Assembly: GCF_000022145.1 (NCBI RefSeq)
Contig: NC_011891.1
Coordinates: 744,001 to 808,000, forward strand
Source: Anaeromyxobacter dehalogenans 2CP-1
GTDB taxonomy: Bacteria; Myxococcota; Myxococcia; Myxococcales; Anaeromyxobacteraceae
Length of the DNA stretch: 64,000 nucleotides
Reading direction: 5' to 3'
Of the stretch, positions 1 through 64,000 are shown piece by piece. A program made the position numbers and the translations under genes. The notes under the pieces were generated by a model. The model worked only from the letters and a program-made list of their open reading frames with translations. It searched no databases and was not told the origin of the DNA. The first letter of the stretch is position 1; every line of letters begins with the position of its first letter.

Positions 1-560
1 GGGATCTGGACGTACAGCGTGACGACGCGCGGCCGCGTGATGGTGCGCTCGTGGTACACGACCGACACCGCCGCGAGCCGAACGCCGGAGGCGGCGTTCG
101 ACGTCGCGACCTGCCAGATCGACCAGCGTCGGCGGTACAGCGGCTTCGACGGATCGAGGGGGTCAGCCGGCAGCGCCGTGTCCGGCTGGACGCCCACGAC
201 CTTCAGCGATGGATAGCCGGACGTCGTGCCCGCGAGGTATGCGTCGTCCCAGTCGCGCCATCCGGACGTGGCGAGGTTTCCGGACGCGTCCAGCGGGTTG
301 CCGAACCCGCTGGGCGGGGCGTCCGAGATCGTGTCCGCCACGAGCAGGGCATCGAGCGATGGATCGAGGCGCTCGAGCCCGGCTGCCAGCTCGCGAGCCA
401 GCTCCTGGGCCGCGCCATTCGACCGCGCTCCCTCGTTGGACGTGAAGCCGATCACCTGCAGCCGCATCAGGCCCAGGATTCCGATGAGCAGCAGCGTGAG
501 CGAGATCATCGCCTCGATGAGCGTGACCCCGCGCATGCCGGACGTGCGAGCTCGCCGCAT
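1..560 (-). CDS. PilV-like minor type IV pilin, partial (C-terminus outside the window)
   Basis: The N-terminus, read leftwards from the ATG at 558-560, is a class III (prepilin) signal: a basic leader, MRG, then VTLIEAMISLTLLLIGILGL. The Glu at +5 is kept and the hydrophobic spine follows. The frame stays open to base 1, so at least 186 residues are present. Short leader, V/F-TLIEAM start and a LLIGILGLM-type helix are typical of PilV. A strong Shine-Dalgarno (AGGAGG) sits inside the stop region of the FimT-like gene 8 bases upstream, so the two are translated together. PilV-type minor pilins sit in the priming complex at the pilus tip. PilW/PilX/PilY1-type genes would be expected beyond the left edge. 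Confidence 0.8.
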   Translation of the reverse strand, partial: MRRARTSGMRGVTLIEAMISLTLLLIGILGLMRLQVIGFTSNEGARSNGAAQELARELAAGLERLDPSLDALLVADTISDAPPSGFGNPLDASGNLATSGWRDWDDAYLAGTTSGYPSLKVVGVQPDTALPADPLDPSKPLYRRRWSIWQVATSNAASGVRLAAVSVVYHERTITRPRVVTLYVQI

Positions 561-568
561 GGCGCCTC

Positions 569-1216
569 CTAGTACGTCGCGACCTTGACGATTCCGGTCG
601 GGAACGACACCACCAGCCGGCGCCGCTGCCCGGCATTCATCTCGGCAGACGTCGTGAGCGCGAACGCCATCCCGCCGAGGCGCGGCCGCGACGTGCCCGC
701 GTAGACCGGTCGGACCTCGCCATCGGCGCCGAAGCGGATCGCGACGCGCCCGCCGGCGTCGACCGCCGGGTCGAAGACCTTCACCTGCTCGAACGGCGCC
801 TCCGAGGCAGACCCCGCCTGCCCAAGGTCGAACGCCTGCCATCGCGGCAGCGCGACCACCTCCTCGAGCTGGGCGGCGCTGGCCGGCGACGCCGGATCGA
901 AGGCCGCCAGCGTCCAGGTAGGCTCCGGGCGCTTCAGGATGAAGAGGCGGACGCAGCTCGCCTGCGCGAGCAGGCCGCAGCCGGCGCCGGTGAGATCGTC
1001 CGCGTTCACGAGGACGGCAACGATGTCCTGCTGCTCGTTGAGCGCCTGGGTCTTCAGCGCCTGGAGGCGCATGCCGAGGTCGAAAGCCGCGGACGCCGAA
1101 CCCGCGTTTCGCTGCGCGGCGACGAACCTGGAGCCGGCCACCGCGGCGAGGGCGGCCACGATGGCGATCACGATGGCGAGCTCGAGGAGCGTGAAGCCGC
1201 GGAATCTCGCGTTCAT
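569..1216 (-). CDS. FimT/GspH-like minor pilin
   Basis: The product has 215 residues. The start is the ATG at 1214-1216, because it gives a short prepilin leader (MNARFRG) directly before FTLLELAIVIAIVAALAAVAG, with Glu at +5. The frame stays open upstream to 1372, but that extension carries no pilin feature. The soluble part matches the general make-up of FimT/FimU/GspH minor pilins: beta-rich, with a late segment giving VSFPTG. It is likely a component of the tip/priming complex and a substrate of PilD (6634-7533). It is the first gene of a minor-pilin block that continues with the PilV-like gene. A sigma-54-like element ends 14 bases upstream of the ATG. Confidence 0.85.
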   Translation of the reverse strand: MNARFRGFTLLELAIVIAIVAALAAVAGSRFVAAQRNAGSASAAFDLGMRLQALKTQALNEQQDIVAVLVNADDLTGAGCGLLAQASCVRLFILKRPEPTWTLAAFDPASPASAAQLEEVVALPRWQAFDLGQAGSASEAPFEQVKVFDPAVDAGGRVAIRFGADGEVRPVYAGTSRPRLGGMAFALTTSAEMNAGQRRRLVVSFPTGIVKVATY

Positions 1217-1229
1217 GGCCTTCGGTGGA

Positions 1230-1245
1230 AGCAAGCCGCCTGCCT
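1230..1245 (-). promoter_or_regulatory. Candidate sigma-54 promoter of the minor-pilin block
   Basis: Read on the minus strand it is AGGCAGGCGGCTTGCT. It has the invariant GG-N10-GC of -24/-12 promoters with a full TTGCT at -12, but the -24 box is AGGCAG instead of TGGCAC. Transcription would start near 1219, 2-3 bases before the ATG at 1216, giving an almost leaderless message. It is weaker than the pilA element at 5502-5517, and the call rests partly on the pilin context. Confidence 0.45.
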
Positions 1246-1375
1246 GCCAGGGCGTGGCGCAAGGCAACGGGAATTCAGCGGTTTCATGTGAGCTGCGCGA
1301 GCCGCGGCCGACAACCGATGCAGGATTCGACAAACTTTGCATGTAGGGGGGCGGGGCGACGCCGTGCGGCATCGC

Positions 1376-3103
1376 TCAATGCGAGGCGAGCCGATCGGCG
1401 GCGATCCGCCGCGCTCGCCCGTACGAGGCGGGCGCGATCTCGAGGAACCGGCTGAACAGCGGCCTCGCCTCGTCCGAGCGGTTCGACCCGGACAGCAGCA
1501 TCGCGAGGTTGAAGGTGGCGTCCGGATCGCGAGGGGCGAGGCGGAGCGCCGAGCGCAGCTCCGCCTCCGCCTCGGCACCGCGCCGCTGCGTCAGGAGCAC
1601 GCCCGCGAGCTGCACGTGCGGGAGCGCCGACGCGGGATCCAGCAGCGCGGCTCGACGGAGCGGCGCTTCGGCCTCGCGAAACCGCCCCGCCTCGACCAGC
1701 GCGGTCCCGAGGTTCAGGTTGGGCCGCATCTTGTTCGGGGACTTCGCGGCTGCATCAGTCCAGAGCGCCACGTCGCTCGACCAGACGCGATTCCGGGCCA
1801 GGGTGGCGACCGCGAAGACGCAGGCCAGGCCGATCCCCGCCAGTGCGGCGGCACGCGGCGCGACGTCTGCCCCGACTGCCCGGCGCGCGGCGAGCAGGAT
1901 CCCGATCGCGGCAGCGACGAAGAAGCCGACGGAGGGCAGGTAGACGCGGTGCTCGTTGATCACGTCCACGATGGGGATGACGCTCGACTCGACGGCGAGC
2001 GTCAGGAACCACCACGCGACGCAGAACCCCACCAGCCGGGCCGCGGGATCCGCCGGGCTGCGCGCCTTCCCCGAGGTCCGCGCGTACGCCCACGCTCCGG
2101 CGCACGCGGCCGCGGCGAGGACCGCCAGCCCGGAGCGTACCTCGGGGGCGAAGAACGACCGGTAGATCGGGTAATCGTGGTCGATGTTCTGCCCGACCGG
2201 CACGAGCAGCAGGAACAGGTAGGTGACCACCACGGGTATCTGCGTGATCAGGTACTCGAGGCGGCTGAGATCGGTCTGCACGCGCGTGGCGGCGAGCGTG
2301 GTGCTCGCCACGTCCGCGCCACCGCCCGCTGTCGCGGTGAGGAGGACCGTGAGTGGAATGATCGCCGCGGTGGTGAGGATGGGCCAGAGGCGCCGGAGCC
2401 GCCGGCCGTCCGGCTCGAAGAACGTGAGCTCGTACAGGGCGATCGCGAAGGGCAGCGTGAACGCGATCTCCTTCGTCCTCATCGCGAGCACCGCGCACGC
2501 GAGCATCCCGGCGTATGCGGCCGGGCGGCCCCAGCGGTGCCGCGTCGCGTCCATCAGCCGCCAGCGCGCGTAGAGAGCCACGGCGCCTAGGTAGAATAGC
2601 GCAGCCAGCGAGGTCATCCGCTGGACGACGTAGGTAACCGCCTGGGTCTGCAGCGGGTGCGCGACGAAGAGCGCCGCGGCGACGAGGCCGACCGTGCTCG
2701 CCTGGGCCGCCAGGGCCGATCGCGCGAGGCGCGGCGTACGGAACGCGGCGATCACCAGCGCGTACACCAGCGTCGCCGTGAGCAGGTGCATTGCGACGTT
2801 CACCGCGTGAAAGCCGACCGGGTCACTCCCGCCGAACCGGTAGTTCAGCGCGAACGACAGGTAGGCGATGCTGCGGCTCGGGAGCGCACGCCATCCACCG
2901 CCGTTCCAGCCGAAGGCCGAGGGGTTCCGAACGATCGGGTTGTCGCGGACGTGATCGACATCATCGAACACGAACGCACTGTGCCAGGCGTTCGCGTAGG
3001 CGGCGAGGCCCAGCAGGATCACCGCGACGACGGCGGCGAGGTGGGCGGAGGGTCGGATGGTCCCGCCGACGCGGGCGTCCGGCGCGTCGCCGGCGTGCGT
3101 CAA
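1376..3103 (-). CDS. Polytopic GT-C/TMTC-like membrane protein with C-terminal TPRs
   Basis: The product has 575 residues with a TTG start overlapping the TGA of the upstream permease (TTGA). There is no ATG upstream, and this junction keeps the gene coupled. Residues about 18-400 are a multi-helix membrane region. It starts with a helix, then the acidic motif FVFDDVDHVRDNP, the place where GT-C glycosyltransferases (PMT/TMTC) carry their catalytic DD/DE loop. Residues about 430-575 are tetratricopeptide repeats (NLGTALVEAGRFREAEAPL, then two more units). TMTC-like enzymes transfer sugars from polyprenyl donors to proteins. Between pilI and the minor pilins, a role in modifying pilins or another surface protein is plausible but not proven. 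Confidence 0.7.
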   Translation of the reverse strand: MTHAGDAPDARVGGTIRPSAHLAAVVAVILLGLAAYANAWHSAFVFDDVDHVRDNPIVRNPSAFGWNGGGWRALPSRSIAYLSFALNYRFGGSDPVGFHAVNVAMHLLTATLVYALVIAAFRTPRLARSALAAQASTVGLVAAALFVAHPLQTQAVTYVVQRMTSLAALFYLGAVALYARWRLMDATRHRWGRPAAYAGMLACAVLAMRTKEIAFTLPFAIALYELTFFEPDGRRLRRLWPILTTAAIIPLTVLLTATAGGGADVASTTLAATRVQTDLSRLEYLITQIPVVVTYLFLLLVPVGQNIDHDYPIYRSFFAPEVRSGLAVLAAAACAGAWAYARTSGKARSPADPAARLVGFCVAWWFLTLAVESSVIPIVDVINEHRVYLPSVGFFVAAAIGILLAARRAVGADVAPRAAALAGIGLACVFAVATLARNRVWSSDVALWTDAAAKSPNKMRPNLNLGTALVEAGRFREAEAPLRRAALLDPASALPHVQLAGVLLTQRRGAEAEAELRSALRLAPRDPDATFNLAMLLSGSNRSDEARPLFSRFLEIAPASYGRARRIAADRLASH

Positions 3104-3858
3104 CGGAAATCCCGGCGCTCGAAAGCAGCCGCCGCCAGCGCGAGCACCGCGCCGGCGTAGAGCAGCGCGTACGCGCTCGCGAGCCACGCCGAGGCCGGCG
3201 GCGCCACGCGGTAGATGACCTCCGCGTTGAGCGAGAGCGCGGAGAGATTGGGCAGGACATACCAGAGCGCCTTGCCTACCCCGGACCCAGCGCCTTCCCA
3301 GAGCGTGCGGAGGTCGTTCGACAGGTGGCCGGCGATGGTGACGGCGAGCGAGAAGATCGCGGCGAGCGTCGGCGTCGTGATGCACGAGAACAGCACGGCG
3401 ACCGCGGCCACCACGAGGAACTGCACCCCCATCATGAAGAACGCAGAGAGCAGCGCGTGATCGATTGGCGCCAGCGACCCGGCGTCCCAGCACAGCAGCG
3501 CGGCCAGCGTGGCCGCCATGACCGCCATGTTGAGCCAGAGCGTCGCCCCGAGCCCGAGGTACCGGCCGAGCAGGTACTGCGCGCGCGAGACCGGCTTCGC
3601 GACCAAGGGGTACACCACGCGCCGCTCGACGTCGCCGGCGATCAGGCCCGCACCGAGGAACACCGCCGTCAACGATCCCATCACCTCCATGGCCGTCAGG
3701 CCCAGGTCGGCGGCGATCCGGTGCGTATAGCCGACGGTGAGAAGCGACGCGACGGAGCTGCCCGCGAGTAGCAGCAGCGCGAACAGCAGCAGGTTCACCT
3801 GCAGTCGCCGCCGCAGCGCCTCCTTCAGGGTCACCTGCGCGATCGACAGAACCTTCAC
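3100..3858 (-). CDS. pilI: ABC-2 type transporter permease, PilI-like
   Basis: The product has 252 residues and about six hydrophobic segments. It begins MKVLSIAQVTLKEALRRR, the N-terminal amphipathic start of ABC-2 permeases, followed by helices near 20-40, 58-75, 105-125, 140-165, 180-200 and 220-245. The start ATG overlaps the stop of the TPR gene (ATGA), and its own stop overlaps the TTG of the next gene. In the M. xanthus pil cluster pilG, pilH and pilI lie between pilA and pilD and encode an accessory protein and an ABC transporter needed for pilus production. This gene sits in the matching place. The cognate ATPase is most likely the divergent gene at 5675. The ABC-2 family call is secure; the pilI name rests on synteny. 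Confidence 0.8.
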   Translation of the reverse strand: MKVLSIAQVTLKEALRRRLQVNLLLFALLLLAGSSVASLLTVGYTHRIAADLGLTAMEVMGSLTAVFLGAGLIAGDVERRVVYPLVAKPVSRAQYLLGRYLGLGATLWLNMAVMAATLAALLCWDAGSLAPIDHALLSAFFMMGVQFLVVAAVAVLFSCITTPTLAAIFSLAVTIAGHLSNDLRTLWEGAGSGVGKALWYVLPNLSALSLNAEVIYRVAPPASAWLASAYALLYAGAVLALAAAAFERRDFR

Positions 3859-4793
3859 TGCAACCTCCCTGCGTCGGCCCTTTGCTGCTGCCCGCGGATG
3901 AGCGCCTCGCGCTCCTCGCTCGTCGGCGGCCGCTGCAGGCGCCGCGCGCTCGCGGTGGAGCGAACCAGACCATCCGCGCCGAGGTAGTAGTCGCCGCCGA
4001 ACGGATCCGGGGGAATGCCGGCGAGGATCCCCGCACGCTCGAGTTGGGCGAGCGCGATCGGCGGAAATCCGTGTTGCGCCTCGAAGGCATGCGCCGCTTC
4101 CTCGAGGATCGCGGCGTCGCGCTCGAGGATGGCCTGGTCGAGCTGCTTCCGGAGCGCGGTCCGCGACTCATCGTCCTCGGCCCGCTCGTACAGGTGCGTG
4201 AGAAACCGAACGGCGGCCTCTGGGGCGTCGCCCTTCACGTACATGGCCGAGACGTACTCGGTCAGGTGGGGCGGCGCGTTCGGCCGCCGCGAGGCGACCT
4301 CGAACCAGCGCGCCGCGGCCGCGTAGTCGCCATCGTACAGGAACGCGTTCACTGCACGGTGGAAGGGGATGATGTAGCGGTCGGGGACGTTCCGGGTCCC
4401 CTTCTCGAGCAACGCGTTCGACTCTGCCACGCGCGCCTCGCTGGCGAGTACGTTGCCGCCCACCTGATAGACGTAGCCGTGTCGCGGGTCGAGGTCGGTG
4501 ATCAGGTCCAGGACCGGGAAGAGCCGCTCCCAGCCTCGCGCGGCGGCCCGCGGCTCGCCCATGTACTGGACCGCCTTCAGCCACCAGACGTTCGCCGCGA
4601 GCGTCGGATGCCCCGCAGAGGAAAGGCGCAGCGCCGCGGCGCGGGGCACGTAGTCGAAATCGTAGGGGCGCTGCTGCGCGACAGCGATTCGCGACGCAGC
4701 CAGCGCGGCCGCCGCCGCGAGCATGACTGCCAGTCCGAGATATGCGAGTGCGCGTCGTGGCAAGGTGGAGACTGGAAAGGGCAGCGCCCCCAT
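3855..4793 (-). CDS. pilG: Membrane-anchored TPR-type protein, PilG-like
   Basis: The product has 312 residues if it starts at the ATG at 4791-4793. A TTG about 30 bases downstream is an alternative. Residues about 10-30 form one hydrophobic anchor (ALAYLGLAVMLAAAAALAA), followed by a helical-repeat domain. WWLKAVQYMGE and DLDPRHGYVYQVGGN resemble degenerate TPRs. The C-terminus carries a DPFGGDYYLGADG segment. It is the first gene after pilA and overlaps the permease gene by four bases, the place of M. xanthus pilG, whose loss blocks pilus formation. The chosen ATG lies inside the loop of the pilA/pilG hairpin (4779-4813), which may limit its translation. The name is based on position and general features. 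Confidence 0.72.
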   Translation of the reverse strand: MGALPFPVSTLPRRALAYLGLAVMLAAAAALAASRIAVAQQRPYDFDYVPRAAALRLSSAGHPTLAANVWWLKAVQYMGEPRAAARGWERLFPVLDLITDLDPRHGYVYQVGGNVLASEARVAESNALLEKGTRNVPDRYIIPFHRAVNAFLYDGDYAAAARWFEVASRRPNAPPHLTEYVSAMYVKGDAPEAAVRFLTHLYERAEDDESRTALRKQLDQAILERDAAILEEAAHAFEAQHGFPPIALAQLERAGILAGIPPDPFGGDYYLGADGLVRSTASARRLQRPPTSEEREALIRGQQQRADAGRLQ

Positions 4794-4813
4794 GATGGCC
4801 GGGAGCGCTGCCC
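4779..4813 (-). terminator. Hairpin between pilA and the PilG-like gene
   Basis: The arms are GGGCAGCGC (4779-4787) and GCGCTGCCC (4805-4813), a perfect 9-bp stem extended by an inner CCC/GGG. Read on the minus strand the hairpin starts 15 bases after the pilA stop and is followed by TTTCC. It fits a partial terminator or a 3'-end stabilising stem for the pilA message. The start codon of the next gene lies in the loop. Confidence 0.65.
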
Positions 4814-4828
4814 CTGACAAGCGAAGGA

Positions 4829-5416
4829 CTAGAACGCGGTCTCGTTCGCGACGATCGGCTGGCCCATCGGGAGATCGCCGGTAGCCGCCGGGAACGGGTC
4901 CGCGCCCACACATTCCGCGTCAGCGTTGACCCCGCCACTCATCGGTTCGCCGTCGCTGCCGAGCGTGGCCTTGTAGAGGTACACACAGCCGGCCGCGTCG
5001 TTGCCGTCGATGTTGGACACCGCATAGGTGGTGAGGTGCAGGCCGTACGGGGCCGTGCCGCCCCCGGTGGCGACGCGGTAGCAGCCGTAGGTCGCGCCCT
5101 CGACGGACCAGTCGATCTTCGCCGCCTCGGTCATGTCGCCCGCGAGCCACGGATGCTTCACGGTGCCGGCAGCGCCGGCGATGTCGCAGGTGGCCGGCAG
5201 GTCGGCGAGCGCCATGTACTGACCGCCCGAGCGCTCCGTCTGACGCAGCGCCTCCTCCGACTTGAAGACGCTGTTCACGTTCTCCTTCAGCTCGCTGAAC
5301 TTCGCGCGGAGCTGGTAGCGGAGGAAGTTCGGGATGGCGATCGCGGCGAGGATCCCGATGATCGCGACGACGATCATGAGCTCGATGAGGGTGAAGCCCT
5401 TGGCAGCCTTCTTCAT
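4829..5416 (-). CDS. pilA: PilA, major type IVa pilin
   Basis: The product has 195 residues. The ATG at 5414-5416 follows a good GGAGG and gives a seven-residue leader (MKKAAKG) before FTLIELMIVVAIIGILAA with Glu at +5, the class III signal cut and N-methylated by PilD. A Pro kink (AIPNFLRYQLRAKFSE) follows, as in T4a pilins. The globular part carries four cysteines (CDIAG, YGCYR, AGCVY, AECVG), enough for two disulfides. It is the structural subunit of the retractile pilus used for adhesion and twitching-type motility. A sigma-54 promoter lies 75 bases upstream of the start codon with a palindrome about 110-130 bases upstream of the predicted start site. The sensor-regulator pair pilS/pilR is divergent at 7537-10044. 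Transcription continues into pilG/pilI through a hairpin. Confidence 0.95.
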   Translation of the reverse strand: MKKAAKGFTLIELMIVVAIIGILAAIAIPNFLRYQLRAKFSELKENVNSVFKSEEALRQTERSGGQYMALADLPATCDIAGAAGTVKHPWLAGDMTEAAKIDWSVEGATYGCYRVATGGGTAPYGLHLTTYAVSNIDGNDAAGCVYLYKATLGSDGEPMSGGVNADAECVGADPFPAATGDLPMGQPIVANETAF

Positions 5417-5501
5417 GAGACCTCCGGAGATGTGGGCCGCGGTGTGAGCCTCGCGGCCCCGCGGACCGGGCTGTGATGGCCGCCCGGCGGAGGAGCTGCC
5501 T

Positions 5502-5517
5502 AGCATCGGGGGTGCCA
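5502..5517 (-). promoter_or_regulatory. Sigma-54 (-24/-12) promoter of pilA
   Basis: Read on the minus strand it is TGGCACCCCCGATGCT. TGGCAC is the perfect -24 box, and GG to GC spacing is exactly ten bases. The -12 box is ATGCT against the consensus TTGCT. The predicted start is near 5491, giving a leader of about 75 bases. PilA genes in Myxococcus, Pseudomonas and Geobacter are known to use RpoN with PilR, and PilR is encoded at 8668. Confidence 0.85.
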
Positions 5518-5598
5518 GCGGCCAGGCGTCCGCAAGCGCGCGATCCGAGGCGCCAGGGTGGGACGCCGGGTGACGGAACGCGGCGCCCGGCCCGGGTC

Positions 5599-5619
5599 CG
5601 GTGACGTTTTTCGTCACCG
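5599..5619. promoter_or_regulatory. Perfect palindrome, candidate enhancer site for PilR upstream of pilA
   Basis: CGGTGACG, five T, CGTCACCG: a perfect 8-bp inverted repeat. It lies about 108-128 bases upstream of the predicted pilA start site, the distance usual for enhancer sites of NtrC-family activators. It is also about 20 bases upstream of the pilH -35 box, so one protein could act on both divergent promoters. No protein-binding data are implied. Confidence 0.55.
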
Positions 5620-5637
5620 CGCCGGCCGCCCGTCCCT

Positions 5638-5666
5638 TTGACAGGGGCCAGGACCCCGCCGATCAT
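5638..5666 (+). promoter_or_regulatory. Sigma-70-type promoter of pilH, leaderless geometry
   Basis: TTGACA (perfect) at 5638-5643, a 17-base spacer, then GATCAT at 5661-5666. The start site would fall at about 5673, one or two bases before the ATG at 5675. No Shine-Dalgarno is seen. Divergent from pilA. Confidence 0.6.
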
Positions 5667-5674
5667 CCGCGGCG

Positions 5675-6631
5675 ATGATCCTGAGGACGGAGAAGCTGAC
5701 GAAGGTGTTCGAGGTGGGCCTGCTCGCGCGCAAGGTCACCGCCGTGGACGCGCTGGATCTCGAGGTCGCCCCCGGAGAGATCTTCGGGTTCGTCGGCCCG
5801 AACGGCGCTGGCAAGACGACCACGATCAAGATGCTGATGGGGCTCATCTACCCGACCAGCGGGCGCGCCTCGATCTTCGACGATCCCATCCCCAGCCGGC
5901 GCGCCAAGGCGCGCATCGGCTATCTCCCGGAGCACCCGGCCTACTACGAATTCCTGACCGGTCGTGAGGCGCTCCACTTCTTCGCGAAGCTCTCCGACGT
6001 CCCGGGCGCCGAGCGCGAGCGCCGCTGCGACGAGCTGCTCGAGTTGGTCGGGCTGAGCGCGGCCGCCGATCGCCAGATCCGGAAGTACTCGAAGGGCATG
6101 CAGCAGCGGCTCGGCATCGCGCAGGCGCTGGTGGGCGATCCGGCGCTGGTGGTGCTGGACGAGCCCATGAGCGGGCTCGACCCCGTCGGCCGCAAGGACG
6201 TGCGGGACCTCATCCTCGAGCTGAAGCGCCGCGGCAAGACCGTGTTCTTCTCCACGCACATCCTCCCGGACGTCGAGAGCCTGTGCGACCGGGTCGGCGT
6301 GATCCTGCGCGGCAAGCTGCGCGACGTCGGGCGCATCGACGAGCTGCTCTCCGGGAACGTGCGCGCGGTGGAGCTGACCGCGGCGGTCCCTGCCGCAGCC
6401 CGCGAGGCGCTGTCGCACGGGAAGCTCCTGCGCGCCGACGGCGACCGCCTCACGGTGGTGTTCGACGACGCGCTCGCCGCCGACGCGGCGGTGGGCGCGG
6501 TGGTGCGCGCGGGCGGCAAGGTGATCGCGCTCACGCCGCACCGCGACACCCTCGAGGACTTCTTCGTCCGCCGCCTGACCGAGGTGCACGGCGCGGAGGC
6601 GGAGCCGGCGGCAGCCGCCGGAGGCGCCTAG
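5675..6631 (+). CDS. pilH: ABC transporter ATP-binding protein, PilH-like
   Basis: The product has 318 residues. The nucleotide-binding domain spans about 1-230: Walker A GPNGAGKTT, Q-loop near YLPEHPAYYEF, signature YSKGMQQRLGIAQAL, Walker B LVVLDEP and H-loop FFSTH. About 80 C-terminal residues of the DUF4162 type found in CcmA/NatA-like ATPases follow. It is divergent from pilA and immediately precedes pilD, matching the pilH position in M. xanthus. The likely permease partner is the PilI-like protein encoded on the other strand at 3100. The substrate is unknown. The ATPase family is certain; the name rests on neighbourhood. Confidence 0.85.
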   Translation: MILRTEKLTKVFEVGLLARKVTAVDALDLEVAPGEIFGFVGPNGAGKTTTIKMLMGLIYPTSGRASIFDDPIPSRRAKARIGYLPEHPAYYEFLTGREALHFFAKLSDVPGAERERRCDELLELVGLSAAADRQIRKYSKGMQQRLGIAQALVGDPALVVLDEPMSGLDPVGRKDVRDLILELKRRGKTVFFSTHILPDVESLCDRVGVILRGKLRDVGRIDELLSGNVRAVELTAAVPAAAREALSHGKLLRADGDRLTVVFDDALAADAAVGAVVRAGGKVIALTPHRDTLEDFFVRRLTEVHGAEAEPAAAAGGA

Positions 6632-6633
6632 GC

Positions 6634-7533
6634 ATGGATCCCGCGGCGCCCGGCGTCCCCGCGGGCCTGGTGGCGGCCTGGGTCGCGCTGGTCGGCGGCG
6701 TGGTGGGCAGCTTCCTCAACGTCGTGATCGCCCGCGTCCCCGCGGGCGAGTCGATCGTCTCGCCGGGCTCGCGCTGCCCGCGCTGCCGGACGCCCATCGC
6801 CTGGTACGACAACGTGCCGGTGGTGTCCTGGCTCGCGCTGCGCGCGCGGTGCCGGAGCTGCGGCGTGCGGATCTCCGCCCGCTACCCGCTGGTCGAGGCG
6901 CTCGTCGCTGGCGTGGCGCTGCTGGCGTGGGCGCGTCACGGCCTCGCCGTCGCTGCGCTGGGCGAGCTGGTGCTGGTCTCGCTCCTGGTGGCGCTCGCGT
7001 TCATCGACCTCGACACCTGGCTGCTGCCGCACGCGCTCACCTGGCCGCTCATCGCCACCGGCCTCGCCGTGTCCGCGGCCGGCCTCGGGCCGGCGACGCT
7101 GCAGGGGGCGGCCATCGGCGCCGCGGTCGGCTTCGGCGCCTTCGCGCTGGTTTCGGTCGTGGGCGAGAAGGTGCTGCGGAAGGAGGCGCTCGGCTTCGGC
7201 GACGTCTGGCTCCTCTCCGGGATCGGCGCCTGGATGGGCGTGGCGGCGCTGCTCCCGGTGGTGCTGCTCGCCTCGGTGCAGGGGAGCGTGGTGGGCCTGG
7301 TGCTGCTCGCGCTCGGCAAGGGGCAGCCGGGTCCCGGGCAGCCGGCCGAGGCCGCCGGGCCGCCCGCGGCGGCCGTGCCGGGAGATCCGGCCGCGCTCGC
7401 CAGCGCGGACGACTGGATCCCTCCCCGGAACGCGGTCCCGTTCGGCCCGTTCCTGGCGGCCGGGGCGCTGGAGTGGCTGTACCTGGGGGACCTCATCGTG
7501 CGCGGCGTCCCCTCCCTCGGCATCTTCCGGTGA
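6634..7533 (+). CDS. pilD: Prepilin peptidase / N-methyltransferase PilD
   Basis: The product has 299 residues. The ATG lies three bases after the ATPase stop, and the open frame upstream is only overlap with pilH. It has the N-terminal GSFLNVVIARVP segment, a zinc-type C-x2-C...C-x2-C loop (CPRCRTPIAWYDN ... CRSC) and a polytopic peptidase domain. Both catalytic aspartates of the aspartic-protease type are present, in FIDLDTWLLP and GFGD. It cleaves the leaders of PilA and the minor pilins and methylates the new N-terminal residue. The GspG-K pseudopilins at 59-63 kb need the same enzyme, and no other copy is seen here. A Pro/Ala-rich linker precedes the last helix. Confidence 0.94.
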   Translation: MDPAAPGVPAGLVAAWVALVGGVVGSFLNVVIARVPAGESIVSPGSRCPRCRTPIAWYDNVPVVSWLALRARCRSCGVRISARYPLVEALVAGVALLAWARHGLAVAALGELVLVSLLVALAFIDLDTWLLPHALTWPLIATGLAVSAAGLGPATLQGAAIGAAVGFGAFALVSVVGEKVLRKEALGFGDVWLLSGIGAWMGVAALLPVVLLASVQGSVVGLVLLALGKGQPGPGQPAEAAGPPAAAVPGDPAALASADDWIPPRNAVPFGPFLAAGALEWLYLGDLIVRGVPSLGIFR

Positions 7534-7536
7534 TCG

Positions 7537-8658
7537 ATGCGGCGCGTGGGCCTGGTGCTCCTGCTCGATCTCGTCGCCGCCGCGGCGGCGGGCGCGACGC
7601 TCCTGCTCGCGCTGGGGGTTCCCTCCGCGGCCCGCGGCGCGCTCGGCCCCGGGCCGCTGCTGCTCCTGGCGGGCGTCGCCGCGGCGGCGACCATCGCCGT
7701 GGGCGTGGTGCTGCTCGGCCGCTCGGTGGCCCGGCCCGTGGAACGGCTGCTCGCGTCCGCGCAGAGGCTCGGCCACGCCGGCGGCGGCCTGCCGGTGCTC
7801 GCGCCGCCGGGCGAGCCGGAGGATCGCTCACTCGCGCGCGCGGCGGTGGCCTTCGAGCGCGTGGCCGAGGCGCTCTCGGAGGAGCGCGCCCGCCTCGCGG
7901 CCAAGATCGACGAGCTGGAGGGCGCGAACCACGCGCTCGCGGAGGCGCGCGCGTCCTGGCTCCGCTCCGAGCAGCTCGCCGCAGTGGGGCGGCTCGCGTC
8001 GGGGGTGGCCCATGAGGTGGGCAACCCGCTCGGCGCCATCGCGGGCTACGCCGAGCTGGCGCGCGGCCGCATCCGAGCGGGCGAGGCGGCGCAGGCCGAC
8101 GACCTGGTGGCGCGGATCGCGGTGGAGGCCGGGCGCATCGACGCGATCGTGCGCGATCTCCTGGAGCTGGCGCGCCCCTCGGCGCCCGCGGTCGCGCCGA
8201 TCGCGCTGTCCGGGCCGGTGGACGCGGCGCTGCGGCTCGCGCGCGTGCAGGCGCGGCTCCGGGACGTGCGCGCCGAGCTCGACCTGCCGGCCGACCTCCC
8301 GCCGGTGCTCGCGGACGAGGCGCGGCTCGCGCAGGTGTTCCTCAACCTGTTCCTGAACGCGGGCGACGCCATGGGCGGCCGCGGCACGCTCCGCGTGACG
8401 GCGCGTGAGGTGCAGGATCGGGTGGAGATCGACGTCGCCGATCAAGGGCCCGGCATCGGACCGGAGGACCTGCCGCGCGTCTTCGATCCGTTCTTCACCA
8501 CCAAGCCGCCCGGCGCCGGAACCGGCCTCGGGCTGTCGGTGAGCCACCGCCTGATGGAGGCGATGGGCGGCGCCATCTCCGCCGCCAACGCGCCGGGCGG
8601 CGGGGCGGTGTTCCGCCTGCGGCTGCGGCGCGGCGGCCCGCCCGCCGCCCCGTGCTAG
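7537..8658 (+). CDS. pilS: Sensor histidine kinase PilS
   Basis: The product has 373 residues. There are two N-terminal helices (about 1-24 and 33-58) with almost no periplasmic loop, then a HAMP-like stretch (ARPVERLLASAQRLG). The dimerisation domain has the H-box VAHEVGNPLGAI with the phospho-acceptor H159. The HATPase domain has an N-box (LNLFLNAGDAMGG), G1 DQGPGIG, F-box FDPFFTTKPPG and G2 GTGLGL. The ATG comes four bases after the pilD stop and the gene runs to ten bases before pilR. PilS sits in the inner membrane and is thought to sense pilin levels and control PilR phosphorylation. Two helices is short for PilS, which has six in Pseudomonas. Confidence 0.88.
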   Translation: MRRVGLVLLLDLVAAAAAGATLLLALGVPSAARGALGPGPLLLLAGVAAAATIAVGVVLLGRSVARPVERLLASAQRLGHAGGGLPVLAPPGEPEDRSLARAAVAFERVAEALSEERARLAAKIDELEGANHALAEARASWLRSEQLAAVGRLASGVAHEVGNPLGAIAGYAELARGRIRAGEAAQADDLVARIAVEAGRIDAIVRDLLELARPSAPAVAPIALSGPVDAALRLARVQARLRDVRAELDLPADLPPVLADEARLAQVFLNLFLNAGDAMGGRGTLRVTAREVQDRVEIDVADQGPGIGPEDLPRVFDPFFTTKPPGAGTGLGLSVSHRLMEAMGGAISAANAPGGGAVFRLRLRRGGPPAAPC

Positions 8659-8667
8659 AGTCGCGCC

Positions 8668-10044
8668 GTGGGCTTGCGAAACGTCCTCGTCGTGGACGAC
8701 GAGGCCTCCATCCGTCACCTGCTCTCCGTGATCCTGGTGGACCACGGCTACGACCCGCGCGCCGTCGCGACCGGCGAGGAGGCGCTGAAGGAGCTCGCCG
8801 TCCGCGAGTACGATCTCGTGCTCACCGACGTGCGCATGCCCGGGATGGGCGGGCTCGGGCTGCTCCGCGAGATCCAGCGCACCGCGCCCGAGCTGATGGT
8901 CATCGTGATGAGCGCCTACGGCGCGCACGACGCGGCCATCGAGGCGATGAAGACCGGCGCCTACGACTACCTCTCGAAGCCGTTCAAGCCGGACGAGGTG
9001 GTGCTGGTGCTCCGCAAGGCGGAGGAGCGCGAGCGGCTGGCGCGCGAGAACCGCCGGCTGCGCACCGAGCTGTCGGCCGGGTACAGCCCGGAGCACATGG
9101 TGGGGACCTCCGAGCCGATGCGCGAGGTGTCCCGGCAGATCCGCAAGATCGCGCAGCAGAAGACCACCGTGCTGGTGCAGGGCGAGTCGGGCACCGGGAA
9201 GGAGCTGGTGGCGCGCGCCATCCACCAGCTCTCTCCGCGCGCGGCCCTCCCGTTCGTGGCGGTCAACTGCGGGGCCATCCCCCCGGAGCTGATCGAGTCC
9301 GAGCTGTTCGGGCACGTGAAGGGCGCCTTCACCGACGCGATCCGGGCGAAGAAGGGGCTCGCGGTCGAGGCGGACGGCGGGACGCTGTTCCTGGACGAGA
9401 TCGGCGAGCTGCCGCTCGGGCTCCAGGTGAAGCTGCTGCGCTTCCTCCAGGAGGAGGAGGTGCGGCCGGTGGGCGACACCCGCCTCCGCCGCGTGGACGT
9501 GCGCGTCATCGCCGCGACCGCGGTCGATCTCCGCGCCGCCGTGGCGGCGGGGCGGTTCCGGGAGGATCTCTACTGGCGCCTCGACGTGGTCGGGGTGCGC
9601 CTCCCGCCGCTGCGGGAGCGGCGGGAGGACGTCCCCGCGCTGCTGGACCACTTCCTGGCCCGGTTCCGCCACCTCCGCCCGGAGCTGCCCGGGCTGGCGC
9701 TGTCGGACGAGGCTCGCGCGGCCCTGCTCGCCCACGGCTGGCCCGGCAACGTGCGCGAGCTGGAGCACGCGGTGGAGCGGGCGGTGGTGCTCGCCGACGG
9801 GCCGGTGCTGCGCGAGGAGGACCTGCCCGAGACGGTGCGCGCGACCGCGCGCCCCGCGACCGGGCCGGCCGAGGCCGGCGCCGAGGGCTCCCTCTCCGTG
9901 AAGCGTGCCACCCGTGCGCTGGAGGAGCGGCTCATCCGCGCGGCGCTGGAGCGGACCGGCGGCAACCGCACCCGGGCCGCCGAGCTGCTGGAGCTCTCCT
10001 ACGGGGCGCTCCTCTACAAGATCAAGGAGTACGGGGTCGGATAG
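8668..10044 (+). CDS. pilR: Sigma-54-dependent response regulator PilR
   Basis: The product has 458 residues with a GTG start. The receiver domain (about 3-120) starts VLVVDDEAS and has the phospho-acceptor Asp in LTDVRMPG. The AAA+ domain (about 145-380) has Walker A GESGTGKE, Walker B GGTLFLDEIGEL and the arginine-finger region FREDLYWRL. The sigma-54 contact loop at residues 219-224 reads GAFTDA instead of GAFTGA. The Fis-type helix-turn-helix is at the C-terminus (GNRTRAAELLELSYGALLYKI). It is the expected activator of the sigma-54 promoter at 5502-5517. A TAGAGT box (8656-8661) overlapping the pilS stop ends seven bases before the GTG, so PilR may also have its own leaderless transcript. 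Confidence 0.92.
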   Translation: MGLRNVLVVDDEASIRHLLSVILVDHGYDPRAVATGEEALKELAVREYDLVLTDVRMPGMGGLGLLREIQRTAPELMVIVMSAYGAHDAAIEAMKTGAYDYLSKPFKPDEVVLVLRKAEERERLARENRRLRTELSAGYSPEHMVGTSEPMREVSRQIRKIAQQKTTVLVQGESGTGKELVARAIHQLSPRAALPFVAVNCGAIPPELIESELFGHVKGAFTDAIRAKKGLAVEADGGTLFLDEIGELPLGLQVKLLRFLQEEEVRPVGDTRLRRVDVRVIAATAVDLRAAVAAGRFREDLYWRLDVVGVRLPPLRERREDVPALLDHFLARFRHLRPELPGLALSDEARAALLAHGWPGNVRELEHAVERAVVLADGPVLREEDLPETVRATARPATGPAEAGAEGSLSVKRATRALEERLIRAALERTGGNRTRAAELLELSYGALLYKIKEYGVG

Positions 10045-10188
10045 CGCGCCGCCGGACCGCCCCTCCACAGCGGCCGACCGGCCGCTCGCCCGCTCCTCCA
10101 CGCAACGTATGACGCATAACTACGCATCACTTCGCGCCAGCTAGCGCTCGGTCGCCTACAACCGCCGATATCCGCGCAGGCGCCTTTC

Positions 10189-10218
10189 TTGATCCTTCGG
10201 GGGGCGATCGCATAGCGT
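10189..10218 (+). promoter_or_regulatory. Promoter of the XRE regulator
   Basis: TTGATC (10189-10194), an 18-base spacer and TAGCGT (10213-10218). The ATG at 10228 begins ten bases later, so the leader is at most a few bases. Just upstream, two ACGCAT copies ten bases apart (10112-10117 and 10122-10127) lie about one helical turn apart and could be an operator. Confidence 0.5.
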
Positions 10219-10227
10219 GGCCCCCGC

Positions 10228-10497
10228 ATGGCCGACCGATCGCCCAGCGCACGGACGCCCCTCGCGAAGCCCTCGCGGCGCGCGCCCAACAACGTGCAGC
10301 GGCTCCGAGAGGAGCAGCTCCTCACGAAGGCCGAGCTCGCCCGCAAGGCGGGCGTCTCGCCGCTCACCGTGACCCGGATCGAGCACGGCCTGGAGTGCCG
10401 CGTGGACACGAAGCGGAAGATCATCCTCGCGCTGGGCCTCACGCCGTCGGACCGGCGCAAGGTGTTCGGCCCCAGCACCGGGGGGCGCCTCGCGTGA
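10228..10497 (+). CDS. Small XRE-family helix-turn-helix regulator
   Basis: The product has 89 residues. A basic Ser/Arg/Pro-rich tail of about 22 residues comes first, then a compact Cro/C1-type domain: NVQRLREEQLLTKAELARKAG, recognition helix VSPLTVTRIEHG, and a C-terminal helix ending in the ALGLTPSDRRKVFG stretch. It lies between pilR and pilM with its own promoter, so it may set expression of the pilM-Q operon or itself. No target is known. It is coded in the same style as its neighbours, with no sign of phage or plasmid genes around it. Confidence 0.75.
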   Translation: MADRSPSARTPLAKPSRRAPNNVQRLREEQLLTKAELARKAGVSPLTVTRIEHGLECRVDTKRKIILALGLTPSDRRKVFGPSTGGRLA

Positions 10498-10554
10498 GCC
10501 CCGCCCCGACGTTCACCCTGAGCGCGCGCCCCGACGCGGAGCGGCTCGAGACGG

Positions 10555-10578
10555 GGCGCGGGTGCCGTTGCCCGCGCC
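10555..10578 (+). promoter_or_regulatory. Hairpin just upstream of pilM
   Basis: GGCGCGGG (10555-10562), an 8-base loop, CCCGCGCC (10571-10578): a perfect 8-bp stem seven bases before the Shine-Dalgarno-like GAAGGG of pilM. There is no T-run, so it is more likely a barrier, attenuator or 5' stabilising stem than a full terminator. Confidence 0.4.
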
Positions 10579-10596
10579 TCTCGTGAAGGGATCGCC

Positions 10597-11655
10597 ATGG
10601 CGAAGAGCAAGCTCGCCGTCGGCCTCGACATCGGCTCGTCCAGCGTGAAGCTGGTCCAGCTGAAGGAGAAGCGGGGCGGCTGGGCGCTGCAGGCGTTCGG
10701 CACCGCGCCGCTCCCCCCCGAGGCCATCGTGGACGGGGCGCTCATGAACTCGTCCGCGATCGTGCAGGCGATCCAGGACGTGATCGCCCAGCAGAAGCTG
10801 AAGGTGAAGGACGTCGCCATCGGCGTCCGCGGCCACTCGGTGATCATCAAGAAGATCTCGCTCCCGCGCATGTCGCAGGAGGAGCTCGACGAGTCCATCC
10901 AGTGGGAGGCGGAGCAGTACATCCCCTTCGACGTGAAGGACGTGAACATCGACACGCAGATCCTGACGCCCGACGGCGACGCCGCCGGGCAGATGGACGT
11001 CCTGCTGGTCGCCGCCAAGAAGGACATGATCAACGACTACACCTCGGTCTGCGCGGAGGCGGGGCTGACCGCGACCGTGGTGGACGTCGACGCGTTCGCG
11101 GTCCAGAACGCGTTCGAGGTGAACTACGACGGCGGGCCCGACGAGACGGTGGTGCTCATCAACGTGGGCGCCGCGGTCACGAACGTGAACGTGGTGTCGC
11201 ACGGGATCACGACCTTCACGCGCGACATCACCATGGGCGGCAACGCGTTCACCGAGGAGATCCAGAAGCAGCTGAACATCTCCTACGAGGAGGCGGAGGC
11301 GCTCAAGATCGGCGGCCAGGGCGAGTCCGACGCGGTGGTGCCGCAGGAGGTTGAGCGGGTGATCCAGGGCGTCGCCGAGCAGCTCGGCGGCGAGGTCCAG
11401 CGCTCGCTCGACTTCTACGCCTCGACCTCCGGCGGGGCGGCGCTCACGCGCGTCTACCTGTCCGGCGGGACCGCCCGCATCCCCGCGCTGTTCCGGGTCA
11501 TCGAGGCGCGCGCCGGCGTGCCGGTCGAGGTGCTGAACCCGTTCAAGAACATCGAGATCGACAACCGCAGGTTCGATCCGGCGATGATCCTGGGCGCCGC
11601 GCCCTCCGCCGCCGTCAGCGTGGGCCTGGCGCTCCGCCGCTCCGGGGACAAGTAG
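10597..11655 (+). CDS. pilM: PilM, cytoplasmic T4P alignment protein
   Basis: The product has 352 residues with an actin/FtsA-like fold. It begins AVGLDIGSSSVKLVQLKEK (phosphate-1 motif), and the C-terminal YLSGGTARIPAL is the adenosine motif. The 1C-type subdomain lies between. PilM binds ATP and the cytoplasmic N-terminus of PilN, linking the cytoplasmic motor to the inner-membrane PilN/PilO platform. It is the first gene of pilM-N-O-P-Q, with ends two to seven bases apart or overlapping. A GAAGGG ribosome site lies at the usual distance. Intact and of normal length. Confidence 0.95.
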   Translation: MAKSKLAVGLDIGSSSVKLVQLKEKRGGWALQAFGTAPLPPEAIVDGALMNSSAIVQAIQDVIAQQKLKVKDVAIGVRGHSVIIKKISLPRMSQEELDESIQWEAEQYIPFDVKDVNIDTQILTPDGDAAGQMDVLLVAAKKDMINDYTSVCAEAGLTATVVDVDAFAVQNAFEVNYDGGPDETVVLINVGAAVTNVNVVSHGITTFTRDITMGGNAFTEEIQKQLNISYEEAEALKIGGQGESDAVVPQEVERVIQGVAEQLGGEVQRSLDFYASTSGGAALTRVYLSGGTARIPALFRVIEARAGVPVEVLNPFKNIEIDNRRFDPAMILGAAPSAAVSVGLALRRSGDK

Positions 11656-11657
11656 CC

Positions 11658-12158
11658 ATGATCCGGATAAACCTCCTCCCGGCGCGGGTCTCGAAGAAGA
11701 AGCAGGCCGGCACGCAGCAGCTCGTGCTGCTCGCGGTCGTCGTCATCGGCGGGCTCGTCGGGAACTACCTTTGGGCGGCGTCGCGCGGCTCCGATCTCGC
11801 GACGCGCGAGGCGCAGCTCCGGGAGAAGCTCGAGGTGCTGGACCGGCTGAAGGCGGGCCGGACCGGGCCGGTCAAGATGCTCGACCAGCTCGCCCAGCTC
11901 ACGCCGAAGCGGCTCTGGCTCACCAAGCTCGAGCAGAAGGGCGACGCCCTCGCGTTCACCGGCGTGGCTGCGAGCATCGACGAGGTCTCCGAGCTCATGA
12001 CCGCGCTGAAGGGGTCGACGTACTTCAAGGACGTGGAGCTGAAGAAGACGAGCGCGAAGACGGACAAGGCCTTCAGGCTGGTGGAGTTCGCGCTCTCCGC
12101 GAACGTCGTCTATCCGGGCGCGCCTGTGATCGCGGCGCCGACTCCCGGGAAGAAGTAG
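11658..12158 (+). CDS. pilN: PilN, inner-membrane T4P alignment protein
   Basis: The product has 166 residues. The N-terminus MIRINLLPARVSKKK holds the INLLP motif that docks in PilM. One transmembrane helix follows (about 21-38), then a coiled coil (about 42-65) and a ferredoxin-like periplasmic domain (LWLTKLEQKGDALAFTGVA). The ATG lies two bases after the pilM stop. PilN pairs with PilO in the periplasm. Normal length, although somewhat short at the C-terminus compared with Pseudomonas PilN. Confidence 0.93.
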   Translation: MIRINLLPARVSKKKQAGTQQLVLLAVVVIGGLVGNYLWAASRGSDLATREAQLREKLEVLDRLKAGRTGPVKMLDQLAQLTPKRLWLTKLEQKGDALAFTGVAASIDEVSELMTALKGSTYFKDVELKKTSAKTDKAFRLVEFALSANVVYPGAPVIAAPTPGKK

Positions 12159-12164
12159 GGCGCC

Positions 12165-12794
12165 ATGGAAAAGCTCATCGAGGCCATCGCCAGGGCATCG
12201 ACCGCCGCGAAGGTCGGAGCGGTCGCCGCGATCGTGATCGCCGTCACCGCGCTCAACTACTTCGCCATGTCCGCCACCTTCGGACCGTCGATCTCGGAGG
12301 TGGAGACGCGCATCGCGAAGGCGAAGACCGATCAGGCCAGGCTGGACCGCGAGTACATCGAGAAGACCTCGATCGCGAACAACCTGAACCAGTTCCGGCG
12401 GGAGAAGGAGCTGCTCGAGGAGCGCCTGCGCCAGGCGCTCGCGGAGCTCCCGGAGGACAAGAAGATCGACGAGCTGCTCCAGCTCCTGCAGGACCGCGCG
12501 CAGAAGGCGGGCCTGGAGATCGGGACCATCGAGCCCAGGGCCGCCGTCACCGAGCGGTTCTACGCGCGGATTCCCATCCCGATGTCCGTCACCGGCAGCT
12601 TCCACGAGATCGCGACGTTCTTCGACGCGCTCGGCCGGATGCAGCGCATCGTGAACGTCACGGACATCGTGCTGGACGCGCCCAAGGACGTGAACGGAAA
12701 GATGCTGCTGAACGGCAAGTTCCTGGCGACGACGTTCATGTTCGTCGAGGCCAAGCCCGCAGCCGCAGCGCCGAAGAAGGGGGGCGCCAAGTGA
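12165..12794 (+). CDS. pilO: PilO, inner-membrane T4P alignment protein
   Basis: The product has 209 residues. It has a short cytoplasmic start, one transmembrane helix (about 21-38, VGAVAAIVIAVTALNYFAM) and a long coiled coil (about 45-100 with LLEERLRQALAELPEDKKI). The periplasmic ferredoxin-like domain contains VTGSFHEIATFFDALGRMQRIVNV, a hallmark of PilO. It heterodimerises with PilN and contacts PilP. The stop overlaps the GTG start of pilP. The Ala/Lys-rich tail (AAAPKKGGAK) probably has no fold. Confidence 0.94.
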   Translation: MEKLIEAIARASTAAKVGAVAAIVIAVTALNYFAMSATFGPSISEVETRIAKAKTDQARLDREYIEKTSIANNLNQFRREKELLEERLRQALAELPEDKKIDELLQLLQDRAQKAGLEIGTIEPRAAVTERFYARIPIPMSVTGSFHEIATFFDALGRMQRIVNVTDIVLDAPKDVNGKMLLNGKFLATTFMFVEAKPAAAAPKKGGAK

Positions 12795-13320
12795 GCCCGC
12801 GCCGCATTGCGCCCCTCCTCGTCTGCGCGCTCCTGGCGGCCTGCGGAGACTCCGGGCCGAAGCGCGCCCCCGCTCCGAAGAAGCCCGCCGCGGCCCCGGC
12901 GGCCGCCGGTGACGGGGCCGCCGCCGCTCCGGCTCCGAAGGTCGACGACTGGGTCTACTCGTCGGTCGGCAAGCGCGATCCGTTCCGGAGCTTTCTGGCG
13001 GACGTGAGCCAGGCGGGTCCCGGCCTCCAGACCCGTTGCGCGACCCCGCTCGGCAAGTACGAGCTCGACCAGCTCAAGCTCGTCGCGGTCATCACCGGCC
13101 TCGAAGATCCGGTCGCGATGGTCGAGGCGCCGTCCGGGGTCGGCTACGCGGTACGGCGCGGCGCCTGCCTCGGGAAGAATGGCGGCACGGTCGCGGCCGT
13201 CCGGAGCGGCGAGGTCGTCGTGACCGAGTTCGCCCTGCGCGCCGATGGGACCCGTGATCGAACCCAGACGGTGCTCCGCCTCCCCAAGGAAGCGGCGCTC
13301 AACCTCGAGGAGCAGCTCCC

Positions 13321-13324
<4 letters not shown>
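12791..13324 (+). CDS. pilP: PilP, inner-membrane lipoprotein of the T4P complex
   Basis: The product has 177 residues. The GTG at 12791 overlaps the pilO TGA (GTGA). Starting here gives a lipoprotein signal with lipobox LLAAC and Cys 18, while longer starts would lie inside pilO. A Pro/Ala/Lys-rich flexible stretch (about 23-55) follows. The globular domain starts with YSSVGKRDPFRSFL, then YELDQLKLVAVITG and AMVEAPSGVGYAVRRGACLG, the conserved PilP fold. It bridges PilN/PilO to the N0 domain of the PilQ secretin. The end overlaps the pilQ ATG. Confidence 0.94.
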
Positions 13325-15984
<2,660 letters not shown>

Positions 15985-15993
15985 GAGCCAGCC

Positions 15994-16644
15994 ATGAAGA
16001 CGCGACTCGCGACCCTCCTCCTCGCCACGGCGGCCCTCGCCTGCACGGTGGACAACAACGCCTCGATCCAGGTGGTGGCCCTGTGCGCGCCGCCGGAGGA
16101 GACCTGTGGGACAGAGGGCGGGTGCGGCACGTACCTGGCCTCGCAGCCGTACGTCTACCTCGAGGGTGGCACCAACTTCCTCGAGCTGTTCGTCGAGATG
16201 ACGAACCAGCTGGCGGACAACTCGGACCCGTCGGCGGGCCGGCTCAACACGAACGACGCCTACCTGGAGAAGTACCGGCTCAGCTACCGGAGCGCGTTCT
16301 TCAGCTACTCGAACTTCGACTTCCCGGCGAGCGGCATCCTGAGGGCGGAGAGCACCAGCGCCCCCGTGGTCCGGCTCATCCCGGAGGCGATCAGCGCACC
16401 GATGTCCGCCGCCATGACGAACGCCGGCGTGACCACCGGCCTCGTCGAGGTCGAGCTGACGGTCACGGGGCACTATGCGAGCGGCGACTCGTTCGAGGTC
16501 GGCGGGGTGACCTTCCCGGTGGACGTGCACAACGACGCGTTCCCCGGCTACACCTGTCCGAACGCGACCGATACGATCACGTACGTCTGTCCCAACGTGG
16601 CCCAGACGGCGGCGTACACGTGCACGCCGGCGGCGGCGCCGTAG
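15994..16644 (+). CDS. Cysteine-rich lipoprotein of unknown function, last gene of the pil operon
   Basis: The product has 216 residues. A short lipoprotein signal ends LLATAALAC (Cys 17). The mature part has further cysteines near both ends (CAPPEETCGTEGGCG early; TCPNATD, YVCPNV and YTCTPAAAP at the end), which suggests disulfides. A beta-rich middle carries FSYSNFDFPASGILR. It starts nine bases after the pilQ stop with a GGAG ribosome site, so it is surely in the pil operon. I recognise no family. A pilotin or secretin-associated role would fit the position, but the sequence does not show it. Confidence 0.75.
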   Translation: MKTRLATLLLATAALACTVDNNASIQVVALCAPPEETCGTEGGCGTYLASQPYVYLEGGTNFLELFVEMTNQLADNSDPSAGRLNTNDAYLEKYRLSYRSAFFSYSNFDFPASGILRAESTSAPVVRLIPEAISAPMSAAMTNAGVTTGLVEVELTVTGHYASGDSFEVGGVTFPVDVHNDAFPGYTCPNATDTITYVCPNVAQTAAYTCTPAAAP

Positions 16645-16676
16645 CCGCGCCTGACGCGCCGCGTCCGCCCCCATCC

Positions 16677-16706
16677 TTGACGCCCGCGGCGGCAGCGGGC
16701 TAGAAC
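16677..16706 (+). promoter_or_regulatory. Promoter of the roadblock/LC7 gene
   Basis: TTGACG (16677-16682), an 18-base spacer and TAGAAC (16701-16706). The start site would be near 16713, leaving a leader of about 58 bases that contains a small CACGGC/GCCGTG hairpin and a ribosome site before the ATG at 16772. Confidence 0.65.
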
Positions 16707-16771
16707 GGGCCGGTCTCCGCGGGTCCGGGGCCTGAAATCACGGCTCTTTTCGGCCGTGGAGGCGAGGATCG

Positions 16772-17131
16772 ATGGGCTTTCGCGAAGATTTGCAGGAGAT
16801 CTGCCGGCGCTGCGATGGTGCGGTCGCCTGCACGCTCATGGGCATGGACGGCATCGAGGTGGACAGCCACGTCGAGGCCGAGGCCGACGTGGACCTCAAG
16901 TCCCTGCTCATCGAGTACTCCGGGCTGTTCCGGAGCGCCCAGGAGGCGTCCGAGACCCACGCGGCGGGCGGCCTGGCGGAGCTCTCGCTCTCCACGGACC
17001 GCATCCTCACCGTCGCACGCGTCGTCAACCCCGAGTACTTCATGGTCATGGCGCTCGCGCCGGACGGGAACTTCGGCAAGGCCCGGTACCTGCTGCGCGT
17101 CACCGCCCCCAAGCTGAGGTCCGAGCTGTAG
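16772..17131 (+). CDS. Roadblock/LC7 domain protein
   Basis: The product has 119 residues, a single roadblock/LC7 domain: MGMDGIEVDSH (beta hairpin), the helix SLLIEYSGLFRSAQEAS, a second strand pair (GLAELSLSTDRILTVARVV), and the YFMVMALAPDGNFGKARYLLR end. MglB, the GTPase-activating partner of the polarity GTPase MglA in myxobacteria, belongs to this family. Such proteins act as homodimers on small Ras-like GTPases. No GTPase gene lies next to it. It stands between pilQ and efp with its own promoter, upstream of the SgmX-like gene. A polarity or motility role is inference from that company. Confidence 0.85.
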   Translation: MGFREDLQEICRRCDGAVACTLMGMDGIEVDSHVEAEADVDLKSLLIEYSGLFRSAQEASETHAAGGLAELSLSTDRILTVARVVNPEYFMVMALAPDGNFGKARYLLRVTAPKLRSEL

Positions 17132-17227
17132 CCGCGCGGGCGAGCGCACGCCGGGCGATGCGCCGGGCGTCGCCATGCGGCGGGGCTCATCTTTCCACTT
17201 CCGACATTCGAAGGAGCATCGAAACCA

Positions 17228-17800
17228 ATGGCAGAGACCCTCGACACCTCGGCGTTCCGCCGCGGTCTCAAGATCGAGATCGACCGCGAACCGTGGGAGA
17301 TCATCGAGTTCCAGCACGTGAAGCCCGGCAAGGGCTCCGCGTTCGTGCGGACGCGCATCAAGAACCTGATGACCGGCCGCACCATCGAGAAGACGTTCAA
17401 GTCCGGCGACGTGGTGGGCAAGCCCGACATCGACGAGCGGGAGATGCAGTTCCTCTACCGCGAGGGCGAGCACTACAACTTCATGGACAACAAGAACTAC
17501 GAGCAGACGTTCCTCACCGCGGAGCAGATGGGGGACGCAAAGAACTTCATCAAGGACAACACCACCACGCACATCCTGTTCTTCAACGGGAAGGCGATCG
17601 GGGTGACCCTGCCGAACTCGATGGATCTCAAGGTCGTCAAGTGCGATCCGGGCATCCGCGGTGACACCGTCTCCGGCGCGACGAAGCCGGCCGAGCTCGA
17701 GACGGGCTACGTGGTGAACGTCCCGCTGTTCATCAACGAGGGCGACACGCTCCGCATCGACACGCGGTCGGGCGAGTACCTGACCCGCGTCGCCGGCTAG
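17228..17800 (+). CDS. efp: Elongation factor P
   Basis: The product has 190 residues with the three-domain EF-P layout. The N-terminal KOW-like domain has the modification loop KPGKGSAF with the target Lys at about position 35. The OB domain region has [11 protein letters not shown], and the C-terminal OB domain has [20 protein letters not shown]. It relieves ribosome stalling at polyproline tracts. That matters in this Pro-rich proteome: pilP, tolA and the SgmX-like protein all have proline runs. A Lys target normally implies EpmA/EpmB-type modification, but those genes are not in the window. A strong GAAGGAG site lies upstream. Followed by accB. Confidence 0.97.
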
Positions 17801-17853
17801 GTCGCCGCCGCCGTCCTCCGTCCCCTCCACGTCCCTCGCCAGGAGCTCCGCAC

Positions 17854-18393
17854 ATGGCCACCCGTCCCCTGAAGCAGCAGCAGCCCGAGCGCACCCCCGA
17901 GCCCGCCCCGACGCCCGGCTTCACCATGGAGGACGTGAAGAAGCTGGTGGCCCTGGTGGAGAAGAGCGACGTGACGCACATCGCCTGGGCGAAGGGCGAG
18001 GAGAAGGTCGTGATCCGGCGTGGCGGCGTCGCCGCGCCGGCGCCCGTGTTCCACGCCGCGCCGGTGGCCGCCCCGGTCCCGGCTGCGCTCGCCCCGGTCG
18101 CCGCGCCGGCGCCCGCCGGCGCGCCCAAGGCCGAGGCCAAGGCCGACAAGCCGGGCGTCGAGGTGAAGTCGCCGTTCGTCGGCACGTTCTACCGGGCGCC
18201 CTCGCCCGACTCGCCGCCGTTCGTGGACGTGGGCCAGAAGGTGAAGAAGGGCCAGACGCTCTGCATCGTCGAGGCGATGAAGCTCATGAACGAGATCGAG
18301 GCGGAGACCGACGGCACCGTCGCCGAGATCTACGTCCAGAACGCCACCCCGGTGGAGTTCGGCGAGCCGCTGTTCCGCATCGTCGCGGGCTAG
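17854..18393 (+). CDS. accB: Biotin carboxyl carrier protein of acetyl-CoA carboxylase
   Basis: The product has 179 residues. It has an N-terminal helical part ([20 protein letters not shown]), an Ala/Pro-rich linker (about 58-98) and a C-terminal biotinyl domain with the biotin site EAMKLMNE and the BCCP thumb region ([14 protein letters not shown]). It carries CO2 between biotin carboxylase (AccC) and the AccA/D carboxyltransferase in the first step of fatty-acid synthesis. It lies 54 bases after efp, with AGGAG upstream of the ATG and accC 17 bases downstream. The efp-accB-accC order is common. Confidence 0.96.
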
Positions 18394-18409
18394 GCCCGGA
18401 GAGGCCGGC

Positions 18410-19792
<1,383 letters not shown>

Positions 19793-19805
19793 GCCTCGCC
19801 GCCGC

Positions 19806-19828
19806 CGCGGGGGCCGCCGGGCCCCGCG
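19806..19828 (+). terminator. Terminator-like hairpin after accC
   Basis: CGCGGGGGCC (19806-19815), loop GCCG, GGCCCCGCG (19820-19828). The stem has one bulged G and starts 14 bases after the accC stop. There is no T-run, as in most hairpins of this genome, so termination is likely but not certain. Confidence 0.45.
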
Positions 19829-19854
19829 CGACGGCCGGTCCGGAGGGGCAGAGA

Positions 19855-19882
19855 CGGGAAAATTCCCGCGTCACTTCGCGGG
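19855..19882. promoter_or_regulatory. Overlapping inverted repeats upstream of the SgmX-like gene promoter
   Basis: CGGGAA-AA-TTCCCG (19855-19868) shares its right arm with CCCGCG-TCACTT-CGCGGG (19865-19882). The two stems cannot form together. They end ten bases before the -35 box at 19892, so they could be a repressor or activator site or a processing signal. Confidence 0.4.
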
Positions 19883-19891
19883 ATTCGCGTC

Positions 19892-19920
19892 TTGACCGCC
19901 CCCCGGGCATCCATTACCCT
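19892..19920 (+). promoter_or_regulatory. Promoter of the SgmX-like TPR gene
   Basis: TTGACC (19892-19897), a 17-base spacer and TACCCT (19915-19920). The start site would be near 19927, giving a leader of about 86 bases before the ATG at 20013. Confidence 0.6.
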
Positions 19921-20012
19921 CGCTGCTAGCCCCTGGCCCGCGTCGACGGCGGTGCGCGCCGAGCGCGCGTCCCACGGATGCGCGAGCCTCTCCGCGAGCA
20001 CCGCCCGGCCCG

Positions 20013-22651
20013 ATGGCTGTCGACAAGAACAAGATCATCGCCGAGGCGACACGGTTCGTTCAGAAGGGCGCGCTCGACAAGGCCATCGCCGCGTACCAGA
20101 AGATCCTCGCCGAGGACCCGCGCGACGTGCGGATCCTGCTCAAGGTCGGCGAGCTGTTCCAGAAGAAGGGCGACGACCGGCTCGCGGCCGAGGCCTTCAC
20201 CAAGGTGGCCGAGACCTACGCGGACCAGGGCTTCTTCCTGAAGTCGGTCGCGGTCTACAAGCAGATCGTGCGGCTCGACCCGGGCGACGTCCGGGTGAAC
20301 GAGCGGCTCGCGGCGCTCTACCAGCAGCTCGGCCTGATGAGCGACGCGATGGGGCAGCTGCAGGTCACCGCCGCCGCGCACGAGCGCTCCGGCGACGTGG
20401 CCCGGCTCACCGACGTGCTCCGCCGCATGGTGGAGCTCGACCCCGAGAACATCCCGTCGGCCATCAAGCTCGGCGAGCTGCACGCGCGGGCGGGCCAGGC
20501 CGCGCAGGCGCTGGAGCTGTTCCGGCGCGCCGCCGACCACCTGCGCAAGCACAACCGCGCCGACGAGTACCTCAAGGTCGCCGAGCGCATCGCCGGGCTC
20601 GAGCCGGACGACCGCGGGCTGACCCGCGAGCTCGCGCACATCTACCTCGCGAAGGGCGACACGAAGCGGGCCCTCGCGAAGCTGCAGCTCTGCTTCAAGG
20701 CGGATCCGAAGGACGTGGAGACGCTGAACCTGCTCGCGCAGGCGTTCCGCGATCTCGGCCAGGTGTCGAAGACGCTGTCGGTCTACAAGGAGCTCGCGCA
20801 CGTCCACGCGGAGCGCGGCCGCGCCGCCGACGCGCGCGCCACCTGGCGGAAGGTGCAGGAGCTGGCGCCGGACGACGAGGACGCGCGCGCCGCGCTCGGC
20901 CCGGGGGCCTCGAGCACGCCCGTCCCCGGCGCCGTGGCCGCGGTGGCCGCCGTGGCTCCGCCCCCGCGCCCGCCGGCCCCGTCCGCGCCGCCGCCCGGGC
21001 CGCCCCCCGGCGCGCGCCCGGCGCCCGCGGCGTCCGGCCCGGACGCGGTCGCGAAGCTCCTCACCGAGACCGACGTCTACGTGAAGTACGGGCTGCACGA
21101 CCGCGCGCTGGAACACCTGCGCAAGGTGCTCGCGATCGATCCGGAGGCGCCCGACGCGCACGAGCGCGCGCGCGAGCTGCACCACGGGGCCGGCCGCCTC
21201 GCCGAGGCCGCGCACCACGGCACCGCGGCGGTGCGGGCGCTGCTCGGGCGCGGCGAGGGGGATCGCGCACGGGACGCGCTGGCGCGGCTCCGGCAGATCG
21301 CGCCGGAGCACCCGGAGCTCGCGGCGCTGGCCGCGGCCGCCGGCGCGAGCGAGGAGGTCGCGCTCGAGCCGGACGAGGTGGAGGAGGTGCTCCTCGAGCC
21401 CGAGCCGGCGCCCGAGGACGACGCGCTCGCGCTCGAGGCGGCGGGCCACGCCGGCGACGACGAGGTCGTGTCGGACGACGAGCCGCCGGCCGGGTCCGCC
21501 GGAGCGGCCGCGCCCGCGCCCGACGAGGAGGAGGGCATCGCGCTCGAGATCGGCGCGCCCGAGCCCGCCCTGGACGCGGCCGGCGACGCGCTGGCCGAGG
21601 CCGCCGCGGCGGAGTCGGCCGAGTCGGAGGAGGTGGCCGACGAGGTCTCCGCCGAGCGCTCCGCGCTCGCGGCGCCGCCCGCGCCGGTGATCACGCCGCC
21701 CGCGCCGCCGCCCCCGCCCACCCGCGCCCCCGCGCCCGCGCCCGCGCCGCCCACGCCTGCGGCATCAGCGCCACCGGCGCCACCGATCGCCGCCGCGGGC
21801 GACGAGGAGGAGGCCGACCTCTCCGACGAGCTCGAGGAGGCGGACTTCTTCCTGCAGCAGGGGCTGCTCGACGACGCGCGCGAGGCGCTGCGGAACCTGG
21901 CCGCGTTCTACCCGGGCCACCGCGGCGTGGAGGCGCGGCTGGCCGAGGTCGAGCGCCGGCGCGCACCGCCGCCGCTGGGACGCACCCGCCGCTCGACGGA
22001 CCGGTGCACGAGACGCCGGCGCTCACGCCGCCGCCCGGGGCCGACGACAGCTTCGACATCGCGCGCGAGCTCGCCGAGGAGCTGGGCGCCGCGCCCGCGC
22101 AGGCGGGCGACGACGGCTTCCAGTACTCGGTCGAGGACGTCTTCAACCAGTTCAAGAGGGGCGTCGAGCAGACGGTCCGGCCGGAGGACAGCGCCACCCA
22201 CTACGACCTCGGCATCGCCTACAAGGAGATGGGGCTGCTCGAGGACGCGGTGAAGGAGTTCGAGACCGCGCTGCGCGGCAACGACCGCAAGCGCGAGGTG
22301 GACTGCCTGTCGATGATCGGCGTGTGCCAGCTCTCCCGCGGCGAGCCGCGCGAGGCCATCGCGGCGTTCCGGCGCGCGCTCGCGTCCGAGCTGCTGACGC
22401 GCGACGCCGCCAAGGCGCTCCACCACGACCTGGGCGTCGCGTACCAGGAGGCGGGCGATCCCGAGGCCGCCCTCCACCACCTCCAGAAGGTGAACCGCGT
22501 GGATCCCGGGTACCGCGACGTCGCGGAGCGCGTGCGCGCGCTCGGCGGCGGCCCCGGGAAGCCGCCGCCGGGAGAGGCGCGCGCCCCCGCCCGCACCGCC
22601 GCCCCCGCGGCGCCCGCCCCCGGCCCGAAGAAGAACATCGGCTACCTGTAG
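20013..22651 (+). CDS. SgmX-like TPR protein, interrupted by an apparent frameshift near 21960-22000
   Basis: The first frame, from the ATG at 20013, codes about 650 good residues. It has a run of TPR units (about 1-290; AIAAYQKILAEDPRD, SVAVYKQIVRLDPGD), a Pro-rich linker (about 305-345) and a second TPR block (about 350-450). A long acidic Ala/Glu/Pro linker follows. The sense then jumps to the -1 frame: HPPLDGPVHETPALTPPPG, DSFDIARELAEELG, further TPRs (HYDLGIAYKEMGLLEDAVKEF) and a basic end KKNIGYL at 22651. Without correction the first frame ends in nonsense at 22253. One missing base in a GC repeat would restore about 880 residues. Position after accC matches M. xanthus SgmX, an MglA effector that stimulates polar pili. 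The name is inferred from synteny and architecture. Confidence 0.75.
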
Positions 22652-22659
22652 GACTGTCC

Positions 22660-23580
22660 GTGAACTATCTCGAATTCTACGAGCTGGCCCAGGAGCCCTT
22701 CTCCAACGCGCCGGTCTCGCGCTTCTACTACTCGTCCGCCCAGCACGCGCAGGCGCTCCTCCGCCTGAACCACGCGGTGAGCGCCATGAAGGGGCTGGCG
22801 GTGCTGGTGGGCGACATCGGCGCCGGCAAGACCACGCTCGCGCGGCGCATGCTCGACAGCCTGCCGGAGGACGAGTACGAGGCCGCGCTGCTCGTCATCG
22901 TCCACTCCGGGATCACGCCGAGCTGGCTGCTGAAGCGCATCGCGCTGCAGCTCGGGGTGGAGAGCCCGGCAGAGGAGAAGCTCGCGCTGCTGGCGCAGCT
23001 CTACCAGCGGCTGGTCCGCATCTACGAGTCGGGCAAGAAGGCGGTGGTGCTCATCGACGAGGCGCAGATGCTCGCCTCGCGCGAGATCATGGAGGAGTTC
23101 CGCGGGCTGCTGAACCTGGAGGTGCCGGAGCGCAAGCTCCTGTCCTTCGTGTTCTTCGGGCTGCCGGAGATCGAGGACAACCTCCGCCTCGACCCGCCGC
23201 TCGCCCAGCGCGTGGCGCTGAAGTACCGCCTCGAGCCGCTCAGCGCCGAGGCCACCGAGGCGTACGTGCGCCACCGGCTGCGCCTGGCCGGCGCGCCGCG
23301 CCTGCCCTTCACGCCGGCGGCCATCCAGCGGATCCACGATCACACCGGCGGGACGCCGCGGCTCATCAACACGCTCTGCGACAACGCGCTGTTCGAGGGC
23401 GCCATGGCCCGCGCCCGCGAGATCGACGAGCGGCTGCTCGACCGCGTCGCGCGCGATCTCGGCATCGAGGCCCCGGCCCGGCCGGTCCCCGGCGCGCCCG
23501 CCCTCCGCGGCGGCCGCGAGGGCGGCGCCCTCGATCTCGCCGAGATCGACCGGTACCTGGAGTCGCTCGGCGTCAAGTAG
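22660..23580 (+). CDS. ExeA/GspA-like AAA+ ATPase
   Basis: The product has 306 residues with a GTG start nine bases after the TPR gene stop. It opens YLEFYELAQEPFSNAPVSRFYY, the standard ExeA-family entry. It then has Walker A GDIGAGKTTLARR, Walker B VVLIDEAQML, a sensor region (LSFVFFGLPEIEDNL) and a lid helix (GGTPRLINTLCDNALFEGA). The ExeA peptidoglycan-binding C-terminus and membrane helix are missing; the last 50 residues are Pro/Gly-rich and end LDLAEIDRYLESLG. Cytoplasmic. Such ATPases often act with secretion or motility machines. Linkage to the SgmX-like gene suggests a shared process, not shown here. Confidence 0.85.
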   Translation: MNYLEFYELAQEPFSNAPVSRFYYSSAQHAQALLRLNHAVSAMKGLAVLVGDIGAGKTTLARRMLDSLPEDEYEAALLVIVHSGITPSWLLKRIALQLGVESPAEEKLALLAQLYQRLVRIYESGKKAVVLIDEAQMLASREIMEEFRGLLNLEVPERKLLSFVFFGLPEIEDNLRLDPPLAQRVALKYRLEPLSAEATEAYVRHRLRLAGAPRLPFTPAAIQRIHDHTGGTPRLINTLCDNALFEGAMARAREIDERLLDRVARDLGIEAPARPVPGAPALRGGREGGALDLAEIDRYLESLGVK

Positions 23581-23598
23581 CCCCGCCTCGCCCGCCGC

Positions 23599-23699
23599 CG
23601 CGCCGGCGCGGCGATCCCACACCCTCACCCACCGCGCCGCCGGCGCGGACGGACCGCTGGCGCGGCCCACGCGTTCCTTGGCGCCGCGCCGCCGGCGCG
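23599..23699. repeat. Three palindromic GC repeats upstream of and inside the tamB promoter
   Basis: Copy 1 is CGCGCCGGCGCG (23599-23610). Copies 2 (23633-23647) and 3 (23685-23699) are the identical 15-mer CGCGCCGCCGGCGCG, a 7-1-7 inverted repeat. Copies 2 and 3 are 52 bases apart, about five helical turns. Copy 3 fills the spacer between the -35 and -10 boxes of the tamB promoter. Confidence 0.6.
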
Positions 23700-23706
23700 A
23701 GAGAAT
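23678..23706 (+). promoter_or_regulatory. Promoter of tamB
   Basis: TTGGCG (23678-23683), a 17-base spacer that is itself a palindrome, and GAGAAT (23701-23706). The TTG start codon at 23716 follows ten bases later, so a near-leaderless message is expected. Confidence 0.5.
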
Positions 23707-23715
23707 CGAGCCCCC

Positions 23716-26700
23716 TTGAAGAAGCGGACCGTCGCGCTGGTGTTCCTGCTGGTGGTCGTGGGCCTGGTGCTCGCGACGCTGGCGGCCCTGCGCACGCGCT
23801 GGGCCGGGGACCGGATCTGCGCGCTGGCCGCGGAGAAGGTGCGGGCCGCAACCGGCCTGCCGCTCTCCTTCGCCGCCTGCCGCATCGACCCGCTCGGCTT
23901 CGCGGTGGACGCGGAGGGCGTGGTCCTCGGCCCGCCCTCGGCGCCCGCGTTCGTGGCCGACGCGATCACGGCACGCCTCGCGCTGGTGCAGGCGCTCGGC
24001 CGGCGCGTCCACCTCGATCGGCTGCGCCTGGTCCGCCCGCGCCTGGTCGCGGCGCTGCCTCGCGGCACCGGGGCACCGGCCCGCTGCCCCCCGGACCTGC
24101 TGGGCCGCTTCGAGATCCGCGAGCTGCAGGTGGAGGGCGGCTCGCTGGAGCTGGGGCTGCCCGACGGCGGCCACGTCTCGCTGGAGCGGCTGGAGATCCG
24201 CTCCGGACCGCCCGCACGGACGCTCCGGTCGCTCGCCACGCCGGCGCGCCGCAGCCGCGTGGAGGTCTCGGCCGGCCCGGTCCGGGTGGACGCGGTGGGC
24301 CGCCGGTGGAGCGCCTCGCAGGTGCGCGCCCGCGGCGAGGTCGCCCTCGACCTGTCGGTCGCCGAGATCGCCGGGGTCGAGGCGGACGTGGGCGGGGCCC
24401 GGCTCGGGCTGCAGGGCCGCGTACAGGACCTGTGCGCGCCCAGGCTCGACCTGACCGCGCGCGCGGAGGGCAGGGTGGACGCGCTGCTCGCGCTGGCGGG
24501 CGTGCACGCGGACGTGGAGGGCACCGCGACGGTGGAGGCGCGCATCACCGGCGCGCCCCGCGCGCCGGAGCTCTCCGGCTCGCTGCGCACGCGCGGTGTG
24601 CGGGTGGACGGGTTCGTGCCCGGCGACGCCGAGGCCGCGGTGCGGCTGTCGGGCCGGACGCTGGTGGTGGACCGGCTGGCGGTCGCAGCGGCCGGCGGGG
24701 GCAAGGCGGTGGCGCACGGGACCGTGACGCTCGCCCGCGGGCTGCCGGTCGAGGCGGAGGTGCAGCTCGACCGCGTCGACCTCGCCGAGATCCTGGATCG
24801 CCTGACGGTGAAGCAGCCCTGGATCACGCTCCGGCTCGACGGCAAGGCGCGCGTGACCGGGACGCTCTCGCCGCCCGCGCTCGCCGGGACGCTCGCCACC
24901 GAGCTCCACGACTTCAAGGCGCTGACCCGCCCGTACACGCAGGCCCACGGGGATCCGGGCATCGTCTCCTTCGCGCGCGGCCGGATCGACTCCGCGGTGC
25001 GCGTGGATCGCAGCGGCCTGTTCCTGGACGGCGCGCGCGTGGCGGTGGGGCAGGGGACGGTGGATGCGGAGGCCGCCGTGCACTTCGACTCCGCGCGCGG
25101 GTTCCACGTGCGCTGCCGCGGCGTGGCCGACCTGGACGCGCTCGGCCCGCTCGCCGGCATCCCCTGGGCCGGGCGCCTGGCGATCGAGGCGGAGGTCGGC
25201 GCGGCGCCGTACGGGAACCCGGTGGTCACCGGGCGCGCCCGCGGCGAGGGGCTCCACTTCCTGCAGGTGGACCTCGGCCACGTGGCGGCCGACTTCCGCT
25301 ACCGGGACTTCCTGCTCCACTTCCAGGGGGCCGAGGGGACGCGCGGCGAGACCCGCTACCGCGGCGAGGCGGTGGTGGATCTCTCGCGCACGCCCACCCA
25401 GATCGTCTCCTCGCGCCTGGAGGCGCGCGGGCGCCTCCGCGACCTGTTCGACTCCGTGATGGAGTGGATCCCTTCCACCCGGTACGTGCGCGACGCGCTC
25501 GACGCGGAGGTGGAGGCGACCGGGACCGCGCGCGGCCCGGCCACCGCGCTCGACGCGTCCTTCGACGCGCGGCTCGGCGCCGGCACGCTGCTCGGCCGCG
25601 CGTTCGACTCCGGCCGCGCCCAGGGGCGCATCGAGGCGGGGCGCACCGCGCGCTTCGAGCGCGCCGAGCTGCGGCGCGGCACCGGGGTGGCGCGGGCCCA
25701 GGGCACCTGGGGCATGGACGCGCCGTACCCCTGGGACCTCGAGGTGGGATTCTCGGGCGTGCCGCTCGCCGCGCTCGACCTCCCCGGCGGCGAGTGGTCC
25801 GGCTCGGCGAGCGGGCGCGCCACGCTGGCCGGCTCGTTCGACCACCCCGACGTGCGCTTCGCCGCGAACGGCGACGCGGTGCATGTGGCCGGCGTGGCGC
25901 TCGGCACGGTGCAGGCCGGCGGCACGGTGGTGGAGCGCAAGCTCGTGCTGACCGGCGGCGCGGAGGGACTGGCGGGCTCCGCCGAGATCGCGCTGCAGGG
26001 CCGCCTGCCGTTCCAGGCGCGGGCCACGGTGGCCCTCGAGGACGCCGCGCGGCTCTGGCCGGGCGGCGCGCCGCAGGGGCTGCGCATCCGCGTGGGCGGG
26101 GAGGCGAGCGCCTCGGGGGAGCTCGAGGACCTCGCGCAGGCGCGCGCCAGCGTGCGCCTCCCCCAGCTCGCCGTCGCGCTCGCCGAGGTGAGGGTCGAGG
26201 CCGCCGGGCCGGCGGTGCTGGCGGTGCGCGGCGAGCGGGTCGAGCTCGCGCCCGTCACGCTGCGCGGCACCAGCACCGAGCTGACCGTGTCCGGGTCGGC
26301 GGCGCCCGGCGCGGTGGACCTGAGCGCCTCGGGGACGCTCGACCTGCGCCTGGCCGGCGCGCTGTCGCCGGTGGTGCGGCGCGCGCACGGCCAGCTCGCG
26401 CTGGAGGCGCACATGGGCGGCACGTTCGACCAGCCGGTGCTGGTCGGCTCGGGCCGCGTCGCCGACGGGGGCTTCGAGCTGCGCGGCGCCGGCCTGGTGT
26501 TCTCCGACATGACCGGGCCGCTCGCGTTCTCGCAGAACCGGGTCCTGTTCGAGGATCTGGGGGCGCTGCTGAACGGCGGGCACGCGCGCTTCAAGGGCGA
26601 GGTGGAGCTGGCGCGGCTCGCCCCGTCGCGCCTCCGGGTGGAGGGCTCGCTCGACGAGGTGCCGGTGGCGCTCCCGTCCTACCTGCCGGCGACGCTGTCC

Positions 26701-27642
26701 GGACGGATCGAGGCGCAGGGCACGCCGGAGGCGACCGACGTCACCGGCCGGCTGCGCGTGATCCGCGCGCGCTACACCGCCGACGTCGACCTCGAGGGCA
26801 GCCTGCTGGAGCTGCGCCGCCGGCCGCCGCCGCCGCCGAAGCCGTACGACAAGGCGGGCGAGTGGCTCCGCTTCGACCTGCAGCTCGTGGTGGACGGCGA
26901 CGCGCGGATCGAGAACGACCTGGTGCGCGGGACGGTGACCGGGGACCTGACGCTCACCGGGACGCTCGCGTCGCCGGGCCTGGTGGGCAGCCTCACCATG
27001 GGCCAGGGCAGCCGCGCGTCGTTCCGCGGCAACGAGTTCACGCTCACGCACGCGGTGCTGGAGCTGGTGGACCGGAACAAGATCGAGATCGTGCTCGACG
27101 TGAACGGCGACGCGCAGGTGCGCGACTACCAGGTGTTCATGCACGCGTTCGGGCCGCTGGAGCAGCCGCGGGTGACGCTCACCAGCGCGCCGCCGCTGCC
27201 GGAGCCGGACATCGTCACGCTGCTCTCGCTCGGCTTCACGCGCCGCGACTCCGCCGCCGGCACCGGCGTGGGCGGCGTGGCGACCGCGGCGGCCGCGCAG
27301 GCGATCTTCTCCGCGTCCGGCCTGGACGAGCAGGTGCGCCGGTTCCTGCCGCGCGGCGGCCCCATCCGCGACATCGGCATGCGCATCACCAGCGCCTACT
27401 CCGAGGCGACCGGCCAGGTGGAGCCCCGGGCCGAGTTCGAGTCCTGGCTGCTCCGCGACCGGCTGCGGCTCCGCTTCCAGGCGCCGCTCGCCGGCGCGCG
27501 CGGCCGCAAGGCGCAGGCGGAGCTGCGGCTGGGCGAGCACACGGCGGTGCAGTACCAGTGGGACAGCGACAACCCCGACGTCTCGACCGGCGATCACGGC
27601 GTGGACCTGAAGCTGCGCTGGGAATGGACGGACCGCGAGTGA
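23716..27642 (+). CDS. tamB: TamB/AsmA-like inner-membrane protein (DUF490)
   Basis: The product has 1308 residues with a TTG start. There is one N-terminal signal anchor (about 5-27, VALVFLLVVVGLVLATLAAL), then about 1,250 residues of repetitive beta structure of the AsmA/TamB type (many G-x-V-x-G / LxGxxxxPxLxG units). The C-terminal TamB domain (about 900-1308) has SLTMGQGSRASFRGNEFTL, then PDIVTLLSLG and near the end ITSAYSEATGQVEPRAEF. Such proteins form a hydrophobic groove across the periplasm and carry phospholipids or assist outer-membrane protein assembly. It overlaps the Omp85 gene downstream, the typical TamB-TamA pairing. The size is in the normal range. Confidence 0.9.
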   Translation: MKKRTVALVFLLVVVGLVLATLAALRTRWAGDRICALAAEKVRAATGLPLSFAACRIDPLGFAVDAEGVVLGPPSAPAFVADAITARLALVQALGRRVHLDRLRLVRPRLVAALPRGTGAPARCPPDLLGRFEIRELQVEGGSLELGLPDGGHVSLERLEIRSGPPARTLRSLATPARRSRVEVSAGPVRVDAVGRRWSASQVRARGEVALDLSVAEIAGVEADVGGARLGLQGRVQDLCAPRLDLTARAEGRVDALLALAGVHADVEGTATVEARITGAPRAPELSGSLRTRGVRVDGFVPGDAEAAVRLSGRTLVVDRLAVAAAGGGKAVAHGTVTLARGLPVEAEVQLDRVDLAEILDRLTVKQPWITLRLDGKARVTGTLSPPALAGTLATELHDFKALTRPYTQAHGDPGIVSFARGRIDSAVRVDRSGLFLDGARVAVGQGTVDAEAAVHFDSARGFHVRCRGVADLDALGPLAGIPWAGRLAIEAEVGAAPYGNPVVTGRARGEGLHFLQVDLGHVAADFRYRDFLLHFQGAEGTRGETRYRGEAVVDLSRTPTQIVSSRLEARGRLRDLFDSVMEWIPSTRYVRDALDAEVEATGTARGPATALDASFDARLGAGTLLGRAFDSGRAQGRIEAGRTARFERAELRRGTGVARAQGTWGMDAPYPWDLEVGFSGVPLAALDLPGGEWSGSASGRATLAGSFDHPDVRFAANGDAVHVAGVALGTVQAGGTVVERKLVLTGGAEGLAGSAEIALQGRLPFQARATVALEDAARLWPGGAPQGLRIRVGGEASASGELEDLAQARASVRLPQLAVALAEVRVEAAGPAVLAVRGERVELAPVTLRGTSTELTVSGSAAPGAVDLSASGTLDLRLAGALSPVVRRAHGQLALEAHMGGTFDQPVLVGSGRVADGGFELRGAGLVFSDMTGPLAFSQNRVLFEDLGALLNGGHARFKGEVELARLAPSRLRVEGSLDEVPVALPSYLPATLSGRIEAQGTPEATDVTGRLRVIRARYTADVDLEGSLLELRRRPPPPPKPYDKAGEWLRFDLQLVVDGDARIENDLVRGTVTGDLTLTGTLASPGLVGSLTMGQGSRASFRGNEFTLTHAVLELVDRNKIEIVLDVNGDAQVRDYQVFMHAFGPLEQPRVTLTSAPPLPEPDIVTLLSLGFTRRDSAAGTGVGGVATAAAAQAIFSASGLDEQVRRFLPRGGPIRDIGMRITSAYSEATGQVEPRAEFESWLLRDRLRLRFQAPLAGARGRKAQAELRLGEHTAVQYQWDSDNPDVSTGDHGVDLKLRWEWTDRE

Positions 27643-30600
27643 TCGCCGCGCTCGCAACCGCCCTGGCGCTCGCGGTGTCGCCGGCGGCGGCCGAGCCCGC
27701 AGGCGCGGCCGCGTCGCCGCCGCCCCGCGTCACGGCGGTGGACCTGGCGCTGCCGCCGGGCGACGACCTGGCGCAGGCGTCGGCGCTGGTGACGCTCTCT
27801 CCCGGGGAGCCGCTCTCGGTCCGCGACGCGCGGCGCACGGTGCAGCGCCTGTTCCAGACCGGCCGGTACCGCAACGTGATCGTCCGCGCCGAGCCCGCCG
27901 CGGCGCCGCCGGGCGGCGGCACGGGCGAGTGGGTCCGGCTGGTGGTGGAGGCGCTGCCGGTGCGCCGGGTGGCGCGCGTCGAGGTGCGGACCGACGCGCC
28001 CGAGGTGCTGGGCCCGGACGCGATCCGGGCGGCGGCACGGCTCGCCTCCGGGGAGGCGTTCGACGACGCCGACCTCGATCCGGTGGCGGCGAGGGTGCGC
28101 GCGGCGCTCTCGCGGCGCGGGCACCGGGACGCGCAGGTGCGCGCCAGCGCCGAGGGCGACACCTCGGTGGACGTGCTCCTCGCGGTCCGCGCCGGGCCGG
28201 CCACGCGGGTCGCGTCGCTGCGGCTCACCGGCAACCCCGGCCCGGCCGCCGAGGCGCTCCGCGGCCGCCTGCGCACGCGCGAGGGCGCGCCGCTCGACGC
28301 GGACGCGCTCGACGCGGACGTCCAGGCGCTCCGCGCCGGGCTGCGCGCCGCCGGGTACCGGCGGGCGCGGGTGGACGCGCCCGTGGTGCGCGTCCGCGGC
28401 GGCGCGGCCGAGGTGGAGGTCCCGGTGCAGGCCGGGCCACGCATGGCGTTCGCGTTCCGCGGCAACGCGGCGTTCCGGCCCGCGCTGCTGGAGCGGCAGC
28501 TGGGGCTCGAGGCGGACCAGCCGGTGGACGCGCCCGCCATCGAGCAGGCCGCCGACCGGCTGCGCGCGTTCTACCGCGCGCGCGGCTTCGCGGGCGCGGC
28601 CGTGACGACGGAGGAGCGGCGCGGGCCGGGCGTGCTGGCGGTGGTGTTCCACCTGGACGAGGGGCGCCGGTACCGGCTCGGCCGGATCCGCTTCGAGGGC
28701 GCGACCGCGCGCACCGAGCGCGACCTCCGCGACCGGCTCTTCGCCATCCTGGAGGAGGACGCGGAGACCCCCGGCTCGCCGGACGCGGACGAGGCCCGCG
28801 CCCTGATCCTCTCGGTGCCGGGCGCGCGTCCGCCGCCGGAGCCGCCCCCGGCGCTGCGCCCGCGCGCCTACTTCGACGAGGCCACCTGGGATCGCGCGCT
28901 GGAGCTGATCGTGGAGGGGTACCGGGCCGAGGGCTGGCTCGACGCGGTGGCCCTGGGCAGCGCGGTGGCGCTCGACGCGGAGCGCGGGATCGCCGACGTG
29001 ACGCTCCGGCTGCGCGAGGGCGCCCGCACGCACGTGGAGTCGATCGCGTTCGAGGGCACCGGCGCCGTGCCGCTCCCCGAGCTGGCCCGCGAGACCCGCC
29101 TCTCGCCGGGAGACCCCCTCGCGTTCGATCGCGTGGAGGAGACGCGGCTCGCGATCCTGCGCCGCTACTACACGGCGGGCCACGCGTTCGCGCGCGTGGA
29201 GGCGCGCGAGGAGCTGGACCGCGAGCGCCACCTGGCCACGGTGCGGTTCGTGGTGGACGCGGGCCCGAAGGTCCGGATCGGGCGGCTGCTCCTCACCGGC
29301 AACCGGCGCACGCGCGAGGACGTGATCCGCGACGAGCTGGAGGTGCGCGAGGGCGCGACGTTCGACCCGGAGGCGCTGGCGCGAAGCCAGGCGGCGCTGC
29401 TGCGCCTGGGCGTGTTCCGCTCGGCGAAGCTGGAGCTGCACGAGCCGGAGCTGGTGGCGGAGACGAAGGACCTGGCGGTCGAGCTGTCCGAGCGCCCGTA
29501 TGCCACCCTCACCCAGTCGCTCGGGTTCTCCATCGCGAACGGTCCGCGCGCGGTGCTCGAGTACTCGCGGCCGAACCTGTTCGGCCGCGCGGTGGAGCTC
29601 ACCGCGCGCGGCAAGGTGAACTACCTCGTGGACGTGGGCGGCCTCGGCCCGGACCTGTCCGGCAAGGAGGGCTACGACCGGCTGGAGGGGCGGGCGGATC
29701 TCGGCCTGCGCTCGACCCGGGTGCGGCTGCTGCCGGTGCCGGTGGGCCTGCGGACGGACTTCATCGGGGAGATCCTGCACCGTCGCGCCTACGACCTGCG
29801 GCGCGTCTCCGGCGTGGCGGGCGTGGACGTGGGCGTGACCTCGCGCGTGGGCGCCTCGCTCCAGTACGAGCTGGAGGTGGACGACATCCGCCGCACCAAC
29901 GTGGTGGGCGTGCTGACCCAGGCCGACCTGGAGCGGCTCCGCTTCGACGAGGGCGTCACCACGCTGCACGCGGTCCGGCCGTCCTTCACGCTCGACTTCC
30001 GGGACAACTCCGCCCACCCGCACCGCGGCTGGTTCGCGGCCGGCGTCGCCGAGTGGGCGCACTCGCTCGGCGTGGGCGTCCCCGGGGCGCCGGACCGTCG
30101 CGCGCTGTTCGGGCTGCTCCCCGGCTCGGAGGTCCACAGCAACCTGCTGAAGCTCTCCGGGACGCTGTCCGGCTACCTGCCGCTGGGCGGATCCACCGTG
30201 CTCGCGGTCTCGGTGCGCGGCGGGCGCGTGTTCCCGCTGGATCGCGAGTCGCGCACCATCATCCCGCGCCGGTTCTTCCTGGGCGGCGCCTCGACCCTGC
30301 GCGGCTTCGCCGAGGAGGAGATGATCCAGGAGGACGTGCGCGGCGCGCTCGCTGCCGAGGGGAAGCTCTGCGCCACCTCGTACACCGGGATCGGCTGCAC
30401 CGAGCGCGGCCGCCGCGTCGCGTCCGGCGACCGGCCCGTCTCGGAGGGCGGCGAGGCGTACCTGCTCGGCAAGTCCGAGCTGCGCGTCGGGCTCACGCGC
30501 GCCGTCGAGGCCGGCCTGTTCCTCGACGCCGGCAACCTCTGGCTCGATCCGAACAAGTTCGAGGCGCTCGACCTGCGCACCAACGCCGGCGCCGGCCTCC

Positions 30601-30713
30601 GCTTCGTCACGCCCATCGGCCCCGCCGCCCTCGACCTCGGCTTCAACCTGGACCGCGACGTGCGCATCAACGAGCGCCTGTTCGCGCTGCACTTCACGAT
30701 CGGCCTGTTCTGA
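27624..30713 (+). CDS. tamA: Omp85-family outer-membrane protein (TamA/BamA-like)
   Basis: The product has 1029 residues from the ATG at 27624. A GTG at 27639 that overlaps the tamB stop (GTGA) is an alternative. A signal peptide ends AVSPAAA. Five or more POTRA-type units follow (about 35-640; RIGRLLLTGNRRTREDVIRDEL is the clearest, about 550-575). The 16-strand barrel is about 640-1029, with the lid-lock motif STLRGFAEEE on loop 6 and an aromatic C-terminus (FTIGLF). TamA normally has three POTRA domains and BamA five, so this protein is longer than TamA. The partner gene suggests TamA; the POTRA count is more BamA-like. Confidence 0.88.
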   Translation: MDGPRVIAALATALALAVSPAAAEPAGAAASPPPRVTAVDLALPPGDDLAQASALVTLSPGEPLSVRDARRTVQRLFQTGRYRNVIVRAEPAAAPPGGGTGEWVRLVVEALPVRRVARVEVRTDAPEVLGPDAIRAAARLASGEAFDDADLDPVAARVRAALSRRGHRDAQVRASAEGDTSVDVLLAVRAGPATRVASLRLTGNPGPAAEALRGRLRTREGAPLDADALDADVQALRAGLRAAGYRRARVDAPVVRVRGGAAEVEVPVQAGPRMAFAFRGNAAFRPALLERQLGLEADQPVDAPAIEQAADRLRAFYRARGFAGAAVTTEERRGPGVLAVVFHLDEGRRYRLGRIRFEGATARTERDLRDRLFAILEEDAETPGSPDADEARALILSVPGARPPPEPPPALRPRAYFDEATWDRALELIVEGYRAEGWLDAVALGSAVALDAERGIADVTLRLREGARTHVESIAFEGTGAVPLPELARETRLSPGDPLAFDRVEETRLAILRRYYTAGHAFARVEAREELDRERHLATVRFVVDAGPKVRIGRLLLTGNRRTREDVIRDELEVREGATFDPEALARSQAALLRLGVFRSAKLELHEPELVAETKDLAVELSERPYATLTQSLGFSIANGPRAVLEYSRPNLFGRAVELTARGKVNYLVDVGGLGPDLSGKEGYDRLEGRADLGLRSTRVRLLPVPVGLRTDFIGEILHRRAYDLRRVSGVAGVDVGVTSRVGASLQYELEVDDIRRTNVVGVLTQADLERLRFDEGVTTLHAVRPSFTLDFRDNSAHPHRGWFAAGVAEWAHSLGVGVPGAPDRRALFGLLPGSEVHSNLLKLSGTLSGYLPLGGSTVLAVSVRGGRVFPLDRESRTIIPRRFFLGGASTLRGFAEEEMIQEDVRGALAAEGKLCATSYTGIGCTERGRRVASGDRPVSEGGEAYLLGKSELRVGLTRAVEAGLFLDAGNLWLDPNKFEALDLRTNAGAGLRFVTPIGPAALDLGFNLDRDVRINERLFALHFTIGLF

Positions 30714-31187
30714 GCCGCGCCCGCGCGACTCGAAGCCGGGGGGCCGTGGGTGCGGGTCCTCGTGGGCGCTCCCGCCCTCGCCCGCTCCCGCGACGTGGCG
30801 AAGGAATGCTCGGCGCGGGACCTCGGTCGTAGGACGTACGCGGGCGGCGCTCGACGATCCTGGGCGCGCTCGCGAACTCGGCCGCGCGTATCGCTGGCGC
30901 GACGCGCGGCCTCAGACACGCTCGCCGCGCACGCCGGCTGGATACGCGCGCGAAAGGGCGTCGTCGCGGGCTGCGCCTGCGCTGACAGTCGCGGTACCGG
31001 GCGAGGGCGTCCGCGCTGCGGACGGGGGGCCGTACTGGCGGCTTCGAGGGTCAGGGCGGTGGACCAGGCCCTCACCACGCCTCCCGTCCACGTCAGGCCG
31101 CCAGAGGCGATCCGGGCGTTCGCGCCGGAGCGCAGCGCAGCGCGCGTTCGGCACAGGGCCCGGGACGCGCCTCGCTGGAGGCGGCGC
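30714..31187. other. 474-base gap between two convergent genes, no gene seen
   Basis: No frame here has the codon pattern or a recognisable product of its neighbours. The longest candidate, on the minus strand at 30912-31154, is Arg-rich and featureless. I see no tRNA-like cloverleaf and no strong terminator with a T-run. It is unusually long for this compact window and could hold an undetected RNA or a decayed gene. Confidence 0.5.
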
Positions 31188-31841
31188 TCAGGCCGGGAAC
31201 CGCGCCATCACCTCGCCGAACGTCTCGAACACGTCGTGGCGGATGCCCTGCTCGGCGCAGTAGCGCACCAGCGAGGAGCCGGCGCGCGCGAACACGTGGT
31301 CGGCGGCGTCGGCGGCGTGGCGGTCGCCGGTGCCGTCCCCGCACACCGCCACCTTGTGCCCGGCGGCCTGGAGCTCGCGCACCACGTCGCCCTTGCAGAA
31401 GCCGCAGAACCCGCAGTCCGCGCCGTGGAAGCCGACGCGCAGCCCGTCCTCGCCGCAGGCGGCGCGGTTCGCGCGCAGCTCCACGTGCGCGCGCAGCGCC
31501 GGCGGCAGCCCCTCGAGCACCGGCTCGATGTAGGCGTCGAGGCCGGACGAGACCACCAGGAATGGCCGGCCTCCGCGGCGGCAGGCGTCGAGGAAGTCCT
31601 CGAACCCCGGGCGCCAGGCGGCGCGCGCGCGGGCGAACGCGGCGATCTCGGCGCGGCTCGCGCGGATCGGGCCGAAGACGGCCTGCAGGAGGCGCCCGAA
31701 GTCGAGCTCGCCGGCGCGGTAACGGTCCTCCGCGGCGCGGTAGGCGTCCACGCCGGCGAAGTGGAACGCGACCTGATCGCCGAGGTCCTCGGTGAGCGCC
31801 GTTCCGTCGAAGTCGCAGACGATGGCCCAGGGTGCGCGCAT
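31188..31841 (-). CDS. HAD-IB family phosphatase (MtnX/SerB-like)
   Basis: The product has 217 residues, starting at the ATG at 31839-31841. Motif I is CDFDGTA with the two catalytic aspartates, motif II VVSSGLDAYI, a Lys in GDVVRELQ and motif III CGDGTGDRHAADAADHVFAR. The cap region (about 15-85) is of the C1 type found in MtnX-like phosphatases and phosphoserine phosphatases. It carries CGFCGFCKG, a tight cysteine cluster that is odd for the family and could bind metal. Cytoplasmic; the substrate is not predictable from the sequence. It is convergent with tamA, and the split-Soret cytochrome gene lies 119 bases upstream. Confidence 0.85.
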   Translation of the reverse strand: MRAPWAIVCDFDGTALTEDLGDQVAFHFAGVDAYRAAEDRYRAGELDFGRLLQAVFGPIRASRAEIAAFARARAAWRPGFEDFLDACRRGGRPFLVVSSGLDAYIEPVLEGLPPALRAHVELRANRAACGEDGLRVGFHGADCGFCGFCKGDVVRELQAAGHKVAVCGDGTGDRHAADAADHVFARAGSSLVRYCAEQGIRHDVFETFGEVMARFPA

Positions 31842-31908
31842 GCGGGACGCGTCTCTTATCAGGCCGGGGCGCCCGCCGCCAGCCGGCCCGCGGCGGTGGA
31901 GACGCGAA

Positions 31909-31938
31909 AGGGCCCGGCCGCGAGCGCGACCGGGCCCT
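31909..31938 (-). terminator. Terminator after the split-Soret cytochrome gene
   Basis: Nine-base perfect stem AGGGCCCGG (31909-31917) and CCGGGCCCT (31930-31938). On the minus strand it is followed by TTCGC, a very short T-run. It lies 22 bases after the cytochrome gene stop. Confidence 0.6.
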
Positions 31939-31960
31939 CTGGTGCAGAGACGGCGGGCGG

Positions 31961-32821
31961 CTACGGGTGCCCGGTCGTCTTGTCGGAGTGGCAGGACGTG
32001 CAGGACATGCCCGACGCCACCGGCCTGACCGTGGTGGCCGGGCCGTGGCAGCCGAGGCAGCCCGCCGACACGTCGTCGATGGCCGCCGGGCCCGCGTACG
32101 TCCCGGTGGACAGGTACGCGTTCAGCATCTCGGCCACCTTGCCGGCCACGTCGGCCGTCAGGCGCGAGCAGCGCGCGAGCTTGTCCGCGCTCTTCGTGGA
32201 GACCCCGTTGGCGGCGCACCAGGTGGACACCGACGCGTGGCAGAGGTGCGAGCCCGGGACCACCTGCAGCGCGGCGACGTTCGTGAAGTCGAGCGTGGTC
32301 TTGCCGGCCTCGTTCGGCGCGATGGTCACCGGCACGTACTTCGGGAACGACTCGCGCTCGTACCAGCGCATCAGGTCGGTCAGCATGTTGGTGCGGACGT
32401 CGGCCTTGGAGACGATCGAGTTGATGATGAGGATGCCGCCGAGGATCGAGCCGCAGATGCTGCCGTAGCCGGCGATGCCGCCCGCGCCGAACTGGCCGAA
32501 CGTGCGGGGGATCAGGTTGAACGGCTGGCCCACCGTCTCGCTCAGGTGATCGATGAGGCCGCTGAACGCGCCGTGGCAGCAGCCGCCGTTGTAGTACGCC
32601 TGGTACGCGAGCTCGCGGACCTTGGCCGGATCGATCTGGTACGTCGCGGCGATGTGCTGGTCGTACGGGTAGTCCGCGACCTGCGGCCCCGTCGCCGGCT
32701 GCTCGGGCGGCGTGGTCGTCCCGTCGTTGTCGTCGTCACCGCAGGCCTGCAGGCCGCCGAGGGCAAGCGCGCCGCCGATGACCGCGAGCACTTGCCGCCG
32801 ACCGAGGTTTTCCTTCTCCAT
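31961..32821 (-). CDS. Split-Soret-type diheme cytochrome c, Tat-exported
   Basis: The product has 286 residues, starting at the ATG at 32819-32821 with GGAGG seven bases before it. A Tat signal is present: GRRQVLAVIGGALALGG, ending with a Cys (LQAC), so it may also be lipidated. The body carries a C_GCAxxG_C_C-type region (GGCCHGAFSG) and two heme c sites near the C-terminus, GCLGCH and SCTSCH. This matches the Desulfovibrio split-Soret cytochrome family, in which hemes are shared across a dimer. It likely acts in periplasmic anaerobic electron transfer; the partner is unknown and no reductase genes adjoin. It has its own terminator and an upstream palindrome at 32917-32941. Confidence 0.85.
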   Translation of the reverse strand: MEKENLGRRQVLAVIGGALALGGLQACGDDDNDGTTTPPEQPATGPQVADYPYDQHIAATYQIDPAKVRELAYQAYYNGGCCHGAFSGLIDHLSETVGQPFNLIPRTFGQFGAGGIAGYGSICGSILGGILIINSIVSKADVRTNMLTDLMRWYERESFPKYVPVTIAPNEAGKTTLDFTNVAALQVVPGSHLCHASVSTWCAANGVSTKSADKLARCSRLTADVAGKVAEMLNAYLSTGTYAGPAAIDDVSAGCLGCHGPATTVRPVASGMSCTSCHSDKTTGHP

Positions 32822-33153
32822 CGTCCATTCCTCCGTGGGGGTTGGGAGCGGCCCGTCTCGGGTCGCGTCCGGGGGCAAGCGCGGGGGTGGATGCGCTCTG
32901 TCCGGGTTGCGGCGATGGTACGCAAGCCGGGACGGCGTACCCTGCGTCGAATGCGCGCGCGCGACGATCGGACGCGGCGCGCGGCGCTAGGTCGTGCATG
33001 TGGGAACGCACTGTTGGCGCGCGTGCTGCGCGCCCGTGCCGCAGCGCCGCGACCGACCGCCGCGGTCGCGGTGCGTCCGGGCGCCGCGTGCGCGCCGGCG
33101 CGCAACGCCGTGGGGGTGGAACGGGAGGTCGCGCCGGGCGGCGGGCCCGCGCG
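32822..33153. other. 332-base upstream region of the cytochrome gene, no gene seen
   Basis: It contains the ribosome site of the cytochrome gene and the 32917-32941 palindrome, and otherwise no open frame with neighbour-like codon use. It probably holds the promoter of the cytochrome gene. No clear -35/-10 pair or -24/-12 element was found. Confidence 0.5.
32917..32941. promoter_or_regulatory. Palindrome upstream of the split-Soret cytochrome gene, operator candidate
   Basis: GGTACGC (32917-32923), an 11-base spacer, GCGTACC (32935-32941): a perfect 7-11-7 inverted repeat about 96-120 bases upstream of the start codon. The spacing between half-site centres (18 bases) is suited to a dimeric regulator. 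Confidence 0.5.
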
Positions 33154-33771
33154 TCAGGCGCGCTCGGCCGTCGCCATCACGCCGTGGCCGCCGAGCACCG
33201 GCCAGGCGCGCGCGCCCGCGAACCCGGCGCGCGAGAGCAGCGACGCGAGCTCCGCCTCGTCGTACCGACGGTGGAGCCGCGACATCGCCCGCCACAGGAT
33301 CATCGCGGCCGCGAACCGCGGACCACCGGTGAGCGTCGCGGCGAGCGGCGCGCCCTGGCGGCGCGGCTCGAGGAACGCCACGCGGCCACCGGGCCGCAGC
33401 GCGCGGTGGAGCTCCTCCAGCGCGGCCGCAGGATCGGGGAGCAGGTACAGGACGCTGTGGCCGGTGGCGCCGTCCAGGGCGCCGTCGCGAACCGGGAGCC
33501 GGAGCGCGTCGCCGCGCACCAGCGGGAGCGTCACCGCGCCGGCGCGCGCCGCCCGCGCGGCGCGTCGGAGCATCGTGGCGGAGCGGTCCAGCCCGACGTG
33601 CCGCGTGCCGGGCGCGGCGCGGGCCATCTCCACCGCGCCGGTGCCCGGGCCGATCCCGAGATCCAGCACCCGCGGGCCCGGGACCAGCGCGCCGAGCGCG
33701 CGGCAGTCCTCGCGCCACGCAGGCTGGTCGACCAGGAACGCGTACACCGCCGCGGCCGGCCCGAAGGCCAC
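33154..33771 (-). CDS. Class I SAM-dependent methyltransferase
   Basis: The product has 205 residues with a GTG start at 33769-33771, the only usual start codon in the frame after the stop of ppx. Motif I is VLDLGIGPGTGAVEM, motif II/post I HVGLDRSATML, and motif IV has HSVLYLLPDPAAALEELHRALRPGG. This is the UbiE/type 11 methyltransferase fold (Rossmann-like, about 45-150), with a C-terminal helix pair. The substrate cannot be told. It lies 26 bases after the exopolyphosphatase gene and is co-directional with the tol operon, so it is probably the last gene of that transcript. Confidence 0.85.
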   Translation of the reverse strand: MAFGPAAAVYAFLVDQPAWREDCRALGALVPGPRVLDLGIGPGTGAVEMARAAPGTRHVGLDRSATMLRRAARAARAGAVTLPLVRGDALRLPVRDGALDGATGHSVLYLLPDPAAALEELHRALRPGGRVAFLEPRRQGAPLAATLTGGPRFAAAMILWRAMSRLHRRYDEAELASLLSRAGFAGARAWPVLGGHGVMATAERA

Positions 33772-33796
33772 CGCCGCGTAGAGCCGGGCGGCGCCG

Positions 33797-34714
33797 TCAC
33801 GGACCGGCGAGCTCGTAGAGCAGCCCCCAGCGCACGCCGCGGTCCGAGACCGTCAGCCGGTCGAAGCCCGCGAGGCGCATCGCCTCCGCGACCACCACCG
33901 CGCCGCCCAGGATCACGTCGGCCCGCTTCGGCTCCATCCCGGGCAGCGCCGCGCGCGCCGCCACCGGCAGCGCCGCGAGGCGCGCGAGCAGCCGCTCCAC
34001 CTCCTCGAGCCGGAGCTCCGCCCCGTGCACGCGCTCCGCGTCGTAGGCGGGCAGCGCCTGCGCCACGGCCGAGAGGGTGGTCACCGTGCCCGCCACGCCG
34101 ACCAGCCGCGCGCCGGCGCCCGCGCCCAGCGCGGCGAGCGGCGCGAGCGCCGCGCGCGCCCCGGCGCGCATCGCCGCGAGCTCCTCGGCCCGCACCGGAT
34201 CGGCGCGCACGTGCCGCTCGGTGAGCCGGACCGCGCCCACCTGCAGGCTCACGCGCGCGCGCGGCACGGGGTCCTCGCCCACGATGAACTCGGTCGAGCC
34301 CCCGCCCACGTCGAGCACCGCGAGCGGCCCGCCCGCGCCGAAGTCGCGGAAGGCGCTGCCGTAGACCAGGCGCGCCTCCTCGTCGCCGGAGATGACCCGC
34401 GGCGAGAGCCCCGCCGCGGCGCGCGCCGCCTCGAAGAACTCGTCGCCGTTCGCGGCGTCGCGGGCGGCGCTGGTGGCGACGCAGGCGATCTCGTCGGCGC
34501 CGAGCGCCCGGGCCTCCGCCGCGAACGCCGCCAGCGTGGCCACGGTCTCGCGGATGGCGGCCGGATCGAGGCGTCCGGTCGCGTCCACGCCGCGGCCGAG
34601 CCGGGTGATCTCGGCGCGCTCCCGCACCGGCGCGAGCGCGTCGCCGCGCCGCTCCGCCACGAGCAGCAGCACCGTGTTGGTGCCGACGTCGATCGAGGCG
34701 AGCCGCCCGGCCAT
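33797..34714 (-). CDS. ppx: Exopolyphosphatase / guanosine pentaphosphatase family (Ppx/GppA)
   Basis: The product has 305 residues with the ASKHA fold. The N-terminal phosphate-1 loop is ASIDVGTNTVLLLVAE, phosphate-2 is VLDVGGGSTEFIVG, and the adenosine-type loop is GVAGTVTTLSAV. Length and absence of the C-terminal HD-like domains of E. coli Ppx/GppA match the short bacterial form (MTH-type Ppx). It hydrolyses polyphosphate end-groups or pppGpp. It lies 11 bases after the tolB stop, placing phosphate/ppGpp metabolism in the tol transcript. Confidence 0.9.
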   Translation of the reverse strand: MAGRLASIDVGTNTVLLLVAERRGDALAPVRERAEITRLGRGVDATGRLDPAAIRETVATLAAFAAEARALGADEIACVATSAARDAANGDEFFEAARAAAGLSPRVISGDEEARLVYGSAFRDFGAGGPLAVLDVGGGSTEFIVGEDPVPRARVSLQVGAVRLTERHVRADPVRAEELAAMRAGARAALAPLAALGAGAGARLVGVAGTVTTLSAVAQALPAYDAERVHGAELRLEEVERLLARLAALPVAARAALPGMEPKRADVILGGAVVVAEAMRLAGFDRLTVSDRGVRWGLLYELAGP

Positions 34715-34725
34715 GCCGTCCCCGC

Positions 34726-36030
34726 CTACGGCGCCAGCGGGCCCCAGGCCGGCGCGGCCAGGTCGGTCTTGCCGCTCGTCACCGGCGTCTGGCGGTCGCC
34801 GCGCGCGTCCGACACGACCAGCTGGATCCCGCCGTTCCGGTCGGTGCGGAAGATCATGAGCCGGCCGTTGGGCGCCCAGGACGGCTCCTCGTTGGTGCGC
34901 CCCTGGTCCTGGGTGATGCGGTTGATGGCGCCCGAGTCCGGCGACACCACGAACACGTCGAACACCTTGCGCTCGTCGCGCGCGGTGAACGCGATCAGGT
35001 CGCCGCGAGGGCTCCACTGCGGCGTCTGGTTGTAGTTGCCCTGGAACGTCAGGCGCCGCGCGCCCGAGCCGTCCGCGCCCATCACGTAGATCTGCGGGGT
35101 GCCGGAGCGATCGGAGACGAACGCGATGCGGCGGCCGTCGGGCGACCAGGTGGGCGACACGTCGATGGCGGGGTCGCTGGTGAGCTTGCGCGCGCCGGCG
35201 CCGTCGGCGGACATCACCCAGAGATCGGTGACGTTGCCTTCGCTGACGGTGAACGCGATGCGGGAGCCGTCGGGCGAGTACACGCCGCCGAACGCGTTGC
35301 GGTGGCGGCCCAGCGGGCGGAACGCGCGGTCGGAGAAGCGGTAGGCCCACAGCTCCGGCCGGCCGGACCGGTAGCTGGTGACCAGGATCTCGCGGCCGTC
35401 CGGGCGCCACGCCGGCGACATGAGGATGCTCCGCTCGGACAGCAGGACCTGCTGGTTCCCGCCGTCCATGTCCTGCGTCACGAGCTCCCAGGTGCCGCGG
35501 CCGCGGCGGATCGCGGCGATGCGCGTCGCGAAGATGCCGGGCTCGCGCGTGTAGTAGCGCACGATCTCGTCGGCCATCCGGTGGGCGAGCGAGCGCGCGT
35601 CGGCGCCGTCCACGCGCAGCAGCTTCACCAGCACCTCGCGCCCGGCGCGGACCTCGTACAGGTGGAGCTCGCCCTCCAGGCCGGCCGGTCCGCGGCGCAC
35701 GCGCGCCTTGGCGAGGCCGTCCGCGCCCACGTCGGCCCAGCGCGCGAACCGGATCGACGGCGCCGCGAAGCCCTCCGACGGATCGGCGAGGAAGCCCCGC
35801 GGGTCGAGCACGTCGAACAGGCCCGACAGCACCAGGTCGGCGCGCACCACCTCCGCGGTCTGGGTCGCGGCGGCGCCGGCGTCGCCCTCGCCCTGGAACG
35901 CCGCCACCGCGATGGGCAGCGGGCGGAAGTCGGGCGAGCCGACCACGATGGTGGGGCGCTCCTGCGCGGCGAGCGCGGGGGAGACGGCCAGCGCGAGCGC
36001 GGCGAGGGCGAGGGCACGGCGGACGGTCAT
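34726..36030 (-). CDS. tolB: TolB, periplasmic beta-propeller of the Tol system
   Basis: The product has 434 residues. The start is the ATG at 36028-36030, giving a Sec signal (MTVRRALALAALALAVSPALAA). An alpha/beta N-terminal domain (about 25-170) is followed by a six-bladed WD40-like propeller (about 190-434) with the usual WSPDGRRIAFVSDRSG and SPDGSRIAF units. TolB contacts the Pal lipoprotein and the TolA C-terminus during outer-membrane constriction. It is fourth in tolQ-R-A-B, but no pal or cpoB follows, only ppx. Confidence 0.95.
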   Translation of the reverse strand: MTVRRALALAALALAVSPALAAQERPTIVVGSPDFRPLPIAVAAFQGEGDAGAAATQTAEVVRADLVLSGLFDVLDPRGFLADPSEGFAAPSIRFARWADVGADGLAKARVRRGPAGLEGELHLYEVRAGREVLVKLLRVDGADARSLAHRMADEIVRYYTREPGIFATRIAAIRRGRGTWELVTQDMDGGNQQVLLSERSILMSPAWRPDGREILVTSYRSGRPELWAYRFSDRAFRPLGRHRNAFGGVYSPDGSRIAFTVSEGNVTDLWVMSADGAGARKLTSDPAIDVSPTWSPDGRRIAFVSDRSGTPQIYVMGADGSGARRLTFQGNYNQTPQWSPRGDLIAFTARDERKVFDVFVVSPDSGAINRITQDQGRTNEEPSWAPNGRLMIFRTDRNGGIQLVVSDARGDRQTPVTSGKTDLAAPAWGPLAP

Positions 36031-36047
36031 GGCGGGGCTCCGGGAGA

Positions 36048-36818
36048 TCAGCCGATCTCGAAGACGATGGCGAGCCCGGTCGAGCGGTACAGCTGCCGCT
36101 GCGCGTCGGGCGGAGGGGGGAGGCGGGTCTGTCGGACGGTCCGCTCCAGCGCGTCGTCGAACGCGCCGTTGCCGGACGACTTCTCGATGCGCCAGCGCGC
36201 GATGTTCCCGTCGGGCTCGATCCAGAGGACCACCGTGCCCTTCAGGTACATGCGGTCGCGCTCGGAGATGGTGGCCGGGACGCGGTAGTTCTCCTGCAGC
36301 GCCCGCTTCACCAGCGCGAGGTAGCGGTCGCCCTCGCCGGCCTCGGAGGCGTCGCCGGCCGGGTCGCCCTCGGGGTCGCCCCAGCGCTCGCGCTCGACCT
36401 GCTGCTTCACGCGCGAGAGCATCGACGCGACCGAGGTGCTGCTCCCGGCCGTGGTCGGGCCGGTGCGGGCGGGCGGCCGGGGCGCGGGCGGGACCGGCGA
36501 GGGCTTCGAGCCGGGGACCGGCGCTGCGGGCGCCGGCGGCGCGGGGGTCGGGGCCGCCGGCGCGGTCGCGACCGCCGGCATGGGCTCGGCCGCGGCCGGC
36601 TCCGGCGGCGTCTCCTTGCGCGGCAGCCACTGCTCCGGCCGCTTCTCGCCGAGGCGCACGAGCTTCGCCACGATGGGCTTCTGCTCGAGGTCGATGGCGG
36701 GGCCCTGCTGGCGCACCAGCGCCCAGGTGATGAGCCCGGCGTGGACCATCAGCGAGGCCAGCACCGCCGGCCACATCCTGTCCCGCCGCCCGAGGGCGGT
36801 CGCGACCGGGATGCTCAT
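36048..36818 (-). CDS. tolA: TolA/TonB-like envelope-spanning protein
   Basis: The product has 256 residues, starting at the ATG at 36816-36818, which overlaps the tolR stop (ATGA). One N-terminal transmembrane helix (about 18-35, VLASLMVHAGLITWALV) is followed by a long Pro/Ala-rich periplasmic arm (about 68-130). The C-terminal domain has YRVPATISERDRMYLKGTVVLWIEPDGNIARWRIEKSSGN, then FDDALERTVRQ, the TonB/TolA C-terminal fold. The arm is proline-rich as in TonB rather than Ala/Lys-helical as in E. coli TolA, but the operon gives the Tol assignment. It couples TolQR force to the outer membrane. Confidence 0.88.
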   Translation of the reverse strand: MSIPVATALGRRDRMWPAVLASLMVHAGLITWALVRQQGPAIDLEQKPIVAKLVRLGEKRPEQWLPRKETPPEPAAAEPMPAVATAPAAPTPAPPAPAAPVPGSKPSPVPPAPRPPARTGPTTAGSSTSVASMLSRVKQQVERERWGDPEGDPAGDASEAGEGDRYLALVKRALQENYRVPATISERDRMYLKGTVVLWIEPDGNIARWRIEKSSGNGAFDDALERTVRQTRLPPPPDAQRQLYRSTGLAIVFEIG

Positions 36819-37273
36819 CGCCTGCGGGCCTCCCGCTCGGGCTTCACCCGCTCCGGCGCGGGGTTGGTGATCATCCCCACGTTCACGATCCCGGCGCGCT
36901 GCACGGTGGCCATCACGTCCACCACGAAGCCGTAGGGCAGCGTCTTGTCGGCCATGAGGTACAGCTCGTGCTCCTTCTGCGCGCGCGAGTTGGCGCGCAG
37001 CTTGTCCTCGAGCTCGTCGTAGGGCACGTGGGCGGCGTCCTCGGTGGTGCCGAGCCACAGGCTCTTGTCCGACTTGATCGAGAGGACGAGCTTCTGCTCC
37101 TGCGCCTCGACCGCCTTGGCGCGCGCGTCGGGCAGGTTCACCTCGACGCCCTGCTGGATGAGCGGCGCGGTCACCATGAAGATGATGAGCAGCACCAGCA
37201 TCACGTCCACGAGCGGCGTGACGTTGATCTCGGTGAGGGACTGGCGGCCCGAGCCGCCGGAGGACATCGCCAC
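36815..37273 (-). CDS. tolR: TolR, ExbD-family stator protein
   Basis: The product has 152 residues with a GTG start at 37273, preceded by GGGAGCGAG. An ATG two codons later is an alternative. The single transmembrane helix starts with the ExbD/TolR hallmark INVTPLVDVMLVLLIIFMV, in which the Asp is the proton-path residue. The periplasmic domain ends with GFVVDVMATVQRAGIVNVG. It lies ten bases after the tolQ stop. Confidence 0.95.
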   Translation of the reverse strand: MAMSSGGSGRQSLTEINVTPLVDVMLVLLIIFMVTAPLIQQGVEVNLPDARAKAVEAQEQKLVLSIKSDKSLWLGTTEDAAHVPYDELEDKLRANSRAQKEHELYLMADKTLPYGFVVDVMATVQRAGIVNVGMITNPAPERVKPEREARRR

Positions 37274-37283
37274 GGCTCGCTCC

Positions 37284-38057
<774 letters not shown>

Positions 38058-38184
38058 GGACGCGCCCGCTCGGCTGCGCCTCTCCCCGACCCCCCATTCT
38101 CCTCGGGATCCGGGGCGCTCGACAGTAAACGCCCGGCGGGCCGTTTCCCCTCCCGAGGCGGCACCGACATGTCCCACCCGCGAA

Positions 38185-38204
38185 CCGTGGTCCCGGCGCC
38201 ACGG
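38185..38204. promoter_or_regulatory. Palindrome upstream of the sigma-54 promoter at 38276
   Basis: CCGTGG (38185-38190), an 8-base spacer, CCACGG (38199-38204). It is centred about 108 bases upstream of the predicted start site at 38302, a normal enhancer distance. The sequence differs from the pilA palindrome, so it need not be the same activator. Confidence 0.4.
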
Positions 38205-38275
38205 CCGTGCGCCGGGTTCACCCCTGATCGCGCCCTCGGACGTGCATAATCCCGGCGCTTCGGCCGTCAGGGGGA

Positions 38276-38291
38276 TGGCACGTCCGTTGCT
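38276..38291 (+). promoter_or_regulatory. Sigma-54 promoter of the lipoprotein gene
   Basis: TGGCACGTCCGTTGCT: a perfect -24 TGGCACG and -12 TTGCT with exact spacing. The predicted start is near 38302, 47 bases before the ATG at 38349. It is the best sigma-54 match in the window. Confidence 0.88.
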
Positions 38292-38348
38292 CATTTCCGA
38301 GATGCCCGGCCCCGTCGCGGTCCGGAGCCCACGCTGGAGGACCTTCCG

Positions 38349-39149
38349 ATGAGACGCCTCGCCCTTCTGCTCGCCGCCTCCGCCCTGGTCGCCGGCTGCA
38401 CCGTGTCCACCGACAACGGCGGCTACTCCTGCGTGGACGCCGACCGGACCATGACCATCGAGTGGCCGAGCTTCATGCTCGCCAACGGCGCGCAGACCGA
38501 CTGCCGCGGCGCCGGCGTCGCGTACGTCGACATCTACATGAACGACCAGCGCGTGCAGGGGCCCGAGAGCGGCGGCTGGCTCTGTGGCGATGGCGGCGCG
38601 ACCATCACCTACGTTCCGGCGGGGACCCACCTCGTCACCGTCGAGGGCATCGCCGCCGACGGCTCGACCATCCTGCTCCGCGACGAGCGCTCGGTGACCC
38701 CGTACGACTGCGGGGACACGCGGGTGCCCGTGCAGCCGGCCGAGGGGACGTTCGACCTCGCGTACTCCTTCACGCCCACCAACGTCTGCACCGCCGGCTC
38801 GTACCTGTTCTTCTCGGTCTACGACGCCATCGCCGGGGTGGTCGCCGCCCAGGTGGACGAGGCCAGCCCGAACCCGGCCCTGTACGCGTGCGGCGATCCC
38901 AACGGCATCGTGTTCACCCTCCCGGCCGGCGCGTTCACGCTCACCCGCACCGAGGAGGCGGTGTTCTCGGGCGGCGCGTGGGTGCCGACGGCGGCGAACT
39001 GCAGCGCGACCAACTTCAGCGTCACCCCGGCCGCCATCTCGACGCTCTCGGTCGCGCTGGCGGACAGCGCCTCCTACTGCCCCGCCCGCGCCGCGGCCCC
39101 GCCGCCGGCCCGTCGCGCGCCGAAGGGCCCCGCCACCACGTTGCCGTAG
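38349..39149 (+). CDS. Secreted lipoprotein of unknown function under sigma-54 control
   Basis: The product has 266 residues. A lipoprotein signal ends LVAGC (Cys 17). About eight further cysteines are spread along the chain ([44 protein letters not shown]), pointing to disulfides in an exported protein. Two similar beta-rich units are likely: [20 protein letters not shown] and [15 protein letters not shown] share a PAG-H/F-TL core typical of carboxypeptidase-regulatory or PEGA-like beta folds. A Pro/Ala tail follows. The family is not recognised. The gene is monocistronic with a sigma-54 promoter upstream and a strong hairpin after it, so its expression responds to an NtrC-type activator. 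Confidence 0.75.
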
Positions 39150-39173
39150 GCACACGGCCATCCGAGCCGTCCC

Positions 39174-39205
39174 GAGCGCGGGCCCTGGCGACGGGGCCCG
39201 CGCTC
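39174..39205 (+). terminator. Strong hairpin after the lipoprotein gene
   Basis: GAGCGCGGGCCC (39174-39185), an 8-base loop, GGGCCCGCGCTC (39194-39205): a perfect 12-bp stem, 24 bases after the stop. No T-run follows. Confidence 0.6.
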
Positions 39206-39268
39206 CGTCGCCCGGGGGCCGGCACGGCGGGCGAGCGCGCGGGGGGCTACCGGAGTAGACTCCGCGCC

Positions 39269-40048
39269 GTGTCACGCATCGGCATCTTCGACTCCGGCGT
39301 CGGCGGGCTCACCGTCCAGCGCGCCATCCTCGCAGCGCTCCCCTCCGCGGACACCGTCTACCTCGGCGACACGGCCCGCGTGCCGTACGGCACCAAGTCC
39401 GCCGAGACGGTGACCCAGTACTCGCTCCGGAACGCGCGGGTGCTGGCGCGCCGCGAGATCGACCTGCTCGTCGTGGCCTGCAACACCGCCTCCGCGGTGG
39501 CGCTGCCGGCGCTCCGCGCCGAGCTGCCCGTCCCGGTGCTGGGCGTGGTGGAGCCCGGCGCCCGCGTCGCGGCGAAGGCCTCCCGGACCGGCCGCATCGG
39601 CGTGATCGGCACGCAGGGGACCGTGGCGAGCGGCGCCTACCAGGCGGCGATCCTGCGCGAGCGCCCCGGCGCGGAGGTGGTGGCCCGGGCGTGCCCGCTG
39701 TTCGTCCCGCTCGCGGAGGAGGGGTGGACGGATCCGGACGACGAGGTGGTGCGCGGGGTGGTCCGCCGGTACCTCGACCCGCTGCGCGACGCCGCCATCG
39801 ACACGCTGGTGCTGGGCTGCACGCACTACCCGCTGCTCCGCGAGGCGATCGCCCGCGCGCTTCCCGAGGTGCGGCTGGTCGACAGCGCCGACGCGATCGC
39901 CGAGGAGGTCCGCGCGCGGATCCCGGCCGTGGCCGGCCGGAGCGGCGTGCACCGGTTCCTCGTGACCGACGTGCCCGAGCGCTTCCTGGGCGTGGCGGGC
40001 CGCTTCCTCGGACGGACGGTGGAATCCGCCGAGCACGTCGACGTGTGA
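39269..40048 (+). CDS. murI: Glutamate racemase
   Basis: The product has 259 residues with a GTG start at 39269. It has [13 protein letters not shown] at the N-terminus and the two catalytic cysteines in ACNTASAV and LGCTHYPLL. Substrate-loop PYGTKS is present. It makes D-Glu for peptidoglycan. A TAGACT box at 39256-39261 ends eight bases before the GTG, so the message is probably leaderless, and no ribosome site is seen. It opens the wall/division group that continues with ftsEX. Confidence 0.95.
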
Positions 40049-40112
40049 GCGTGCCGCGCCGGGTGGGCGAGCTAGCTCACCGCAGCGTCAGGGGATTTCG
40101 ACGGGGGCGCGC

Positions 40113-40142
40113 TTGATGGCAGGGGGGCGCCGGCGGTACAGT
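40113..40142 (+). promoter_or_regulatory. Promoter of the conserved unknown gene at 40154
   Basis: TTGATG (40113-40118), an 18-base spacer and TACAGT (40137-40142). The ATG at 40154 lies 12 bases downstream, so the leader is about five bases. Confidence 0.6.
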
Positions 40143-40153
40143 CCCGCCTCGCG

Positions 40154-40699
40154 ATGGGTGCCGACGCCAGCAAGAAGATGGTTGTGGGCTTCAACCACAA
40201 CATCAAGCACAAGGGGAAGATGTACCACATCCAGACCGAGGACTCGGGCCTGGACAACCCCCACATCATCACGCACCTGTTCGTGGGCGGGAACATCCTC
40301 GCCTCGAAGAAGACCTCCTACGCCGACATCGTCGCCGCCGAGAACCTGGCGCAGGTGGTGCGCGAGCTGATGGAGGAGCAGCACAAGGAGATGCTGCGCA
40401 ACCTCATCAACGGCGTGTACGACGACATCGACGCCGCGAGCGCGCAGCAGGCGCAGGCGTTCCAGCCCGGGCAGATCGAGGCCGACGGCCGTACGGTCCG
40501 GCTCCAGCCCGGCATGACCATGCCCGCGCCGCGCGGCGCCCAGCTCCCGCCGGAGGTGCTCGCCGCGCGCCAGCAGCCCGCGCCGGCGCTCCGCAACGAC
40601 GGCGCCGAGACGCTGTTCGGCGAGGACCTGATCAGCGAGCGCAGCCTCGACGAGGTGATCCTTTCGTACCTCGCCGAGGATCTCGGCGAGCGGAAGTGA
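40154..40699 (+). CDS. Conserved protein of unknown function
   Basis: The product has 181 residues, without a signal or membrane helix. The first 60 residues form a compact motif-rich part, FNHNIKHKGKMYHIQTED then PHIITHLFVGGNILASKK. It reads like a small beta domain that recurs in Deltaproteobacteria and myxobacteria, though I cannot name it. A helix follows (AENLAQVVRELMEEQHKEMLRNL). After about residue 105 it becomes Pro/Ala/Gln-rich and ends with an acidic helix, DEVILSYLAEDLG. Its promoter is close, and ftsE starts 40 bases after its stop, so it may be cotranscribed with ftsEX and act in division or wall growth. Confidence 0.7.
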   Translation: MGADASKKMVVGFNHNIKHKGKMYHIQTEDSGLDNPHIITHLFVGGNILASKKTSYADIVAAENLAQVVRELMEEQHKEMLRNLINGVYDDIDAASAQQAQAFQPGQIEADGRTVRLQPGMTMPAPRGAQLPPEVLAARQQPAPALRNDGAETLFGEDLISERSLDEVILSYLAEDLGERK

Positions 40700-40739
40700 C
40701 GTCGCGTCCGGCACTCCCCACGCCGGCCCGGGAGCGTCC

Positions 40740-41444
40740 GTGATCCAGCTGTTCCACGTCACCAAGGAGTACCCGGGCGACGGGCCCGCGCTCCAGGACG
40801 TGACGCTCGAGCTGGACAAGGGCGAGTTCGTGTTCCTCACCGGACCGTCGGGCGCGGGCAAGTCCACCCTGCTGAAGCTGGTGTTCTGCGACGAGGCGCC
40901 CACCAGCGGGCAGCTCCTGCTGTTCGGCAAGAACGTGGCGAAGATCGGCGCGCGCGCGGTGCCCTACCTGCGCCGCAACATCGGGGTGGTGTTCCAGGAC
41001 TTCAAGCTCCTGCCGCAGCGGACCGTGGCCGAGAACGTGGCCCTGCCGCTCGAGGTGCAGGCCATGCCGGACAAGGAGATCCGGCGGCGGGTGAAGCAGC
41101 TGCTCCGCTCGGTGGGGCTCGAGCACCGGGCCGAGAAGTTCCCGCCGTCGCTCTCGGGCGGCGAGCAGCAGCGGGTCGCGGTCGCGCGCGCGCTCGCGCC
41201 GGCCCCGGCGCTGCTGCTGGCCGACGAGCCCACCGGCAACCTCGACCCGGAGCGCACGCTCGAGGTGATGCAGCTGCTCGCCGACGCGAACGCGCGCGGC
41301 ACGACCGTGCTGGTCGCGACGCACGATCGCTCGCTGCTCGAGCGCTACAAGCGGCGGGTGGTGCTGCTGGAGCGCGGGCGCCTGGTCTCGGACGGCGACT
41401 CGATCCGCCGCGCCCCGGGCGCCGGCGCGGGGGCGGGGGGCTGA
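40740..41444 (+). CDS. ftsE: FtsE, ABC-type ATPase of the division complex
   Basis: The product has 234 residues with a GTG start. Walker A is GPSGAGKST, the Q-loop follows in VFQDFKLLPQ, the signature is LSGGEQQRVAVARAL, and Walker B is LLLADEPTGNLDP, with the H-loop in VATHD. The FtsE-specific start MIQLFHVTKEYPG is present. With FtsX it controls peptidoglycan hydrolysis at the septum through an EnvC-type activator, which is encoded two genes downstream. The Ala/Gly-rich tail is longer than usual. Confidence 0.93.
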   Translation: MIQLFHVTKEYPGDGPALQDVTLELDKGEFVFLTGPSGAGKSTLLKLVFCDEAPTSGQLLLFGKNVAKIGARAVPYLRRNIGVVFQDFKLLPQRTVAENVALPLEVQAMPDKEIRRRVKQLLRSVGLEHRAEKFPPSLSGGEQQRVAVARALAPAPALLLADEPTGNLDPERTLEVMQLLADANARGTTVLVATHDRSLLERYKRRVVLLERGRLVSDGDSIRRAPGAGAGAGG

Positions 41445-41447
41445 CCG

Positions 41448-42332
41448 GTGCCGCTCCGCCCCGTCTACTTCACGCGGCGCGCCGTCGAGGCGCTGGTGCG
41501 CGGGCCCTACGTGGCGCTGGTGGGGATCGCGACGATCTTCGTGGCGCTGTTCTCGATCGGACTGCTCGCGGCGGCCCTCGGCGGCGCGGAGCGGCTGCTC
41601 GCGGCCTGGGCCGGGGAGGTCCGCATCTCCGCGTACCTGGCGCCGGGCGCCGACCTGGCGGCGGTGCGCGACGCGGCGGCGGCGGTCGCGCCCGGGCGCG
41701 CCGTCACGGCCGTCACCGGGGCCGAGGCGCTGCGCGGGCTCGCCGCCGAGCTGGGCGAGCAGGGCCGGGTGCTGGAGGGCGTGGGCCCGGGCGTGCTGCC
41801 GGACGCGGTGGAGGTCTCGGCGCCGGGGATCTCGCTCGCGGAGGCGCGCGGGCTGGCCGGGCGGCTGCGGGCGCTGCCGGGGGTGGCCGAGGTGGACTAC
41901 GGCACCGCCTGGCTGGAGCGGCTGGAGCGGTTCCTCGGCCGCGCCCGGATCGCGGCGGTGGCGCTGTTCGCGGCGCTGGCGCTCGCCGCCGCGGTGCTGG
42001 TCTCGAACACGCTGCGGCTGGCGGTGTTCGCGCGCCGCGACGAGATCGAGATCATGAAGCTGGTGGGCGCCACCGACGCGTTCGTGTCGGCGCCGTTCCT
42101 GATCGAGGGGGTGCTGCAGGGCCTGCTCGGCGGCGGGCTGGCGGTGGGGGCGCTGGCGGCGCTGCACGCGGCGCTCCTGCCGCGGCTCGGCGCGGCGGTC
42201 GACGCGGCGCGCGCGCTCCGCCTCGGCGACGTGCTCCCCCCGGCGCTCCTCCTCGGCCTGCTCGCGGCCGGCGCCGCGGTGGGCCTGCTCGGCAGCGCGC
42301 TCTCGGTGGCGCGCACGCTGCGCCGCCTGTGA
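41448..42332 (+). CDS. ftsX: FtsX, membrane partner of FtsE
   Basis: The product has 294 residues with a GTG start three bases after the ftsE stop. It has four transmembrane helices (about 20-45, 160-185, 210-235 and 260-285). A large extracytoplasmic loop (about 50-155; VRISAYLAPGADL ... LPGVAEVDYGTAWLERL) is the region that binds EnvC or PcsB-type proteins in other bacteria. The cytoplasmic loop carries RRDEIEIMKLVGATDAFV, a strongly conserved FtsX motif. Intact. Confidence 0.93.
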   Translation: MPLRPVYFTRRAVEALVRGPYVALVGIATIFVALFSIGLLAAALGGAERLLAAWAGEVRISAYLAPGADLAAVRDAAAAVAPGRAVTAVTGAEALRGLAAELGEQGRVLEGVGPGVLPDAVEVSAPGISLAEARGLAGRLRALPGVAEVDYGTAWLERLERFLGRARIAAVALFAALALAAAVLVSNTLRLAVFARRDEIEIMKLVGATDAFVSAPFLIEGVLQGLLGGGLAVGALAALHAALLPRLGAAVDAARALRLGDVLPPALLLGLLAAGAAVGLLGSALSVARTLRRL

Positions 42333-42341
42333 GGCCGAGCC

Positions 42342-43460
42342 GTGGTCCCCTCCGCGTCGCTCGGCATCGCCTTCGCGCTCGCGCTCGCCGCCGGCGGCCC
42401 CCGCGCGCAGCTCGACGCGCTCGAGGGGCGGCGCCGCGCCGAGGAGGCCGCCGCGCGCATGCTGGCGCAGCAGGAGCGCTCGGTGCTCGACACGCTGGCC
42501 GAGTCGGAGGCGGCGCTCGCCGCGGCGGCCGCGGAGGCGCGGCGGGCCGAGGCCGCCCGGGCCGGGGCCGAGGCCGCGCTGGCGCAGGCGCGGGAGGAGG
42601 AGGCGGCCGCGCAGGCGCGCATGCAGGCGCGGCTCGCCGAGCTGCGGCCGCGGCTCGCGGCGCGCGAGCGGCTCGGGCGCACCGGGGAGCTGCAGCTCCT
42701 GAGCTCCAGCCGGTCGCTCGCGGACCTGGTGAAGCGCCGCTGGCTCATGGAGCGGATCCTCTCGCACGACGTGGCGCTGCTCGCCGAGGCCGACGCGGCG
42801 CGCGACGCGCGCGAGCGGGCGCGCGCGGCCCGGCAGCGCGAGGCGGGGCGCCTCGCGGCCCTGGCGAAGGAGGCGGCGGAGCGGCGCGAGGACGCCGCCG
42901 CGCTCCGCGAGGAGCGGGAGACGCTGCTCGCGGCCCTGCGCACCGCCCGCGGGTTCCACGAGCGCGCCGCGGCCGAGGCGGTCGTGCAGCAGCGCCGGCT
43001 CGCCGAGTTCGTCGCGACGCTGCCGCCCCCGCGCAGCGGCGGTGCGCTGCCCGAGGGCTTCGCCGCGCGCCGGGGCCGGCTGCCGCTGCCGGTCGCCGGC
43101 CACGTGACGGTCGGCTTCGGCAAGGTGGTGAACCCGCGCTTCAACACGGTCACCGTGCAGAACGGCCTCGACGTGGACGCGCCGGCGGGCGCGCCGGTCC
43201 GTGCGGTCGCGCCGGGGCGCGTGGTCCACGCCGGGTGGTTCAAGGGCTACGGCAACATCGTCATCGTGGACCACGGGGACGGCTACCACACGCTGGTGGC
43301 CCACCTCGCCTCGATGCGCACCGCCATGGGAGAGGACGTGCCCGCCGGCGCCGTGCTGGGGACGGTGGGCGACACCGGCTCGCTGAAGGGGCCGTACCTG
43401 TACTTCGAGCTCCGCGAGAAGGGACGCCCGGTGGACCCGCGACCATGGCTCGCGCCGTGA
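42342..43460 (+). CDS. envC: EnvC-like murein hydrolase activator with degenerate LytM (M23) domain
   Basis: The product has 372 residues with a GTG start ten bases after ftsX. A hydrophobic start (LGIAFALALAAGG) is probably a signal. A long Ala/Arg/Glu coiled coil (about 20-215) is of the EnvC kind, and a LytM domain fills about 235-370. The first zinc-ligand His of active M23 peptidases is Gln here (TVQNGLDVDAP), so hydrolase activity is unlikely. The second region HTLVAHLASM and the DHGDGYH segment remain. EnvC itself lacks metal ligands and activates amidases AmiA/B when FtsEX opens it. The ftsE-ftsX-envC order supports this role. Confidence 0.9.
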   Translation: MVPSASLGIAFALALAAGGPRAQLDALEGRRRAEEAAARMLAQQERSVLDTLAESEAALAAAAAEARRAEAARAGAEAALAQAREEEAAAQARMQARLAELRPRLAARERLGRTGELQLLSSSRSLADLVKRRWLMERILSHDVALLAEADAARDARERARAARQREAGRLAALAKEAAERREDAAALREERETLLAALRTARGFHERAAAEAVVQQRRLAEFVATLPPPRSGGALPEGFAARRGRLPLPVAGHVTVGFGKVVNPRFNTVTVQNGLDVDAPAGAPVRAVAPGRVVHAGWFKGYGNIVIVDHGDGYHTLVAHLASMRTAMGEDVPAGAVLGTVGDTGSLKGPYLYFELREKGRPVDPRPWLAP

Positions 43461-43488
43461 TCCCGGCCCCCCTGGTAGACTCGCCCCG

Positions 43489-44802
43489 ATGATGCGCCGC
43501 CTCGCCCTCGTCGCCGCCCTGGCGATCGCGTTCTTCGCCGGCCTGGTCGCGGACCGCTCCGCCTCGGCGGCGCGCCGCGCCGCGTCCCGGCCCTACCGCG
43601 CGCTCGACGTGTTCGCCGACGTGCTCGGTCACGTGGAGAGCTCGTACCTCGAGCCGGTGGACGAGCGGGAGCTCGTGTACGGCGCCATCGACGGCATGAT
43701 GGCGAAGCTCGACGCGCACTCCGCGTTCATGCGGCCGGAGGTGTTCGAGCAGCTCCGCGACGAGACCACCGGCGAGTTCGACGGGCTCGGCCTGGAGGTC
43801 GCGCTCGAGGACGGCGTGCTCACCGTCGTGTCGCCCACGGCGGAGTCCCCCGGTGAGCGCGCCGGGCTCCGGCCGGGCGACCGGATCCTGTCCATCGACG
43901 GGGCCTCGACGCGCGAGCTGGGGCTGTCCGGGGCGATCCGGCGCATGAAGGGCGCGCCCGGGTCCCAGGTGGTGCTGGAGGTCGACCGCGCCGGGTTCAC
44001 GGCGCCGCAGCGGCTCACGCTGGTGCGCGAGCGGGTCCGCACCCAGAGCGTGGACCTGCGGGTGCTCGACGCCGGGCGCGGGTACGTGTACGTGCGCGTG
44101 AAGGCGTTCCAGGAGCGCACCGACCGCGCGCTGGCGAGGGCGCTCGCCGACGGTCGGGCCGCGCTGGGCGGTGAGATCCGCGGGCTGGTGCTCGACCTGC
44201 GCAACAATCCGGGCGGCCTGCTCGACCAGGCGGTGCGGGTGGCGGACGCGTTCCTCGCCGAGGGCGTCATCGTCAGCACCGAGGGGCGCGACCGGCGCGA
44301 GGTCGAGGTGCAGCGCGCGCGGCCCAAGGGGACCGAGCCGGGCTACCCGATGATCGTCCTGGTGAACCGCGGGACCGCCAGCGCGAGCGAGATCCTGGCC
44401 GGCGCGCTCCAGGACAACGGGCGCGCGGTGGTGATGGGCACGCAGACCTACGGCAAGGGGTCCGTGCAGACCATCATCGAGCTGGAGGACGGCTCGGGCC
44501 TGAAGCTGACCGTGGCGCGGTACTACACGCCCAGCCACCGCTCCATCCAGGAGCTGGGCATCTCCCCGGACGTGGTGGTCGCCGAGACCGCCCCGGCGGC
44601 CCCGGCGCAGCCCGCGCCGGCGGAGCGCGACCTGAAGCGGCACCTCCGCAACGAGGCGGCGCCGGTGCCCGCCTCGGTCCCGGCGCCCGCCGTGCCCGAG
44701 GACTTCCAGCTCCGGACCGCGCTGGACTACCTGCGCGCGACGGACGTCCTCCGGGGTGGCCCGGGCGCGCGGAGCACCGCGATCGCCCCGAAGCGGCAGT
44801 GA
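43489..44802 (+). CDS. ctpA: Carboxyl-terminal processing protease (S41)
   Basis: The product has 437 residues with an N-terminal signal or anchor (LALVAALAIAFFAGLVAD). The PDZ domain (about 95-175) contains GLEVALEDGVLTVVSP and GDRILSIDG. The S41 core has LDLRNNPGGLL, the catalytic Ser region TASASEILAG (Ser298/300) and the catalytic Lys323 in YGKGSVQ. The C-terminal about 75 residues are Pro/Ala-rich and variable. It degrades periplasmic proteins. CtpA of Pseudomonas trims wall-cleaving peptidases, so location after ftsEX-envC is sensible. A TAGACT box (43476-43481) ends eight bases before the ATG, giving a likely leaderless second promoter inside the cluster. Confidence 0.94.
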   Translation: MMRRLALVAALAIAFFAGLVADRSASAARRAASRPYRALDVFADVLGHVESSYLEPVDERELVYGAIDGMMAKLDAHSAFMRPEVFEQLRDETTGEFDGLGLEVALEDGVLTVVSPTAESPGERAGLRPGDRILSIDGASTRELGLSGAIRRMKGAPGSQVVLEVDRAGFTAPQRLTLVRERVRTQSVDLRVLDAGRGYVYVRVKAFQERTDRALARALADGRAALGGEIRGLVLDLRNNPGGLLDQAVRVADAFLAEGVIVSTEGRDRREVEVQRARPKGTEPGYPMIVLVNRGTASASEILAGALQDNGRAVVMGTQTYGKGSVQTIIELEDGSGLKLTVARYYTPSHRSIQELGISPDVVVAETAPAAPAQPAPAERDLKRHLRNEAAPVPASVPAPAVPEDFQLRTALDYLRATDVLRGGPGARSTAIAPKRQ

Positions 44803-44826
44803 GCACGGGGTAGGGACTCCACGGAG

Positions 44827-44920
44827 CGTGCAGGCTCGGTCCTCCGAGCCCGGCGTGGCAGCGGTGTCGCGGTCCGGGTCGACCCTGCACGCAGAACGTG
44901 CACCCAGGCGCGGTTGCACG
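44827..44920. promoter_or_regulatory. Four CGTGCA/TGCACG half-sites upstream of the glycosyltransferase promoter
   Basis: CGTGCA at 44827-44832, TGCACG at 44886-44891, CGTGCA at 44897-44902 and TGCACG at 44915-44920. The middle two form a perfect 6-5-6 palindrome. All lie 72-165 bases upstream of the -35 box, suited to an activator or remote repressor. Confidence 0.5.
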
Positions 44921-44991
44921 CCTTTCGCGGGCCGCGCCGCGCGGGGCGGGCGGATGTGGTTTTCCCTTGTCGGTGCGCACCTTTTCATGAA

Positions 44992-45019
44992 TTGACTTCG
45001 CGGTACGGAAGGCTATAGT
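44992..45019 (+). promoter_or_regulatory. Sigma-70-type promoter of the glycosyltransferase gene
   Basis: TTGACT (44992-44997), a 16-base spacer and TATAGT (45014-45019): the strongest -35/-10 pair in the window. The start site is near 45026, leaving a leader of about 94 bases. Confidence 0.75.
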
Positions 45020-45029
45020 CCGCGCCAAT

Positions 45030-45093
45030 CCTTCCGGAGACGGAGGGGCGACGCCCTGGCCCGCAGATTGCGATTCGCGGCCCTCTCCGGAGG
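45030..45093 (+). ncRNA. Structured 5' leader, candidate cis-acting RNA
   Basis: An outer stem pairs CCTTCCGGAGA (45030-45040) with TCTCCGGAGG (45084-45093), extended by GGG (45045-45047) with CCC (45081-45083). Inside it are a GGGC-GAC-GCCC hairpin (45046-45056), partly in competition with the outer stem, and an 8-bp hairpin CCGCAGAT...ATTCGCGG (45061-45080). This makes a three-way-junction-like fold between the promoter and the glycosyltransferase ATG. No known riboswitch class is recognised. Confidence 0.4.
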
Positions 45094-45120
45094 CGCCCAC
45101 CGGCGCACACACACGTCAAG

Positions 45121-46626
45121 ATGACTTCACTCGAGCTCTCGGTCGTCGTCGGGTACGCACTGCTGCTCTGCATCCTCTCGATCTACGGGTCCCATCGCTA
45201 CGCGATGGCGTACCTGTACTACCGGCACAAGTACCGGCTCCCCACGCCGAAGGACCGGTTCGAGCAGCTGCCGCGCGTCACCATCCAGCTCCCGATCTTC
45301 AACGAGATGTACGTGACGGAGCGGCTCATCGGCGCCGTCGCGAAGATCGACTATCCGCGCGAGCTCCTCGAGGTGCAGGTCCTCGACGACTCGACCGACG
45401 AGACCCAGGGCATCGCCCGCGCCTGCGTGGATCGCGTCCGGGCCGAGGGGCTCGACATCGTCTACATCCACCGCACCGACCGCAGCGGCTTCAAGGCGGG
45501 CGCGCTGGAGAACGGGCTGAAGACCGCCATGGGCGAGTTCGTGGCGGTCTTCGACGCGGACTTCATCCCGGATCCGCACTTCCTGCGGCGCACCGTGGAC
45601 TTCTTCACCGACCCGAAGGTCGGCATGGTCCAGGCGCGCTGGGGCCACCTGAACCGCGGCTACTCGCTGCTCACCCAGGTCCAGGCCATCCTGCTCGACG
45701 GGCACTTCGTCATCGAGCACACCGCGCGCAACCGCTCCGGCCGCTTCTTCAACTTCAACGGCACCGCGGGGATCTGGCGGCGCGAGGCCATCGCCTCGGG
45801 CGGCGGCTGGCAGCACGACACGCTCACCGAGGACCTGGACCTCTCCTACCGCACGCAGATGAAGGGCTGGCAGTTCGTCTACGTGCCGCAGATCGTCACG
45901 CCGGCCGAGCTGCCGGTGGAGATGAACGCGTTCAAGAGCCAGCAGCACCGCTGGGCGAAGGGCTCGATCCAGACCGCGCTCAAGGTCCTGCCGCGGCTGC
46001 TCGACGCGGATCTGCCGCGCGAGGTGAAGCGCGAGGCGGTGATGCACCTCACCGCGAACCTCGCCTACCTGCTGATGATCCCGCTGGCGATCCTGCTGCC
46101 GATCACGGTGGTGGTGCGCGTCTCCCACGGCTGGTACGAGGTGCTGTTCCTCGACATCCCGTTCTTCGCCGCCGCCACCTTCAGCGTGGTGGCGTTCTAC
46201 GCGGCCAGCCAGCGCGAGCAGGGCCGCACCACCTGGCAGCAGATCAAGTACCTGCCCATGGTGATGGCGATCGGCATCGGCCTGTCGGTGAACCAGGCGC
46301 GCGCGGTGGTCGAGGCGCTCATGGGCTACGAGACCGCCTTCACCCGCACGCCCAAGCACGGCGTCGCCTCGGCGGGCGAGTCGGTGACGCGCAAGCGGTA
46401 CAAGGCGGCGGTCACGTTCCAGCCCATCGTCGAGCTGGCCCTCGCGGCCTACATGACCTACGGCGTGATGTACCTGATCGAGCGCGAGGTCTACTACTCG
46501 CTGCCGTTCCTGCTGCTGTTCCAGGTGGGCTTCGGCTACGTCGGCCTGGCCAGCGTCTACGAGGGCCTGCGCGGCCGCGTCGGGCGCTGGGTCCGCGTGC
46601 TCTCGCCGCAGCCCTCGCCGGAGTAG
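45121..46626 (+). CDS. Processive family 2 glycosyltransferase (CESA/CslA-like)
   Basis: The product has 501 residues. One N-terminal helix (about 5-25) is followed by a cytoplasmic GT2 domain (about 50-300) with all catalytic motifs: DDSTDE, DADF, the TEDLDLSYR acid motif and QQHRW. C-terminal helices follow at about 315-340, 345-362, 380-400 and 435-480. A processive beta-glycan synthase of the cellulose/glucomannan type is indicated, drawing on nucleotide sugar and exporting the chain. It is monocistronic, with no bcs partner genes. Its upstream region is the most elaborate here: operator-like sites, a strong promoter and a structured leader, so polymer output is probably tightly controlled. 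Confidence 0.88.
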
Positions 46627-46662
46627 CGGCCCGCCCGGCGGGTCCGCGAAGCACGACGGGCG

Positions 46663-46723
46663 TCCTTCGGCAGGCTCAGGAGGAGCGGGCCTTCGATCCG
46701 CTCGCCCTGAGCTCGTCGAAGGG
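46663..46723. repeat. Imperfect long inverted repeat, REP-like, between convergent genes
   Basis: The left arm (46663-46688, starting TCCTTCGGCAGGCTCAGG) and right arm (46698-46723, ending GAGCTCGTCGAAGGG) pair with about 80 percent identity around the loop GCCTTCGAT. From memory, a close variant (CTTCGACAAGCTCAGG) is a widely scattered palindrome in high-GC proteobacteria. Here it can serve as a two-way terminator for the glycosyltransferase and GNAT genes. Confidence 0.6.
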
Positions 46724-46730
46724 CGGCGCG

Positions 46731-47270
46731 CTAGGCGGGCTCCAGCGGCTTCTCGAACACCGCGATCCCGCGGTCCAGCCGGCCCACCTCGGCGAAGCCG
46801 AGCCGCTCCCAGAACGCGCGCGCGCCGGGGTTCTCGTCGCCCACCGACAGGCGCAGCGCGCGGAAGCCGGAGCGCGCCAGGACGTGCTCGAGCGCGGCGG
46901 TGGTCTCCTTGCCGTAGCCGAGGCCCTGGCACGCCTCGCGGAACAGCAGCAGGCCCACGTGCGCGGTGCCGGGCTCGGGGTGGTTCAGGTACAGGTCGAG
47001 GACCCCGACGGCGGGCCCTCCCGTGTGCGGGACGAGCGCGTAGACGCGGCGCTCCGGATCCGCCTCGGCCTCCGCGAGCAGCCGCTCCGCCGCGTCCGCG
47101 CCGGCCGGCCCGCCCTCGGTGCGCACGAAGTAGTCCGGCGCGCCCTGGAAGCAGGACTGGATCTGCGCGGCGTGCGCGCGCGTGGCGGCCACGGCGCGCA
47201 GCCGCGGTCCGTCGAGCGGCGCGAGCTCATCGCCCGGGCCCGCGCCCTGGGTTCCGTGCACCGGTGTCAT
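46731..47270 (-). CDS. GNAT-family N-acetyltransferase
   Basis: The product has 179 residues, starting at the ATG at 47268-47270 after GGAGG. The acetyl-CoA binding segment is EACQGLGYGKETTAALEH (the Q/R-x-x-G-x-G/A loop), followed by LRLSVGDENPGARAFWERLGF, the usual GNAT C-terminal NPxAxxFYxxxGF region. The N-terminal part (FQGAPDYFVRTEGGPAGA) resembles the RimJ/RimL-like branch. Cytoplasmic, substrate unknown. It stands alone, convergent with the glycosyltransferase gene. Confidence 0.85.
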   Translation of the reverse strand: MTPVHGTQGAGPGDELAPLDGPRLRAVAATRAHAAQIQSCFQGAPDYFVRTEGGPAGADAAERLLAEAEADPERRVYALVPHTGGPAVGVLDLYLNHPEPGTAHVGLLLFREACQGLGYGKETTAALEHVLARSGFRALRLSVGDENPGARAFWERLGFAEVGRLDRGIAVFEKPLEPA

Positions 47271-47362
47271 GGGGACCTCCGTCGACGTGGTGCGTCGAGG
47301 TGACTGGCATAGCCCGGCGCGGAGCGGCGGGTCAAGGCGCGTCGAGGTCCGGCGCCGCCGGA

Positions 47363-48058
47363 TCAGCCGGCCACTGCACGGAGCGCGGCCGTGTCCTCGA
47401 GCGACGCGATCACCTGGTCGGCGCCGCTCGCGGCGAGCTCGGCGGCCGAGTAGCGGCCGGTCGCGACCGCCAGCACCGGGCATCCCACCAGGTGGGCCGC
47501 GGCCACGTCGCGGGGCGTGTCCCCCACCACCAGCGCCTCGGCGGGGTCGAGCGTGCGCCCGAGCCGGGCCGACGCCCGCCGCACCGCTGCCGCGACCACG
47601 TGCTCCCGCGCCTCGCCGTCGGCCGCGAACCCGCAGATCGCGTCCGGGCCCCAGTCGAACCAGGCGTCGAGGCCGCCGTGGGCGAGCTTCACCCGCGCCC
47701 CCGCCGCCACGTTCCCCGTGCAGAGGCCCTGCGGCACGCGCCCGTGCAGCGACCGGAGCGCCGCCTCCACCCCGGGGAGCACCTGGTACCCCGGGTTGCG
47801 GATCTCCACCGCGAGGTGCTCGAGGTAGCGCGCGAGCACCCCCTCGCAGGCGTCGTCGCTGTACGGGTGCGCGAGGAGCGCGAGCGCCTCGCGGACGATC
47901 AGCCGATCGGTCATGCCGTCGAGCCGCAGGCCGCCCAGCGCGCCATCGATCGGGCCGCAGCGCTCCGCGAGCGCGCGCTCCAGCGCGCGCCGGCCGGCGC
48001 CCCCGCACGAGATGAGCGTCCCGTCCACGTCCCACAGGATGACCGCGGCGCGCCTCAC
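47363..48058 (-). CDS. HAD-superfamily hydrolase (phosphoglycolate phosphatase-like)
   Basis: The product has 231 residues. The GTG at 48056-48058 overlaps the ftsY stop (GTGA) and gives [15 protein letters not shown] with catalytic motif I DVDGTL. Motif II is GLCTGN, Lys in [10 protein letters not shown] and motif [15 protein letters not shown]. The cap is of the helical C1 type (about 18-90). It resembles Gph/PgmB-like phosphatases; the substrate is not fixed by sequence. Translationally coupled to ftsY, a pairing that need not be functional. Confidence 0.85.
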
Positions 48059-49464
48059 TCGAACAGCGCCTCCACGAACTCGCGCGGCGAGAACGGCTTC
48101 AGGTCGGCGACGCGCTCGCCCACGCCCACGTAGCGTACCGGGATCCGCAGCTCGTCGCAGATCCCGATGATCACCCCGCCCTTGGCGGTGCCGTCGAGCT
48201 TGGTGAGCGCGATGCCGGTCACGCCCAGCGCCTCGTGGAACTGGCGCGCCTGGGCGATGGCGTTCTGGCCGTTGGTGGCGTCGAGCACGAGCAGCACCTC
48301 GTGCGGCGCGCCGGCGGCGGCCTTGCCGATCACCCGCTGCACCTTCTTCAGCTCCTCCATGAGCGGCATCTTGGTGTGGAGGCGCCCGGCGGTGTCGCAG
48401 AGCACCACGTCCACGCCCTCCTGCGCGCCGCGCTGCACCGCCTCGAAGCAGACCGCGGCCGGATCCGCGCCCTCCTTGCCGCGGACGACGGGCGCCGAGA
48501 CGCGCTCGGCCCAGACCTCGAGCTGCTCGCCCGCGGCGGCGCGGAACGTGTCGCCGGCCCCGAGGAGCACCTTGTGCCCCGCGCCCTGCAGCTTCGCGGC
48601 GAGCTTGCCCACCGTGGTCGTCTTGCCCGACCCGTTCACGCCCACCACCATCACCACCCACGGGCGCGCCTCGCCCACCGCGAGCGGCGCGGCCGCGCCG
48701 CCGGTGCCGGCCAGGTCGAGGATGCGCGCGATCTCCTCGCGCAGCGCCGCCTTCAGCCGCTCGGGATCCGACAGCTCCTTGCGGCGGACCTTCTCGCGGG
48801 CGGACTCGAGCAGCCGCGTGGCGGTCTTCACGCCGATGTCCGCCGTGAACAGCACCTCCTCGAGGTCGGCGAGGACCGAGTCGTCCACCACCTTGCCGCC
48901 GGCGAACAGCGCGTTCAGGCGCGCCATGAAGCCGCCGCGGGTCTTCTCCAGGCCCGCCGCCAGGGTCTTGCCCGCCTCGGCCTCGGCGCGCCGCCGCGCC
49001 TCCTCCTCCGCCCGGCGCCTCGCCTCCTCGGCCTCGCGCGCCTGCCGCTCCGCCTCCTCGCGCGCGCGCCGCGCCTCCTCGGCGCGCTCCTCGGCCCGGC
49101 GCTCCTTCTCGAGGCGCTCCGCCTCCTTCTTGCGGCGGTACTCCTCCTTGCGGCGGGCCTCCAGCGCCTCGCGATCCTCGGGCGGCGCCGCGGGCCCGGC
49201 GGCGGGCGGCGGGGGCGGCGGCGCGACGGGTCGCGGGGCCTCGCGGCCGGCCCGGCGGAGCGCCGCGGCGGCCTCCTCCTCGGTGGCGCCGCGGGCGAGC
49301 CGCTCGGCCGGCGGGGCGGCGGGCGGGGCCGCGCGCGGCGGCGCCCCGGGCGCGGCGCGCCGCTTCCGGGCGAGCCGCAGCGCGGCCAGCACCACGAGGA
49401 GGAGCACGGCGACGACGATCGCGACGGCGGCGGCGTCGTTCGCGGTGAGTGCGAGCGGGATCAC
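48055..49464 (-). CDS. ftsY: FtsY, signal recognition particle receptor
   Basis: The product has 469 residues. A hydrophobic N-terminus (about 8-30, [17 protein letters not shown]) anchors it directly in the membrane, as in myxobacterial FtsY. A highly charged Ala/Arg/Glu acidic-basic A domain follows (about 35-175). The NG domain (about 180-469) has G1 [16 protein letters not shown]3 DTAGRL, G4 [10 protein letters not shown] and the FtsY end [22 protein letters not shown]. It docks SRP-ribosome complexes at the membrane. The long charged repeat region explains several false open frames in this stretch. Confidence 0.95.
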
Positions 49465-49670
49465 GGCGGGCGGGCTCCGGGCGAGGAAAATGCTGCGGGA
49501 GCCCGAGCATATAGGGCCCCCGGCGCGCGGGTGTCAATTCGCTGCGGCGGCGCGCCGACCCGGCTCTGGAGGCGTGAACGGCCAGCGAGCGGAGCGAGCC
49601 CGCCGGGGCGCTGCCGCGCGCGCGGCGAGGCCGCCCGCGGCGGCGCACGGGACCCGGCGAGCAGGGTGGG

Positions 49671-49711
49671 GCCCCGCGGAGCTCCGCTCCGTGGGGCGGG
49701 GCGCAGCCCCG
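49671..49711 (-). terminator. Two tandem hairpins after smc
   Basis: CGGGGC-GCA-GCCCCG (49697-49711) lies 10 bases after the smc stop. Next comes GCCCCGCGGAGC-TCC-GCTCCGTGGGGC (49671-49697), a 12-bp stem with one mismatch. No T-run. Likely the end of the smc transcript. Confidence 0.55.
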
Positions 49712-49720
49712 TCCGATCGT

Positions 49721-52700
49721 TCAGGCCGCGGCGGCCTCGCGGGTGCGCTCGGAGAGCCGCACCGAGACCAGCTTGGAGACGCCCGGCTCCTCCATGGTCA
49801 CCCCGTAGAGCGTGTCCACCATCTCCATGGTCCGCTTGTTGTGGGTGATCAGGATGAACTGCGAGTTCTTCGACATCTCCTTCACCATCTCGTTGTAGCG
49901 GCCCACGTTCGCGTCGTCGAGCGGCGCGTCGACCTCGTCCAGCAGGCAGAACGGGGTGGGCTTGATGAGGAAGATGGCGAAGATGAGCGAGACGGCCGTG
50001 AGCGCCTTCTCGCCGCCGGAGAGCAGGTTGACGCTCTGGAGCTTCTTCCCGGGCGGCTGCGCGAAGATCTCCACGCCCTGCTCGCCGTCGCCCTCGGCGG
50101 CGGTGAGCACCAGGCCGGCGCGCCCGCCCGCGAACAGGCGCGGGAACACCTGCTGGAACTTCTCGTTCACCCGGTCGAACGTCTCCTGGAAGCGCTCGCG
50201 GCTGGCGCGGTTGATCTTGACGATGGCGGCCTTGAGGTCGGCGAGCGACCGCTCCAGGTCGGCGCGCTGCTCGCTCATGAACGCGTGCCGGTTCGACAGC
50301 TCGTCGTACTCCTCGATGGCGGTCAGGTTGATGGCGCCCATCCGCTCGGCCTGCCCCTTGAGCTCGTCCAGCCGCTCGCGCTCGGCGTCCCCGGGCGGCT
50401 TCTCCAGGTGGAAGCGGCCCACCTCCCACCGCAGCTCGGCCTGGCAGCGCTCCCGGGTCTGCTCCTCGAGGTGCGAGAGCTCCAGCGCGTGCTCGCGCGC
50501 GGTCAGCGCCGCCTCGGCGCAGGCCTGCCGCACCGCCTCGGCGCGGCCGCGCAGCTCGCGCGCCTCGGCCTCGCGGCCGCGCGAAGCGGCCACCAGCCCC
50601 TCGTGCGCCGCGCGCGCGCGCGCCAGCTCCTCGCGGACCGCGGCCAGGTCCTGCCCCAGCCGGCCCAGGTCCACCCGCGTGCCCTCCAGCCGGCCGCGCA
50701 GCTCCGCGGCGCGCGCGTTCGCCTCGGAGAGCGCGGCGAACAGCCGCCCGCGCCGCTCGTCCACCTCGCGCCGCGTGTCGTCGATCCGCTTGAGGGCGGA
50801 GCCGATGCCCTCGCGCCGCTCGGCGTCCGCGGCGGCCTTCACCTTCAGGTTCATCAGCTCGGCGGAGAGCACGTCGCCGCGGGCGCGGGTGTGCTCGAGC
50901 GCCGCCACCGCCTCGCGGGCCCGCTCCTCGGCGCGTCCCTGCTCGGCCTCGGCGGTCGCCGCCGCGACCCGGTGCTCCTCCTCCTCGCGCACCAGCCCGG
51001 CGACCCCGTCCTCGAGCTGCTTCCGCTCCGCCTCGAGCTGGCCGGTGCGGTCGGCCACGCGCTCCAGCTCGGAGCCCACGCGGGCGAGGTCCTTCTCCTC
51101 CTCGACGAGCGCCAGCTCCTTCTCGCGCCCGTCCTTGTCGAGCGACTTCAGCGCCGCCTCGAGCTGGAGCAGCCGCGCCTGCAGGGTCCGGTGCCGCTCC
51201 TGCGCCAGCGAGAACTCCGCCTCGAAGCCGCGGACCGTCTCCTCCAGCTCCTGCACCTCGCGCCGCCGCTGCAGCGCGCCGTGGCCCTCGCCCTCGAGCG
51301 GCCCGCCGGTGACGACGCCGTAGGGGTCGAGCACCTCGCCGTCGAGCGTGACCAGCGTCCGCTTCACCGCGCTCTGCTGCCAGATCTCCAGCGCGGAGGG
51401 CAGGTCGCGCACGATGATGGCGTCGCCGAGGAGGAAGCGGGCCACCTTCTCGTACGAGGGGTCGAACGTCACCACGTCGAGGCAGACCGCCACGAAGCCG
51501 GGCTGCGCCCGGTCGGCCTCGGTGGGGTCGCTCGCGCCCGCCTCTCGCAGGCGCGCCATCGGGATGAGCGAGGCGCGCCCCTCGGCCGCGGTCTTCAGGT
51601 AGTCGATGGCCTCGACGCCCTGGGAGTGGCTCTCGACGATGACGTACTGGAGCCGCTCGCCCAGCACCGCCTCGATCGCGTTCTCGTACTCCTCCGGCGC
51701 GGACACCACGTCCGCCACCAGCCCGAAGATGCCGTGGTCGCGCGGCTCGTCCTGGCCGGCCCGGGTCATCAGGCTCCGCACGCCGCGGCCGTAGCCCTCG
51801 TAGTTGCGGACGATCTCGAGGAGGCTCTGCAGGCGGGAGCGCTTCTCCGCCAGCTCCTCGCGCAGCGTGATGAGCTTCGCCTCGTTCTGGATGAACTCGG
51901 CGCGGGTGCGCTCGAGCAGCTCCTCCTGCGCGCCCCGCTGCTCGTCCAGGCGGAGCTTCAGCTGGCGGGTGTGGCCCAGCTTCTCCACGTGGCGCGCGCG
52001 CGCCTCGTCGAGCTGGCCGGCGCGCTTCGCCAGGTCGTCGGCCTCGGCGCGGTTGCGCTCGATGCGGCCGCGCAGGTCGAGCCGCTGGCGCTCGATCTGC
52101 GCGAGCTGGCTGCGGTGCGAGGTGGCCTCGGAGAGCGCGGCGGCGGCGGCGGCCCGCGAGCGGTCGGCCTCGGCCTGCAGCGCGCCCTGCTCGCGGCCGG
52201 CGTCGCGCAGCGCGGCCTCGGCCTCGCCCAGGCGGCCCTCGTCGGTGGTGACGAGGGACTGCAGGTCGTCGCGCTGCCGGAGCAGCGTCTCGCGCTCGGC
52301 GGCGAGCGCCTCGGCCTGGTCCTTCAGCGCCTCCACCTCGGCCGCCTGCGCGCGGGTGCGCTCCGCGATCTGGTCGAGCTCGCGCGCCGCCGCCTCCACC
52401 GAGACCTCGGAGACGCGCGCGGCGCTCTCCAGCGCGTGCTCGCGGGTGCCCAGGTCGGCGACCCGCGCCTCGCTCTCGCCGCCGAGGGCGCGGTCCTGCT
52501 CCAGCGCGCCGTCGAGCTCGGCGAGGCGGGCCGACAGCTCGGCCTCCTCCGCCTTCAGCGCGGCCTGCCGCTCCTCGGCGGCGCGGCGGGTGGCGGTCAG
52601 CTCCAGGTAGCGGGCCGCGGCGGTGCGCAGCTCGAGCTCGCGGATCTGCCCGCGCAGCGCCTTGTACTTCTCCGCCTTGCGCGCCTGCCGGTTGAGCGAC

Positions 52701-53320
52701 TCGAGCTGCTTGCCCAGCTCCTGGACGATGTCGGCGACGCGCAGCAGGTTCTGCTGCGTGGCCTCCATCTTCCGCTCGGCCGCCTCGCGGCGCTTCTTGT
52801 ACTTCGTGATGCCGGCCGCCTCCTCGATGATGGCGCGCCGGTCCTCGGGGCGGGCGGAGACGATCTGGCCGATGCGGCCCTGCTCGATGATCGAGTAGGC
52901 GGTGCGGCCCACGCCCGAGCCGAAGAAGATGTCGTTCACGTCCAGCAGCCGGGCCTGGACGCCGTTCACCAGGTACTCGGACTCGCCGGTGCGGAACAGG
53001 CGGCGGCCGACGGTGATCTCCCCGAAGCCCTGGTACTGCGGCGGCAGCTCGCTGGGCCGGTCGTTGACGAAGGTGAGCATCACCTCCGCCATGGAGAGCG
53101 GGGGCTTCGACTCCGACCCGTTGAAGATCACGTCCTCCATGGACCGGCCGCGGAGGTGGCGCGCCGACTGCTCGCCGAGGACCCACCGGATCGAGTCGGC
53201 CACGTTGGACTTGCCGCAGCCGTTCGGGCCGACCACGCCGGTCACCCCGTCGTCGAAGGCGATGACGGTCTTGTCCATGAAGGACTTGAACCCGACAATG
53301 TCGAGGCGACGGATGCGCAT
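49721..53320 (-). CDS. smc: SMC, chromosome condensation ATPase
   Basis: The product has 1199 residues. The start is the ATG at 53318-53320, because MRIRRLDIVGFKSFMDK is the conserved SMC N-terminus; six residues upstream are extra. The N-terminal head has Walker A GPNGCGKSN. Two coiled coils (about 165-500 and 665-1020) surround the hinge (about 510-640; GIFGLVADVVSAPEEYENA). The C-terminal head has the signature NLLSGGEKALTAVSLIFA and Walker B FCLLDEVDAPLDDANV. It forms rings that organise and separate chromosomes with ScpA/ScpB, which are not in the window. Full size and intact. Confidence 0.97.
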   Translation of the reverse strand: MRIRRLDIVGFKSFMDKTVIAFDDGVTGVVGPNGCGKSNVADSIRWVLGEQSARHLRGRSMEDVIFNGSESKPPLSMAEVMLTFVNDRPSELPPQYQGFGEITVGRRLFRTGESEYLVNGVQARLLDVNDIFFGSGVGRTAYSIIEQGRIGQIVSARPEDRRAIIEEAAGITKYKKRREAAERKMEATQQNLLRVADIVQELGKQLESLNRQARKAEKYKALRGQIRELELRTAAARYLELTATRRAAEERQAALKAEEAELSARLAELDGALEQDRALGGESEARVADLGTREHALESAARVSEVSVEAAARELDQIAERTRAQAAEVEALKDQAEALAAERETLLRQRDDLQSLVTTDEGRLGEAEAALRDAGREQGALQAEADRSRAAAAAALSEATSHRSQLAQIERQRLDLRGRIERNRAEADDLAKRAGQLDEARARHVEKLGHTRQLKLRLDEQRGAQEELLERTRAEFIQNEAKLITLREELAEKRSRLQSLLEIVRNYEGYGRGVRSLMTRAGQDEPRDHGIFGLVADVVSAPEEYENAIEAVLGERLQYVIVESHSQGVEAIDYLKTAAEGRASLIPMARLREAGASDPTEADRAQPGFVAVCLDVVTFDPSYEKVARFLLGDAIIVRDLPSALEIWQQSAVKRTLVTLDGEVLDPYGVVTGGPLEGEGHGALQRRREVQELEETVRGFEAEFSLAQERHRTLQARLLQLEAALKSLDKDGREKELALVEEEKDLARVGSELERVADRTGQLEAERKQLEDGVAGLVREEEEHRVAAATAEAEQGRAEERAREAVAALEHTRARGDVLSAELMNLKVKAAADAERREGIGSALKRIDDTRREVDERRGRLFAALSEANARAAELRGRLEGTRVDLGRLGQDLAAVREELARARAAHEGLVAASRGREAEARELRGRAEAVRQACAEAALTAREHALELSHLEEQTRERCQAELRWEVGRFHLEKPPGDAERERLDELKGQAERMGAINLTAIEEYDELSNRHAFMSEQRADLERSLADLKAAIVKINRASRERFQETFDRVNEKFQQVFPRLFAGGRAGLVLTAAEGDGEQGVEIFAQPPGKKLQSVNLLSGGEKALTAVSLIFAIFLIKPTPFCLLDEVDAPLDDANVGRYNEMVKEMSKNSQFILITHNKRTMEMVDTLYGVTMEEPGVSKLVSVRLSERTREAAAA

Positions 53321-53422
53321 GGCGAAACGCGATATCACGACCCCATGGGCGAGTTCAAGCGAAGCCCTTGATCAATGGGGGGTTTTCACCGGCCGCCGCG
53401 CCGCAGCCCGGGCGGCGGCACC

Positions 53423-53441
53423 CGTTTCCCATGGGGAAACG
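53423..53441. promoter_or_regulatory. Palindrome between divergent smc and MCP genes
   Basis: CGTTTCCC (53423-53430), centre ATG, GGGAAACG (53434-53441): a perfect 8-3-8 inverted repeat in an otherwise GC-rich gap. It is about 63 bases upstream of the MCP -10 box and about 100 bases from the smc start. Operator candidate. Confidence 0.5.
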
Positions 53442-53503
53442 CGACCTTGCGTTGCCTGACGTGTATGGCCGCCCAGGGGCAGCGCCAGCGCGCTCCCCCG
53501 GGA

Positions 53504-53509
53504 TACACT
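53504..53509 (+). promoter_or_regulatory. -10 box of the MCP gene
   Basis: TACACT ends 11 bases before the ATG at 53520. No good -35 hexamer was found at the normal distance. Short- or no-leader geometry, like several genes here. Confidence 0.4.
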
Positions 53510-53519
53510 CCCGGGCCAC

Positions 53520-56003
53520 ATGCGCTTCGGTTGGCGGCTGGTCCGGAACGTCGCGTCGATGATCCTGCTCGGCACGGCGCTGGGGTGGTGGGTGACGCAG
53601 GCGTTCCCGCTCTCCGCGCCCCAGCGCGAGGCGCTGCGGTGGGCGCTCCTCGCGAGCGTGGCGCTGGAGTGGGCCGCGGCGGGCGGGGCCGTCTGGGCCC
53701 TGTCGCGGCCGCTGCGCGCCGCCGACGACGCGCACCGCGGCGCCGGCGCCATCCCGACGCCGCTCGCGCTGCGCGCCGCCGCCACCGGCCACCGGCTGCC
53801 TGCCTACACCGCCGCGGTGGTGCTCGCCGCCGGCGTGCTCGCCACGGTGGTGCTGACCGCGCTGGCCCGCGCGCGCGGGGTCCCGCTCGACCTCGGCCTG
53901 GCCGGCGCCGCGGTGGGCTTCGCCAGCGCCTCGCTCGCGGCGATGCTCTGCTACGCGCTCGCCGGCACCGCCGCCGGCGAGGTGTTCGAGCGGCTCGGCC
54001 CGGACGCCGAGGTCGCCGTCCAGGGCACGGTGCGCGGGAAGATCCTGATCCTCGCGCTCGGCCTCATCACCATCTGCGTGCTCCTCTTCGCCGCCACCGG
54101 CTACGTCCGCTACCGGGGCGACATCGATCGCGAGTACGTCGCCACCGCCGCCCACGCGCAGGAGAGCGCGGTCGCCTCCGGCGTGGCCGCGAGCGACGCG
54201 GAGCTGGCCGAGCACCTCTGGCTCGTGACCGGCACGCCCTCGGCCGTGCTCGGCCCCGGCGGCGCGGTGGTGGCGCGCTTCGGCGCGGGCCGGGTCCCGT
54301 TCGAGGGCGCGGCCGCTGCGGCCGCGGGCGCGCTCCGGGTCGAGGACGGCTGGCTCGTGTCGCGCGCCACCGCCTCGGGCGGGCGCGTGGTCTCGTGGCT
54401 CCCGGAGGAGCCGGTGCGCGCGCGGCGGCGCGCGTTCTGGGGCGCGCTCGCCGTCAGCGCCCTGGTGGTCTACGCGGCGACCGCGCTGCTCGCCTGGCTC
54501 GCCGCCAGCGCCATCACGCTCCCGTTCCGGACGCTCGGCCGCGCCGCGGACCGCATCGCCTCGGGCGACCTCGCCGCCAGCCCGCCGTCGGTCTCGCGCG
54601 ACGAGATGGGCCAGCTCGCCGCCGACTTCCGGCGCATGGCGCAGGGGTTGAAGGCGCTGGTCGTGGACGTGCAATCGGCGAGCGAGGGCGTCTCGGCCGG
54701 CGCGCGCGAGGCGGGCGCCATCGGCGAGCGGGTGCGGGCCGGCGCGCTGGACCAGCACGCCGGGGCGGTGGCGGCGCAGGGCGCGGTGGAGGCGATGGAG
54801 GGCTCGATCGCGCTGGTGGCGCGCGGGGTCGGCGGCCTGTCGGAGTACGTCTCGGCGACCACGCAGCAGGTGGGCGAGATGGCGTCCGGCCTGGACGAGG
54901 TGCGGCGGAAGGGGGCCGAGCTGGAGCGCGCCATGGCGGTCGCGCTCCGCGACGTGGAGTCGCTCGCGCACGCGGGCCGCGACGCCGACGCCACGCTCGC
55001 CGAGCTGGAGCAGCACGCCGGCCATGCCGCCGGGACGCTCTCGGCGGTGCGGTCGTCCATCGGGACGCTGGAGCGCGCCGCCGAGGAGAGCGAGCGCACC
55101 GCCGGGATGGTGGCCGACGTGGCCGAGCGGGCCGGCGGGGTGGTGGAGGAGACGGTGCACGGGATCGAGGCGCTGCGCGCGGCGGTCGCCGACGCGCACC
55201 GCCGCGTGGCGGCGCTGGGGCGGCGCTCCGACGACATCGACCAGGTGGTGGACTTCATCTCGGAGGTGGCCGGGCGCACCAGCCTGCTGTCGCTCAACGC
55301 CTCCATCATCGCCTCGCAGGCGGGCGAGCACGGCAAGGGCTTCGCGGTGGTGGCCGAGCAGATCCGCGAGCTGGCGGCGCAGATCGCCCGCTCGACCACG
55401 TCGATCGGCGACATCGTCCGCGCGGTGCGCGACGACGTGGAGGGCACCGCCGCCCTCATCGACCGCGGCGACGCGCTCGCCGGCGAGGGCGTGAAGCTGG
55501 CCCGCAACTCGCTCGAGGCGCTCGGCGAGATCCGCCGCTCCACCGCGCAGGGGCGCGAGACCGCCGCCGCGATCCGGGCGGCGGTCGGCTCGCACGCACA
55601 GTCCACGCACGAGGTCTCGCTGCTGGTGGAGTCGGTGGCGGAGGGCTCTCGCGCGGTCGCGGCCGCGGTGCAGCTGGTGGGCCGCAGCGCCGCCGGGGTG
55701 AACACCGCGTCGCGCAGCGTGAACGCGATGGCCGACCAGGTGGCGCGCGCGCTGGAGGACCAGTCCACGCGGGGCCGGCAGCAGCTGGAGAGCCTCGGGC
55801 GCGTGGAGCGGATGCTCGCGGAGATCGGGCGCGCGGTGGAGCACCACAACGCGGCCACGCGCCGGGTCCGCGAGGGGCTGCGGGCGCTCTCGCAGACGGC
55901 CGGCGACCACGAGCGCGCGGTGGAGGGGCTGTCCGGCCTGGCCGAGCGGCTCGGCTCCCGCTCGCGCGCGCTGGCGGAGCGGGTGGGGCGCTTCAAGGTC
56001 TAG
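53520..56003 (+). CDS. Orphan methyl-accepting chemotaxis-like protein
   Basis: The product has 827 residues. There are about six transmembrane helices: four close together at the N-terminus (about 10-30, 38-60, 92-117, 124-150), then 172-192 and 318-342 around a small periplasmic sensor (about 193-318). HAMP follows (ITLPFRTLGRAADRIASGDL). A long coiled-coil signalling domain has the hairpin tip LSLNASIIASQAGEHGKGFAVVAEQIRELA; the usual tip has LNAAIEAARAGEQGRGF. CheA/CheW contact residues are mostly kept, while the EAARAGE stretch is changed. No che genes adjoin. It may signal to a remote Che cluster or act as a non-chemotactic receptor. Confidence 0.88.
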   Translation: MRFGWRLVRNVASMILLGTALGWWVTQAFPLSAPQREALRWALLASVALEWAAAGGAVWALSRPLRAADDAHRGAGAIPTPLALRAAATGHRLPAYTAAVVLAAGVLATVVLTALARARGVPLDLGLAGAAVGFASASLAAMLCYALAGTAAGEVFERLGPDAEVAVQGTVRGKILILALGLITICVLLFAATGYVRYRGDIDREYVATAAHAQESAVASGVAASDAELAEHLWLVTGTPSAVLGPGGAVVARFGAGRVPFEGAAAAAAGALRVEDGWLVSRATASGGRVVSWLPEEPVRARRRAFWGALAVSALVVYAATALLAWLAASAITLPFRTLGRAADRIASGDLAASPPSVSRDEMGQLAADFRRMAQGLKALVVDVQSASEGVSAGAREAGAIGERVRAGALDQHAGAVAAQGAVEAMEGSIALVARGVGGLSEYVSATTQQVGEMASGLDEVRRKGAELERAMAVALRDVESLAHAGRDADATLAELEQHAGHAAGTLSAVRSSIGTLERAAEESERTAGMVADVAERAGGVVEETVHGIEALRAAVADAHRRVAALGRRSDDIDQVVDFISEVAGRTSLLSLNASIIASQAGEHGKGFAVVAEQIRELAAQIARSTTSIGDIVRAVRDDVEGTAALIDRGDALAGEGVKLARNSLEALGEIRRSTAQGRETAAAIRAAVGSHAQSTHEVSLLVESVAEGSRAVAAAVQLVGRSAAGVNTASRSVNAMADQVARALEDQSTRGRQQLESLGRVERMLAEIGRAVEHHNAATRRVREGLRALSQTAGDHERAVEGLSGLAERLGSRSRALAERVGRFKV

Positions 56004-56024
56004 CGGGCGGGCGGTCCCCCCCGG

Positions 56025-57038
56025 CTACTCCTCGTCGCCGCCGCCCATGGGCGCGCGGCCCTGCCCCGGCGTCAGCACGATGCGCGGGTGTCCGAGCGTC
56101 CCCACCACCTGGAGCCGGTAGGCGCCGTCCGGCGTGCGGGCCGAGGCGAGCGCCGCCTCCACGATGGGCCGCAGGCCGGCGGTCGCGCTCGCGCTCCAGA
56201 AGGCCGGCTGGATGCGCACGGTCGCCTTGCCGAACACGGCCGCGTGCTCGAGGCGCGGCCCGAGGGTCACCGCCAGCCCGTCGGTGGCGAGCTCCACGTC
56301 GCCGCCCTTCGCCTCGAGCCGCTCCACCGCCGCCTTGCCGCCCTCCAGCTTCACGCTGGCGGCGATCTCGCCGAGGCCGACGCGCGGGAGGCGCAGGCCG
56401 GTGGCCATGCCGGGGATGGGCAGCTGGCCCCCGGCCACGCCGGCGCGGGACACCGCCAGCTGCATGCGGCCGGTGGGCCGGCCCGCCGGCGCCTCCGGCA
56501 CGGTGACGTCCACCGAGCCCGAGACCGCGCCCTGCAGGTCCATGCCGGTGGCGACCTTCAGCGGGACCGCCCGGGCCAGGTCGAGCCCCTGGAGCGCCAG
56601 GACCGTGCGCCGCTCGGCGCCGTTCAGGGCGGTGCTGCCGCGCACGCGGCCCTCGTAGACGAGCGCGTCCACGTCCATCACCTGCCGGCCGAGCAGCAGC
56701 GGCAGCACCTGGAGCGACGCGCTCACCCGGTCGATGGCGAGCTGGTGCGAGGCGTGGTCCTCGAGCCGGACGCCCTCCGCCGTCACGCCGAGCAGGCCGC
56801 CCGGGCCGATGTCGTCGGCCTCGAACTGCCAGCCGCGCGCGCCCGCCTCGAGGATCAGCCGCTCGCGCACCGCCTCGGAGGGGAACGTGGCGCGGAGCGC
56901 CACCGCGAACGCGAGCAGCGCGAACACGCCGTAGCCGGCGCGCGGTCGCCACACGTTCCAGTCCACCCGCGACATGCCCGGGAGGCGCGCGAGCCACGGC
57001 ATCGAGGGGAGCCGGATCCGTCCGAGGTCGAGCTTCAT
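56025..57038 (-). CDS. gspN: GspN, type II secretion accessory protein
   Basis: The product has 337 residues. A cytoplasmic basic start is followed by one transmembrane helix (about 36-52, YGVFALLAFAVALRATF) and a beta-rich periplasmic body of the GspN/AsmA-like kind (GWQFEADDIGPGGLLGVTAEGVRLED ... GELPIPG-type turns; LQVVGTLGHPRIVLTP near the end). It is the last gene of gspF-N and overlaps none. GspN is optional in T2SS and may help assemble the platform with GspL/GspM. It ends 21 bases from the convergent MCP gene stop. Confidence 0.82.
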   Translation of the reverse strand: MKLDLGRIRLPSMPWLARLPGMSRVDWNVWRPRAGYGVFALLAFAVALRATFPSEAVRERLILEAGARGWQFEADDIGPGGLLGVTAEGVRLEDHASHQLAIDRVSASLQVLPLLLGRQVMDVDALVYEGRVRGSTALNGAERRTVLALQGLDLARAVPLKVATGMDLQGAVSGSVDVTVPEAPAGRPTGRMQLAVSRAGVAGGQLPIPGMATGLRLPRVGLGEIAASVKLEGGKAAVERLEAKGGDVELATDGLAVTLGPRLEHAAVFGKATVRIQPAFWSASATAGLRPIVEAALASARTPDGAYRLQVVGTLGHPRIVLTPGQGRAPMGGGDEE

Positions 57039-57041
57039 CGG

Positions 57042-57599
57042 TCAGGCCTTGAGCTGGTAGGTGGAGACCACCACCGTCGCGTCCACGAGCGCGGGGTCGT
57101 CGGTGCGGGTGGTGACGCGGACGCGGCGCACCTTCACCACGCCCGGGCCGCGCTCCAGGCTCTGCATCAGCCGGGCGAGCCGGCCCAGGTCCACGCGCGC
57201 GATGCTGACCTCCACCGCCTCCTCGCGCAGGCCCTCGAGGTCGCCCTGCGTGGTGGTGGGGCGCAGGTCGGTGACCTCGATGCCGAGCGCGGTGCCGGCC
57301 TGCGAGATGTGGCTGAGGAGCTGCACCGGCGGCCCCTTCAGGCGCGACTCGATCGCCTGCCGCTCCGCCTGGCGGCGCCGGTAGCCCTCCGCCAGCTTGC
57401 CGACCTGCGACAGGACCTTGGTCTTGTCCTCGATGCGCGCCTCGCGCGCGGAGATGCCGCGGCTGATGGAGAGCGAGACCAGCCAGATCGCGAACAGCGC
57501 CACGCCCAGCGCCGCGACCGTGACGAGCACCCGCTCGCGCGGCGCGAGCTTCGCCATCCAGGCCGCCACGTCGGCGCGCAGCTTGCGGAGGAAGTCCAT
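57042..57599 (-). CDS. gspM: GspM, inner-membrane T2SS platform protein
   Basis: The product has 185 residues. It has a short cytoplasmic start (FLRKLRADVAAWMAKLAPRE), a transmembrane helix (about 25-46), a coiled coil (about 50-80) and a periplasmic ferredoxin-like domain (VSIARVDLGRLARLMQSLER). The fold matches GspM/PilO. It dimerises with GspL. It starts one base after the gspL stop and is followed by gspN three bases later. Names are supported mainly by operon order and architecture, since sequence conservation in GspM is low. Confidence 0.9.
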   Translation of the reverse strand: MDFLRKLRADVAAWMAKLAPRERVLVTVAALGVALFAIWLVSLSISRGISAREARIEDKTKVLSQVGKLAEGYRRRQAERQAIESRLKGPPVQLLSHISQAGTALGIEVTDLRPTTTQGDLEGLREEAVEVSIARVDLGRLARLMQSLERGPGVVKVRRVRVTTRTDDPALVDATVVVSTYQLKA

Positions 57600-57600
57600 C

Positions 57601-59238
57601 TCAGCCCCTCTCGCCCGCGACGTCGCGCGGGCCGGACTCGAGGCAGGTCAGCCCGGAGTCGATGGAGAACTCGAACTTGCCGTCGGAGGCGCGCTTGCGG
57701 GCGCTGCCGGAGCGGGCGTCGCCGAAGCAGCGCGAGCCGCGCAGCCCCTCCACCACCTTGTCCACGCTCTCCGCGCCGTCGGTGGTGCCCTCGAGGTGCA
57801 GCTTGTCGCGGGTGATCTCGATCCGGTCGAACCGCACCGGGACCTCCGCGGGCACCCTGTCGGCCAGCTCGCCCAGCACGTCCACGGCGGAGACGCGCGG
57901 CAGCGCCGCCGCCGCGGTGCCGCGCCCGCGCAGGATGGCCTGCGCCTCCTCGAAGTTCGGGTAGCAGCGGCCCAGGATCTTCTGCTCCGCGTCGCAGAGC
58001 GCCCGATCCAGCGCGGCCTCCTGGCGCGAGAGCGCGAACACCTTCACCCCGGCGCTCACCACGGCCAGCACCAGGATGGCGGCGGCGTACAGGCCGAGCC
58101 GCGCCAGCTTGCCCTTGAGGTGCTCGAAGTCGCGGGTGTACGCGAGCTCGCCGCGGCGCAGGTTCAGGCGCGGCGCGCGCGCGCCCTGGTGGCCGCGGAG
58201 CGCGAGCGCGAGCGCGAGCGCCAGCCCGGGGGCGCGGTCGGGGGCGACGGCGGCCGCCGCCGGACCGGCCAGCGCGAGCGGCGCCACCGCGCCGTCCACG
58301 TCGGGCGCGAGGAGCTCCGGGAGCCCGGGCAGCCTGGCCAGCTCGCCCGCCAGCGAGAGGCGCTCCAGGCGCCGCGGCCCCACCCGCGCGCGCCAGGCGC
58401 GCAGCGTGGCGCGCACCTCGCGCACGAGCGGCTGCAGCGCGGCCGAGAGCGCCGCCGCGGCCCGCGGATCCCGCGCCAGCGCCGCCAGCTCCGCCGGCGG
58501 CGGGGGCCCGCCCAGCTCGCCCGCGAGGAGCGCGCCCGCGTCCGCCTCGGGCACCCCGAGCGCGCGCGCCAGCGCCCGGACCAGGTGCGCGCCGCCGAAC
58601 GCGAACGTCCGGGCCGCCTCGCACGCGCCCGCCGCCGTGACGCACAGGCTGGTGCGCTCGGCGCCGACGTCGAGCACGCCCTCCGCCGGCGCGGGCCCCT
58701 CCGGCGGCGCCGCGAGCGGCTCCACCGCCCCCCCCGCCAGCAGCGCCGCGTAGGCGGGGCCGGCGGGGATCACCGCGCGCGGGTCGAGGCCGCCGTGGCC
58801 GAGCGCCGCGAGCAGCGCGCCCAGCTCCTCCCTGCGCACCACGCCCACGAGCAGGTCGGACTTGCCGTCGCGCACGCCGAGGGGCTGCCAGTCCCAGGCC
58901 ACGGTCGCGAGGTCGAACGGGATCTGCCCCTCCACCTCGAACCCGATGGTCTGCTCGATGCGGCGCGCGTCCGTGAACGGGAGCGTCACCACGTTCGAGG
59001 ACACCGACGAGCCGGGGAACGCCACCACCGACTCGTCCACCCGCCACCCGCGCTCCCCCAGCAGCTGGTGGACGGCGGCCGCCTGCCGCGCCAGCAGCGG
59101 AGGCGCGTCGTCGCCCTCCGCCGCGGGGACCGGCGCGCTGGCCGTGTCGAGGACGGCGTAGCCGCGGTACGTGCTCTCCAGGAGCACGGCCTTCACCGCG
59201 TGCGCGCCCAGGTCGAGGCCGAGGATGTGCTGGGCCAT
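57601..59238 (-). CDS. gspL: GspL, inner-membrane T2SS platform protein
   Basis: The product has 545 residues. The actin-like cytoplasmic domain (about 1-360) begins HILGLDLGAHAVKAVLLEST. A transmembrane helix follows (about 387-405, LYAAAILVLAVVSAGVKVF), then a periplasmic ferredoxin-like domain (about 440-545). GspL links the cytoplasmic ATPase GspE to GspM and the pseudopilus. The start codon matches the PilM-type motif found at 10597, reflecting common descent. The Ala-rich insertions in the middle are typical of this genome. Confidence 0.92.
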   Translation of the reverse strand: MAQHILGLDLGAHAVKAVLLESTYRGYAVLDTASAPVPAAEGDDAPPLLARQAAAVHQLLGERGWRVDESVVAFPGSSVSSNVVTLPFTDARRIEQTIGFEVEGQIPFDLATVAWDWQPLGVRDGKSDLLVGVVRREELGALLAALGHGGLDPRAVIPAGPAYAALLAGGAVEPLAAPPEGPAPAEGVLDVGAERTSLCVTAAGACEAARTFAFGGAHLVRALARALGVPEADAGALLAGELGGPPPPAELAALARDPRAAAALSAALQPLVREVRATLRAWRARVGPRRLERLSLAGELARLPGLPELLAPDVDGAVAPLALAGPAAAAVAPDRAPGLALALALALRGHQGARAPRLNLRRGELAYTRDFEHLKGKLARLGLYAAAILVLAVVSAGVKVFALSRQEAALDRALCDAEQKILGRCYPNFEEAQAILRGRGTAAAALPRVSAVDVLGELADRVPAEVPVRFDRIEITRDKLHLEGTTDGAESVDKVVEGLRGSRCFGDARSGSARKRASDGKFEFSIDSGLTCLESGPRDVAGERG

Positions 59239-59242
59239 GGCT

Positions 59243-60700
59243 CTACTCCTCGCGCCAGTGGATGAGGCGGCCGGACGAGATCCCGGCCTGGCCCTGGAGC
59301 GCGGTGGTGAGTGGGTTTCCGGCGTCGGGCGTCCCGGCCGCCGGCGGCGCCGCGCCAGCGGCGCCCGCGATGGGCGCCGTGCCGGCCGGCTGGTTCTGGT
59401 TCGGGTCGAAGGTGACCACCGCGTCGATGGTCTTGCTGACGGCGCCGGCGTTGCCGAACGCGCGGATGCGGAACGCCGCCGAGCGGTCGGTGAACGGCGA
59501 CTTCGGGCTCTGCGCCAGGTAGTCGGCGCGCACCGGGACGCCCAGCGCCGCGACCACCGCGGCGAACTGCGGCGGGGTGAGCGCCATCAGCCCGCCCATG
59601 CGCACGTCCGAGAGCGCGCGCTGCAGCTTCTGCGGGAACGCCGGGTCGAGCAGGAGCGGCTGCGCCGCCGGCTCGGCCATCATCCAGGCGATGCGCATCT
59701 GATCGGAGGGCTCCGAGGTGTTGACGTTGATCTTCGCCTCGCGCGGCAGGTAGACCGTGAGCCGGTCGCCGAAGGCCGCCAGGAACGCGTCGCTCACCCC
59801 GGCGACCAGGCTCAGTTCGGCGAGCGAGTCGAAGCGCGCGTTCTTGGCGCGGTAGCGGTCGCGGCCGTGGTCGTAGGGGCGGTTCTCGTCGGAGAAGCCC
59901 TTCTCGAACGGGTTGGCGGGGACCACGAACGTGCACCCGTCGCCGCCGGGGTAGCTCACCGCGAGCGCGGAGCCCGCCTCGTCGTCGTCCACCCAGTCGC
60001 GCAGGTGCAGGAGGAGGTCGTTGCGCGTCCAGCGCTGCCCCTCCGCGTCCTCGCGGTCGAACAGCGGGTCCCAGCGTGCGTCGCAGACGAGGCGGAGGAT
60101 CGCCTCCACCTGCGGGCCGAGCAGGCCGCTGGTCTGGAGCGCGTCGAGCTGCACGTTCACCTTGCGGCCCTCGTCCTCGATCTTCGAGGCGAACCCGCCC
60201 TCGAAGTCGCCGAAGCGGGCCTGCGGCGGCGCGCCCTCCGCGGCCGCCGCCCGCGCCGCCGGCCCGGCCTCGCCGAACAGCGCCTGCACCAGGCCCGAGC
60301 TGACCGGGACGAGCTCCCAGATCTGCGGGCGCGGACACGCCGCCGCGGCCTGGCCGCCCGCGCCGCCGGTCCCGGCCGTGCCGGCGGCGGTCGCCGAGCC
60401 CGCGGCCGCGGCGGTCCCGCCGGTGAGCGCGCCCATCACCTGGCAGGCAGCGCCGCTCGCCTGGTCGATCTGCTGCTGGAACGCGAGCACCAGGCGCGAG
60501 AAGGACACCGCGCTCTTCGCGAGGTAGGTGGCGCGGAGCTCGTCGCGGCCGTTCACGGCGATCTGCAGCCGGACGCGGGTCTCGTAGGCGAGGTCCACCG
60601 AGAGCGCCGTGAGGATGGCGAGCGACACCATGACCACCAGGAGCGCGGCGCCGCGGGGGCGCGGGCGAGCGGGTCGTGGGCCGGGGCGGAGGGCGCGCAT
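59243..60700 (-). CDS. gspK: GspK, minor pseudopilin of the T2SS
   Basis: The product has 485 residues, starting at the ATG at 60698-60700, whose A is shared with the gspJ stop (TGATG). A basic 16-residue leader (RPRG) precedes AALLVVMVSLAILTALSV. The +5 residue is not Glu, as is characteristic of GspK. The large globular part (about 60-485) carries the helical domain inserted in GspK and an Ala/Gly-rich patch around 95-120. It caps the pseudopilus tip with GspI and GspJ. Somewhat longer than the usual about 330 residues, largely from low-complexity insertions. Confidence 0.92.
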   Translation of the reverse strand: MRALRPGPRPARPRPRGAALLVVMVSLAILTALSVDLAYETRVRLQIAVNGRDELRATYLAKSAVSFSRLVLAFQQQIDQASGAACQVMGALTGGTAAAAGSATAAGTAGTGGAGGQAAAACPRPQIWELVPVSSGLVQALFGEAGPAARAAAAEGAPPQARFGDFEGGFASKIEDEGRKVNVQLDALQTSGLLGPQVEAILRLVCDARWDPLFDREDAEGQRWTRNDLLLHLRDWVDDDEAGSALAVSYPGGDGCTFVVPANPFEKGFSDENRPYDHGRDRYRAKNARFDSLAELSLVAGVSDAFLAAFGDRLTVYLPREAKINVNTSEPSDQMRIAWMMAEPAAQPLLLDPAFPQKLQRALSDVRMGGLMALTPPQFAAVVAALGVPVRADYLAQSPKSPFTDRSAAFRIRAFGNAGAVSKTIDAVVTFDPNQNQPAGTAPIAGAAGAAPPAAGTPDAGNPLTTALQGQAGISSGRLIHWREE

Positions 60701-61362
60701 CAGAAGTCCAGCGGCCGCGTCAACGCGACCCGCGCCTCGGTGGAGAACTTCTCGGTGCGCCCGTCGGCGAGCTTCACCTCGAGATCGAAGCGGACGCGCG
60801 CGGGCAGCTCGTTCGCGCGCTCCACCGACCGGGTGTTCCATTCGCGCACCCAGTCCTTCTTCTTCGCGTCCCAGTACTGGACCCGGAACCCGGTGACGTG
60901 GTCGGCGACGACGTCCTTGCGCCCCTCGCGCTCGGGCTCCTCGTCCACGCGCGCCTTCTCGCGCCGGAACAGCGCCTGCTCCCCGCCGCCGTCCGGGGCG
61001 GACTCCAGCGTGTACTCCACCACCGACGCGTCGGACTCGCGCGCGTCGCGGAGCAGCCGCCGGTGCGCCTGGGTGGTGAACAGCAGCCCCTCCTCGCGCC
61101 CGCGGAACAGCGTGGGGCGCTCGCGCAGCCGGTTCTTGTCGTAGTGCTCGGATAGGAACGCCATCGAGGTCTCGCGCGCCAGGCGGGTGAGCGCGAGGCG
61201 CGCCGCCGCGTAGCGATCCCCCTGCGCGCGGGCGATCTCCTGGGCGCGGTCCACCTGGTGGAACGCGCCGAGCGTCATCGCCCCCACCGCGGCGGTGATC
61301 GCCATGGCGATCAGCACCTCGAGGAGCGTGAACCCGCCCGCGGCGGCGCGGCGCGCGCTCAC
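60700..61362 (-). CDS. gspJ: GspJ, minor pseudopilin of the T2SS
   Basis: The product has 220 residues. The GTG at 61360-61362 overlaps the gspI stop (GTGA) and gives a short leader (RAAAGG) before FTLLEVLIAMAITAAVGAM with Glu at +5. A GspJ-type body follows (RLALTRLARETSMAF ... DGRTEKFSTEARVALTRPL). It is in the ternary tip with GspI and GspK and is cut by the pilD product. The frame upstream is only overlap. Confidence 0.92.
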   Translation of the reverse strand: MSARRAAAGGFTLLEVLIAMAITAAVGAMTLGAFHQVDRAQEIARAQGDRYAAARLALTRLARETSMAFLSEHYDKNRLRERPTLFRGREEGLLFTTQAHRRLLRDARESDASVVEYTLESAPDGGGEQALFRREKARVDEEPEREGRKDVVADHVTGFRVQYWDAKKKDWVREWNTRSVERANELPARVRFDLEVKLADGRTEKFSTEARVALTRPLDF

Positions 61363-61985
61363 GTGCCCGGCTCCGTCGGCGCCAGCACCACCAGGTGCGT
61401 GACCACCGTGAAGGAGTCCTGCCGCGCGCCCTCGGGCCACGCGACGGTGAGGCGCACCTCGCGCACCGCCTTCTTGATCTGCTCGCCCATGGCGGTGAGC
61501 TGCGCGTTGAGCGTGCCCGCCACCGCGGCGGTGCCCGGCATGACGGTCTGCGGGCCGCCGCCCTGCGCGTCCTTCCCCCCGCTCGCCCCGCCGAGCAACG
61601 CCGAGAGATCGCCGCCCTCGGTGCCGGTGAGGAGCTGCAGGATGCGCTCCGGGCCGAGCTCCACGCGGGGGCGGAGCACCTCCAGCTTCCAGCGCACCTC
61701 CGGATGGCCCTCGCGCTCGAACGATCCCTCGTCCTCCTCGTCGAAGTCGCGGAACCCCTTGCGCTCGAACGCCTCCTCGAGCTCCACCATCTTCCCGCGC
61801 GCCAGCAGCGTGGCGACGTCCAGGCGGCCGGCGCGGGCGTGGTTGCGGAGCGCGCCGCCCACCACGTCGGAGAGCGCCATGAGCCCCATGGCGAGGATCG
61901 CGAGCGCGACCATCACCTCGAGCAGCGTGAAGCCGGCGGCGCGGCGGCCGCGGCACGTCCCCCCCCGGGCGGCGGCGGGCGTCAC
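61359..61985 (-). CDS. gspI: GspI, minor pseudopilin of the T2SS
   Basis: The product has 208 residues with a GTG start at 61983-61985 overlapping the gspH stop. The prepilin signal is RRAAG then FTLLEVMVALAILAMGLMAL with Glu at +5. The helix continues ALRNHARAGRLDVATLLARGKMVELEEAF, the GspI signature region (ATLLARGKM). The C-terminal part is about 60-80 residues longer than most GspI (an Ala/Gly-rich loop and VREVRLTVAWPEG). Confidence 0.92.
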   Translation of the reverse strand: MTPAAARGGTCRGRRAAGFTLLEVMVALAILAMGLMALSDVVGGALRNHARAGRLDVATLLARGKMVELEEAFERKGFRDFDEEDEGSFEREGHPEVRWKLEVLRPRVELGPERILQLLTGTEGGDLSALLGGASGGKDAQGGGPQTVMPGTAAVAGTLNAQLTAMGEQIKKAVREVRLTVAWPEGARQDSFTVVTHLVVLAPTEPGT

Positions 61986-62593
61986 TCGCGCACCTCCACC
62001 TTGCCCGGCACCACCCGCGTGCGTCCCGTGAACGGCTCGGTGACCACGGTATAGACGTTCGAGCGGTCCACCACCGGGACCCAGGCGCGCTGGGCCTGGC
62101 CGCCCGGGAAGAAGTACACGTAGGCCAGCCCCTGCTCGATCGCGTCGCGCCGGCCCTCCACGTGGACCGGCCCGAACCCGGTCGAGCCGGGCAGCTTGCG
62201 CTCGCCGACGAGGCGGTCCTCGAACTTCCCGAACGTGCTCCGCGCGAGCAGCCGGCGGACCTCCTCGTCCTTCTCGTCCGGGAAGCGCTTCGCCAGCGCC
62301 GCGTCATCCTGCGGCCGCGCCGGGTCCGAGATGCCCACCGCCCCGGGCGCGCACTCCGCCCACCAGGTGCGCTGGCCGAGGTCGAGCGCGATCCGGCAGG
62401 TGGCGTTCCGCAGCGCGGCGGTGTCGTACAGGGAGCGCATCGCCCCGGACAGCTCGCCCGCCGCCTTGCGCGCGTTCGCGCCGGTGGCCGACTCCGCCGC
62501 GGGCACGACCATCGCCGCGAGCAGGCCGATCACGCCGATCACGATCAGCAGCTCGATGAGGGTGAACCCTCGCTGGCGGCGGCGGCGGTCCAA
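61982..62593 (-). CDS. gspH: GspH, minor pseudopilin of the T2SS
   Basis: The product has 203 residues with a TTG start at 62591-62593. This is the usable start in the short gap after gspG and gives DRRRRQRG before FTLIELLIVIGVIGLLAAM, Glu at +5. The body follows the GspH pattern (SGAMRSLYDTAALRNATCRIALDLGQRTWWAE ... TEPFTGRTRVVPGKVEVRE). It is the first minor pseudopilin of the pseudopilus shaft-tip adaptor. Confidence 0.92.
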   Translation of the reverse strand: MDRRRRQRGFTLIELLIVIGVIGLLAAMVVPAAESATGANARKAAGELSGAMRSLYDTAALRNATCRIALDLGQRTWWAECAPGAVGISDPARPQDDAALAKRFPDEKDEEVRRLLARSTFGKFEDRLVGERKLPGSTGFGPVHVEGRRDAIEQGLAYVYFFPGGQAQRAWVPVVDRSNVYTVVTEPFTGRTRVVPGKVEVRE

Positions 62594-62603
62594 GCGCCCG
62601 GGC

Positions 62604-63017
62604 TCACGGGTTCACGACGTCGGCGTTCTCGCCCTCGCCGCCGGGCTGGCCGTCGGCGCCGTAGCTCTTCACGTCGTAGCCGTCCTGGTGCGTCTGGCCC
62701 GGGTACAGGTACACGTACTCCTTGTCCCACGGGTCCTTCAGCGTGCCGTCCTTGTTCGCCTTGAGGATGTTCTCCTTGATGAGGATCCCCAGGCCCTCCT
62801 CGGTGGTCGGGTAGCGGCCCTTCAGCACCTTGAACGTGTCCACGCCGTCCGCGATCTTGCGGACGTCGTTCTTGGCGGTGTCCACGCGGGCCTTGGACAT
62901 CTGGCCGACCACGTTCACGGCCACCGCGGAGGCGATGAGGCCGAGGATCACGATCACCACCATGATCTCGATGAGGGTCATGCCGCGCTGTGCGCGGCGC
63001 CGGTTGCGGGCGTGCAT
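62604..63017 (-). CDS. gspG: GspG, major pseudopilin of the T2SS
   Basis: The product has 137 residues from the ATG at 63015-63017. The leader MHARNRRRAQRG is followed by MTLIEIMVVIVILGLIASA, with Glu at +5. The +1 residue is Met rather than the usual Phe. The C-terminus has the calcium-binding fold of GspG (KDPWDKEYVYLYPGQ ... SYGADGQPGGEGENADV). It builds the pseudopilus piston. Confidence 0.95.
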   Translation of the reverse strand: MHARNRRRAQRGMTLIEIMVVIVILGLIASAVAVNVVGQMSKARVDTAKNDVRKIADGVDTFKVLKGRYPTTEEGLGILIKENILKANKDGTLKDPWDKEYVYLYPGQTHQDGYDVKSYGADGQPGGEGENADVVNP

Positions 63018-63019
63018 CT

Positions 63020-64000
63020 CTAGCCTCCTGCGAGGTTGTTGATCTGGAGGATGGGAAGAAGGACGGAGAACACGATGAAGGCGACCACCACGCCCATGGC
63101 GACGATCATGAGCGGCTCGAGCAGCGAGGTGAGCGCGCTCACCGTCGTCTCGACCTGGTCCTCGTACGCCTTGGCGACGTTGCCGAGCATCTCCTCGAGC
63201 GCGCCGGAGCGCTCGCCGATCGCCACCATGTGGTAGACGAGCGGCGGGAACTCGCCCGAGCGCTTCAGCGGGGCGGCGATGGACTCGCCCTCCCGGATCG
63301 CGTCCCGGGCCTGGTCGATCACGTCGGCGAGGCGCGTGTTGCCGACGATGTTCTTCACGATCTCCATGGCGGTGAGCAGCGGGACGCCGCTGCGGAGCAG
63401 CGTGGAGAGCGTGCGGGCGAAGCGGCTGATGGCGATCTGCCGCGTCAGCGGCCCGAAGATCCAGAAGCGCAGCGCCGCGCGATCCCAGGCGGCGCGCCCC
63501 GCCGGCGTCCGCCGCCACCGCACGAAGCCCCAGATCGAGAGCACGACGAGCGCGAGCAGGAGCCACCAGTAGTCGGCGACGAAGTGCGAGGCGGCGATGA
63601 GCGCCCGGGTGTTCCAGGGGAGCTGCGCCTTCGTGTCCTCGAAGATCTTCGTGATCTTCGGGATCACCACGGTGAACAGCACCCCCAGGATGACCGAGCC
63701 GATCACCATCATCGCGGCCGGGTAGGCCATCGTGCCCATGATCTTCGAGCGCAGCCGGGCCTGGCTCTCGGTGAAGTCGGCCAGCCGGACCAGCACCACC
63801 TCGAGCGCGCCGGAGTGCTCGCCGGCGCGGATCATGTTCACGTACAGCGTCGAGAACACGCGCGGGTGGGCGGCGAGCGCGTCGGCCAGCGCCGCGCCCT
63901 CGTTCACGCGCTGCTTCACGTCGCCGAGCACGCGCTTCAGCCGCTCGTGCTCGACCTGGTCCACCAGCGCGGTGAGCGCCTCGACGAGCGGGATGCCCGC
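63020..64000 (-). CDS. gspF: GspF, T2SS inner-membrane platform protein, partial (N-terminus outside the window)
   Basis: At least 327 residues; the frame stays open to the right edge. Two GspF/PilC repeats are seen. The first is partly cut (AGIPLVEALTALVDQ, RAGEHSGALEVVLVRLADF). The second has the RSGVPLLTAMEIVKNIVGN and VAIGERSGALEEMLGNVAKAYEDQV motifs. Transmembrane helices lie at about 85-110, 135-155 and near the C-terminus (EPLMIVAMGVVVAFIVFSVLLPI). It is the polytopic core that turns GspE ATP hydrolysis into pseudopilus assembly. It stops two bases before the gspG ATG. gspE and the secretin gene would lie further right. Confidence 0.93.
   Translation of the reverse strand, partial: AGIPLVEALTALVDQVEHERLKRVLGDVKQRVNEGAALADALAAHPRVFSTLYVNMIRAGEHSGALEVVLVRLADFTESQARLRSKIMGTMAYPAAMMVIGSVILGVLFTVVIPKITKIFEDTKAQLPWNTRALIAASHFVADYWWLLLALVVLSIWGFVRWRRTPAGRAAWDRAALRFWIFGPLTRQIAISRFARTLSTLLRSGVPLLTAMEIVKNIVGNTRLADVIDQARDAIREGESIAAPLKRSGEFPPLVYHMVAIGERSGALEEMLGNVAKAYEDQVETTVSALTSLLEPLMIVAMGVVVAFIVFSVLLPILQINNLAGG

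Follow-up and report, generated by a model that had tools for sequence, protein, structure and literature searches.

The predicted sigma-54 control region of pilA in Anaeromyxobacter dehalogenans 2CP-1 is conserved, carries two putative regulator sites and lies back to back with a separate predicted pilH promoter

The window analysed here, a 64 kb stretch of the A. dehalogenans 2CP-1 genome, contains a type IV pilus locus in which pilA and pilH diverge from an intergenic region of 258 bp. On the minus strand pilA comes first and is followed by pilG and pilI; pilH lies on the plus strand. The genes are as follows.

3100-3858, minus strand: pilI, an ABC-2 permease gene overlapping pilG (ABC2_membrane_2; tblastn matches adjoin pilH in relatives)
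3855-4742, minus strand: pilG-like gene 3′ of pilA, start approximate (in Myxococcus-type loci, tblastn matches of 29-37% lie between pilA and pilH)
4829-5416, minus strand: pilA, major type IV pilin of 195 aa (MKKAAKGFTLIE...; N_methyl Pfam domain, best NCBIfam match typeIV_PilA_Myxo)
5675-6631, plus strand: pilH, ABC transporter ATPase (ABC_tran Pfam; tblastn matches where relatives have pilH)

The likely start of pilA is the ATG of the MKK sequence, giving a gene of 588 bp in 2CP-1 and 576 bp in the genome G001. pilA of strain 2CP-C has been published with a length of 711 bp (PMC2330069), and an upstream ATG at -135 in G001 opens a frame of exactly this length. As this ATG sits upstream of the sigma-54 box (-101), the published 2CP-C model probably includes the promoter. 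In 2CP-1 the pilA frame is open upstream through the promoter (4829-5551). On the pilA side of the intergenic region, the following elements were recognized.

5417-5491, minus strand: predicted pilA 5′ leader of 75 nt, from the predicted +1 at 5491 to the ATG at 5416 (deduced from the position of the sigma-54 box, with the C of the -12 GC at 5503 set as -12)
5502-5517, minus strand: predicted sigma-54 -24/-12 promoter, TGGCACCCCCGATGCT (TGGCAY in 17/17 and TGCW in 16/17 relatives with the divergent layout)
5533-5546, minus strand: IHF-like core GGATC-N6-TTG (WATCAR-N4-TTR) between operator 2 and the -24 box (family conservation; low confidence)
5571-5585, minus strand: putative operator 2, CGCCGCGTTCCGTCA (YGMC-N7-GKCA; 8/8 consensus in 13/17 family genomes)
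5599-5619, no strand assigned: putative operator 1, palindrome CGGTGACG-TTTTT-CGTCACCG with a 15-bp core at 5602-5616 (dyad in 17/17 family genomes)

The sigma-54 box reads on the minus strand from 5517 to 5502, with GG at 5516-5515, GC at 5504-5503 and 10 nt in between, which is the perfect -24 box with exact GG-N10-GC spacing announced by the original prediction. The -12 half is ATGCT compared with TTGCW and hence one base off, and the sequence agrees with the longer consensus TGGCAC-N5-TTGCW at 10 of 12 positions. One rpoN gene is present in the genome (a single Sigma54_DBD match, 219 bits). Genome-wide statistics were obtained by pattern searches of the single contig of 5,029,329 bp. TGGCAC-N6-TGCW has 21 exact matches in this 5.03 Mb genome and is rarer than its reversed control (60 matches); as stand-alone evidence the box was rejected. 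All 21 have TGCT as their last four bases, never TGCA; this skew is odd and might mean that TGCA is avoided. Within the predicted leader, a GGGCCGC...GCGGCCC stem (5425-5465) lies just 5′ of the ribosome-binding site; the three closest species share it without a difference, and the other relatives lack it in this form.

The palindrome at 5599-5619 is an exact 8-5-8 inverted repeat at -108 to -128 relative to the predicted pilA start, as had been claimed. A scan of the window for inverted repeats with perfect arms of 8 bp or more around a loop of 3-8 nt yielded 56 nested matches, among which 5599-5619 alone has an all-A/T loop. With this many perfect inverted repeats in the window, the palindrome was likewise rejected as evidence on its own. 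The genome has a single exact copy of GGTGACG-N5-CGTCACC. Its near-matches (12 sites with one mismatch, 315 places with up to two), many of them imperfect dyads, were considered as a regulon and discarded, since the composite pattern described below gives pilA only.

Each taken alone, the sigma-54 box and the palindrome are unremarkable in this GC-rich genome, but their combination is not due to chance. The composite pattern of TGMC-N7-GKCA, 65-95 nt and TGGCAY-N6-TGCW matched the genome once, at the pilA promoter, and its reversed control did not match. Across the order, the pattern was found in 80 of 136 genomes compared with a handful of control matches, and in approximately 65 of the 80 it lies directly upstream of a pilA, as judged by comparing two tables by hand.

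For a closer view of conservation, a whole-genome search with PilH provided a family set of 17 genomes with divergent pilA and pilH. All 17 loci carry the sigma-54 box and a dyad of the TGACG-N5-CGTCA type, mostly perfect, while the remaining intergenic region is poorly conserved. Counted from the end of the dyad core to the T of the -24 box, 15 family genomes have a spacing of 84-88 bp and two a spacing of 95 bp. In other families, a TGMC-N7-GKCA dyad is located 73-75 or 84 bp from the -24 box (24 distinct promoters). The clusters of distances are thus offset by single helical turns, which fits an activator confined to one face of the DNA. Loss of the palindrome in relatives had been named as a finding that would speak against the original prediction; instead it is conserved throughout the family and recurs in a related form across the order. 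This conservation indicates that the sigma-54 box and the palindrome are real, and it supports the proposed layout of a sigma-54 promoter with an upstream enhancer. The stretch upstream of pilA thus appears to be an ancient, conserved sigma-54 control region of known type with two putative regulator sites.

The second of these sites, operator 2, was overlooked when the control unit was first described as complete. It lies 30-33 bp promoter-proximal of operator 1 in the family, and 31 bp, or three helical turns, in 2CP-1. Besides the 13 genomes with a full score, three have an imperfect site (7/8), so that the operator is counted in 16/17, and in the remaining one, G003, the site is poor (5/8). 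The summed score was 130 compared with a mean of 82.4 (sd 3.4) for shuffled sequences; the resulting z of 13.9 is indicative only, because the consensus was written after inspecting the alignments, and the shuffles preserve base composition only. Two further family members (G015 and G023) also have a second dyad-like site nearby, and most Myxococcus-type promoters carry two sites, 22-23 bp apart. Paired dimer sites are normal for an NtrC-type enhancer, and operators 1 and 2 have the appearance of such a tandem enhancer. Between operator 2 and the promoter, a TTG or TTA approximately 18 nt upstream of the -24 box is present in nearly all genomes of the family, preceded six or seven bases earlier by (A/T)TC, and a similar (A/T)TC-N6-TTG element is seen in Myxococcus-type promoters. 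Bending of the DNA between an enhancer and a sigma-54 promoter is usually the work of IHF (PMC7962754), and the element at 5533-5546 may, with low confidence, be an IHF site.

Which regulator would act at these operators? PilR had been assumed to be encoded 3 kb away from them. The two-component genes at that place are listed here.

7537-8658, plus strand: pilS2, histidine kinase (HisKA and HATPase; relatives have PilS2 at the matching position, between pilD and pilR2)
8668-10044, plus strand: pilR2, not pilR, NtrC-type response regulator with recognition helix LSYGALLYKIKEYG (PilR2 clade; Myxococcus-type orthologues between pilD and pilM)

Synteny, phylogeny and the recognition helix all identify the protein of 8668-10044 as PilR2. 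Its best Myxococcus-type matches lie a few kb from pilA between pilD and pilM, the place of pilR2. The PilR orthologue is encoded at genome positions 735581-736966, 7 kb before the start of the window and approximately 12.5 kb from the pilA promoter, in the order ribF-pilB-pilT-pilC-pilS-pilR. The regulator located directly upstream of pilA in a Myxococcus-type genome (L142) has its best 2CP-1 match at 735682-736956 (53%), compared with 46% for the protein in the window. In a maximum-likelihood tree of 69 proteins, PilR (support 100/99) and PilR2 (100/100) form separate clades, and the family PilR groups with the pilA-adjacent regulator of Myxococcus-type genomes (100/99). The two groups have recognition helices that are different along their whole length: L(S/T)FRS(F/L)RYRLAK is common to the family PilR and the Myxococcus-type pilA-adjacent regulator, and PilR2 has (L/I)Sx(R/G)(A/S)L(L/I)YK.

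The distribution of the genes points in the same direction. Three genomes of one genus (G089, G108 and G110) contain no close relative of the PilR2 protein of the window (best E approximately 1e-118, 48%); in these, pilD adjoins pilM without pilS2-pilR2 in between, whereas the sister genome G069 has both genes there. All three have kept pilS-pilR, with the helix FRSFRYRLAK, and the dyad with the sigma-54 box upstream of pilA. The presence of the operator hence follows that of PilR and not that of PilR2.

This agrees with the genetics of Myxococcus xanthus, where PilR is required for pilA expression (PMC6211767). The pil cluster of M. xanthus has both pilR1S1 and pilR2S2 (PMC6060248). PilR2, which is in effect the regulator originally proposed, is an intact NtrC-type response regulator with a kinase in the same gene cluster, and its M. 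xanthus counterpart is also needed for pilus-dependent motility (PMC6211767). Its separate clade, its different recognition helix and the three genomes that keep the operator without it nevertheless make PilR2 an unlikely activator at the pilA operators, and PilSR and PilS2R2 of M. xanthus act via distinct pathways according to the title of a 2016 study cited in PMC6211767. NmpR was rejected on account of its different half-site and of the finding that the M. xanthus pilA promoter is not bound by NmpR (PMC6211767, PMC11841059). Dozens of related activators are encoded in the genome (38 matches), and another of these could bind the pilA operators; most likely, however, the activator of pilA is the predicted PilR of the pilB-T-C-S-R cluster.

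On the opposite strand, a sigma-70-type promoter had been noticed beside the palindrome, and this is supported by its conservation in all 17 genomes.

5638-5643, plus strand: predicted pilH -35 box TTGACA (TTTGAC in 17/17 genomes)
5661-5666, plus strand: predicted pilH -10 box GATCAT after a 17-nt spacer, ending 8 nt before the pilH ATG (conserved in 17/17)

Every member of the set has TTTGACA (TTTGACT in one), a spacer of 17 or 18 nt and GATCAT or a near form, suggesting that pilH has its own, separate sigma-70-type promoter. From the end of the -10 box it is 6-10 nt to the start codon in all 17, whichever codon serves as the start. The pilH mRNA is therefore predicted to be leaderless or nearly so and to lack a ribosome-binding site. 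Leaderless transcripts in Anaeromyxobacter received no substantive treatment in the literature searched.

Both promoters share one intergenic region in 17 genomes, and in 2CP-1 operator 1 has its centre approximately 65 bp before the start predicted for pilH, a workable position for an activator or a repressor. A single site that links pilin synthesis with the ABC transporter, controlling pilA through sigma-54 and pilH through sigma-70, had indeed been suggested. Such an operator should keep a fixed spacing to both promoters; instead, anything between 8 and 55 bp (sd 15.5) separates the palindrome from the pilH -35 box, compared with an sd of 3.4 for the distance to the pilA box. G002, a genome from the same genus, lacks the divergent layout: pilA, pilG, pilI and pilH run in one direction, yet the palindrome and the sigma-54 box are still in front of pilA. 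Myxococcus-type genomes, too, have the operator without a divergent pilH. Joint control of both genes from this site is accordingly improbable. The register with the pilA promoter and the layout of G002 show the palindrome to be an element of the pilA promoter, with a possible secondary effect on pilH. G002 has also kept TTTGACA-N17-GATCAT (L277 3340-3430); the gene that it faces there encodes a membrane protein of 779 aa and not PilH, and approximately 34 nt separate the -10 box from the start codon of this gene.

A chance inverted repeat, or an RNA hairpin or terminator in place of a protein-binding site, is an extremely unlikely explanation of the palindrome: perfect 8-bp inverted repeats are common in the GC-rich window, but no terminator-like site was found, the half-sites and not the loop are kept at fixed helical spacing in all relatives, and the palindrome lies upstream of both predicted transcription starts and hence in neither RNA.

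Taken together, we consider it quite probable that the intergenic region comprises two back-to-back promoters, a PilR-type sigma-54 promoter of pilA with paired operators and an independent promoter of pilH. On the pilA side, the sigma-54 promoter would stay closed until an NtrC-type activator acts. The strong operator at 5599-5619 and the weaker one at 5571-5585 would recruit activator dimers to one fixed face of the DNA helix upstream of the promoter, and the activator would then oligomerize and contact the RNA polymerase-sigma-54 complex via looping. This activator would most likely be PilR (genome 735581-736966) and not PilR2 (8668-10044). On the pilH side, the sigma-70-type promoter TTGACA-N17-GATCAT would independently give rise to a leaderless or near-leaderless pilH-pilD transcript. 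A bolder reading, to which we give little credit, is that a PilR operator code extends across much of the order (paired TGMC/YGMC-N7-GKCA sites approximately 74, 85 or 95 bp from the pilA -24 box) and in the family also tunes the pilH-pilD promoter; if so, one PilR complex would set pilin supply and export machinery from two strands.

A second combination of dyad and sigma-54-like box, TGACC-N5-GGTCACAGTGT..., was seen in the 2CP-1 genome on the minus strand at genome positions 363677-363780 (L172). It precedes a small secreted protein with a cupredoxin-like sequence, and an NtrC-type activator is encoded approximately 2 kb away. Similar sites are present in G002, G003, G010, G011 and G012, which suggests that they belong to the regulon of another activator.

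The analysis turns a guess from one genome into a testable definition of the PilR operator for myxobacteria; none was found in the literature searched, which gives an operator for NmpR. The regulator is corrected as well: experiments on the 'pilR' of the window would in fact address PilR2. Pilus research in the genus can directly and cheaply take up two further corrections, the leaderless state predicted for pilH mRNA and the excessive length of the published pilA model.

In comparison with known systems, that the pilA control region is ordinary in kind appears well supported. It resembles the PilS-PilR/sigma-54 control of pilA in M. xanthus and Pseudomonas aeruginosa in combining a sigma-54 pilin promoter with an NtrC-type regulator that would act from upstream sites. 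The PilR sites of P. aeruginosa have been described otherwise, as TGT-N11-AGA and GTCT elements (PMC6058289). The NmpR regulon of M. xanthus offers a paralogous NtrC-type regulator and two dyad operators with an N5 spacer upstream of sigma-54 boxes (PMC11841059). The NmpR site is GCGCA-N5-TGCGC (PMC11841059), however, whereas the half-sites in 2CP-1 are TGAC(G)/GTCA and do not conform to it. With PilS2-PilR2 of M. xanthus (pilR2 = Nla23, MXAN_5777), the genes at 7537-10044 share the place between pilD and pilM and the clade, but it is not PilR2 with which the pilA operator co-occurs. The pilH promoter resembles those of leaderless sigma-70 transcripts in the position of its -10 box in the 17 genomes, a likeness that concerns a predicted transcript. 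Myxococcus-type promoters differ in that pilA lies directly downstream of pilR, whereas in 2CP-1 it diverges from pilH, with pilR 12.5 kb away, and in the separation of the two sites (22-23 bp compared with 31 bp in 2CP-1). They share with 2CP-1 an orthologous regulator, the same kind of dyad and the same helical phase.
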